In this document: piece by piece, positions 1-32,339 of the stretch | Position numbering within the stretch: position 1 is the first letter of the stretch | Layout of the letters: each line of letters starts with the position of its first letter | IMG/VR virus record: IMGVR_UViG_3300037258_001209 | Coordinates: 1-32,339 of that record | Reading direction: 5' to 3' (one strand) | DNA from: a virus | DNA: 32,339 nt | Program-made: the position numbers and the translations under genes | The notes under the pieces: model-generated | What the model saw: only the letters and a program-made list of their open reading frames with translations | What the model was told of the DNA's origin: nothing | Databases searched by the model: none

Positions 1-678
1 TCATCCCTCCTGGTCGACGCCGACGATCAGGTGGCATTCCGCGACCTCGGCGCGGGGCACGAGCAGTTCGCCTTCGGGGTTGAGCTGGCGCAGCACCAGC
101 GCGTCGCCCTCCCAGCGCACGAACTGTTTGATCAGGACGGCCTGGCCCGTTTTGTAGACGACGACGTCGCGGCCGCGGGTCGGCGGCTTGAACGGGTTGA
201 CGTGCAGCAGCCAGCCCTGCGCATAGCGCGGCTCCATGCTGTCGCCGACCATGTAGATCGCATAGGCGCCGCGCACGCCGTTCAGGTTGGCGGGGCGCGC
301 GGTATAGCCGATCGGCCCGTCGGCGAGAAACATCTCCTGCTCGCCGCCGCCGCGGCCGGCGCTCCTGATCGGGATCGGCTCGCCGCGGCCGGGCGGCGCC
401 GCCGATGTCGCGGCGGCGCTCAGAATGCGCGGCGGCCGGCCGCGCCGCGGCGGCCCGATCCGCGGCGGCGCCTCGATCTCGGCGCCGGCATGGCGCAGCA
501 CCTCGTCCTGCGGCAGGCCGAGAAATTGCGCCACCTGCACGGCTTCGAGCAGCTTCATCTGGCGCTCGCCTTTCAGCATGCGCGAGACCGCCGACGGCGC
601 CAGCCGCAGGTGGCGGGCGAGGTCGGCTTGGGTGACGCCGGCGCGGTCAAGCGCCTGCTGAAACCACAGCGCGTCCAT
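1..678 (-). CDS. Phage repressor, HTH plus S24 (LexA/CI-type) peptidase domain
   Basis: This is a probable CI-type master repressor of the prophage. Residues about 5-60 form an XRE-like helix-turn-helix (V-T-Q-A-D-L-A-R-H-L, then A-P-S-A-V-S-R-M). A Pro/Arg/Gly-rich linker follows (about 65-115), then a C-terminal S24 domain with the catalytic Ser in GDSMEP (S147) and the general-base Lys in VLIKQF (K184). In this family RecA-stimulated self-cleavage relieves repression; no clear Ala-Gly cleavage site stands out here, so autocleavage is inferred. I chose the ATG at 678 because GGAGGAGA lies just upstream of it and the helix-turn-helix then sits at the N-terminus. A longer reading from 732 would add 18 unlikely residues and would run through the promoter. 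It is divergent from the regulator at 759, the classic immunity arrangement. The length, 225 aa, is normal for the family. Confidence 0.9.
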   Translation of the reverse strand: MDALWFQQALDRAGVTQADLARHLRLAPSAVSRMLKGERQMKLLEAVQVAQFLGLPQDEVLRHAGAEIEAPPRIGPPRRGRPPRILSAAATSAAPPGRGEPIPIRSAGRGGGEQEMFLADGPIGYTARPANLNGVRGAYAIYMVGDSMEPRYAQGWLLHVNPFKPPTRGRDVVVYKTGQAVLIKQFVRWEGDALVLRQLNPEGELLVPRAEVAECHLIVGVDQEG

Positions 679-699
679 CGGTCTCCTCCGGTTGCCCTC

Positions 700-726
700 T
701 TGACATTTCGTCGCAAATAATATACG
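700..726 (+). promoter_or_regulatory. Candidate rightward early promoter
   Basis: There is a perfect TTGACA at 700-705 with the best -10-like box TATACG at 721-726. The spacing is only 15 bp, so this is weaker evidence than the leftward promoter it overlaps. It would drive the regulator at 759, which has AAGGGGG eight bases before its ATG. Confidence 0.35.
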
Positions 727-745
727 GTTCATGCGTCTTTAACAA
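717..745 (-). promoter_or_regulatory. Probable repressor promoter (leftward)
   Basis: Read on the minus strand there is TTGTTA (740-745), a 17-bp spacer and TATTAT (717-722), close to sigma-70 consensus. It would start transcription about 30 bases before the repressor start codon at 678. It overlaps the candidate rightward promoter, so one bound repressor could control both. No convincing symmetrical operator was identified. Confidence 0.5.
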
Positions 746-758
746 GGGGGAAAAGCGC

Positions 759-1712
759 ATGCCCAGCAACATGGCGGAGGACACATCGGAACCCGACGGC
801 GGCTGCGCGTTCATCGTCGCGGACACCGCTCCCGAGGCCGGCGAACCGCGCGTCTGCAACGCCGCTCGGCGGCCCGGCTCGGCCTATTGTCCGCAACATC
901 ATGCGCGCTGCCGCCTGCCAGCGGGCAGCGCCGGCGAGCGCCGCCAATTGCGCGAGATCGAGGCGCTCGCCGAGGCGGTCGGCGGCCGCCAGGGACGCCC
1001 CGCCCGCTCGCCGCCGCCCGCGCTGCTGCGCCGCCTCGCGCGGCTGGAACGCAGGCTTTTTTTGCGCCATGGTTGTTCACGTATTGTTCGGATGGAGGAT
1101 GCGATGGCGAACCGCAAAGCCGGCCCGGCCGCGACGGAGGCGGCGCCCCCGGCGGATGACGCGGGGCCGACCCCGGAACGCCGCCAGCACGGACCGGTCG
1201 AGCGGGTCGAGCGGGCGATCGCCGATGCGGCGGGTCACCCGGCGCGCCCCTACCGCGCGCTCGACACCCTGCAGGTCATGGAGCGGCGCGGCTCGATCAC
1301 CGCCGGCATGCGGCAGGCGGGCGAGGATTTCCGAACCCGCTTCGCGGTCGCCCAACTCGACCCGCTGCGCGCGATCGACCTGACGCGGCCGCGTTTCGAC
1401 GGCGAGAGCGGGCGCTCCGACCGCGAGGCGCCGGGCCTGCGCATCGAGGCGGCGCGGCGCGCCGTGTGGCGGGCGATCCAGGCGGCCGGCGGCATCGCGT
1501 CGCCGGCGGGGTCGTGTCTGTGGCATGTGCTCGGCTGGCAGCGCACATTGAAGGAATGGGCGGCGGAGCAGGGCTGGGCCGGGCGGCGGGTCAGCCAGGA
1601 AGCCGCCTCCGGCATCCTCGTTGCCGCGCTGGGCGCGCTGGAAACGCATTTCCAAATGCCGGTTCGCGTATCGCCATCGCATTTTTCTATTGACAAATCC
1701 GGATCGATCTGA
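759..1712 (+). CDS. Regulator with GcrA-like Cys/His motif and DUF6456-like domain
   Basis: This 317-aa protein is the first rightward gene opposite the repressor and is probably a transcriptional regulator. The N-terminal part (about 10-55) carries a Cys/His pattern with V-C-N-A-A ... G-S-A-Y-C-P-Q-H-H. It resembles the C-terminal motif of the alphaproteobacterial cell-cycle regulator GcrA. The C-terminal half (about 165-305) has the pattern R-A-L-D-T-L, I-T-A-G-M-R-Q-A-G-E-D-F-R and D-P-L-R-A, which I associate with the DUF6456 family. The two parts are joined by a Pro/Ala-rich linker around residues 110-160. An internal ATG at about 1104 could start the second domain alone, so this may be a fusion of two genes. 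The stop codon lies inside the target duplication of the downstream IS, which leaves the protein intact. Family names are from memory; the function is inferred. Confidence 0.7.
   Translation: MPSNMAEDTSEPDGGCAFIVADTAPEAGEPRVCNAARRPGSAYCPQHHARCRLPAGSAGERRQLREIEALAEAVGGRQGRPARSPPPALLRRLARLERRLFLRHGCSRIVRMEDAMANRKAGPAATEAAPPADDAGPTPERRQHGPVERVERAIADAAGHPARPYRALDTLQVMERRGSITAGMRQAGEDFRTRFAVAQLDPLRAIDLTRPRFDGESGRSDREAPGLRIEAARRAVWRAIQAAGGIASPAGSCLWHVLGWQRTLKEWAAEQGWAGRRVSQEAASGILVAALGALETHFQMPVRVSPSHFSIDKSGSI
1690..1712 (+). promoter_or_regulatory. -35 box and spacer of late promoter cut by the IS
   Basis: TTGACA at 1690-1695 is followed by exactly 17 bases (1696-1712), after which the IS begins. 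The base that originally came next is now at 3793, where TATAAG is found. The unbroken site would therefore be TTGACA-N17-TATAAG, a near-consensus sigma-70 promoter for the terminase operon. The last eight spacer bases (CGATCTGA) are the duplicated target. Confidence 0.65.
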
Positions 1713-1738
1713 GGGAATTATATACTTTACTCCCTCGC
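1713..1738 (+). repeat. Left terminal inverted repeat of the IS1595 element
   Basis: The repeat begins GGGAATTATATAC and ends TCCCTCGC; its reverse complement matches 3759-3784 with four mismatches. The first base follows directly on the target duplication CGATCTGA. Confidence 0.9.
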
Positions 1739-1754
1739 CGGACCCGGCTATAAT
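1726..1754 (+). promoter_or_regulatory. Candidate transposase promoter, -35 in the left IR
   Basis: TTTACT (1726-1731, inside the inverted repeat), a 17-bp spacer and a perfect TATAAT (1749-1754) lie 25 bases before the transposase ATG at 1780. This is the expected position for the element's own promoter. Confidence 0.5.
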
Positions 1755-1779
1755 CGGCGCACTTTCGAGGGGTTAGCCG

Positions 1780-2715
1780 ATGAGCCGCAGCACGATTTCG
1801 ACCTTCCAGCTTTTCGAGATGTTTCCCGATCAGGAAACTGCGCGGACCTATCTGGAAAGCCGGTTGTGGCCGAACGGCGTCCGCTGTCCGCACTGCGGTT
1901 CGGGTGAGCGCATTACGACGCGCAAGAACGGCTTCTACCGCTGCAATGCCTGCGCCAGCACGACCGGCAAGGGTGACTTCACGGTGCGCACGGGAACCAT
2001 CTTCGAGCGCTCGCACGTGCCGCTGCACAAGTGGATTTACGCGATGTACCTCGTCGTCACCGCACGCAAGGGCATCTCGTCGATGCAGCTCGCCAAGGAA
2101 ATCGGCGTCACGCAGAAGACCGCGTGGTTCGTTCTCGGCCGGCTGCGCGAGGCGTGCGGCGACAAACTTGAAAAGTTGCGCGGCATCGTCGAAATCGACG
2201 AGGCATACATCGGCGGCCGAGAGGGCAACAAGCACGCCAACAAGCGCAACTCGAAGGCCAGCGGCCCGGTCGGCAAGGCGGCAGTTCTTGGGATGCGGGA
2301 ACGCGGCGGCCGCACCAAGGGAGTGCGGATTGCCAATACAGACGGCGCGACGCTCGAATTCGCGATCCTCGATAATGTTGAGCGGGGTGCAGTCATCAAC
2401 ACTGATGAATGACGCGGCTATGCCAGCCTGCATCATATCGGCTACGGCCACATGACGGTAAACCACAAGGCCGGCGAGTACGTCGGCAACGACGGCGCAT
2501 CGACGAACGCCATCGAAAGCGTGTGGGCGGTCTTGAAGCGCGGCATCTATGGCACTTATCATCATGTTAGCGAAAAGCATCTGGCGCGGTATGTTGACGA
2601 AGCGGCCTTCCGGCTCAACGAGGGCAACGTCGCGCGGCACACGCTGCGGCGGCTGGAAAGCTTTGTTGACGGCACGGCCGGGAAGCGGCTGACATATAAG
2701 GGGTTGATCGGATGA
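1780..2715 (+). pseudogene. IS1595-family transposase, interrupted by one in-frame TGA
   Basis: The N-terminus has a zinc ribbon (C-P-H-C ... Y-R-C-N-A-C, residues about 35-65), followed by an ISXO2-like DDE domain with I-V-E-I-D-E-A-Y-I-G-G (first Asp) and V-I-N-T-D-E (second Asp). Translation stops at TGA 2410-2412. The same frame continues without any further change through R-G-Y-A-S-L-H-H-I-G-Y-G-H, V-N-H-K-A-G-E-Y-V, N-A-I-E-S-V-W and L-K-R-G-I-Y-G-T-Y-H-H to a natural stop at 2715. Family members usually have Trp after T-D-E, so TGG to TGA is the simplest explanation. The 210-aa product lacks the third catalytic acidic residue (Glu of N-A-I-E-S) and should be inactive. An ATG at 2452 could start a C-terminal fragment. 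Confidence 0.9.
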
Positions 2716-2861
2716 GTACCCTGCCGGCGAAACCTCCGGAAATTCTCGATAAGATCGTAGATATGGTTTTGGCGTACAAGCCGAAGGCGAAGATGAAGGC
2801 GAAGGTTGCGAAAACGCGGAAGAAACGCGCCAATAAAAAGACTTCTCGTGCTCATTCATGA
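2712..2861 (+). CDS. Small basic protein of the IS element
   Basis: This is a 49-aa ORF that starts inside the transposase stop codon (ATGA overlap at 2712-2715) and ends in another ATGA overlap with the membrane-protein gene. The first half (M-S-T-L-P-A-K-P-P-E-I-L-D-K-I-V) could form a short helix. The second half is strongly basic, a run of Lys/Arg/Ala, and could bind nucleic acid. Tight coupling on both sides supports translation. I do not recognise a named family; a role as an accessory protein of this IS group is an inference from position. Confidence 0.55.
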   Translation: MSTLPAKPPEILDKIVDMVLAYKPKAKMKAKVAKTRKKRANKKTSRAHS

Positions 2862-3736
2862 GCAATGATCCCAATAATGGGAGCAAAAATCCCAATAACA
2901 ACCACGATAAATATAAGAATCTTTATCATTGTGTGTACGTCGCCGGCTACATCATTGTTACCGCGCCGATAGAATTTGTATTTTTGTGGCCCGACACCCA
3001 TTTAGGCGCACTCCTTGGTATGGCTGCTCTTCTTAGCCTGCCGACCATTTATGAGATGACCGTCTGGGGATTTCGTCCCATCACAACAACAGCAACCGTA
3101 ATTATTTGGTTTGTCGCCGCTGGAATGACTTTTTGGACAATCGGCCCTATCCCCCTTTCCGAAAGCGAAGCGCATGGGTGGCTGCTGCCGGCAAATGATC
3201 CGACGCCATCTTTGTACTGTACCCGCAAACAAATACCGGCGGCCGCTATCGTATTTCTTCTTGGCACAAATAGCATCGCTACTCTTGATACGACAATTGA
3301 TATTCTGAAAGTCGGGCAATGTCACGCCGTCTGGATGCGCCGTGTCGGCCCTGGCATATTTATTAATGCCGATCTTTTCGCTCCTAATGGCGATTTGATG
3401 GTACGAATACGAGATAACGAATTTCACCTCGTATCCGGTGAATATTCGTACCGCGATAGGAGCGATGACCGCAGCACAATAGCCGTATATGACAAAAAAG
3501 GAAACGAAGCGTTTTACACACGTTTCATCAATCCCAGAACGGTAGTGATACGAGGCGTGTTCTCTTGTGGAAGCACTCGTGTTCAACTTATTATTAAGAA
3601 CGACAATATATTTGAAACGCAGCGAGACAATACCCTTAAAGACAATTGTATCGGCGGCATGCCGGCCGGCATTTGGGCCGATGACCGCGGCGTAGTCTAT
3701 TTGGGCGCGTGGCCACCTAGCCGCCGCAAGAAATGA
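2858..3736 (+). CDS. Passenger membrane protein of the IS1595 element
   Basis: This 292-aa hypothetical protein is carried inside the IS. After an Asn/Asp-rich N-terminus there are hydrophobic segments around residues 27-45, 48-65 and 75-95, with another weaker one near 125-140. A soluble C-terminal domain of about 140 residues follows, with alternating beta-type patterns (F-H-L-V-S-G-E-Y-S-Y; R-T-V-V-I-R-G-V-F). The start ATG overlaps the stop of the 49-aa ORF (ATGA). Base composition is clearly more AT-rich than in the phage genes, with frequent ATA, AAT and TTT codons, which indicates a different recent origin. Only 22 bases separate its stop from the right inverted repeat. No enzyme motif was recognised; the function is unknown. 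Confidence 0.75.
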   Translation: MSNDPNNGSKNPNNNHDKYKNLYHCVYVAGYIIVTAPIEFVFLWPDTHLGALLGMAALLSLPTIYEMTVWGFRPITTTATVIIWFVAAGMTFWTIGPIPLSESEAHGWLLPANDPTPSLYCTRKQIPAAAIVFLLGTNSIATLDTTIDILKVGQCHAVWMRRVGPGIFINADLFAPNGDLMVRIRDNEFHLVSGEYSYRDRSDDRSTIAVYDKKGNEAFYTRFINPRTVVIRGVFSCGSTRVQLIIKNDNIFETQRDNTLKDNCIGGMPAGIWADDRGVVYLGAWPPSRRKK

Positions 3737-3752
3737 CACGATTTCCCTTGCG

Positions 3753-3780
3753 TTCATAGCGAGGGACTCATGTATATAAA
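3753..3780 (+). promoter_or_regulatory. Candidate outward promoter from the IS right end
   Basis: TTCATA (3753-3758), a 16-bp spacer and TATAAA (3775-3780) lie at the right end of the IS and read outwards towards the terminase genes. The match is only fair. If active it could partly replace the phage promoter that the IS has split. Confidence 0.3.
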
Positions 3781-3784
3781 TCCC
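3759..3784 (-). repeat. Right terminal inverted repeat of the IS1595 element
   Basis: Its reverse complement begins GGGATTTATATAC and ends TCCCTCGC, pairing with 1713-1738. The second copy of the target duplication (CGATCTGA, 3785-3792) follows immediately. Confidence 0.9.
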
Positions 3785-3792
3785 CGATCTGA

Positions 3793-3798
3793 TATAAG
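3793..3798 (+). promoter_or_regulatory. Orphaned -10 box of the late promoter
   Basis: TATAAG directly follows the right copy of the target duplication. Its original partner TTGACA is now 2.1 kb upstream at 1690-1695. The sequence now 17 bases upstream (ATGTAT, from the IS) is a poor -35 box. The terminase small subunit starts 30 bases downstream. Confidence 0.6.
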
Positions 3799-3828
3799 AA
3801 CCGCACACTGGACAAATCGGGCGAGGCG

Positions 3829-4308
3829 ATGCCGCCAGCAAGCGGGCGCGAGATTGCCGCGCCAATAGCCGAAGAGGTCGAGGCGCGCGCGGCGCGCCTC
3901 GGCATCACCGCCGAGCGGGTGCTCGAAGAATACGCCCGCATCGCGTTTGCCAACATCCATCACGTTGTCGAGTGGGACACGGACGGCATGCGGGTGAAGC
4001 CGTCCGCCGACCTGCCGGACGACGCGCGCGCGGCGATCGCCGAGATCGTCGCCTCGGCGAAAACCGGCGCGATCTACCGCGTCAAACTGCACGACAAAAA
4101 GCCGGTGCTCGATGCGCTGGCCCGCCATCTCGGCCTGCTGCCGCCGCAGAGACACGCCCCGGATGAGGACGACGAACGGCTGGACGACAGCGACGATCCT
4201 CGCGAATTCCTTATTCGCGAACTCGATCGCCTGGAGCGGGAGGAGGCTGCACCAGCAGCTTCTGACCCTCAGCCGGGAGCGGCTGCAACCGCTCGTCCAC
4301 CGCTATAA
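3829..4308 (+). CDS. Terminase small subunit
   Basis: This 159-aa protein lies directly before the large terminase. Residues about 10-60 are helical (E-E-V-E-A-R-A-A-R-L-G-I-T-A-E-R-V-L-E-E-Y) and continue into a segment ending K-L-H-D-K-K-P-V-L-D-A-L-A-R-H-L-G-L. That pattern is typical of the Terminase_2 small-subunit family: an N-terminal DNA-binding helical domain followed by an oligomerisation segment. The C-terminal 50 residues are acidic, then Ala/Pro-rich, and overlap the large-subunit gene. The role is recognition of phage DNA and loading of the motor. The start at 3829 has a purine-rich GGGCGAGG stretch upstream. Expression should depend on the promoter at 1690/3793, now interrupted by the IS. 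Confidence 0.8.
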   Translation: MPPASGREIAAPIAEEVEARAARLGITAERVLEEYARIAFANIHHVVEWDTDGMRVKPSADLPDDARAAIAEIVASAKTGAIYRVKLHDKKPVLDALARHLGLLPPQRHAPDEDDERLDDSDDPREFLIRELDRLEREEAAPAASDPQPGAAATARPPL

Positions 4309-5641
4309 AGCGCAGCGCTTTTGGCGGCCGCGCCCGGCGCAGCGGCCGCCCAAGGGCGACTGGCGGGTTTGGCTGCTGCTCGCCGGCCGCGGCTTTGGCA
4401 AGACCCGCGCCGGCGCCGAATTCGTGCGGCACGAGATCGCCGAAGGGCGGGCGCGACGGGTGGCGCTGATCGGCCCGACCGCGCTCGACGTGCGCAACGT
4501 CATGGTCGAGGGCAGCAGCGGCCTGCTCAATATCGGGCCGCGCCGCAAGCGGCCCGTCTACGAGCCGTCGAAGCACCGCCTGACCTGGCGGAACGGCGCC
4601 GTCGCCGAGACCTTTTCGGCCGACGAGCCGGACCGGTTGCGCGGGCCGCAGCACGATCTCGCATGGTGCGACGAACTCGCCGCCTGGCGCTATCCGGCGG
4701 CGTGGGACATGCTGCTGCTCGGCCTGCGCCTCGGGCGTGACCCGCGCGTCGTCGTGACGACGACGCCGCGGCCGATCCGGCTGGTCCGCGCCCTCCTTGC
4801 CGACCCCAAGGTCGCGGTCACCCGCGGTCGCACGATCGAGAACCGCGCCAATCTGGCGCCGGCCTTCCTGGAGCAGATCGTCAGGCGCTACGAGGGCACC
4901 CGCCTCGGGCGCCAGGAACTCGACGCCGAGCTGCTCGACGACGTGCCGGGCGCCTTGTGGACGCACGCGCTGATCGACGCCGTCCGCCTCGCCGCCGCGC
5001 CCGCCGACCTCGTGCGCATCGTCGTCGCGATCGACCCGGCCGTCTCCTCGGGCGAGGCGGCGGACGAGACCGGCATCGTCATTGCCGGCCGCGACGCCGA
5101 AGGGCACGGCTACGTGTTGGCCGACGCCTCGGGACGCCTCGCGCCGCTCGAATGGGCCCAGGCCGCGGCCGCCGCGTATCGGGCGCAGCATGCCGACCGC
5201 ATCGTCGCGGAAGTGAACAACGGCGGCGACCTCGTCGAGGCGACGCTGCGCGTCGTCGACCCGGCGATCGCGTTCCGTGCCGTGCGCGCCTCGCGCGGCA
5301 AGGCGGCGCGCGCCGAGCCGGTCGCCGCGCTCTATGAACAGGGCCGCATCCACCATGTCGGCGCCTTCCCGGCGCTGGAAGACCAGATGTGCGCGTTTGC
5401 GCCCGGGGCCCACGGCGATTTCGACCGCGCCCGCCAGGGCTGGTCGCCCGACCGGGTCGATGCGCTGGTGTGGGCCCTGACCGACCTGTTTATCGACCCG
5501 CCGGCCGGCGAGGGGATTTTGGACCTCTATCGCCAGGCCGCCAGCAACCCCCCGCCCTCGTCCTCCCCGCACGCTGCGCCGCCCCTCCCCGGCGTGCGGC
5601 GGAGCGGGGGCGGGGGCCCCCAGCACCGTGAGGACCGATGA
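4112..5641 (+). CDS. Terminase large subunit (packaging ATPase/nuclease)
   Basis: This is the DNA-packaging motor. Numbered from 4112, the ATPase domain has Walker A A-G-R-G-F-G-K-T (91-98), Walker B L-A-W-C-D-E (183-188) and a coupling motif V-V-T-T-T-P-R-P (214-221). The nuclease domain has an RNase H-like core starting A-I-D-P-A (306-310), with later acidic residues in W-S-P-D-R-V-D-A-L. The true start is unclear. The first 50-60 residues do not look like a terminase and overlap the small-subunit gene by almost 200 bases. A strong Shine-Dalgarno GGGAGGAGG at 4238-4246 precedes possible CTG starts (4247, 4262), but no ATG, GTG or TTG follows in frame before the conserved region. The last about 35 residues are Pro/Ser/Gly-rich low complexity. 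The stop overlaps the next ATG (ATGA). Confidence 0.92.
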   Translation: MRWPAISACCRRRDTPRMRTTNGWTTATILANSLFANSIAWSGRRLHQQLLTLSRERLQPLVHRYKAQRFWRPRPAQRPPKGDWRVWLLLAGRGFGKTRAGAEFVRHEIAEGRARRVALIGPTALDVRNVMVEGSSGLLNIGPRRKRPVYEPSKHRLTWRNGAVAETFSADEPDRLRGPQHDLAWCDELAAWRYPAAWDMLLLGLRLGRDPRVVVTTTPRPIRLVRALLADPKVAVTRGRTIENRANLAPAFLEQIVRRYEGTRLGRQELDAELLDDVPGALWTHALIDAVRLAAAPADLVRIVVAIDPAVSSGEAADETGIVIAGRDAEGHGYVLADASGRLAPLEWAQAAAAAYRAQHADRIVAEVNNGGDLVEATLRVVDPAIAFRAVRASRGKAARAEPVAALYEQGRIHHVGAFPALEDQMCAFAPGAHGDFDRARQGWSPDRVDALVWALTDLFIDPPAGEGILDLYRQAASNPPPSSSPHAAPPLPGVRRSGGGGPQHREDR

Positions 5642-6078
5642 CCCTCTTCGTCAAGGACGCCAACACGAGCGTGCAGCCGCTCTCGACCGTCGCCGACGCC
5701 AACAGCAACCTCGTGCCGCTGCACGCGGCGGCCGCGACCAGCGGCGGTATCGCGACGCCGGTCGGCCCGACCAATCCGCTGCCGGTCGTCAACACCGCCG
5801 GCGCCGCCGCCGCGGACGGCAGCGGCACGGTCGCCGCCGGCGGCAATGCCCAGACGCTGTTCGGCGGCATCGTGCCGGCCAACGGCTTTCTGGTGCAGAA
5901 CAATTCGTCCGCCGCGTTGTGGATCAGCGATGTCGGTGCCGCCTCGGCCGGCGGCGCCGCGATCCAGGTCGCGGCGAATGGCGGCCTCTTCATGACCCCG
6001 TCCGGCTATAAGCCGGCCGGCGCCGTCAGCCTCTACGGCGCCACCACCGGCCAGGCCTTCGCCGCGAGGCGGTGGTAA
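5638..6078 (+). CDS. Small phage protein between terminase and spike, unknown
   Basis: This 146-aa protein is translationally coupled to the terminase (ATGA). It is rich in Ala, Gly, Val and Asn with alternating beta-type patterns (G-F-L-V-Q-N-N-S-S-A-A-L-W-I-S-D-V-G) and P-S-G-Y-K-P-A-G-A-V-S-L-Y-G. This is consistent with a small all-beta virion protein, such as a decoration or fibre-associated subunit. No signal peptide or enzyme motif is visible. The assignment to the virion rests on its place in the operon; I do not recognise a named family. Confidence 0.6.
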   Translation: MTLFVKDANTSVQPLSTVADANSNLVPLHAAAATSGGIATPVGPTNPLPVVNTAGAAAADGSGTVAAGGNAQTLFGGIVPANGFLVQNNSSAALWISDVGAASAGGAAIQVAANGGLFMTPSGYKPAGAVSLYGATTGQAFAARRW

Positions 6079-6113
6079 CGGCGATGGCCGCGCCGCGTCG
6101 TGCCTGCACAAAA

Positions 6114-6222
6114 TCGTCGTTCCGGAGCGCCACCGCAGGCGGTGAACCCGGAATCCCTGAAATCGGCTTCGGTGTTCATGGGTTTCGGGTTGCCGCGCCG
6201 GGCTCGGCGCCCGGAATGACGG
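6114..6222. repeat. Host-type palindromic intergenic repeat
   Basis: The outer arms are complementary: TCGTTCCGGAGCGC near 6116 pairs imperfectly with GCGCCCGGAATGACG near 6208-6222, with a further CCCGGAATCC motif between them. Elements of this 'CCGGAATGACG' type are dispersed between genes in many Hyphomicrobiales genomes (from memory). Its right end contains the likely start codon of the spike gene. Confidence 0.6.
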
Positions 6223-9146
6223 GGACATGCTGGGTACTCGCCCGCGCCATCGCGACGAGCCTGTTTGTTCTCGCGTTGACGGCACCTGCCAACGCCCAAT
6301 CATCCGGGAATTTCTCGACATTGACGGCGAGCGGCACGGCGACGCTGAACGGCGATGTCGTCATGTGTTCGGGGCACCCGTGGATCGACGTGCGGTGTCC
6401 GAGCATGGCGGGCGGCGCGGTCGGCGACGGCAGCCACGACGACACCGCGGCGATCCGGGCGACCTTTGCCGCCGCCGCGGCGAACGGCTGGCCGGTGCAT
6501 CTTCCGGCCGGCACCTACAAGGTGACGGGCCTCTTGACGATCGACTACGCCGGGACCGCCTCGACCGGGTTCCGGCTGATTTCCGAGGGCGCCGTCATCG
6601 ACGGCCGCACGATCCCCTCGGGGCCGGTGTTGCAGGTCATGTGCTCCGGCGGCAGCATTCCGTCGCCGGCCTCCTGCTTTTATTTCCGCGAACAGGGCAC
6701 CCTCAGCCTCTGGGGCAATTCCGGGGGGCAGAACCTCGCGAGCCTAACCGCCGCCGCCACTGCCGGCGACACCGTGCTGGCGGTGTCCACGGCGGCGCCG
6801 TTTTTTGCCGGCGAGACGGTGCTGGTTGCATTGTCGGGCGGTGGCACGTTTGCGTCGCCGATCGCGTCGGTCGGCGGCAGTTCGATCACGTTGCAGAACG
6901 CTCTGCCCTCCGGCGCCGCGAACAACGCCGCGGTGTCGATCACGTCCTATCCGTTCGTGTTCGGCACCAATAATTTCGCCGACGCGCACAATTCGGCAAA
7001 GATCGACCACCTGCTGGTGAACAACGCCAGCACCGCCGCCGGCGCCGGCGGCTGCCAGTTCAATTACGTGCTCGACAGCGACATCTTCGCGGTATGCGTC
7101 AGCGCCGGCGGCGCCGCCGGCCTGGCGCTGGAGCAGGTGCAGTTTTCGCGCCTTGCCGGCGCCGGCACCGCCGAGGGCACCGGCGGTGCCGGCCTCGTCC
7201 TGGAGAACGGCTACAACATCTCCAACCTGTTTTCGGCATTCGATCTCGAAGTGTCGCCGACCTGCCTCGCAATCACCGACCGGCACGACGGCATGAACAG
7301 CTGGGTCAGCCCCTATTTCAACTGCAACACCGCGGTCAGCGCCACCGGCAGCACCCATAACGTGCTGATCAACCCGACCTATGGTGGCAATGTCGTCAAC
7401 CGCGGGCCGCAGTCGCAGGGCGTGCAAATCATCGGCACTGGCAACCGCGTGCCGTGGCAGTATCCGGCATCCGCCACCTACGTCGCCAGCGGCATCGACA
7501 GCGGCACGACGCTGTCGAGCGCCGAGGCCGCCGGCGCCTCGCTCGCCGTGACCCTGCCCAACCCGGACAGCATCGACGATGGCTGGTGGATGGGGTTTGC
7601 CAGCGACAACAACAAGGGCCTGAGCTTGACCGCACCCTCCGGCACCTCGATCCTCGCAGGCGGCCATGGCGCACCGTCGCTCACCCTCGGCCCCGGCAAT
7701 TACGAGTATGTGAAGCTACAGTCGGACGGGCAGAATTTCCGGGTGGTCGGCGCGAGCCGCAACACCCGCCTCTACGGCGGCGTCGAGGCGGCGGCTTTTC
7801 CGGGCAACGCCTGGCTGTTTCCGTCCACGACCGGCTATGCCGCGACGCTCGGCGACAACGGCAACGTGTTGTCGAGCTTCAATGCGACGGGCGGGCTGAC
7901 CGTCACCCTGCCGAGCACGACCGGGTTGTCGGCCGGCTGGGCGATCGGCCTCGCCGCCGACAACGGCAACGGCCTGAGCGTCAACGTCAACGGCACCGCC
8001 GGCGGCAATATCGTCTATCCGCGCACGCTGGCGGCCCCTCAGACCTCGCTGACGCTGGCCGGGCACAATTACGAATTCGTCGCGCTGCAGTACGACGGCA
8101 ACGGCAGTTTCCGCGTCGTCAACGCGACGCCGGCGACGGCACAGCAGATCGGCATGGCCGGCCCCGGCGGCATCGCCAACTGGCTGTTCCCGGCGACCGC
8201 CGCCTACACCGCGACCAAAGCCGACAACGGCAACGCGATCTCGGCGTTCAATTCGCCGCAGAGTTATTTCGCGCTGACCCTGCCGGCGACCAGTACGATC
8301 GCCGCCGGCTGGACCATCGCGGTCGCCAGCGACAACGGCAAGGCGACATCGGTGCAGGTCAACGGCGGTGCGGGGGAGAAGATCCTGGTGCCCGGCACGC
8401 TCGGCGCCCAGACCGCGCTGACGCTGGCGAGCAACACCAGCGGCTACGAACTGGTCGTGCTGCAATTCGACGGGTCGAATTTCCGGATGGTGTCGGCGAC
8501 GCCGCTGACCGCCAACGCCTCCGGCATGGCGACGCTGATCGGCACCCCCGCCTCGCTCACCGCGCCATGCCAGACCGGCGCGTTCGAGACCGACGGCGTC
8601 TACCTCTATCTCTGCACCGCGCCGAGCACCTGGAAAGAGGTCCCGGTCGGCACCTTCGCGATCGACACCTGGAGCTTTCCCGCGGTCACCAGTTATGCCG
8701 CGACGGCGAGCGACGGCGGCAAGGCTATCTCCTCCTTCAACGCGCCGGGCGTCGGCATGGGGATCACGCTGCCGCCGACCGACACGATCGCCGCCGGCTG
8801 GACGATCGGCGTCGCCACCGACGCCGGCAAGACGATGACGGTCGCGGTGCAGGGCGGGCACGGCGAGAAGATTCTGGTGCCCGGCACCGCGGGCGCGCTG
8901 ACCTCGCTGCCGCTGCCGACCAACACCGCCGGGTACGAACTGGTCGTGCTGCAATTCGACGGGGCGAATTTCCGCGTGCTGTCGGCGACGCCGCTGACCG
9001 CCAACGCCTCCGGCATGGCCACCCTGATCGGGACCCCAGCCGACACCGGCGCCTGCAATACCGGCGCCATCGAAACCGACGGCGCCTACCTCTACGTCTG
9101 CGCCGCCCCCAACACCTGGAAACGCGCCGCCCTGTCGAGCTACTGA
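6216..9146 (+). CDS. Beta-helix tail-spike-like protein with signal peptide and C-terminal repeats
   Basis: This is a probable receptor-binding or carbohydrate-active spike. From the ATG at 6216 the protein begins with a typical Sec signal peptide (hydrophobic A-T-S-L-F-V-L-A-L-T, cleavage after A-N-A). The pectate-lyase-superfamily opening motif G-A-V-G-D-G-S-H-D-D-T-A-A-I follows, then a long Gly/Ala/Asn-rich stretch typical of right-handed parallel beta-helices. From 7455 there are four repeats of about 120-160 residues, each beginning W-x-[YF]-P and containing G-W and N-[YF]-E or G-Y-E-L-V-V-L-Q. The last two also contain N-A-S-G-M-A-T-L-I-G-T-P-A and E-T-D-G-x-Y-L-Y-x-C. I prefer 6216 because the upstream open frame (from a GTG at 6072) translates the palindromic repeat. 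The length is about 976 aa. A signal peptide is unusual for a virion protein; this could be a secreted host-modifying protein. Confidence 0.75.
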   Translation: MTGTCWVLARAIATSLFVLALTAPANAQSSGNFSTLTASGTATLNGDVVMCSGHPWIDVRCPSMAGGAVGDGSHDDTAAIRATFAAAAANGWPVHLPAGTYKVTGLLTIDYAGTASTGFRLISEGAVIDGRTIPSGPVLQVMCSGGSIPSPASCFYFREQGTLSLWGNSGGQNLASLTAAATAGDTVLAVSTAAPFFAGETVLVALSGGGTFASPIASVGGSSITLQNALPSGAANNAAVSITSYPFVFGTNNFADAHNSAKIDHLLVNNASTAAGAGGCQFNYVLDSDIFAVCVSAGGAAGLALEQVQFSRLAGAGTAEGTGGAGLVLENGYNISNLFSAFDLEVSPTCLAITDRHDGMNSWVSPYFNCNTAVSATGSTHNVLINPTYGGNVVNRGPQSQGVQIIGTGNRVPWQYPASATYVASGIDSGTTLSSAEAAGASLAVTLPNPDSIDDGWWMGFASDNNKGLSLTAPSGTSILAGGHGAPSLTLGPGNYEYVKLQSDGQNFRVVGASRNTRLYGGVEAAAFPGNAWLFPSTTGYAATLGDNGNVLSSFNATGGLTVTLPSTTGLSAGWAIGLAADNGNGLSVNVNGTAGGNIVYPRTLAAPQTSLTLAGHNYEFVALQYDGNGSFRVVNATPATAQQIGMAGPGGIANWLFPATAAYTATKADNGNAISAFNSPQSYFALTLPATSTIAAGWTIAVASDNGKATSVQVNGGAGEKILVPGTLGAQTALTLASNTSGYELVVLQFDGSNFRMVSATPLTANASGMATLIGTPASLTAPCQTGAFETDGVYLYLCTAPSTWKEVPVGTFAIDTWSFPAVTSYAATASDGGKAISSFNAPGVGMGITLPPTDTIAAGWTIGVATDAGKTMTVAVQGGHGEKILVPGTAGALTSLPLPTNTAGYELVVLQFDGANFRVLSATPLTANASGMATLIGTPADTGACNTGAIETDGAYLYVCAAPNTWKRAALSSY
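7455..9143 (+). repeat. Four tandem repeats in the spike C-terminus
   Basis: Units start at the Trp codons at 7455, 7812, 8181 and 8670 (357, 369, 489 and about 474 bases). Units 3 and 4 are the most alike, sharing E-K-I-L-V-P-G-T, G-Y-E-L-V-V-L-Q-F-D-G and a terminal T-W-K. Units 1 and 2 lack the last about 40-residue Cys-containing subdomain. This points to internal duplication, the most recent event producing units 3 and 4. Confidence 0.75.
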
Positions 9147-9292
9147 GGCGTCGCCTTTATTTCACCACGCAGGCACGAAGGCCCCGCATAGCGCGTCACC
9201 CTCGAAGCGGCGAACCAATGAGCCGTCCCGGCGAAGGCCGGGTCGCAGCCGCCACGCACTGTGTCTCATCGCTCCATTAAAGGAACATCCGA

Positions 9293-10867
9293 ATGCCACC
9301 TTCCGGCGGCAGGCGCACGCCTTTGACCCCGTCCTACACCTGGGGGCAGCAGGGGCTGGAGGCGCAGTTCCGCGACGTGTACCAGCCGGGCCAGGGCATC
9401 TTCTCGCCGGGCTATCCGCTGGCGCCGCCCGAGCCCGAGCGCACCCGAATCTGGGACTTTCCGGTCGGCGTCAACACGATCTACACGCCGCGCGCCTACG
9501 AGCCGATTTCGTTCGCCGAGTTGCGCGCCTTGGCCGAGGCGCACGATTTGACGCGGCTCGCGATCGAAACCCGCAAGGACCAGCTCGAAAGCCTCGAATG
9601 GACGATCCGGCCGGCCTCGGCTAAGGGCGCGTCGGGCGACTGGCAGCTTCGCGCCGCGCAGGTCGCGCAGTTCTGGCGGCGTCCCGATGGCGAGCTGCCG
9701 TTTGCCACCTGGCTGCGCGACCTCGTCGAGGACCTGCTGGTCATCGACGCCTCGGCGCTGGAAATCCGCCGCAACCGCGGCGGCGACGTGATCGGCCTCG
9801 ATGTCGTCGACGGCGCGACGATAAAGCTCCTGGTCGACGACACCGGCCGCCGGCCGCGCCCGCCGGCGCCGGCTTATGAGCAGGTCATTCACGGCCGCCC
9901 GTGGAAATTGCTGACCAGTGACGAATTGCTCTACCGCCCGCGCAACAAGCGGCCGCACAAGGCCTATGGCTTCTCGCCGGTCGAGCAGATCGTCATGACG
10001 ATCAACATCGCGATCCGCCGCCAGACGATGCAATTGCAGCATTTCACCGACGGCAATGTGCCGCCCGGCCTCTTGAATGCGCCGGACGGCTGGAATGCCG
10101 AGCAGATAAGGCAGTTCCAGGAGTGGTTCGACAGCGTGCTCGCCGGCAACACCGGCGGCCGCACGCGTCTCTTGTGGGGGCCCGCCGGCACCCGCTACCA
10201 GCCGTTCAAGGAGGCGCCCTACAAGGACGAATTCGACGAGTGGCTGGCGCGCCTCGTGTGTTACGCGTTCAGTCTGCCGCCGACCCCGTTCATCCGCCAG
10301 ATGAACCGCGCCACCGCCGACACCGCGCAGCAGGCGGCGCTGGCGGAAGGTTTGGCGCCGCTGATGGGCTGGGTCAAGCGCCTGTGCGACCACGTGATCC
10401 AGGATCGCCTGGGCCACCCCGACCTCGAATTCGCCTGGGCCGAGACCCGCGCCCCCGACCCCGCCCTTCAGGCCAAAACGCTGCAGACCTATGTCGCCGC
10501 CGGCATCTACACGGTGGACGAAGCCCGCGCTCAACTTGGCCTCGACCCGGTGCCCGGCAGGGCCGCGCCGCCGGTCGCCAAAGCCAACTTCAACCCCGCC
10601 GGGCCGCGCCTCCCCGCCAGCAACCCCGGCGGCGGCCAATGGACCGGCGACGGTGGTGATAGTAGCTTCGATGTCGCCGCCAGCGGCAACATTCCTTGCC
10701 AGGGCGGCTATTGCGAAAGCGGCGGAACATATGGTACCGCGGCAATGTATCACATTCTCGGCAGGAATCTTTGCAGAGACTGCGCGATCAAAACGATGGG
10801 CCTCGAAGGCCTGCCGGGGTCGGTGCAGACGAAGGAATTGGAGCGGTACCTTATAAATGGCAGATGA
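9293..10867 (+). CDS. Portal protein with Cys-rich C-terminal extension
   Basis: This is the dodecameric head portal through which DNA passes. The first about 420 residues follow the HK97/SPP1-type portal pattern, with R-L-A-I-E-T-R-K-D-Q-L-E-S-L-E-W near 85-100, then L-Y-R-P-R-N and Y-G-F-S-P-V-E-Q-I, a Q-F-T-D-G-N-V-P-P-G-like strand, and F-S-L-P-P-T-P-F-I-R-Q-M-N-R-A-T-A-D-T near 340. After L-G-L-D-P-V-P-G comes a linker P-A-S-N-P-G-G-G-Q-W-T (10613-10645) and a tail of about 73 residues with C-x4-C and C-x2-C pairs, a likely zinc site. That tail is not part of a normal portal. The start at 9293 has AAAGGA upstream. The 3' half (9869-10550) is duplicated at 11780-12461 with a different tail. 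The gene ends close to the start of the small gene that follows. Confidence 0.9.
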   Translation: MPPSGGRRTPLTPSYTWGQQGLEAQFRDVYQPGQGIFSPGYPLAPPEPERTRIWDFPVGVNTIYTPRAYEPISFAELRALAEAHDLTRLAIETRKDQLESLEWTIRPASAKGASGDWQLRAAQVAQFWRRPDGELPFATWLRDLVEDLLVIDASALEIRRNRGGDVIGLDVVDGATIKLLVDDTGRRPRPPAPAYEQVIHGRPWKLLTSDELLYRPRNKRPHKAYGFSPVEQIVMTINIAIRRQTMQLQHFTDGNVPPGLLNAPDGWNAEQIRQFQEWFDSVLAGNTGGRTRLLWGPAGTRYQPFKEAPYKDEFDEWLARLVCYAFSLPPTPFIRQMNRATADTAQQAALAEGLAPLMGWVKRLCDHVIQDRLGHPDLEFAWAETRAPDPALQAKTLQTYVAAGIYTVDEARAQLGLDPVPGRAAPPVAKANFNPAGPRLPASNPGGGQWTGDGGDSSFDVAASGNIPCQGGYCESGGTYGTAAMYHILGRNLCRDCAIKTMGLEGLPGSVQTKELERYLINGR

Positions 10868-10880
10868 CGGGAGCCTGCGG

Positions 10881-11264
10881 ATGGATCGGGAAACCGCGCT
10901 TCGTAACCTGGCCGTGGGTGACATGTTTCATGGCCGCAGCCCCAACCGGGCGAGCTTGGTCTGCCTGGTCACTGATGTAACCGACGGCACGATTTGCGCG
11001 CGGCGGGTCACTACGCAACAGGATCATCAGTTTGACCGAAAAACCGGTATCGAACTCGGCGAGGTTCCCAGCAGAATTGACTGCGTGGCGCCCTTCCCGT
11101 CGGACGTTTACGAGGCGATGGTGGCACTCGACCAAAGATACCGGAAGCTGCTGCAAATGGAACGCGACGGTGTCGAGCTTGACCTCAGGCAGGCGCGATG
11201 GACTCCGGAGGAGAGGCGCGCCTTCCAACTTTTGGATGAGCACATCGAGGCCAATCCGATTTGA
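10881..11264 (+). CDS. Small soluble protein coupled to the portal tail, unknown
   Basis: This 127-aa protein follows the portal stop by 13 bases. I chose the ATG at 10881 because GGGAG (10869-10873) sits seven bases upstream. An ATG at 10857 in the same frame overlaps the portal gene and has a poorly placed ribosome site. The sequence begins M-D-R-E-T-A-L-R-N-L-A-V-G-D-M-F-H-G, has a small beta-type domain (L-V-C-L-V-T-D-V-T-D-G-T-I-C-A-R-R-V) and a helical, charged C-terminus. It could be a partner or immunity-like protein of the Cys-rich portal tail, by analogy with toxin/immunity order. That idea rests on position alone; I do not recognise the family. Confidence 0.65.
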   Translation: MDRETALRNLAVGDMFHGRSPNRASLVCLVTDVTDGTICARRVTTQQDHQFDRKTGIELGEVPSRIDCVAPFPSDVYEAMVALDQRYRKLLQMERDGVELDLRQARWTPEERRAFQLLDEHIEANPI

Positions 11265-11492
11265 GAAATCAGGAGTCGGTTCGGATTCACGGGCGTGGGC
11301 AGTTGCAGAAAACGCTCAATGATTTGGAGCGATCGGCCGGGGATGAGAGGGTAACGAGCGAGAACAGCATCGTTCTGGCGATGCCTTGCATACACGAGCG
11401 TACCAATATGCGCAAAAAATACACCGTTAAAAAACACCGTTAATGAAATCTCTATCTAATTGTCATGCTCTGAGCAGGAAGAAAAGAGGTAA
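11265..11492. other. AT-richer gap without a supported gene
   Basis: This is a low-GC stretch between the small coupled gene and the antisense zinc-ribbon gene. A 60-codon frame from a TTG at 11261 has no ribosome site and overlaps the previous stop, so it is not called. A short direct repeat ACACCGTTAA occurs twice near 11420-11443. Nothing else stands out. Confidence 0.4.
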
Positions 11493-11696
11493 TCAACATT
11501 CGAAATATCTCTCGCCACAAATTTCACATTCTGCGTCTTCCCAATCACCCCCTCGCCATTCTGTAACATGACCATTGCTGCAATTATAAACCCTTAGGAC
11601 GTTTGACCGTCGGCTGAAACCACAATCAGCGCAAATTTTGAACTTCCATCCATTAGCCTGGCTGCAATCGGTGCAGATCCAGTACAGATCGGTCAT
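11493..11696 (-). CDS. Small double zinc-ribbon protein, antisense
   Basis: This 67-aa protein has two treble-Cys/zinc-ribbon-like units. The first is W-I-C-T-D-C-S-Q-A-N followed by I-C-A-D-C-G-F, resembling a RanBP2/rubredoxin-like knuckle. The second is Y-N-C-S-N-G-H followed by A-E-C-E-I-C-G-E-R-Y-F. I chose the ATG at 11696 because CGGAG lies eight bases upstream; the frame is open to 11753. It lies on the opposite strand to all structural genes, between the two portal-tail loci, and is less GC-rich than they are. A DNA/RNA- or protein-binding role is plausible from the zinc motifs. No specific family is recognised. Confidence 0.6.
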   Translation of the reverse strand: MTDLYWICTDCSQANGWKFKICADCGFSRRSNVLRVYNCSNGHVTEWRGGDWEDAECEICGERYFEC

Positions 11697-11764
11697 CGAT
11701 GGCGCTCCGCCAGCGACTCCTTCGACACTGCAATCAACCGCGAACTGAGTCAAGATGGTCCTGA

Positions 11765-13048
11765 CCTACGCCACCCGAGCCGGCCTATGAGCAGGTCATC
11801 CACGGCCGCCCGTGGAAATTGCTGACCAGTGACGAATTGCTCTACCGCCCGCGCAACAAGCGGCCGCACAAGGCCTATGGCTTCTCGCCGGTCGAGCAGA
11901 TCGTCATGACGATCAACATCGCGATCCGCCGCCAGACGATGCAATTGCAGCATTTCACCGACGGCAACGTGCCGCCGGGTCTGCTAAACGCGCCGGACGG
12001 CTGGAACGCAGAGCAGATAAGGCAGTTCCAGGAGTGGTTCGACAGCGTCCTTGCCGGCAACACCGGCGGCCGCACAAAGCTGCTGTGGGGGCCTTCCGGC
12101 ACAAGCTACCAGCCGTTCAAGGAAGCGCCCTACAAGGACGAATTCGACGAGTGGCTGGCGCGCATCGTGTGCTACGCGTTCAGTCTGCCGCCGACCCCGT
12201 TCATCCGCCAGATGAACCGCGCCACCGCCGACACCGCGCAGCAGGCGGCGCTGGCGGAAGGTTTGGCGCCGCTGATGGGCTGGGTGAAGCGCCTCGCCGA
12301 CGAGGTGATCCAGGACCGCCTCGGCCACCCCGACCTCGAATTCGCCTGGGTCGAGGAGCGTCCGGCCGACCCCGCGGAACAGGCAAAGGTGCTTGAAACC
12401 TACGTCACCACCGGCATCTACACACTCAACGAAGCCCGCGCCATCCTCGGCCTCGACCCGATTCCCGGCGGCAAACCAACTCCGGCCGCATCGGCACCAG
12501 CGCAACTCCTGCCGGGAGATCGCGGCGCCGGCATCGCGAGGCTTGCCGCCGCGGCGCTGAGGAAATACTACCCCGACGAGCCGCGCGTCCCGGCCGGCAA
12601 CCCCGAGGGCGGCGAATGAACCGGCGGCGGCGGCGGCGAGGGCGAGTTTGGCGTAGCGTCACAAGACATTGATCGCGCGCAGATAATCGCGCTGTGTAAA
12701 GAAGAGTGTATCGCCATCTTTGCCGGCGACCGCGCTGGGGCCTCCCGGGTGTCGGACCCGACACTTTCGGGCGAATCCGCAGATGCATTCGCGAATGCTG
12801 CGAGCGTCACGGCCGCTATGATTATTAGGTGGATAATGGAAAAATCGTCGGCAGCGGAGCTGATCAAATCATTGATGGAGCTCTCCGATCGGCTGAATGA
12901 TATCGACGCGCAGCTGCGACGCCTTCCAGACGACGTTGAACGGAAGGCGCTACTGAGAACACTCGGATCGGTTATGCTCGATTTGGATGCTGGGTTGATC
13001 CGCCCGATCGTCCGACAGCATCCGGAGCTCGATCCGGACCAGCCATGA
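11765..13048 (+). pseudogene. Orphan portal 3' cassette with alternative C-terminal tail
   Basis: This is a second copy of the portal 3' half with no start codon, ribosome site or N-terminal half; the frame opens after a TGA at 11762. From 11780 it matches the portal copy at 9869 (constant offset 1911). By my count there are 19 differences in about 226 residues, none in the first about 100 and 13 in the last about 40. After L-G-L-D-P-I-P-G the linker is longer (contains Y-Y-P-D-E-P-R-V-P-A-G-N-P-E-G-G-E), and TGA at 12617-12619 replaces the Trp of the Q-W-T motif. The same frame then stays open for 142 codons to 13048, giving a tail unrelated to the first: Cys-containing, then mainly helical (L-I-K-S-L-M-E-L-S-D-R-L-N-D-I-D). 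The layout looks like a silent alternative cassette, not random decay. Confidence 0.8.
11780..12461 (+). repeat. Direct repeat of portal segment 9869-10550
   Basis: About 680 bases are repeated in direct orientation 1911 bases apart. The DNA is almost identical over roughly 9902-10047 versus 11813-11958 and diverges towards the 3' end. Recombination between the copies would exchange or delete the portal tail and the genes between. Confidence 0.85.
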
Positions 13049-13133
13049 CTCCGCAGGAGCGCGCATGGCCGAAGCCAGAAATTAAGGGTCCGAAGGAGGC
13101 AGGTGATTGGCTGGCCGCCCCAAGCCAGTGACT

Positions 13134-13460
13134 CTAGCAGTGCGAGTGACGCCGGTGACGGATCAAGCCCAGGCCCAGCAGGCCGGCGGAAAGGGCAGCT
13201 AGCGACGATGGCTCGGGGACCGGAGTGGCGCTGGAGAAAGAGAAATCGGCTGTCTGGCTCGCCGGCCACCCGCTGCAGGCGGTGACGCCAGCGGCCGGGC
13301 AGTCCGGGGCAACGGTCAGGGTAAGCGTGTCTCCGACGAGGGTTGCGCTCATACCTCCCATCCAAAAGCTGTCGGAAGTTTCTTCGACCGCTAAGCCGTC
13401 GAGCGCCGCGTCCGTGAATACCAGATCAAACCCAAGCAGCGCAAATAACGGGCGGTACAT
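13134..13460 (-). pseudogene. PEP-CTERM protein C-terminal fragment
   Basis: The last about 30 residues are a textbook PEP-CTERM sorting signal: V-P-E-P-S-S, a hydrophobic Ala/Leu/Gly stretch (S-L-A-A-L-S-A-G-L-L-G-L-G-L-I) and a basic end R-H-R-R-H. Such proteins are normally exported and processed by exosortase, so they need an N-terminal signal peptide. Here the frame gives only 108 residues with no signal peptide, and a stop lies about 12 codons before the first ATG. It is therefore most likely the 3' remnant of a host gene, antisense between the orphan portal cassette and the protease. I can see no exosortase in the window. Confidence 0.7.
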
Positions 13461-13583
13461 ATTCGGTTTCCGTGAGTTCGGGCTTTCGCATCATACGTCA
13501 AAACGCTGCGTCATTCCGGAAGCGGTCGTGGGCGCGCCGATGGGCCTCGGAATGCCGGTCCAGAAATCAATGGAGAAATCCAC

Positions 13584-14852
13584 ATGCGCTTTTATTGGCC
13601 GATCGCCAAGGTCGATGCCGAGGAACGGATGGTGTGGGGCTATGCCTCGACCGAAGCGATGGACGACCAGGGCGAAAGCGTGACGCGGGCGGCGCTCGCC
13701 GCCGCGCTCGACGACTACATGCGGTTCGCCAATATCCGCGAGATGCACCGGAACTCGGCGGTCGGCATCGCGACCGAGGCCCAGATCGACGATCGCGGCC
13801 TCTATCTCGCCGCCAAGATCGTCGATGACGACGCGTGGAAGAAGGTCGTCGCCGGCGTTTACAAGGGGTTTTCGATCGGCGGCCGGGTCACCGCCCGCGC
13901 CGCCGCCGACCGCCGCAAGATCACCGGCCTGCAATTGACCGAAATCTCGGTCGTCGACCGCCCGGCCAACCCCGAGGCGGTGTTCGACTGCTGGAAGCTG
14001 GCCGCCGCCGCGCCGCCCGGCCGCGACATCGCGGCGCCCGCCGCCGACCCGCACGACAACATCGACCACGCCGACCCCGGCTATCAGCCCGACGGCAGGC
14101 AGCGCTACCCGCTCGACAGCGTGCGCCACATCCGCGCCGCCTGGGCCTATATCCACCAGGCGCACAACGCGCGCGCCTACACGCCGGCGCAGCTGGCGCA
14201 GATCAAAGCGCGCATCGTCGCCGCCTGGCAGGCGCGGATCGACCCGCAGGGGCCGCCCGCCGCTGCCTCCGCAGCCGCGCCCGAGGGGGCGCGCAAGGGC
14301 CTCGTCGAGGTCGCCCGCCTGGCGCAGCTGATTGCCGAACTCGACTGGCTCTCCGATCGCATCGCCGCCGAGGCCGCGCTGGAAGGCGACGCGTCGCCGT
14401 TGCCGGCGCGGCTGCAGGCGATCATCGGCGAATTGTGCGATTTCATCGCGGCGATGGTCGCCGAGGAAACCGCCGAATTGACCGGCGGCGGCGACGCGCC
14501 CGTCGCGGCGGATGTCGCGATGCTGCGCCGCGCCGCCGCGCTGCGCAAATTCCGGCCGCCGGCCGGCAACGCGCCATTTTCGGATGGCCTCGCCAAGCTC
14601 GCCGATGCGATCCTGCCGCGGCTCGACGCGTTGCAGCAGCGGGTCGAACAGATCGCGGCGATGCCGCTGCCGCCGCAGGCCGCCGCCCGCGAAATCCCGG
14701 CGATCGCCAAGCGCGACGACGGGTTTGCGCCGGCGCCGGCGGGCGACATCGTCGCCGCCCTCGCCCGGATGACCGACGACGAACGCACCCTCACGCTGAT
14801 CAAGGCCGCCCACGCCGCCCCGCTCGCCGCCGGCCCCTGGCCGCGCCGCTGA
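13584..14852 (+). CDS. Prohead protease (XkdF/S78_2-like) with scaffold-like C-terminus
   Basis: This 422-aa protein lies directly before the capsid gene. The N-terminal about 140 residues look like the XkdF-type putative serine protease domain: V-W-G-Y-A-S-T-E-A-M-D-D-Q-G-E, then R-E-M-H-R-N-S-A-V-G (His candidate) and V-Y-K-G-F-S-I-G-G, L-T-E-I-S-V-V-D-R-P-A-N-P. A middle segment (about 165-215) with H-I-R-A-A-W-A-Y-I-H and Y-T-P-A-Q-L-A-Q-I-K is found in related phage proteins. The Ala-rich helical remainder could act as an internal scaffold, as in phages with fused protease/scaffold. The start at 13584 has GGAGAAA upstream. Expected role: maturation of the procapsid. Confidence 0.82.
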   Translation: MRFYWPIAKVDAEERMVWGYASTEAMDDQGESVTRAALAAALDDYMRFANIREMHRNSAVGIATEAQIDDRGLYLAAKIVDDDAWKKVVAGVYKGFSIGGRVTARAAADRRKITGLQLTEISVVDRPANPEAVFDCWKLAAAAPPGRDIAAPAADPHDNIDHADPGYQPDGRQRYPLDSVRHIRAAWAYIHQAHNARAYTPAQLAQIKARIVAAWQARIDPQGPPAAASAAAPEGARKGLVEVARLAQLIAELDWLSDRIAAEAALEGDASPLPARLQAIIGELCDFIAAMVAEETAELTGGGDAPVAADVAMLRRAAALRKFRPPAGNAPFSDGLAKLADAILPRLDALQQRVEQIAAMPLPPQAAAREIPAIAKRDDGFAPAPAGDIVAALARMTDDERTLTLIKAAHAAPLAAGPWPRR

Positions 14853-14946
14853 ACGAACATCAGGTAGCCCAAAGGACGCAAAGAATAACGCAAAGGACGC
14901 GAAGGCGGTTTACCGGGTGGCAGGCAGCCGCACGATCGCTCCAATC

Positions 14947-15029
14947 GTAGGATGGGTTGAGCGGAGCGATACCCATCGCCCGCGGTCCTCGGTTTAACGA
15001 TGGGTTTCGCTTCGCTCAACCCATCCTAC
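14947..15029. repeat. Long inverted repeat in the protease-capsid gap
   Basis: The arms, 14947-14978 and 14998-15029, are 32 bases each and pair at 30 of 32 positions, with a 19-base loop. They carry the motif GTAGGATGGGTTGAGCG, a type of dispersed palindrome I know from many proteobacterial genomes. A second, outer pair surrounds it: GCAAAGGACGCGA near 14890 and its complement near 15086. The 314-base gap 14853-15166 therefore holds nested palindromes, the terminator at 15119 and no supported gene. An open frame running from 14957 into the capsid gene merely translates this repeat. Confidence 0.85.
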
Positions 15030-15118
15030 TAAAGCTAAGGCCGAGCGCCGCGGACGTCGTTCCGGCGGCAGCCGGCAAAGCCGTCGCGTCCTTTGCGCTG
15101 AAGCGCCCTCTTTTTAAT

Positions 15119-15141
15119 ACCCGGCTCCGGCCGGGTTTTTT
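15119..15141 (+). terminator. Intrinsic terminator just upstream of the capsid gene
   Basis: A 7-bp stem (ACCCGGC / GCCGGGT) with a TCCG loop is followed directly by six T residues (15136-15141). It ends 25 bases before the capsid ATG, so it sits in the leader of the capsid message. It could end transcripts from upstream genes or act as an attenuator. Confidence 0.75.
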
Positions 15142-15166
15142 GTTGCCCGCACTGGAAGGAACCCGG

Positions 15167-16654
15167 ATGAACCCGACGCAGGACACGCTCGATCTGGTGA
15201 AGGGCGCGCTTGCCGCGCCCGACGACGGCATCGCCAAGGCGATCTCGACCTCGACCGGCCTCGTCGCCTACGATTTGCAGGCGCCGGCGAAAAACCTCTA
15301 CCCGTTCGTGACGCCGATCCGGAACGCCCTGCCGCGCATCGGCGGCGGCACCGGCACCGCCAGCAACTGGCGCCAGGTGACGGCGCTGGTCGGCTCCGGT
15401 TTCGATGCGATGGGATGGGTGCCGGAAGGCCAGCGCTCCGGCCAGATGTCGTACGCCACGGCGTCCAAATCGGCGGCCTATGTGACGCTCGGCGAGGAGG
15501 ACGCGGCGACCTACGAGGCGATCAGCGCCGGCCGCTTTTTCGAGGACATCCAGGCGCGCATGAGCTTCCGCCTGCTGCAGAAACTGATGCTGAAGGAGGA
15601 GATGGCGATCCTCGCCGGCAACGCCTCCCTGCAATTGGGCACGCCGGCGACACCGTCCCTGTCCGCCTCCGGAACCGGCGCGACATTGCCGGCGGCGACC
15701 TATTCCGTCATCGTCGTCGCGCTGACGCTGGAAGGCTACCAGAATTCCGCGCTCGCCACCGGCGTCGCGACGACCAAGACGATCACCGGCGCCGACGGCA
15801 AGACCTTTGTGCTGAATGGCGGCTCGTCGAACCAGAGCAGCAACGCGACGCAGGCGGTGACATTGGGCCAGACGCTCTCCGCCGGCGTCACCGCCCTTCA
15901 GGGCGCGGTCGCCTACGCCTGGTATGTCGGCACCGCCGGCAGCGAGAAGCTCGAAGCGATCACCACGATCAACTCGGCGGCGTTTGCGGCGCCGCTCGCC
16001 GGCACCGGCCAGGCCGCCACCGCGGTCACTGCCGACAATTCCGCCAATCCGAGCTATGCCTATGACGGCCTCTTGACCACCGCCCTGAAATCCGGCTCCA
16101 ACGCCTATGTCAAGACGCTGGCGACCGGCACCGCCGGCACCGGCACGCCGTTGACCGCCTCGGGCCGCGGCTCGGTCGACGAGATCGACGCGATGTTCGA
16201 ACAGATGTGGGCGAACTACCAATTGTCCCCGACCGTGCTCTACGTCAACGTGCAGGAACTGAAGAACATCACCGCCAAGGTATTGTCGAACGCGTCGGGC
16301 CCATTGCTGCGCTACGATGTCGGCGGCGACGGCAACCCCTACGATCTGGCGGCGGCGGGCGCGGTGTCGGTTTATTTCAACCCGTTCGCGCTGAACGGCG
16401 GCCTGCGCATCCCCATCCGCATCCACCCGCGGGTGCCGCCCGGCACGATCATCGGCTGGGCCGAAAACCTGCCGATCCAGTACCAGTCGAACGAGGTGCC
16501 GAACGTCGCCGAAGTGAAGACCCGCCAGGACTACTACCAGATCGACTGGCCGGTGGTGACGCGGCAGCGCCAGGTCGGGGTTTACGCCGAGGCGGTGCTG
16601 GCGGTCTACGCGCCGTTCGCGATGGGCGTCATCACCAACATCGCCAACGGCTGA
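15167..16654 (+). CDS. Major capsid protein with inserted Ig-like domain
   Basis: This 495-aa protein follows the protease, in the usual place for the major head protein. An N-terminal helical part (T-Q-D-T-L-D-L-V-K-G-A-L) is followed by HK97-like elements: W-V-P-E-G-Q, then S-A-A-Y-V-T-L-G-E-E-D-A-A-T-Y-E-A and a long helix ending L-M-L-K-E-E-M-A-I-L-A-G-N. Residues about 156-285 look like an inserted all-beta, Ig/FN3-like domain (A-A-T-Y-S-V-I-V-V-A-L-T; Y-A-W-Y-V-G-T-A-G-S). The coat fold then resumes, with L-S-P-T-V-L-Y-V-N-V-Q-E-L and a C-terminal strand region. The start at 15167 has GGAAGGA upstream. The inserted domain probably decorates the capsid surface. The capsid call rests on position and pattern. 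Confidence 0.82.
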   Translation: MNPTQDTLDLVKGALAAPDDGIAKAISTSTGLVAYDLQAPAKNLYPFVTPIRNALPRIGGGTGTASNWRQVTALVGSGFDAMGWVPEGQRSGQMSYATASKSAAYVTLGEEDAATYEAISAGRFFEDIQARMSFRLLQKLMLKEEMAILAGNASLQLGTPATPSLSASGTGATLPAATYSVIVVALTLEGYQNSALATGVATTKTITGADGKTFVLNGGSSNQSSNATQAVTLGQTLSAGVTALQGAVAYAWYVGTAGSEKLEAITTINSAAFAAPLAGTGQAATAVTADNSANPSYAYDGLLTTALKSGSNAYVKTLATGTAGTGTPLTASGRGSVDEIDAMFEQMWANYQLSPTVLYVNVQELKNITAKVLSNASGPLLRYDVGGDGNPYDLAAAGAVSVYFNPFALNGGLRIPIRIHPRVPPGTIIGWAENLPIQYQSNEVPNVAEVKTRQDYYQIDWPVVTRQRQVGVYAEAVLAVYAPFAMGVITNIANG

Positions 16655-16674
16655 TTTCACTCAATGGAACCGTC

Positions 16675-16726
16675 ACCCGCGGGCTTGACCCGCGGGTCTA
16701 TCGATGGCCGGGTCAAGCCCGGCCAT
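16675..16726. repeat. Twin hairpins that are reverse complements of each other
   Basis: Hairpin 1 (16675-16697) has perfect 9-base arms ACCCGCGGG/CCCGCGGGT around CTTGA. Hairpin 2 (16704-16726) has arms ATGGCCGGG/CCCGGCCAT around TCAAG. The cores GGGCTTGACCC and GGGTCAAGCCC are reverse complements, so the two hairpins can also pair with each other. They fill the gap between the capsid and connector genes and match a dispersed intergenic repeat type of alphaproteobacteria (from memory). Confidence 0.8.
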
Positions 16727-16751
16727 GACGAGCAGAGATGGAGCCCGCTGC

Positions 16752-17390
16752 ATGGCATTTGGCGATTTGACGACGCTCGACGACGTGAAGGCGTGGCTGC
16801 AGACCGGCCAGAACGCCTTTCCCGACACCGACGACGCATTGCTCGCGCGGCTGATCGGCGCGGCGAGCGGGTTCATCCAGACCTGGCTCGGCCGGCAGAT
16901 CGCGCCGGCGGATTGGCAGGAGGTGCGCGACGGCAGCGGCGGCCAGCGCCTCGCTTTCGCGAATGTCCCGGTAACGGCGGTGCTGTCGCTGACGATCGAC
17001 GGCCTTGTCATCCCGCCGGCGCCGACGGATGGCGGCTTCACTGCCGGTTATGTGTTCAGCCCGACCGAACTGGCGCTGCGCGGCTATGTCTTCACCCGCC
17101 GGGCGCAGAACGTCATCGTCGCCTACACCGCCGGCTACGCCGCGACGCCGCCCGATATTGCGCAGGCCTGCATTTCGCTGGTGTGTCAGCGCTACCGCGA
17201 GCGCACCCATATCGGCGAGGCGGCGCGCGCCCTCGGCGGCGTCGAGACCGTCACCTATGCGCAAGCCGACATGAGCGCCGATGTGAAGCTGCTGCTGGCG
17301 CAATACCGCGTGGTGACGCCGGTTTCCGGCTTTGTGCGGCAGCTGGCGGCGACGGCGATCGATCCGGCGCTTGCGGCGGCGGTCTTATGA
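16752..17390 (+). CDS. Head-tail connector protein (gp6-like adaptor)
   Basis: This 212-aa protein follows the capsid gene. The N-terminus L-T-T-L-D-D-V-K-A-W-L-Q and L-L-A-R-L-I-G-A-A-S-G-F-I-Q-T-W-L-G-R, then A-Y-T-A-G-Y-A-A-T-P-P-D-I-A-Q-A-C-I and Y-R-E-R-T-H-I-G are typical of the Phage_connect/gp6 family. Members of that family form a ring below the portal. The ATG at 16752 was preferred over in-frame upstream starts, because those would translate the hairpin repeat. Its stop overlaps the next ATG (ATGA). Confidence 0.85.
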   Translation: MAFGDLTTLDDVKAWLQTGQNAFPDTDDALLARLIGAASGFIQTWLGRQIAPADWQEVRDGSGGQRLAFANVPVTAVLSLTIDGLVIPPAPTDGGFTAGYVFSPTELALRGYVFTRRAQNVIVAYTAGYAATPPDIAQACISLVCQRYRERTHIGEAARALGGVETVTYAQADMSADVKLLLAQYRVVTPVSGFVRQLAATAIDPALAAAVL

Positions 17391-17821
17391 TCGCGCGCGA
17401 ACCGATCTATGCGGCGCTGTTCGCGCTCGCCGCCGGCGCCGGTAATTTCGTCACCGTCGAGCGCCGCTGGCGGCACTGGAGCGAGGTCACTCCCGCTGAG
17501 CAGCCGGCGTTGTTGATGCGCCAGAAGAGCGAGACGGCGGCGGTGAAGGCGCTCGGCGCGCCGCCGGCATGGACGCTGGCGGTCGAATTCTGCCTCTACG
17601 CCCATTCGAGCGACCCGTACGCCACGCCGGCGATGCTGCTCAACCCGCTGATCGACGCGGTCGAGGCGGCGCTGGCGCCGTCCGCCGCGACCGGCCTGCA
17701 GACCTTGGGCCTGCCGCAATTCGTGCAGCACGCGTGGATTGCCGGCCGCATCGCCACCGACGAAGGCGCCCTGCGCGACCAGGCCGTCGCGATCGTGCCG
17801 GTGGCGATTCTGTGCCTCTGA
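17387..17821 (+). CDS. Probable tail-completion/terminator protein
   Basis: This 144-aa protein is coupled to the connector by ATGA. The pattern I-Y-A-A-L-F-A-L, R-R-W-R-H-W-S-E-V, P-A-L-L-M-R-Q, then W-T-L-A-V-E-F-C-L-Y-A-H and N-P-L-I-D-A-V-E-A-A-L is shared by small proteins that lie between connector and tail-tube genes in siphophages. They usually cap the tail tube or join it to the head. The specific role is inferred from position and general pattern. Confidence 0.65.
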   Translation: MIAREPIYAALFALAAGAGNFVTVERRWRHWSEVTPAEQPALLMRQKSETAAVKALGAPPAWTLAVEFCLYAHSSDPYATPAMLLNPLIDAVEAALAPSAATGLQTLGLPQFVQHAWIAGRIATDEGALRDQAVAIVPVAILCL

Positions 17822-17867
17822 CATCCGCTGTCCCGGAAGCGGCGTTGAATTCCATAGGGAGACTGAC

Positions 17868-18632
17868 ATGCAACTCGCATTCGGCGCCGGCGCGCTGTGG
17901 GGCAACCGCACCGACCAGGCCGGATCCGGCATCGGCCCGGATCAGTTCGGCATCCTGCAGGATGTCGAGATCGACTGGGACTGGCAGGTGAAGGAGCTGT
18001 ACGGCCAATACCAATTCCCGCTCGACATCGCGCGCGGCCAGGGCAAGATCACCGGCAAGGCGAAATTCGCCCGCATCTTCGGCGCGATCTACGGCGATCT
18101 GTTCTTCGGCGAGACGCCGGCCGCGGGCCAGCTGACGGTCGCGGAAAACGAGGCGGCCACCGTGCCGGCAACCGGCCCCTATACGGTGACGGTGACGCAG
18201 GCGGCCAATTTTGTCGACGACCTGGGGGTGTGGTACGCCAGCGGAGCGAATGCCGGCGGCCGCTTCACTCGCGTGACGACCCCGGCCGCCGCCGGCCAGT
18301 ATTCGGTGAATCTGACGACCGGCATCTATACGCTGTCGGCCGGCGACGCGTCGGCCGCGCTGCTCGTCAGCTATCTCTACAACACCAGCTCCGGCAAGAA
18401 GCTGGTGCTGACCAACCAGCTGATGGGTTGCACCCCCACCTTCAAGGCGACGTTCTACACGACAAAGACGACGCAGGGCGTGCCGGCCGGCCTGGCGCTG
18501 GTGCTGAACGCCTGCACCGCGACGAAACTGGCACTGCCGACGCGGATCGACGATTTCGAGATCCAGGAATTCGATTTCGCCGCGTTCGCCGATCCTACCG
18601 GCGCAATCGGCACGCTGTCGGTCAACGAGTGA
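17868..18632 (+). CDS. Major tail tube protein
   Basis: This 254-aa protein lies between the tail-completion and chaperone genes, in the tail-tube slot. It starts M-Q-L-A-F-G-A-G-A-L-W-G and contains D-V-E-I-D-W-D-W-Q-V-K-E-L-Y-G-Q-Y-Q-F-P and G-K-I-T-G-K-A-K-F-A, patterns common in tail tube proteins of siphophages. A middle segment (about 85-165) of alternating beta pattern may be an additional surface domain. The start at 17868 follows AGGGAGA at about nine bases; longer in-frame readings overlap the previous gene. Confidence 0.8.
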   Translation: MQLAFGAGALWGNRTDQAGSGIGPDQFGILQDVEIDWDWQVKELYGQYQFPLDIARGQGKITGKAKFARIFGAIYGDLFFGETPAAGQLTVAENEAATVPATGPYTVTVTQAANFVDDLGVWYASGANAGGRFTRVTTPAAAGQYSVNLTTGIYTLSAGDASAALLVSYLYNTSSGKKLVLTNQLMGCTPTFKATFYTTKTTQGVPAGLALVLNACTATKLALPTRIDDFEIQEFDFAAFADPTGAIGTLSVNE

Positions 18633-18654
18633 CAATGCGGAGGAGAACCGCGAA

Positions 18655-19059
18655 ATGACCGACACGATCACCCTCGGCGGCCGCGGTTTCGAGCTGCGGC
18701 CATTGAAGCTCGGGCAGTTGCGTCATGTGCTCGATGCGCTCGACGAGATGAGCCGGCAGTCGGGCGGCGGGCTGATCGCCGCCGCCGCGAAGGTGGTCGC
18801 GGCGGGTCTTGCTCCCGCGCATCCCGGCCTCGCGGCCGAGGCGCTGCTGGACCTCGAAGCCGGCGTCGCGGAACTCAACGCCGCCGTCACCGCGGTGCTG
18901 CGCGTCGCCGGGCTGCGGCCCGTAACGGAGACCGACGTGGGGGAAGCCCTGTCGCCGGAGGGCCGGCCGCCGCCCAAAGCCCCCGCGAGCAGCTCGCCGC
19001 CCTTTACGGCGCCCTCGCCACCGGCTGCGGCTGGCGCCGGCGCGACATCGACGCGCTGA
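18655..19059 (+). CDS. Tail assembly chaperone, short form
   Basis: This 134-aa protein lies between tail tube and tape measure, in the position of lambda gpG. It begins I-T-L-G-G-R-G-F-E-L-R-P-L-K-L-G-Q-L-R, a pattern seen in tail assembly chaperones, and is helical to about residue 95. The last about 25 residues are low-complexity Pro/Ser/Ala, as expected where the real reading frame has moved to -1. Ribosome site: GGAGGA-like sequence before 18655. It would help tape-measure folding and tube assembly and not remain in the virion. Confidence 0.75.
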   Translation: MTDTITLGGRGFELRPLKLGQLRHVLDALDEMSRQSGGGLIAAAAKVVAAGLAPAHPGLAAEALLDLEAGVAELNAAVTAVLRVAGLRPVTETDVGEALSPEGRPPPKAPASSSPPFTAPSPPAAAGAGATSTR

Positions 19060-19346
19060 CCCTGGCCGAGGCGGCCGAAATCTTCCGCTATTGGGAGCAC
19101 AACCCCCCGGCATACCTGATGCTGCAGATCGTCGCGCGCCTTCTCGGCTGGCAGCCGCATCCCGACGGGTCCGACGCCGCGCCCCTCGCAGCGCTCGCCG
19201 CCGCGCCGCCGCCCGGTCTGACGATCGCGCGCGCCGGCAATCTCGGCCTGCCGCCGCCGCTGCTCGATGCCGCAGCGCTGCGCGCCCGCAACCGCACCCG
19301 CGCGCTCGCCATCGCCCGGCGCAATGCGCCGCGTTTGGACGGGTGA
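18942..19346 (+). CDS. -1 frame extension of the tail chaperone (gpGT-like)
   Basis: The -1 frame is open across the end of the chaperone gene and encodes a well-formed helical domain: E-Q-L-A-A-L-Y-G-A-L-A-T-G-C-G-W, D-I-D-A-L-T-L-A-E-A-A-E-I-F-R-Y-W and P-A-Y-L-M-L-Q-I-V-A-R-L-L-G-W. It has no ATG, GTG or TTG before the ATG at 19119, which lies inside the domain, so it is probably made by -1 frameshifting from the chaperone, as in lambda gpG/gpGT. Candidate slip sites are GGGGGAA (18939-18945) and GCCCAAA (18972-18978); neither is a perfect X-XXY-YYZ heptamer. The exact left boundary is therefore not fixed. Confidence 0.6.
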   Translation, partial: GSPVAGGPAAAQSPREQLAALYGALATGCGWRRRDIDALTLAEAAEIFRYWEHNPPAYLMLQIVARLLGWQPHPDGSDAAPLAALAAAPPPGLTIARAGNLGLPPPLLDAAALRARNRTRALAIARRNAPRLDG

Positions 19347-19410
19347 TGGACATTTTAAAGCGATAAGGTTCGCACGCGTTTGCTAACGGGGCCTTCATTC
19401 TATAGAGTTA

Positions 19411-19695
19411 CTAATGCCCGACGTTCGCGGGACCGCGGTTCCTTAGGCCAATGCCGATCGAATTACCGCCGAGGCCTGCACTCGCACCGCCAATCCGGCG
19501 GCGCGGCGTGAGGGTGACGACAAACATCGATCTCCCGGTGTACCGGCCCGGAAACGGCCGGGCATCACCCATGGAAATCGGCTCGACGGTGCCTTCGCCC
19601 GTATTTCTGATGCCAAAGAGGAATGAGCTCCCTGTGACGCCACCGGGTACGGTGCCGCCTATGGTAGGGGCTTCGGAGGTTCGGTCTGATGCCAC
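19411..19695 (-). CDS. Uncertain small protein downstream of the SDH proteinase gene
   Basis: This is an open frame of 94 residues from a GTG at 19695, overlapping the end of the proteinase gene by 37 bases on the same strand. Codon choice (many GGC, ACC, GTC, CGG) looks more like coding sequence than the overlapping plus-strand frame. The protein is Gly-rich with F-V-V-T-L-T-P-R-R-R. There is no clear ribosome site and no recognised family. It may be a second cargo gene or chance. Confidence 0.3.
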   Translation of the reverse strand: MASDRTSEAPTIGGTVPGGVTGSSFLFGIRNTGEGTVEPISMGDARPFPGRYTGRSMFVVTLTPRRRIGGASAGLGGNSIGIGLRNRGPANVGH

Positions 19696-20786
19696 TGCTG
19701 ATCCAATGGATGGGCATTAACCGAATGCTGACCCTGAGGATCGGCGATCAAAATATACCGTATCCTCTGATCTAGACGAGAGGAGAGGCGATGACTTTCG
19801 ATGATGCTCCAAATCACGCTCTCGTCTAAGCGCGCCAGCTCGGTAAATTGTCCAGGAATAAAGGCGTTTGGTTCGACGTTGCCGGCAAGTTTATTGATGG
19901 GGTCATAATTTTCTTTGAATTTCATCTCTGTTTCAAAATCAACATAGAGATCCCAAATTCCCGTCTCAACTTCTGCTGGAACATGCTCCAGCACTTTTAA
20001 TCCAAGTTCTTGACGGGCTTCGACGCGGTTTATCGGATGTCCGTGAAAATATAGTTTTGAAGCTAGTGCCTCGATAATCGAATCAAGCTTATGCCGTTCA
20101 TCCTCGGCGGTATGGAGGCTAAGAAGTTTTCGCGCAATCATACGTGACTGAGAGATAAATCTCTCAACGTTTCCCAGCGCAAGCGGATGGATTTTGTTTG
20201 CAAGAATCTCCATCGTTCTTACCAGCTCCTCTTCGTGATTTATACCGACCGTATCCTTGATAAAAGATACATAAGCCTTTACGTCTTCAACGCTAATGCC
20301 AATTCGTCGATTGCTTCCCGTCTCCACCGGATTGAATTCATTTGTTACCGTTGGATCGATCGGTCCCATCACCCCGAATTTATGCATAACAATTTCATCG
20401 GCGCCTAGAGCCATGAGAGTCGCTGCACTATAAGCCCGGAAGGGAATTAAGACGCTGAAACTCTTCGCGTACTCGCGAAATATGGGTACTAAACGCCAAG
20501 GCAAGACACTGTCACCGCCGTTGCTGACAAGGAATAGATCGAGTTTTTCAACCGGCTGCTGAGGTAGGCGTTGGAGGTGATCGATAAATTCCCGGATGGA
20601 GTCATCACCCATGAGGCCTACCGCACCCGGCCGTAACGATGTGAGGTAACATATCAATTTTGAGCCGCGGAGGGTTTCTATTTTGTCGATTAGCGCGCGG
20701 CGCGTTTCTAAACTCATGTCTGGAACCGGTCGGTTGCGTTTTGCTCGTTCCTGCGCCCATCGGAGACCTTCGTCAAGCGATTTCAC
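19659..20786 (-). CDS. SDH-type (ClpP-fold) serine proteinase, antisense cargo
   Basis: This 375-aa protein has the hallmarks of the serine dehydrogenase proteinase family (ClpP/crotonase fold). An oxyanion loop L-V-S-N-G-G-D-S-V (about 86-94) is followed by L-P-W-R-L-V-P-I-F-R-E-Y. The nucleophile motif F-R-A-Y-S-A-A-T-L-M-A-L-G-A (Ser 120) is followed by D-E-I-V-M-H-K-F-G-V-M-G-P-I-D-P. No transmembrane segment is obvious, whereas several relatives are membrane-anchored. The gene starts with GTG, is much less GC-rich than the tail genes and runs against them, between chaperone and tape measure. It is a moron: expressed separately and not needed for virions. A role in host fitness or in defence against other phages is possible, but nothing in the sequence proves it. 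Confidence 0.8.
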   Translation of the reverse strand: MKSLDEGLRWAQERAKRNRPVPDMSLETRRALIDKIETLRGSKLICYLTSLRPGAVGLMGDDSIREFIDHLQRLPQQPVEKLDLFLVSNGGDSVLPWRLVPIFREYAKSFSVLIPFRAYSAATLMALGADEIVMHKFGVMGPIDPTVTNEFNPVETGSNRRIGISVEDVKAYVSFIKDTVGINHEEELVRTMEILANKIHPLALGNVERFISQSRMIARKLLSLHTAEDERHKLDSIIEALASKLYFHGHPINRVEARQELGLKVLEHVPAEVETGIWDLYVDFETEMKFKENYDPINKLAGNVEPNAFIPGQFTELARLDESVIWSIIESHRLSSRLDQRIRYILIADPQGQHSVNAHPLDQQWHQTEPPKPLP

Positions 20787-20836
20787 GGAACACTCAGGGA
20801 ACTTAGGTCCCAGGGTCAGAACAATGCAGGCGACTC

Positions 20837-21790
20837 ATGGCTGATGACGTGCAACTGGCGGTCGGCGCCGATGTGTCGGACGCGCTGTCGGGGATCGGCG
20901 ATTTGCGGCAGGCGGTCGCCGCGGCGGCCGAACCGGTGGCCGCGCTCAACCGCGCGATTGCCGAGACCGGCCGGGCGGCGGGCCGCATCGTTCAGCCGTT
21001 CCGCCGCGCCTTCGACGAGATCGGCCGCGGCTGGGAGAGCGCGGTGGCCGGCCTCGTCGCCGGCACGCTGACCTGGCAGCGCGCCGCCCAGCGCGTCGCG
21101 CTGTCGGTCGAGCGCGGCTTTATCGACCTCGCCGGCAGCGCCCTGTCGCAGGCCGCGGCGGGGCCGCTCGCGGGCCTCTTGGGCCAGGCCGCGCCGGCCG
21201 CCGGCCGCGGCGTCGGCGACGTGCTCGGCGGCGCGGTGGCCGGCCTCTTCGGGGCGCCGCAGCAGCTCGGAACGACCGCCGCGAGCGGCGCCAACACCGC
21301 CGCGCTAGCTGCCAACACGACGGCATTGGCGAGCCTGACCGCCGCGCTCGGCGCCGCGTCGGCGACCAGCGGCGCCGGCGCCGTCGGCGCCCTGGGCGGC
21401 GCGGCGCAGCTCGCCGGCGGCACCGCCGCGGCGACTGGCGGCGGCGGCATCCTCGGCTGGCTCGGCGGCCTTTTCGCGTTCGGCGGCGGCGGCATCGTGC
21501 CGTCGGCGGCCGGCGGCTGGGCCTTGCCGAGCTTCCCCGGCGCCCGCCCCGCCCTGCTGCATGCGCGCGAGATGGTGTTGCCGGCGCCGATCAGCGAGGG
21601 GTTGCAGCGCATGATCGCGGCCGGCGGCGGCGATGCCGGCGGCAGCGGCGGCGGCGACCTGCACCTGCATTTCCACGGCCCCGCCGACGCTCCTTCGGTC
21701 GACCGCTGGTTCAAGGGCCTTCTGGCGCGGAGCCCGGATGTCGTGCGCAACATGCTGCGCTCCAACGCCCTGACGCCGCGCAGCCTGTAG
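20837..21790 (+). CDS. Tail tape measure protein (short)
   Basis: This 317-aa protein sets tail length and helps DNA entry. The N-terminus V-Q-L-A-V-G-A-D-V-S-D-A-L-S-G-I is typical of phage tape measure proteins. The middle is Ala/Gly-rich and amphipathic. The C-terminus has G-G-I-V-P-S-A-A-G-G-W and L-L-H-A-R-E-M-V-L-P-A-P-I, a widespread tape-measure ending, followed by H-L-H-F-H-G. The length is very short for a siphophage and close to the small tape measures of gene transfer agents, so a short tail is expected. Confidence 0.82.
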   Translation: MADDVQLAVGADVSDALSGIGDLRQAVAAAAEPVAALNRAIAETGRAAGRIVQPFRRAFDEIGRGWESAVAGLVAGTLTWQRAAQRVALSVERGFIDLAGSALSQAAAGPLAGLLGQAAPAAGRGVGDVLGGAVAGLFGAPQQLGTTAASGANTAALAANTTALASLTAALGAASATSGAGAVGALGGAAQLAGGTAAATGGGGILGWLGGLFAFGGGGIVPSAAGGWALPSFPGARPALLHAREMVLPAPISEGLQRMIAAGGGDAGGSGGGDLHLHFHGPADAPSVDRWFKGLLARSPDVVRNMLRSNALTPRSL

Positions 21791-21905
21791 CGCTGTCGCA
21801 TCGCGAAGGACACCAGGGAAACACGGCGGTCACCAAGCGGATTTCGCCGTCGTGACCTTCGTGCGCCGGTCGTGCCCTTTTGCGTGAACTTCACGAGGAA
21901 GGTGA

Positions 21906-22574
21906 ATGAGCAACCCGCCGGTGTTTCCGAGCCTGCCCGGCTGGGGCTGGTCGGTGACGAAATCGCCGCGCTTTCAGACGCGCACGCAGCGCGCCGCCTC
22001 CGGCCGCGAGCTGCGCATCCTCGATCAGCAATACCCGATCTGGAGCTTTGCGCTGACCTTTCCGCTGCTGCGCGACGGCAACGACGCGCGCGCCGGCGCC
22101 GGCATCGGACCGGGGGCCGGCTATGACGAGTTGCGCACGCTCGCCGGATTTTTTCTGGCGATGCAGGGCGCCTACGGCAATTTCCTGTTCGCCGATCCGA
22201 CGGACCAGTCCGTCACCGGCGGCTTCACCGGCCTCGGCAACGGTGCGATCCTGTCGTGGCCGCTGGTGCGCCGGTTCGGCCAGAGTTTCTACGAGCCGGT
22301 GCGCGCCGCGGTGAGCGACGGCTCCCAGCCGTTCCGGGTCTATCTCAACGGCGTGTTGCAGACCGGCGGCTACACGCCGCAAAACCTCTCCGGCTACACC
22401 AGCTTTGCCGACACCTTGACCTTCGCGACGCCGCCGGCCGCCGGGGTCTCCGTCACCTGCGACTTCACGTTCTCCTTTCTCTGCCGCTTCAGCGACGACC
22501 GGATGGATTTGGAGAATTTCATGTACCAGCTGTGGCAGGCCAAATCGGTCAAATTCGAGAGCGTACTGCCGTGA
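21906..22574 (+). CDS. Distal tail protein, DUF2460-like
   Basis: This 222-aa protein is the counterpart of gene transfer agent gp12. Patterns include F-P-S-L-P-G-W-G-W-S-V-T-K-S-P-R-F, W-S-F-A-L-T-F-P-L-L-R-D, L-A-G-F-F-L-A-M-Q-G-A-Y-G-N-F-L-F-A-D-P-T-D and a C-terminal F-S-F-L-C-R-F-S-D-D-R-M-D-L-E-N-F. These match the DUF2460 family, which forms the first ring below the tail tube. Ribosome site: AGGAAGG before 21906. The stop overlaps the GTG start of the next gene. Confidence 0.85.
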   Translation: MSNPPVFPSLPGWGWSVTKSPRFQTRTQRAASGRELRILDQQYPIWSFALTFPLLRDGNDARAGAGIGPGAGYDELRTLAGFFLAMQGAYGNFLFADPTDQSVTGGFTGLGNGAILSWPLVRRFGQSFYEPVRAAVSDGSQPFRVYLNGVLQTGGYTPQNLSGYTSFADTLTFATPPAAGVSVTCDFTFSFLCRFSDDRMDLENFMYQLWQAKSVKFESVLP

Positions 22575-23521
22575 GGCCATGTCCGGCGGCACTGGCGACG
22601 TTTCTCGCCGACGGCAGCGACCAGGCGTGGATTGCCGACCTCTACACCTTCGCGCTGAGCGACGGCCTCGTGCTGCGCTACAGCGGCGGCAATGCTGCGG
22701 TGACGGTGGCGGCATCGGGGTTTGCCGATCCCCACAGCCTCAACTACGGCAGCGCGCGGAGTTTTGCGCTGGGGCCGCGGTTTGGGCGGTCGAAAATCGC
22801 GACGAAGGTCGGGGTCGCGCCGGCCGAACTCGACATCGACCTCTTTGCCGGGGCCGGCGACATGATCGGCACCTTCACCGTCGCCGAGGCGGTGCGCATC
22901 GGGCTGTTCGACGGCGCCACCATCGAACTCGACCGGCTGGTCGGTGCCGCGCCGGGTGACGCGAGCCTCGGCTGCCTCACCTGGTTCTACGGCCGCGTCG
23001 CCGAATGCGACATCGGCCGCTCGCGGATCGCGATAAAGGTGAAATCGCTGATGAACCTCTTGGCGGTGCAGCAGATGCCGCGGCGCCTCTTCGCCGCTTC
23101 CTGCAGCCATGTGTTCGGCGACCCGATGTGCGGCTACAACCGCGCGAGCGGCACCGCCGCCGACGGCACCGCCGGCGGCCCGGCGCAGATCACCCTCGCC
23201 GCCGCGGCCGGATCGGGCCAGTCCGGGATTTTTCTAGCGGCGCCGATCGCCGCCGACATCTTCGATTATGTCGAGGGCACGCTGGTCGGGGCGAGCGGCG
23301 CCAATACCGGCCTGACGCGCACGATCGCCGCGATCCGGCCGGACGGCCTCGAAATCGCGCAGTTCAAGCCGTGGCTCTATCCGGTCGCGCCCGGCGACCA
23401 GTTTCACGCGTTGCCCGGCTGCGACCATTCGCTGACCGGCCTCGGCGGCTGCTCGCGGCGCAACAACCTCGCGCGGTTCGGCGGCTTCCCCTACATCCCG
23501 CCGCCCGAGATGGCGTTTTGA
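22571..23521 (+). CDS. Baseplate/tail protein, DUF2163-like
   Basis: This 316-aa protein is the counterpart of gene transfer agent gp13. The start is GTG at 22571, overlapping the previous stop (GTGA). It has L-A-D-L-Y-T-F-A-L-style opening strands, F-A-L-G-P-R-F-G-R-S-K-I and D-I-D-L-F-A-G. The C-terminal half is Cys-rich, with F-A-A-S-C-S-H-V-F-G-D-P-M-C-G and P-G-C-D-H-S-L-T-G-L-G-G-C, then N-N-L-A-R-F-G-G-F-P-Y-I-P. The conserved cysteines may bind a metal or an iron-sulfur cluster, as reported for the gene transfer agent homologue. Confidence 0.87.
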   Translation: MRPCPAALATFLADGSDQAWIADLYTFALSDGLVLRYSGGNAAVTVAASGFADPHSLNYGSARSFALGPRFGRSKIATKVGVAPAELDIDLFAGAGDMIGTFTVAEAVRIGLFDGATIELDRLVGAAPGDASLGCLTWFYGRVAECDIGRSRIAIKVKSLMNLLAVQQMPRRLFAASCSHVFGDPMCGYNRASGTAADGTAGGPAQITLAAAAGSGQSGIFLAAPIAADIFDYVEGTLVGASGANTGLTRTIAAIRPDGLEIAQFKPWLYPVAPGDQFHALPGCDHSLTGLGGCSRRNNLARFGGFPYIPPPEMAF

Positions 23522-23543
23522 GGGTGGCGTTGTGGTCGAATTT

Positions 23544-23735
23544 TCAAACGAGCGAGGGCAGAACGGCTGCGAAGGCCGCGAGAGCCATCGCGAGAACGCC
23601 GGCGCTCGCATACCAACGCAATTCTTGGACGGCCCAAGCGGCGCTCGGCCAGCGTGGTTGGCCGAAAGGCGACCGCATCTTGTCCCGATCGGGCTTCACC
23701 TTCACCTTCGCCTCGGCGTGAACCGCTGAAAGCAT
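23544..23735 (-). CDS. Small membrane protein, antisense cargo
   Basis: This 63-aa protein has a charged N-terminal half (K-V-K-V-K-P-D-R-D-K) and one C-terminal hydrophobic segment (A-S-A-G-V-L-A-M-A-L-A-A-F-A-A-V-L). AAAGGA precedes the ATG, which lies four bases after the stop of the 82-aa gene, so the two form a small leftward operon between DUF2163 and NlpC/P60 genes. No family is recognised. A role in cell-envelope modification or superinfection exclusion is possible, but only by analogy with other small membrane morons. Confidence 0.5.
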   Translation of the reverse strand: MLSAVHAEAKVKVKPDRDKMRSPFGQPRWPSAAWAVQELRWYASAGVLAMALAAFAAVLPSLV

Positions 23736-23739
23736 GGCT

Positions 23740-23988
23740 TCAATCCTTTAACGCCCGATACGCGGCCAGCAATCCGCGGATGCCAAAAATAGCTATCACA
23801 CCGAGATCGATGGCGTCGAACGGATATTCAAGAGGGATGACCCCGAGCATCACCGGTTCATCGCTGCCCCAGAGGAGCAGAAACAACCGTTTCACGCCAT
23901 AGATCGATAGGATCAAAACGCTCGCAAGAACGGCATGCGTGAGGAAAAAAGCCGCCGCGCGCAATGGCCGAAGAAACTCCTCGCGCAT
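23740..23988 (-). CDS. Two-span membrane protein, antisense cargo
   Basis: This 82-aa protein has two predicted transmembrane helices, around residues 13-38 (F-F-L-T-H-A-V-L-A-S-V-L-I-L-S-I-Y) and 60-78 (I-D-L-G-V-I-A-I-F-G-I-R-G-L-L). They are separated by a short loop with W-G-S-D-E-P. The base composition is less GC-rich than the flanking tail genes. It is the first gene of a leftward pair inserted at a junction of the tail module. It could act in superinfection exclusion or lysis control; the sequence gives only the topology. Confidence 0.6.
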   Translation of the reverse strand: MREEFLRPLRAAAFFLTHAVLASVLILSIYGVKRLFLLLWGSDEPVMLGVIPLEYPFDAIDLGVIAIFGIRGLLAAYRALKD

Positions 23989-24043
23989 CCTCGCCTCTCA
24001 AAGATCTGCGCCGCCAGCCTAACACGACCGAGGAGCTTGGTCA

Positions 24044-24490
24044 GTGTCACTCAACTCGCCCTCGGACTTCAGCCGGCGCGATGCTGTCGTTGCCGAGGCA
24101 CAATCGTGGATCGGCACGCCGTTCCACCATGCCGGGCGGATCAAGGGCCCGGCGGGCGGGGTCGATTGCCTGATGCTGCTGGCCGAGGTCTACGAGCGAG
24201 CCGGCGTCACCGGGCCTGTCGCACCGCCGTTCTACGTGCCCGACTGGCACCTGCATCGCGACGCCGAACGCTACATGGAGGGGCTGCTGCCGTACGCCCG
24301 TCCGGTCGATTGCGCATTGCCGGGCGATGTCGCGTTGTTCCGCTTTGGCCGCACGTTCTCGCACGGCGCGATCGTCACCCGGTGGCCGCGCCTGGTGCAC
24401 GCCTATTGGCAGCGCGGCGTCGTCCTCGGCGACGCCGCGCTGCACCCGCTGGCGGGCCGCCCGGTGCGGTTCTTTTCACCCTTCCCCTGA
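24044..24490 (+). CDS. NlpC/P60-family tail peptidase
   Basis: This 148-aa protein is the counterpart of gene transfer agent gp14, a tail-tip peptidoglycan hydrolase. The catalytic Cys lies in G-G-V-D-C-L-M-L-L (C42) and the His in F-S-H-G-A-I-V (H107), followed by V-H-A-Y-W. The N-terminus has the family's A-Q-S-W-I-G-T-P-F-H. The start is GTG at 24044, with AGGAG eight bases upstream. It probably opens the cell wall at infection. Confidence 0.9.
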   Translation: MSLNSPSDFSRRDAVVAEAQSWIGTPFHHAGRIKGPAGGVDCLMLLAEVYERAGVTGPVAPPFYVPDWHLHRDAERYMEGLLPYARPVDCALPGDVALFRFGRTFSHGAIVTRWPRLVHAYWQRGVVLGDAALHPLAGRPVRFFSPFP

Positions 24491-24513
24491 TCCCTGACAC
24501 CTGGTTCCTGGCC

Positions 24514-25875
24514 ATGCACGGCACCGGAAAGGGCGGCGGACCGTCGCCGTTCGTCAACGCCTTCAAGGGCCCCAATGTCAATTCGCTGCGCTACAATACC
24601 TCGCAGTTCGGCAGCCCGCTGCCGCTGTGCTACGGCACCCAGCGAGTGTCGGTCAATCTGCTGGAAGGCTTCAACCTCCAGGGCAGCGGCACCAGCGGCA
24701 GGGGCGGCAAGGGGTTCGGGCCGACCGCGGCGAAAAAGCAGGGCGCCAATTTCTCGGTCGATGTCGCCTTTGCGCTGTGCCAGGGGCCGGTCAATCCGGC
24801 GACCGGCGCGCCGCTCGGCGGCGGCGGCATCAACCGGGTGTGGGCCAACGGCGGCGTCGCGCCGTTCGATTCGGTGGCGATCAACGCCTATGACGGCGGC
24901 GACGCCCAGGCGCCCGACCCGGTGTTCGCAGCCACCGACCCGAACAGTCCGGCGCTGGGCTATTCCGGCACCTGCTACGTCACCGGCACGCCGCTGCAAC
25001 TGGGGTCCACGCCGGCGCTGCCCAACATCAGCTTCGAGGTGTCCGGCTTCGGCTCGGCCGGCAACGGCGGCGCCGGCTGCGGCCCGAATTTCCCGGGCGA
25101 CGCCAACCCCGCCTTCATCATCGAGGATTTGCTGACCAACCCGCGCTACGGCGCCGGCTTTCCAGCCGCCAACCTCGACGTGGCGGGCAGCCTTGCGGAT
25201 TACGGCAATTATTGCCAGGCAGCCGAGCTGGCGATGTCGCTGCTGCTCGACCGGGTGCAGCCCGGCGCCCGCTGGATCGAGGAAATCTGCGACCTCACCG
25301 TCACCGCGCCGGTGTGGTCGGGGGCGGTGTTGAAATTCATCCCGTACGGCGACGGGGCGCTCGCCAACAACGGCGCCACCTGGGCCCCCGACCTGACCTG
25401 GCAGTATGCCTTTGGCGACGGCGATTTCCTCGCCGTCTCGGGGCAAGGGGACGGCGGCAGCGACCCGGTCGTCGTCACCCGCCAGGACCCGGCGACGATG
25501 ACCAACTGGCTGAACCTCGAATACTGGGACGCCGGCAACGGCTACAACCCGGCGATCGTGCCGGTGTGGGACCAGGACCTGATCGACCAGTACGGCATCC
25601 GCAGCGAGCCGCCGGTGCAGGCGCACGATTTCACCAATGCGACCGGCGCCACGCTGTCGGCCCAGCTGCAGTTGCAGCGCAAGGCCTATATCCGCAACAC
25701 CTACAAGTGGAAGCTCGGCTTCCGCTACATGCTGCTGGAGCCGATGGACATCGTGCTGCTGAGCGACGCGACAGCGGGGCTGGCGGACGCGCCGGTGCGC
25801 ATCATCCAGATCGACGAGGACGACAACGGCGAACTGACCGTCACTGCCGAGGAAATCCCCGGCCTCACCCCCTGA
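24514..25875 (+). CDS. Baseplate hub/tail protein, N-terminal gene (Phage-tail_3-like)
   Basis: This 453-aa protein lies in the place of gene transfer agent gp15. The first part has Y-N-T-S-Q-F-G-S-P-L-P-L-C-Y-G-T-Q-R-V. The C-terminal part matches the Phage-tail_3 pattern: I-R-N-T-Y-K-W-K-L-G-F-R-Y-M-L-L-E-P-M-D-I-V-L-L, P-V-R-I-I-Q-I and N-G-E-L-T-V-T-A-E-E-I-P-G. The TIM-barrel domain of gp15 is absent, and the protein stops where relatives continue into a W-G-G-x-x-V-Y-V-S domain. That domain is found instead in the gene at 29214. The start at 24514 lacks a clear ribosome site; the frame is open upstream through the NlpC gene. Confidence 0.78.
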   Translation: MHGTGKGGGPSPFVNAFKGPNVNSLRYNTSQFGSPLPLCYGTQRVSVNLLEGFNLQGSGTSGRGGKGFGPTAAKKQGANFSVDVAFALCQGPVNPATGAPLGGGGINRVWANGGVAPFDSVAINAYDGGDAQAPDPVFAATDPNSPALGYSGTCYVTGTPLQLGSTPALPNISFEVSGFGSAGNGGAGCGPNFPGDANPAFIIEDLLTNPRYGAGFPAANLDVAGSLADYGNYCQAAELAMSLLLDRVQPGARWIEEICDLTVTAPVWSGAVLKFIPYGDGALANNGATWAPDLTWQYAFGDGDFLAVSGQGDGGSDPVVVTRQDPATMTNWLNLEYWDAGNGYNPAIVPVWDQDLIDQYGIRSEPPVQAHDFTNATGATLSAQLQLQRKAYIRNTYKWKLGFRYMLLEPMDIVLLSDATAGLADAPVRIIQIDEDDNGELTVTAEEIPGLTP

Positions 25876-25966
25876 CCGGGCCGCCCGATGGCAGCGCAGC
25901 GGCAACCCCGAGGCCGCGACTCCCGTTGCGTCCTGTGCACCATCCAAATCGTGGAGCTGAAACCGA

Positions 25967-27085
25967 ATGAGCGTGTTGATATCGGACCTGCGGGTCTACG
26001 GCGCCGCCGACATGCCGGAGGCCGACGGTGCGACGGCCGGCGGCGCGATTGATTTTTCGAAACGCATCGAGTTCGGCACCGTCACGACCGCGACGCTTTA
26101 CGATCTGGTCTCGTCGTCGGCCTCCGACACCGCGACGCAGCTCACCTACACCGGCCGCGATGCGACCGGTGTTGTTCAGTCGGAGACGCTGACCGCCAAC
26201 GGCACGACCAAGGTGGCCGGCGCGAAGAGCCTCGAACGGCTGCTGTCGGGCCTCGCCTCGGGTGCCGCGAACGCCTTCGGGGTGACGGCGCCGGGTGGCA
26301 CGCGGGCGGTCGGCGATATCGCGCTGTTGGCGCATACGCTGACGATTGCCGCCCACACGATGCAGACCGGCGCGGCGAATGCGACGAGTGCGGCGCCGGC
26401 AATCGCCAAATTGCAATCGGGCGACGGCGCCACGGTCGCATCCGGCATGGTGTTGCGCACGACCGGCGGCACCGGCCCCAACCAGATCAGGCAGATCCTC
26501 GCGGTCAACCCCGGCGGTCTCGGCGCCGATGTCGTTGCGGTCGACCGCAACTGGGGCACGGTCCCCGATGCGACGACGACCTACGAAGTGGCGCCCGGCT
26601 TCCATTTCGAATCGGCCGGCTCGAACGCCGGCGTCGCGCTGGCCGGCACGACGACCCAGATCACCGGCATCACCCGGCTGTTTGTCGGCGCGGCCGCCGA
26701 TGTCGGCGGCGGGTCGAACCGCGACTATTACGAGAAGGTGTTCGTCAACAACAACAACACGGCGACGGCGCTGACCGGCGCGACGGTCGAGGTCGCCTCC
26801 AACAGCCCGGCCTTGCCGTCGGGCGCGGCATGCGATCTCGGCGTCACCGCCGGCCTCGACGACACCGCGACGGTCGCCAATCGGCAGACGGCGCCCGGTT
26901 CGGTCAGTTTCGTGACGCAGCCGGCGACCGTCGCCGTGCCGACCGGCAACCTGCCGGCCTCGGCCGGCGCCGGCGATGCGGCGGGTGCCTGCGCCGTGTG
27001 GCTGCGCCTCGCGCTCACCGCCGGCACCGCAGCCTATGAAGGCTCGCCCGGCGCGACGCTGCAGATGCAGGGGAGTTCGACCTGA
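25967..27085 (+). CDS. Tail-associated beta-rich protein, unknown
   Basis: This 372-aa protein is rich in Ala, Thr, Gly and Asn, with an N-terminus I-S-D-L-R-V-Y-G-A-A-D-M-P-E-A-D-G and long beta-type patterns. The fragment I-T-R-L-F-V-G-A-A-A-D-V-G-G-G-S-N-R-D-Y-Y is followed by E-K-V-F-V-N-N-N-N. It lies directly after the hub gene and overlaps the next start by one base. It is most likely a virion surface or adhesion protein. I do not recognise a named family. Confidence 0.7.
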   Translation: MSVLISDLRVYGAADMPEADGATAGGAIDFSKRIEFGTVTTATLYDLVSSSASDTATQLTYTGRDATGVVQSETLTANGTTKVAGAKSLERLLSGLASGAANAFGVTAPGGTRAVGDIALLAHTLTIAAHTMQTGAANATSAAPAIAKLQSGDGATVASGMVLRTTGGTGPNQIRQILAVNPGGLGADVVAVDRNWGTVPDATTTYEVAPGFHFESAGSNAGVALAGTTTQITGITRLFVGAAADVGGGSNRDYYEKVFVNNNNTATALTGATVEVASNSPALPSGAACDLGVTAGLDDTATVANRQTAPGSVSFVTQPATVAVPTGNLPASAGAGDAAGACAVWLRLALTAGTAAYEGSPGATLQMQGSST

Positions 27086-27573
27086 TGGCCTCCCGCACCG
27101 CGTGGGCCGCCGGCAACGGCGCCGGCCTCACCTGGACCGCCGCGTTCAACGCCGCCGACCTCGACAGCATGGCGAGCGGCGACGCCGTCTTGTCATCGGT
27201 CGCCGACATCGCCAACGGCACCAACCTCGACCTCTATGCCGATGTCGCGATCCAGCTGACGATCGCGTCCTCGACGATCGCCGCCGGCGCCTATCTCGCG
27301 CTCTACCTCGCCCTGCTGAACCAGGACAGCAGCTACGCCGACGGCGGCTATACCGCCGGCACGCCGGCGGCGCGGGTGCCGGCATGGACACCCATTGGCA
27401 CCGTGCCGCTCTATGCCGCGTCGAGTGTCACCGCGCTGAAGGGGTCGGTTCAGGGCATCGTCCTGCCGCCCGGCAGCTGCCGCTTTCTGCTGCTGAACGA
27501 GAGCGGCTTCACGTTGGCGAGTTCCGGCAACGCGGTCTACTACCGGACCTACAACCTCAACCTGAACAACTGA
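27085..27573 (+). CDS. Small tail-associated protein, unknown
   Basis: This 162-aa protein's ATG shares its first base with the previous stop (TGATG). It has A-A-F-N-A-A-D-L-D-S-M-A-S-G-D-A, then L-D-L-Y-A-D-V-A-I-Q-L-T-I and P-P-G-S-C-R-F-L-L-L-N-E-S-G, consistent with a compact all-beta (jelly-roll-like) subunit. It is probably part of the baseplate or fibre complex with its neighbours. Confidence 0.68.
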   Translation: MASRTAWAAGNGAGLTWTAAFNAADLDSMASGDAVLSSVADIANGTNLDLYADVAIQLTIASSTIAAGAYLALYLALLNQDSSYADGGYTAGTPAARVPAWTPIGTVPLYAASSVTALKGSVQGIVLPPGSCRFLLLNESGFTLASSGNAVYYRTYNLNLNN

Positions 27574-27583
27574 GGCGCCGGCG

Positions 27584-28828
27584 ATGCCGTCGCCAGGCAG
27601 CCTGCTGCGCCGGCCGGCCGGCGCGATCCCGCAGGGCGTCCCGCGTCTCGATCCGGGCGACCCGATCAACCAGCGCCTGGTTGGCCTGTGGCTGCCGGGG
27701 GTGGCGCCGACGACCGATTTCGCCGGCCGCAACGGGACGGCGGCGCCGACCGCGATCGGCGTCATGCCGAGCCGCTACGGCATCGCCGGCGTGTTCGACG
27801 GCAGCACCTCGCAGCTCGACATCGGCACGCCGCCGGCGCCGCCCGGCAACAAAATATGGGTGTCGGCATTGGTCAATTTCACCGGCACCAGCGACCGCAT
27901 CATCATCCAGCGCTACAACTACACGGGGCCGGTCGGCTGGAGCCTGGAGATCTATTCCGGCGACATCATCTTCTACAACACCAACGGCAGCTACCCGACT
28001 TACAGCGCGGCCGCGGCCGGGGCCAATACCTGGCACCAGATCGACGGCATCGACGACGGCACAAACCTGATCCTCTACGTCGATGGCGTCTTGCGCGCGG
28101 CGACGGCGGACGGCGGCAAGAGCCTCGCCAGCGGCGCCCATCTCGTCATTGGTGGCCGTTCGCCGGGCTTTTCCGGCAATTCGTTCGGCGGCCAGATTGC
28201 CCGCGTCGCCTTGCTCGACCGCACACCGCTCGCCAGCGAGATCATGCGCGCCGCATCATCGGCGCGGCTGTGGCCTGGCCTCGTCTTTCCCGGCGACCGC
28301 ATCGCCGACCTCGTCGCCAGCGTCGCCGGGGGCGGCGGCCTGGCGGTCGCCGCGGCGGCGCGGTTGGCGGCGGAGTTTGTCGCCGGCATCGGGCGCGGCG
28401 CAGGGATCGGCATGGAGGCCGCCGCGCGCCGCGCCGCCGGCAGTCGGGCGCCGACCGAATTTGCGGCCGCGGCTTCGGGGTCGGGCCTCGTGTCCGGCGA
28501 GGCGCAAGCGGGCCGGGTGCGGGCCTATGCGGTTCCGGCCGAATGGCTGCGCCGGGCGCGCGGCGTCGCGGCGACGCCGGCCGAGGCCGCGGCGGCGCTG
28601 GCCGCCGGTGCCGTCGTCGCGGTCGAGAGCGGCGGGGCGGCGGCGCTCCTCGTCAGCGCCGGCGCGCGGCTGCCGGTTGAATTTGCCGCCGCCGCCACGC
28701 CTCTCGCCCGGCCGCTGCCGCGGCTGCTCGCCTCGCCCGGCCGCCTGCGCATCCTGGCGACCCCGGGCCGGCGACGCGTGCTGGCGACCCCGGGACGGAC
28801 CCGCACCCTGAAACCGACGGATAGATGA
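27584..28828 (+). CDS. LamG-like tail/fibre protein with Ala-rich C-terminus
   Basis: This 414-aa protein has residues about 30-225 resembling a concanavalin/LamG-type jelly roll (L-V-G-L-W-L-P-G, Y-G-I-A-G-V-F-D-G-S-T-S, W-H-Q-I-D-G-I-D-D-G-T-N-L-I-L-Y-V-D-G, F-G-G-Q-I-A-R-V-A-L-L-D-R). This is a sugar-binding fold typical of fibre-type proteins. The remainder is Ala-rich and ends in three 9-residue repeats rich in P-G-R. It probably binds cell-surface glycans. Confidence 0.7.
   Translation: MPSPGSLLRRPAGAIPQGVPRLDPGDPINQRLVGLWLPGVAPTTDFAGRNGTAAPTAIGVMPSRYGIAGVFDGSTSQLDIGTPPAPPGNKIWVSALVNFTGTSDRIIIQRYNYTGPVGWSLEIYSGDIIFYNTNGSYPTYSAAAAGANTWHQIDGIDDGTNLILYVDGVLRAATADGGKSLASGAHLVIGGRSPGFSGNSFGGQIARVALLDRTPLASEIMRAASSARLWPGLVFPGDRIADLVASVAGGGGLAVAAAARLAAEFVAGIGRGAGIGMEAAARRAAGSRAPTEFAAAASGSGLVSGEAQAGRVRAYAVPAEWLRRARGVAATPAEAAAALAAGAVVAVESGGAAALLVSAGARLPVEFAAAATPLARPLPRLLASPGRLRILATPGRRRVLATPGRTRTLKPTDR
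28730..28810 (+). repeat. Three 27-bp tandem repeats at the end of the LamG-like gene
   Basis: Three in-frame units encode A-[ST]-P-G-R-x-R-x-L. They differ at few positions; the shared core is GCGACCCCGGG in units 2 and 3. Such P-G-R repeats may be an anchoring tail. Confidence 0.7.
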
Positions 28829-28832
28829 CGCC

Positions 28833-29210
28833 ATGCGCCTGGTGACGCCGTTCGACCCGATCGAGGTCGGCGAATTCGATCATTTCGCATTTGATTTCAC
28901 CGCCGATGTCGGCGCCGCGACGATCGTCGCGACGAGCTGGAGCTGCCAGCTCTCCGCCTTCGGCACCGCCGGCGACCCGGCGCCGGCGCAGCGCATCGTC
29001 TCGGCCGCGCCGCAGAACGAGATCGCGCTGCGCTCGGCGCTCGACGGCACATTGGCAACAAAGAGCGGCTTCTTCTCGGTGGCGCTGATCGGCGGCATGC
29101 CGCCATCGGCCGCCGGCGCCACCTACGTGCTGGAAGCGACCGCGGTATTGTCGGATGGCCGCACGTTGAAGCTGAATTCGACGGTGTTGTGCAAATTGCC
29201 GGGGCCGTGA
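28833..29210 (+). CDS. Small tail-associated protein (fibre-adaptor-like)
   Basis: This 125-aa protein begins M-R-L-V-T-P-F-D-P-I-E-V-G-E-F-D, followed by F-A-F-D-F-T-A-D-V-G, W-S-C-Q-L-S-A-F and T-Y-V-L-E-A-T-A-V-L-S-D-G-R-T-L. That is an Ig-like beta-sandwich pattern seen in small phage proteins next to fibre genes. It lies between the LamG-like gene and the second hub gene. An adaptor role is inferred from these neighbours. Confidence 0.62.
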   Translation: MRLVTPFDPIEVGEFDHFAFDFTADVGAATIVATSWSCQLSAFGTAGDPAPAQRIVSAAPQNEIALRSALDGTLATKSGFFSVALIGGMPPSAAGATYVLEATAVLSDGRTLKLNSTVLCKLPGP

Positions 29211-29213
29211 GCG

Positions 29214-30074
29214 ATGCCCGGCACGATAACCCCGATCGGCGTCGGCACGGCGACGCTCTACAACCGGCTGGCCTCGGCCGGCGCACCGCTGTTTCAGCAG
29301 CTCGCCGACCCCGGCGCCACCAGCCTGCCGATCGTCTTCGAGCCGCCGGCGGCGCTGACCGCCGGGGCGGCGGAATTGTGGTGCATCGCGACGGGCGGCG
29401 CCGACTGGGGCGGCTGTCTCGTCTATGTCTCGACCGACGGCGACACCTACGCGCCGGCCGGCGAAATTCTGGCGGGCGCCCGCCAGGGCGTGCTCAGCGC
29501 GAGCCTGCCGGCCGGCGGCGATCCCGACACCGCCGACACATTGTCGGTCGACCTGACGATGAGCCGCGGCCAGCTGATTTCCGGGACCCAGGCCGACGCC
29601 GATGGGCTGGTGACGTTATGCTATTGCGGCGGCGAACTGATCGCCTACCAGAGCGCGAGCCTGACCGCGCAGTACAAATACGACCTCGCCTATCTGCGGC
29701 GCGGCGTCTACGGCACGGCGATCGCCAGCCACGCCGCCGGCGCGCCGTTCGCGCGCTTTGGGCCGAGCGACCCGGCGGTGTTCAAATTCCCCTACCCGGC
29801 CAGTTTCGTCGGCCGCACCCTTTACCTGAAGCTGCCGGCCTTCAACACCTTCGGCCAGGCATTGCAGTCGCTCGCCGAGGTCGATGCGACCGCCGTCTCG
29901 CTGACCGGCGCCGGCATTGTCGTGGCGCCGAACAACCCGGTCATCGCCAACCTGGCGGCCGGCGTCACGCCCGAGGATTGGGGCCTCGTCGCCGAGGCGG
30001 TCGGCGCCGCGGCCGATTTCGGGCCGCTGTCGCTCGCCGCCGGCCTCAACATCGACCTCGGCATGCCGCTGTGA
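29214..30074 (+). CDS. Baseplate hub C-terminal domain encoded as a separate gene
   Basis: This 286-aa protein matches what is normally the C-terminal part of gp15/host-specificity-type hub proteins. The segments are P-I-V-F-E-P-P-A-A-L, W-G-G-C-L-V-Y-V-S-T-D-G-D-T-Y, G-V-L-S-A-S-L-P and T-L-S-V-D-L. They are followed by E-L-I-A-Y-Q-S-A-S-L-T, L-A-Y-L-R-R-G-V-Y-G-T-A-I-A-S-H and L-Y-L-K-L-P-A-F-N-T-F-G-Q. Its natural N-terminal partner is the gene ending at 25875; four genes lie between them. It starts four bases after the previous stop. The two polypeptides would need to assemble in the baseplate. Confidence 0.72.
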   Translation: MPGTITPIGVGTATLYNRLASAGAPLFQQLADPGATSLPIVFEPPAALTAGAAELWCIATGGADWGGCLVYVSTDGDTYAPAGEILAGARQGVLSASLPAGGDPDTADTLSVDLTMSRGQLISGTQADADGLVTLCYCGGELIAYQSASLTAQYKYDLAYLRRGVYGTAIASHAAGAPFARFGPSDPAVFKFPYPASFVGRTLYLKLPAFNTFGQALQSLAEVDATAVSLTGAGIVVAPNNPVIANLAAGVTPEDWGLVAEAVGAAADFGPLSLAAGLNIDLGMPL

Positions 30075-30087
30075 CAGGCCGTTGGCT

Positions 30088-30147
30088 GGCGGACTGCGTC
30101 CGCCCTACCACGCGACCAAGTCCTTCGTAGGGCGGACGCAGTCCGCC
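30088..30147. repeat. Perfect 21-bp inverted repeat
   Basis: The arms 30088-30108 and 30127-30147 are perfectly complementary, with an 18-base loop; the core motif is GGACTGCGTCCGCCC. It lies in the gap after the hub C-terminal gene. It is a host-type dispersed palindrome, without the T-run of an intrinsic terminator. Confidence 0.9.
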
Positions 30148-30211
30148 GCCCGCCGGGCATGGCGCGTGCCGGCGGAATTGCGCTCGTCGACGTCACAAAG
30201 GAATCCCCATT

Positions 30212-30724
30212 TTGTCCCACACGCAAGTGCAGCAGGCGCGCGGCACCAGCGCGCAGACCCTCGCCTATACCGGCCCCGCCGGCGAGGTGACGGTCAACAC
30301 CGACGACTGGTCGCTGCGGGTGCATGACGGCGCGTCGCCCGGCGGCTGGCCGCTGCGCACGACCGGCGCGAACTACTCCTACCAGCAGCCGGCGGATGGC
30401 GCGACGCTGACTGCCGCGGCGCATCTCGCCGCCTACATCGTCGATCCCGCCGGACCGCTGGCGACGCTGACCATCGTGCTGCCGCCGGCGGCCAATGACG
30501 GCGATGTGTTTCTGGTGGCGACGACCCAGCCGATCGCTTCGCTGACAATCTCCCCCGCCGTCGGCCAGAGCGTCAGCGCCGCCGCCGCGGGGCTGGGACC
30601 GGGCGGTGCGCTGCGCTGGCAGTACCGCGCCGCCAACGCCACCTGGTATCGCACCGCCGCCGCCGGTCTCGGCGCCGACGCCTTCGTCCAGGCGACGGCG
30701 CTCACCCCGCTCGGCGCGCTCTGA
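30212..30724 (+). CDS. Tropism-determinant-like fibre protein (Mtd_N-like)
   Basis: This 170-aa protein has an N-terminus Q-Q-A-R-G-T-S-A-Q-T, Y-T-G-P-A-G-E-V-T-V-N-T-D-D-W and L-R-V-H-D-G-A-S-P-G-G-W that closely follows the N-terminal domain of the major tropism determinant family (beta-prism, virion-anchoring). The rest is a short beta-rich domain (L-A-T-L-T-I-V-L-P-P-A-A-N-D-G-D-V-F). I prefer the TTG start at 30212, with AAAGGA about nine bases upstream. No C-type lectin fold, reverse transcriptase or template repeat was seen. Confidence 0.72.
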   Translation: MSHTQVQQARGTSAQTLAYTGPAGEVTVNTDDWSLRVHDGASPGGWPLRTTGANYSYQQPADGATLTAAAHLAAYIVDPAGPLATLTIVLPPAANDGDVFLVATTQPIASLTISPAVGQSVSAAAAGLGPGGALRWQYRAANATWYRTAAAGLGADAFVQATALTPLGAL

Positions 30725-30739
30725 TCACCTGACAGCGCT

Positions 30740-30759
30740 GCCCCGGTGCAAGCCGGGGC
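30740..30759. repeat. Small host-type hairpin
   Basis: A 7-base perfect stem GCCCCGG/CCGGGGC surrounds TGCAAG. It lies in the gap before 30840, in a stretch rich in CCGGG/CCCGG motifs; there is no T-run. Confidence 0.6.
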
Positions 30760-30839
30760 CCATTTCGGCGTCGCTCGTTCGGCGGCCGCGTGGGTCCCGC
30801 TTGCGCCGGGCCAGCGAGGCTGGAACCGAGGAGAATTGA

Positions 30840-31292
30840 ATGGCCCTGACCCCCAACAGCGCGATCCTGCCGCAGATTCCGAAATCGGCCCTCGCCCAGA
30901 TCGCCAACGCCGACGGCACCAGCCTCAAGGCGCTCGTCACCGGCGGCGCCAACGCCAGCAAGGTGTCCTCGATCGTCGCGTCGAACAGCGACACCGGCGC
31001 CTACACGTTGCAGCTCGTCGTCAACATCGGCGGCACGCTGTCGTCGGGTGTCGTTAGCGGCGGCACCAATTATCTCGTCGCGTCGGTGTCGCTGCCGGCT
31101 TCGGCCGGCAACGTTGCCGGCACGCCGCCGGTCGGCGTCTTGAGCGCCGCCAACATCCCGGGCATCGCGCAGGACGGCGCCGGCGCACCCTACCTGCTGC
31201 TCGATTCCGGCCATTACCTGTGCGTCGCGCTGACCGCGGCGATCGCCGCCGGCAAGCTGGTGTCGGCGCTCGCGACCCTCGCCGATTTCTGA
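30840..31292 (+). CDS. Small virion-associated protein, unknown
   Basis: This 150-aa protein has GAGGAGA just upstream of its start. It begins M-A-L-T-P-N-S-A-I-L-P-Q-I-P-K-S-A-L-A-Q-I-A-N-A-D-G-T. A beta-rich domain follows, with Y-T-L-Q-L-V-V-N-I-G-G-T and Y-L-L-L-D-S-G-H-Y-L-C-V-A-L-T-A. It sits just before the lysis genes, a common place for tail-fibre accessory proteins. I do not recognise the family. Confidence 0.65.
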   Translation: MALTPNSAILPQIPKSALAQIANADGTSLKALVTGGANASKVSSIVASNSDTGAYTLQLVVNIGGTLSSGVVSGGTNYLVASVSLPASAGNVAGTPPVGVLSAANIPGIAQDGAGAPYLLLDSGHYLCVALTAAIAAGKLVSALATLADF

Positions 31293-31320
31293 TCCCGGCG
31301 CCCCCTCACCGGCAAGCCCT

Positions 31321-31641
31321 ATGATCCATCCGCATTTCACCCCCGACATCAATCTCGGCCACCTGGTGCAGGCCGTCGTCGTCGCGACCACGGTCGGCGG
31401 CGGCGTGCTCGGCGGCTACATCAGCCTGCGCAACGACCTCGACGCGCAGCGCGCCGAATTTCAGGTGGCGCTGGCCGGCCACGAGGCGCGGCTGTCGATG
31501 CTCGAACACCAGTTCGACGAGCGGCGCAGCGACCAGCGCCAGTTCCAGGCCGAGATGCGTGCCGCGCTGGGCCGCGTCATGCAGGCGATCGGCGACCTGC
31601 GCACCGAACTGGTGCAGAAGGAGGACCGCAAATGGCGCTGA
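31321..31641 (+). CDS. Membrane-anchored coiled-coil lysis protein (holin/spanin-like)
   Basis: This 106-aa protein has one transmembrane segment at about residues 15-35 (L-V-Q-A-V-V-V-A-T-T-V-G-G-G-V-L-G-G-Y). A charged helical coiled-coil region runs to the end (E-A-R-L-S-M-L-E-H-Q-F-D-E-R-R-S-D). The gene overlaps the endolysin by ten bases, so it belongs to the lysis cassette. The topology fits a single-span holin or an inner-membrane spanin. The sequence does not decide between them. Confidence 0.68.
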   Translation: MIHPHFTPDINLGHLVQAVVVATTVGGGVLGGYISLRNDLDAQRAEFQVALAGHEARLSMLEHQFDERRSDQRQFQAEMRAALGRVMQAIGDLRTELVQKEDRKWR

Positions 31642-32339
31642 CCCCGGCGCAATTGCCGCTGCCCCGGCCGGTGCTCGACGCCGTCATCGACGTGTCGCAC
31701 CACAACGGCGCGATCGATTGGCCGGCGGTCGCGGCTGCCGGCATCGCTCTCGCTTTCGTCAAGGCGACGCAGGGCGAGCGCTTCGTCGATCCGGCCTTTG
31801 CAAAAAACCGCCGCGCCGCCGTCGCCGCCGGCATCCTTGTCGTGCCCTACCACTATCTCGACGGCGCCGACCCGGAGCGCCAGGCGGCGCATTTTGTTGC
31901 CGCAGCCGGGTTGTCGGCGGGCGATGCGGCGATGCTCGACTGGGAGAGCGCGGCGCCGGCGGCGGCGCTCGTCGCCTGCGGCCAGGCGGTCGCCGCCGCG
32001 ACCGGGCGCGACCCATTGCCGTATTACGGCCGGGCGCAATTGCCGGCGGCCGATCCGGTGCTGTCGGGCTGGCCGTTGCTGCTGCCGGACTACCCGCAGG
32101 GCAAGGCGAGCGGCGATTACGCGAGCCTCGTCCATCGCGCGCCGCGCCTGCCGCCCGGCCGCGCCGGCGCGTGGGACGCGGGGCGTCCCTATGATTTCCA
32201 CCAATATACGCCGTCCGGCCGCATCGCCGGCATCGCCGGCCCGGTCGACCGCTCGATCTGGGTCGGCAGCGCCGGCGAATTGGCCGCCTGGTTCGCCGCC
32301 GGCCCGCTGCCGCCGCCCGCCGCGCCGCTCGTCGGCTGA
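31632..32339 (+). CDS. GH25-family endolysin (lysozyme)
   Basis: This 235-aa protein is a muramidase that cuts the glycan strands at lysis. The GH25 hallmarks are V-I-D-V-S-H-H-N-G-A-I-D-W (Asp 20), F-V-K-A-T-Q-G, V-P-Y-H-Y, the catalytic D-W-E (103-105) and Y-D-F-H-Q-Y-T near the end. No signal peptide is present, so export needs a holin, consistent with the overlapping upstream gene. A short Ala/Pro tail ends at the last base of the window. Confidence 0.93.
   Translation: MALTPAQLPLPRPVLDAVIDVSHHNGAIDWPAVAAAGIALAFVKATQGERFVDPAFAKNRRAAVAAGILVVPYHYLDGADPERQAAHFVAAAGLSAGDAAMLDWESAAPAAALVACGQAVAAATGRDPLPYYGRAQLPAADPVLSGWPLLLPDYPQGKASGDYASLVHRAPRLPPGRAGAWDAGRPYDFHQYTPSGRIAGIAGPVDRSIWVGSAGELAAWFAAGPLPPPAAPLVG

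Follow-up and report, generated by a model that had tools for sequence, protein, structure and literature searches.

What happens to the late genes of a temperate phage when a mobile element separates the -35 from the -10 hexamer of their promoter? The window analysed here (the whole metagenomic viral contig of 32,339 nucleotides, IMG/VR record IMGVR_UViG_3300037258_001209) raises this question, as transposition of an IS1595-family element, with an 8-bp target duplication, has interrupted a temperate phage's late promoter between the spacer and the -10 hexamer. IS elements are already known to land between the -35 and -10 of promoters. The earlier note on this DNA proposed that it would switch off or rewire late transcription. 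The explanation that we favour, and hold to be rather likely as a whole, is that a conserved late promoter was split and that regulator-dependent late transcription was lost. The promoter and the element are arranged as follows:

1679–1684, plus strand: GCATTT box 5' of the -35 hexamer; ATTT 84–92% conserved over 50 promoters
1690–1695, plus strand: -35 hexamer TTGACA; each position 98–100% conserved
1696–1704, plus strand: spacer box AATCCGGAT with the palindrome ATCCGGAT inside; probable regulator-loading site (predicted)
1705–1712, plus strand: left 8-bp target duplication CGATCTGA; direct repeat, doubling as the 3' end of the promoter spacer
1713–3784, plus strand: IS1595-family element of 2,072 bp with 26-bp imperfect terminal inverted repeats
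1726–1754, plus strand: IS-borne promoter TTTACT-N17-TATAAT; 10/12 match, same direction as the late operon
1780–2715, plus strand: IS1595 transposase, interrupted by TGA at 2410–2412; Pfam matches on both halves
2858–3736, plus strand: passenger ORF of 292 aa; AT-rich and apparently membrane-associated
3785–3792, plus strand: right 8-bp target duplication CGATCTGA; direct repeat whose TGA restores an extended -10 (TGnTATAAG)
3793–3798, plus strand: -10 hexamer TATAAG; TA 100%, AA 80–88% conserved
3804–3822, plus strand: initial-transcribed element CACACTGGACAAATCGGGC; A 100%, TG 94–96%, GG 86–88% conserved, outside the search seed

The position between spacer and -10 hexamer, as given in the earlier note, proved correct to the base: the element lies between 1690–1712 and 3793–3798, and the 17-base spacer AATCCGGATCGATCTGA fills 1696–1712, directly before the first base of the IS. 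Removal of the IS and one duplication yields, as was also claimed, a near-consensus TTGACA-N17-TATAAG. It has an 11/12 hexamer match at 17-bp spacing, within the 16–18 bp of sigma-70 promoters, and is the sole site with a match of at least 10/12 in the joined sequence; in the window as it stands, this promoter is split.

The two halves of the transposase match DDE_Tnp_IS1595 (PF12762) and Zn_ribbon_IS1595 (PF12760) in Pfam, the domain pair that marks the family. The terminal inverted repeats are identical at 22/26 positions. Like the 8-bp duplication, such repeats also occur in IS1595 copies of other alphaproteobacterial genomes, which start at the same first base and carry duplications of their own (AAAAGTTC in L244, TTTTATCC in L245). 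The transposase frame is not intact. Its internal stop, which the earlier note does not report, is absent from all readable relatives. Hence an intact transposase, which is a test of autonomous mobility and is not required for the family membership of a single copy, is lacking, and this copy, although a descendant of the IS1595 family, is probably not self-mobile. Relatives of the passenger protein were found neither in 43 genomes nor in viral contigs.

The split promoter lies between a regulator gene and the terminase genes:

1–732, minus strand: phage repressor (HTH and S24 peptidase; Pfam PF00717, PF13560), divergent from the regulator
759–1712, plus strand: late regulator ORF; relatives with 41–83% identity; the promoter spacer ends with its TGA stop
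1092–1712, plus strand: DUF6456 (GafZ/GafA-C-like) part of the regulator; PF20057 match; a separate ORF in many relatives
3829–4308, plus strand: terminase small subunit (PF03592, E=2e-12), with which the late operon begins
4112–5641, plus strand: terminase large subunit (PF03237, PF17289); longest ORF, with the actual start probably more internal

The stop codon of the regulator is indeed preserved within the duplication. To judge from its sequence, the regulator probably belongs to the DUF6456 proteins and is kin to GafZ and GafA of gene transfer agents, which the earlier note does not mention; GafA homologs constitute the DUF6456 family (PMC9638019). The window regulator matches PF20057 with E=3.7e-5 and 24.3 bits, just under the Pfam cut-off of 26.3. 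A DUF6456 match was present in 20/20 aligned members of the regulator family (best E=9.5e-12); among 14 control genomes, a match of this type occurred only in Caulobacter. The N-terminal part contains a Cys/His-rich segment and has no convincing family match, and Pfam gave no DnaA-like domain in the ORF.

Relatives without the insertion show what the site looked like before. The exact joined sequence, TTGACAAATCCGGATCGATCTGATATAAG, occurs in a viral contig (L013) and a MAG (L145), and at the junction the relatives with an empty site read TATAAG, or TAYAA, so that the comparison by which the earlier note could have been refuted supports it instead. About 50 distinct phages and prophages carry a version of the joined promoter, with the gene of the same DUF6456 regulator directly 5' and the terminase and structural genes directly 3' of it. 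This position supports well the earlier assignment as a late promoter. The host was taken from prophage-bearing MAGs, because the window itself is a virus record, and would belong to uncultured Alphaproteobacteria.

Among 50 non-redundant promoters, the consensus reads aTtgc..gcATTTt...aTTGACAAATCCGGATcGATcTGnTAnAA then AcacTG, and the joined sequence of the window matches 33/34 strongly conserved columns. TTGACA, the box AATCCGGATcGAtcTG, an extended -10 and a downstream CACACTG...GGG element thus make up one conserved promoter unit. None of these 50 promoters contains a second insertion of this kind; all have the TA of the -10 directly after the spacer.

Conservation of the spacer nearly equals that of the hexamers. 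This is apparent from 80 loci fetched by the regulator protein alone, and hence not chosen on the spacer box: TTGAC lies at most 60 nt from the domain end in 49/80, and the box is at least 7/9 identical in 46/48 distinct loci. Coding constraint was rejected as the source, because the box (at least 7/9) is kept in 35 of the 36 loci whose promoter has no overlap with the coding region. Since the spacer is conserved even there, it is probably a protein-binding site and a candidate regulator-loading site; neither its conservation nor such a role is mentioned in the earlier note. Away from the late promoter, the spacer box was absent from the fetched loci (1.83 Mb): AATCCGGATYGA occurs outside the spacer only four times, always 44–45 nt downstream of TTGACA. 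The candidate DNA target of the DUF6456 protein would be AATCCGGATCGATCTG.

In Caulobacter, GafZ acts as an antiterminator from a site between -35 and -10 (PMC11150451), and therefore the insertion parts the probable regulator-loading site from the -10. We propose that the GafZ-related regulator would bind the spacer box and be loaded there onto RNA polymerase, as are Caulobacter GafZ or lambda Q, whereupon late transcription would be started or extended. With the IS in place, about 2.1 kb separate the -35 and AATCCGGAT from the -10 and the start site, and the normal late transcription that depends on the regulator would thereby be removed. No more would remain than a weak promoter of the extended -10 type and read-through from IS or regulator transcripts, and for this reason the prophage is probably impaired in particle production, while the phage genes themselves are undamaged by the insertion. 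The main late ORFs are open, and therefore the event is recent if the promoter is dead. That the regulator binds and antiterminates, and how expression is affected, are predictions.

Late transcription may have been lowered or rewired rather than abolished, because the right junction keeps the extended -10 and the IS carries a promoter in the same direction, two features that the earlier note did not mention. An alternative explanation, which we consider unlikely though deserving of weight, is that the late operon is still transcribed: the IS promoter could drive it across the passenger gene, the extended -10 kept next to the IS end could do so, or transcripts begun at the regulator promoter could run through. 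The late genes would then be freed from normal control. The IS promoter is a good one, and terminator-like matches inside the element are weak, with none convincing toward the operon. The extended -10 (TGA-TATAAG, 3790–3798; TG 88–96% conserved in relatives) is intact, a TATAAA in the inverted repeat pairs with a 4/6 -35, and the late ORFs have stayed open. However, transcripts would have to cross about 2 kb with weak hairpins within the element, and the native -10 obtains only a 3/6 -35 from the IS, the best available; a hybrid promoter from the IS end was accordingly set aside as weak. Moreover, in temperate phages unregulated late expression is harmful to the lysogen.

With about the same low probability, the spacer box could be an operator at which a conventional activator or repressor binds, for example the phage repressor or the DUF6456 protein as a simple spacer-binding regulator, rather than an antiterminator-loading site. 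The palindrome ATCCGGAT is operator-like, and the near-consensus hexamers suggest a promoter in need of holding down. Terminators are also not enriched just after the promoter across the clade (6/51 against 54/422 control stretches), being limited to L125 (two copies), L088, L037, L023 and L031; the window itself has none between the -10 and the terminase. Both points also speak against the preferred reading, as do the DUF6456 score below the cut-off, the lack of a significant fold match to an antiterminator, the open late ORFs and the differences from Caulobacter in the -35 and in GafY. In contrast, the family member that has been characterised is an antiterminator loaded between -35 and -10 (PMC11150451), and the box is confined to the late promoter in the fetched loci. 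The promoter-then-terminator layout does exist: L125 and L088 have the same promoter with a strong intrinsic terminator 42–47 nt after the -10. In Acidithiobacillus phage AcaML1, with a DUF6456 gene 41% identical, the stop codon lies within a TTGACA, after which come the palindrome GTGGTACCAC and a GC-rich hairpin.

Misassembly of a repeated element could in principle have joined the IS to a metagenomic contig; this is very improbable, since the duplication is perfect at a site intact and unduplicated in relatives, and the element ends agree with independent copies. That the joined hexamers are a coincidental match, as their overlap with the end of the regulator coding sequence might suggest, is refuted for practical purposes by their conservation in about 50 lineages (36 outside the coding region) and by first-order Markov shuffles of the joined sequence, in which 0.03 sites of at least 11/12 are expected.

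The preferred reading, a split promoter with loss of regulator-dependent late transcription, makes this insertion a natural mutant of a conserved late-control unit that recurs in phages and prophages of uncultured Alphaproteobacteria from soil, about 50 lineages in all. Through this unit, the GafZ control of gene transfer agents is tied to ordinary phages, and an origin for that control is suggested. With a defined regulator, 9-bp spacer box and start element, the unit also allows the mechanism of GafZ to be tested in systems other than gene transfer agents. Tentatively, and with slightly less than even confidence, we suggest that DUF6456 proteins are widespread, unrecognised phage late regulators, Q-like antiterminators that load at the spacer, and phage ancestors of GafZ control. 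The prophage would then amount to a natural knock-out, the transposon having pulled the loading site off the start site.

Compared to IS1595 insertion sequences such as ISApl4 (PMC12561309), the element shares transposase domains, 8-bp duplications and inverted repeats, but it is about 2 kb long, carries a passenger membrane-protein gene and has an internal stop in its transposase. The lambda pR'/Q and AlpA systems likewise have the regulator gene 5' of the late promoter, a loading site in the spacer (predicted here) and, in some relatives of the window, a terminator right after the start. In contrast, the regulator has no sequence or significant fold similarity to these regulators, including the lambda Q protein. 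Foldseek gave no significant match of the predicted structures to a known antiterminator, and weak Q21 matches of a first model (E=3–6), absent with a second, better model, were rejected as structural proof.

The C-terminal DUF6456 domain of Rhodobacter capsulatus GafA binds near the -10/-35 of the late RcGTA promoter (PMC9638019), and a similar binding is predicted here. However, the N-terminal part is Cys/His-rich rather than DnaA-like, and is often a separate ORF in relatives. Caulobacter crescentus PgtaT with GafY/GafZ (Tran and Le 2024, PMC11150451) differs in its degenerate -35, where GafY is needed, whereas the -35 is perfect here, and in its spacer element, GCGCCCG-CTGGCGC against AATCCGGATcGA in the window. 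Furthermore, here the promoter follows immediately on the regulator gene, no relative of GafY turned up, either as a DnaA-like partner or as a fused N-terminal domain, and the system belongs to a phage and not to a gene transfer agent. Yet both share a DUF6456-type regulator, and in both a conserved element lies between the -35 and -10 of a promoter that controls the terminase and structural operon.

An IS1595-family element splits the late promoter upstream of the terminase operon, directly behind a regulator gene of the DUF6456 type. Read directly from the window, the layout agrees with the order of TTGACA, 17 bases, IS, duplication and TATAAG described in the earlier note:

759-1712, + strand: regulator ORF, with the DUF6456 domain at its end, upstream of the promoter
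1690-1695: -35 hexamer TTGACA
1696-1712: 17-base spacer AATCCGGATCGATCTGA
1713-3784: IS element
3785-3792: right copy of the target duplication CGATCTGA
3793-3798: -10 hexamer TATAAG

Relatives were collected with the regulator protein as query (42 viral contigs) and with the alignment as query (13 MAG contigs, labelled alphaproteobacterial or proteobacterial). The empty site predicted earlier, TTGACA-N17-TATAAG, was matched exactly in the IS-free L013 and L145, the closest relatives (83% and 86% identity over the DUF6456 region). Their junction is TTGACAAATCCGGATCGATCTGATATAAGATGCGCACACTGGACAAA, which lacks both the insertion and a second CGATCTGA.

The split promoter belongs to a conserved unit. 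The consensus of 50 non-redundant promoter copies is aTtgc...gcATTTt...aTTGACAAATCCGGATcGATcTGnTAnAA, with AcacTG and GG further downstream. Once joined, the window agrees with it at 33/34 columns conserved at ≥80%. The copies were gathered with a fuzzy 25-base seed, which inflates conservation within the seed. Conservation was also found outside the seed, with ATTT upstream and A, TG and GG downstream. A seed-independent set comprised 80 loci fetched by the regulator protein only, with a TTGAC close to where the regulator domain ends as the anchor; 49 of them have it. The box AATCCGGAT, a 9-bp spacer segment just after the -35 and a putative regulator-loading site, was matched at ≥7/9 positions in 46 of 48 distinct TTGAC-anchored loci. 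It was retained in 35 of the 36 loci where the promoter lies entirely 3' of the regulator stop codon, and the single exception was anchored on a different TTGAC, with the true promoter adjoining. Away from the promoter spacer, the fetched loci, 1.83 Mb in total, contain AATCCGGATYGA 4 times, in all cases 44–45 nt after TTGACA and in one subgroup. Such a pattern would be expected for a protein-binding site. In L008, L009, L146 and L155, a second box copy lies ~44 nt after TTGACA, within the initial transcribed region and immediately ahead of the following gene. Because TG precedes the -10, the promoter is of the extended -10 type; in the window's subgroup, the regulator stop TGA is the extended -10 TG plus A.

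On the left side of the IS, both TTGACA and the box survive undamaged, with no -10 at a usable distance. Right of it, TGA-TATAAG is kept, and the IS end supplies a -35 of 3/6 at best. The likeliest consequence would be loss of regulated, high-level late transcription, with little remaining beyond residual or read-through expression. The main rival explanation is full rewiring of late transcription: the IS carries TTTACT-N17-TATAAT directed into the late operon, its inverted repeat holds TATAAA with a 4/6 -35, and its terminator-like hairpins are all weak. The claim that no phage gene was touched was borne out, as the regulator stop is retained and the principal late genes have uninterrupted reading frames; the insertion is therefore recent or tolerated.

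Several other features were observed in the window. The portal gene is partly duplicated (9860-10558 and 11771-12469; 699 bp, 90% identity); the N-terminus is missing from the second copy, whose C-terminal end differs beyond a PAGNP-GG linker, so that it looks like a spare C-terminal cassette. A gene for a ClpP-like SDH-type serine proteinase (19659-20786, - strand) lies within the tail operon on the opposite strand, long near-perfect palindromes occur between late genes at 14947-15029 and 30088-30147, and a tail-fibre-like gene (7811-9122) has internal repeats of 68–81% identity.

The IS ends form an imperfect inverted repeat (22/26 identity), and the two halves of the transposase gave hits to DDE_Tnp_IS1595 and to the zinc ribbon of IS1595. 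Its start base is common to related elements in other alphaproteobacterial genomes. Complete related elements in L244 and L245 (2,159 and 1,977 bp) each have their own 8-bp duplication, a length consistent with published IS1595-family elements (ISApl4, PMC12561309). The window copy is probably not self-mobile, since its transposase frame is interrupted by TGA at 2410-2412, a position that is a sense codon in related transposases. Its passenger gene (2858-3736) encodes a protein for which no relatives were detected; in the L244 and L245 elements, the passenger is in each case another gene, AT-richer and coding for a membrane-type protein.

As a 32-kb virus record, the window comes with no host genome. 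Close prophage relatives occur in MAGs labelled Alphaproteobacteria, with one Acetobacteraceae and one Proteobacteria, and the hosts are presumably soil bacteria, judging from sample names. One prophage-bearing relative, L148, also contains a related IS in its genome (77% identity across the first 660 bases).

The window regulator scored 24.3 bits against DUF6456, just below the Pfam cut-off of 26.3, and all 20 aligned members matched the domain (best E=9.5e-12). No PHROGs family matched the DUF6456 part of the regulator at E≤1, and PHROGs therefore seems to have no description of this phage branch. A literature search of incomplete coverage returned no account of late regulation in phages by DUF6456 proteins.

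Does the regulator act by antitermination? The relative L125 has two copies of the promoter, one ahead of the terS region and one separating terS from terL (terminase small and large subunit genes), each with a strong intrinsic terminator 42–47 nt after the -10; L088 is similar. The L125 promoter-plus-terminator unit, at 137 and 2446, looks as if it were a movable cassette. A DUF6456 gene with 41% identity is also present in AcaML1, a cultured phage of Acidithiobacillus. Its stop codon falls inside TTGACA, and the palindrome GTGGTACCAC, an imperfectly spaced -10-like hexamer and a GC-rich hairpin come next. AcaML1 is Mu-like, and its DUF6456 gene region (4881-5480) is annotated merely as hypothetical protein Gp20. 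Other results count against antitermination: across the clade, terminators were not enriched (6/51 vs 54/422), and the window has none from promoter to terminase. Predicted structures gave no reliable match, Q21 hits at E~3 disappearing with a better-supported model. Antitermination by the regulator is thus something we infer by reasoning rather than report as a result.

GafA homologs are annotated as DUF6456 (PMC9638019). Of the 14 genomes used as controls, Caulobacter alone gave a DUF6456 match. Caulobacter GafZ, a homolog of the C-terminal part of GafA, enables RNA polymerase to pass terminators in a lambda Q-like manner and requires a palindromic element in the GTA promoter, located between its -35 and -10 (PMC11150451). 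The conserved box here occupies the same position.
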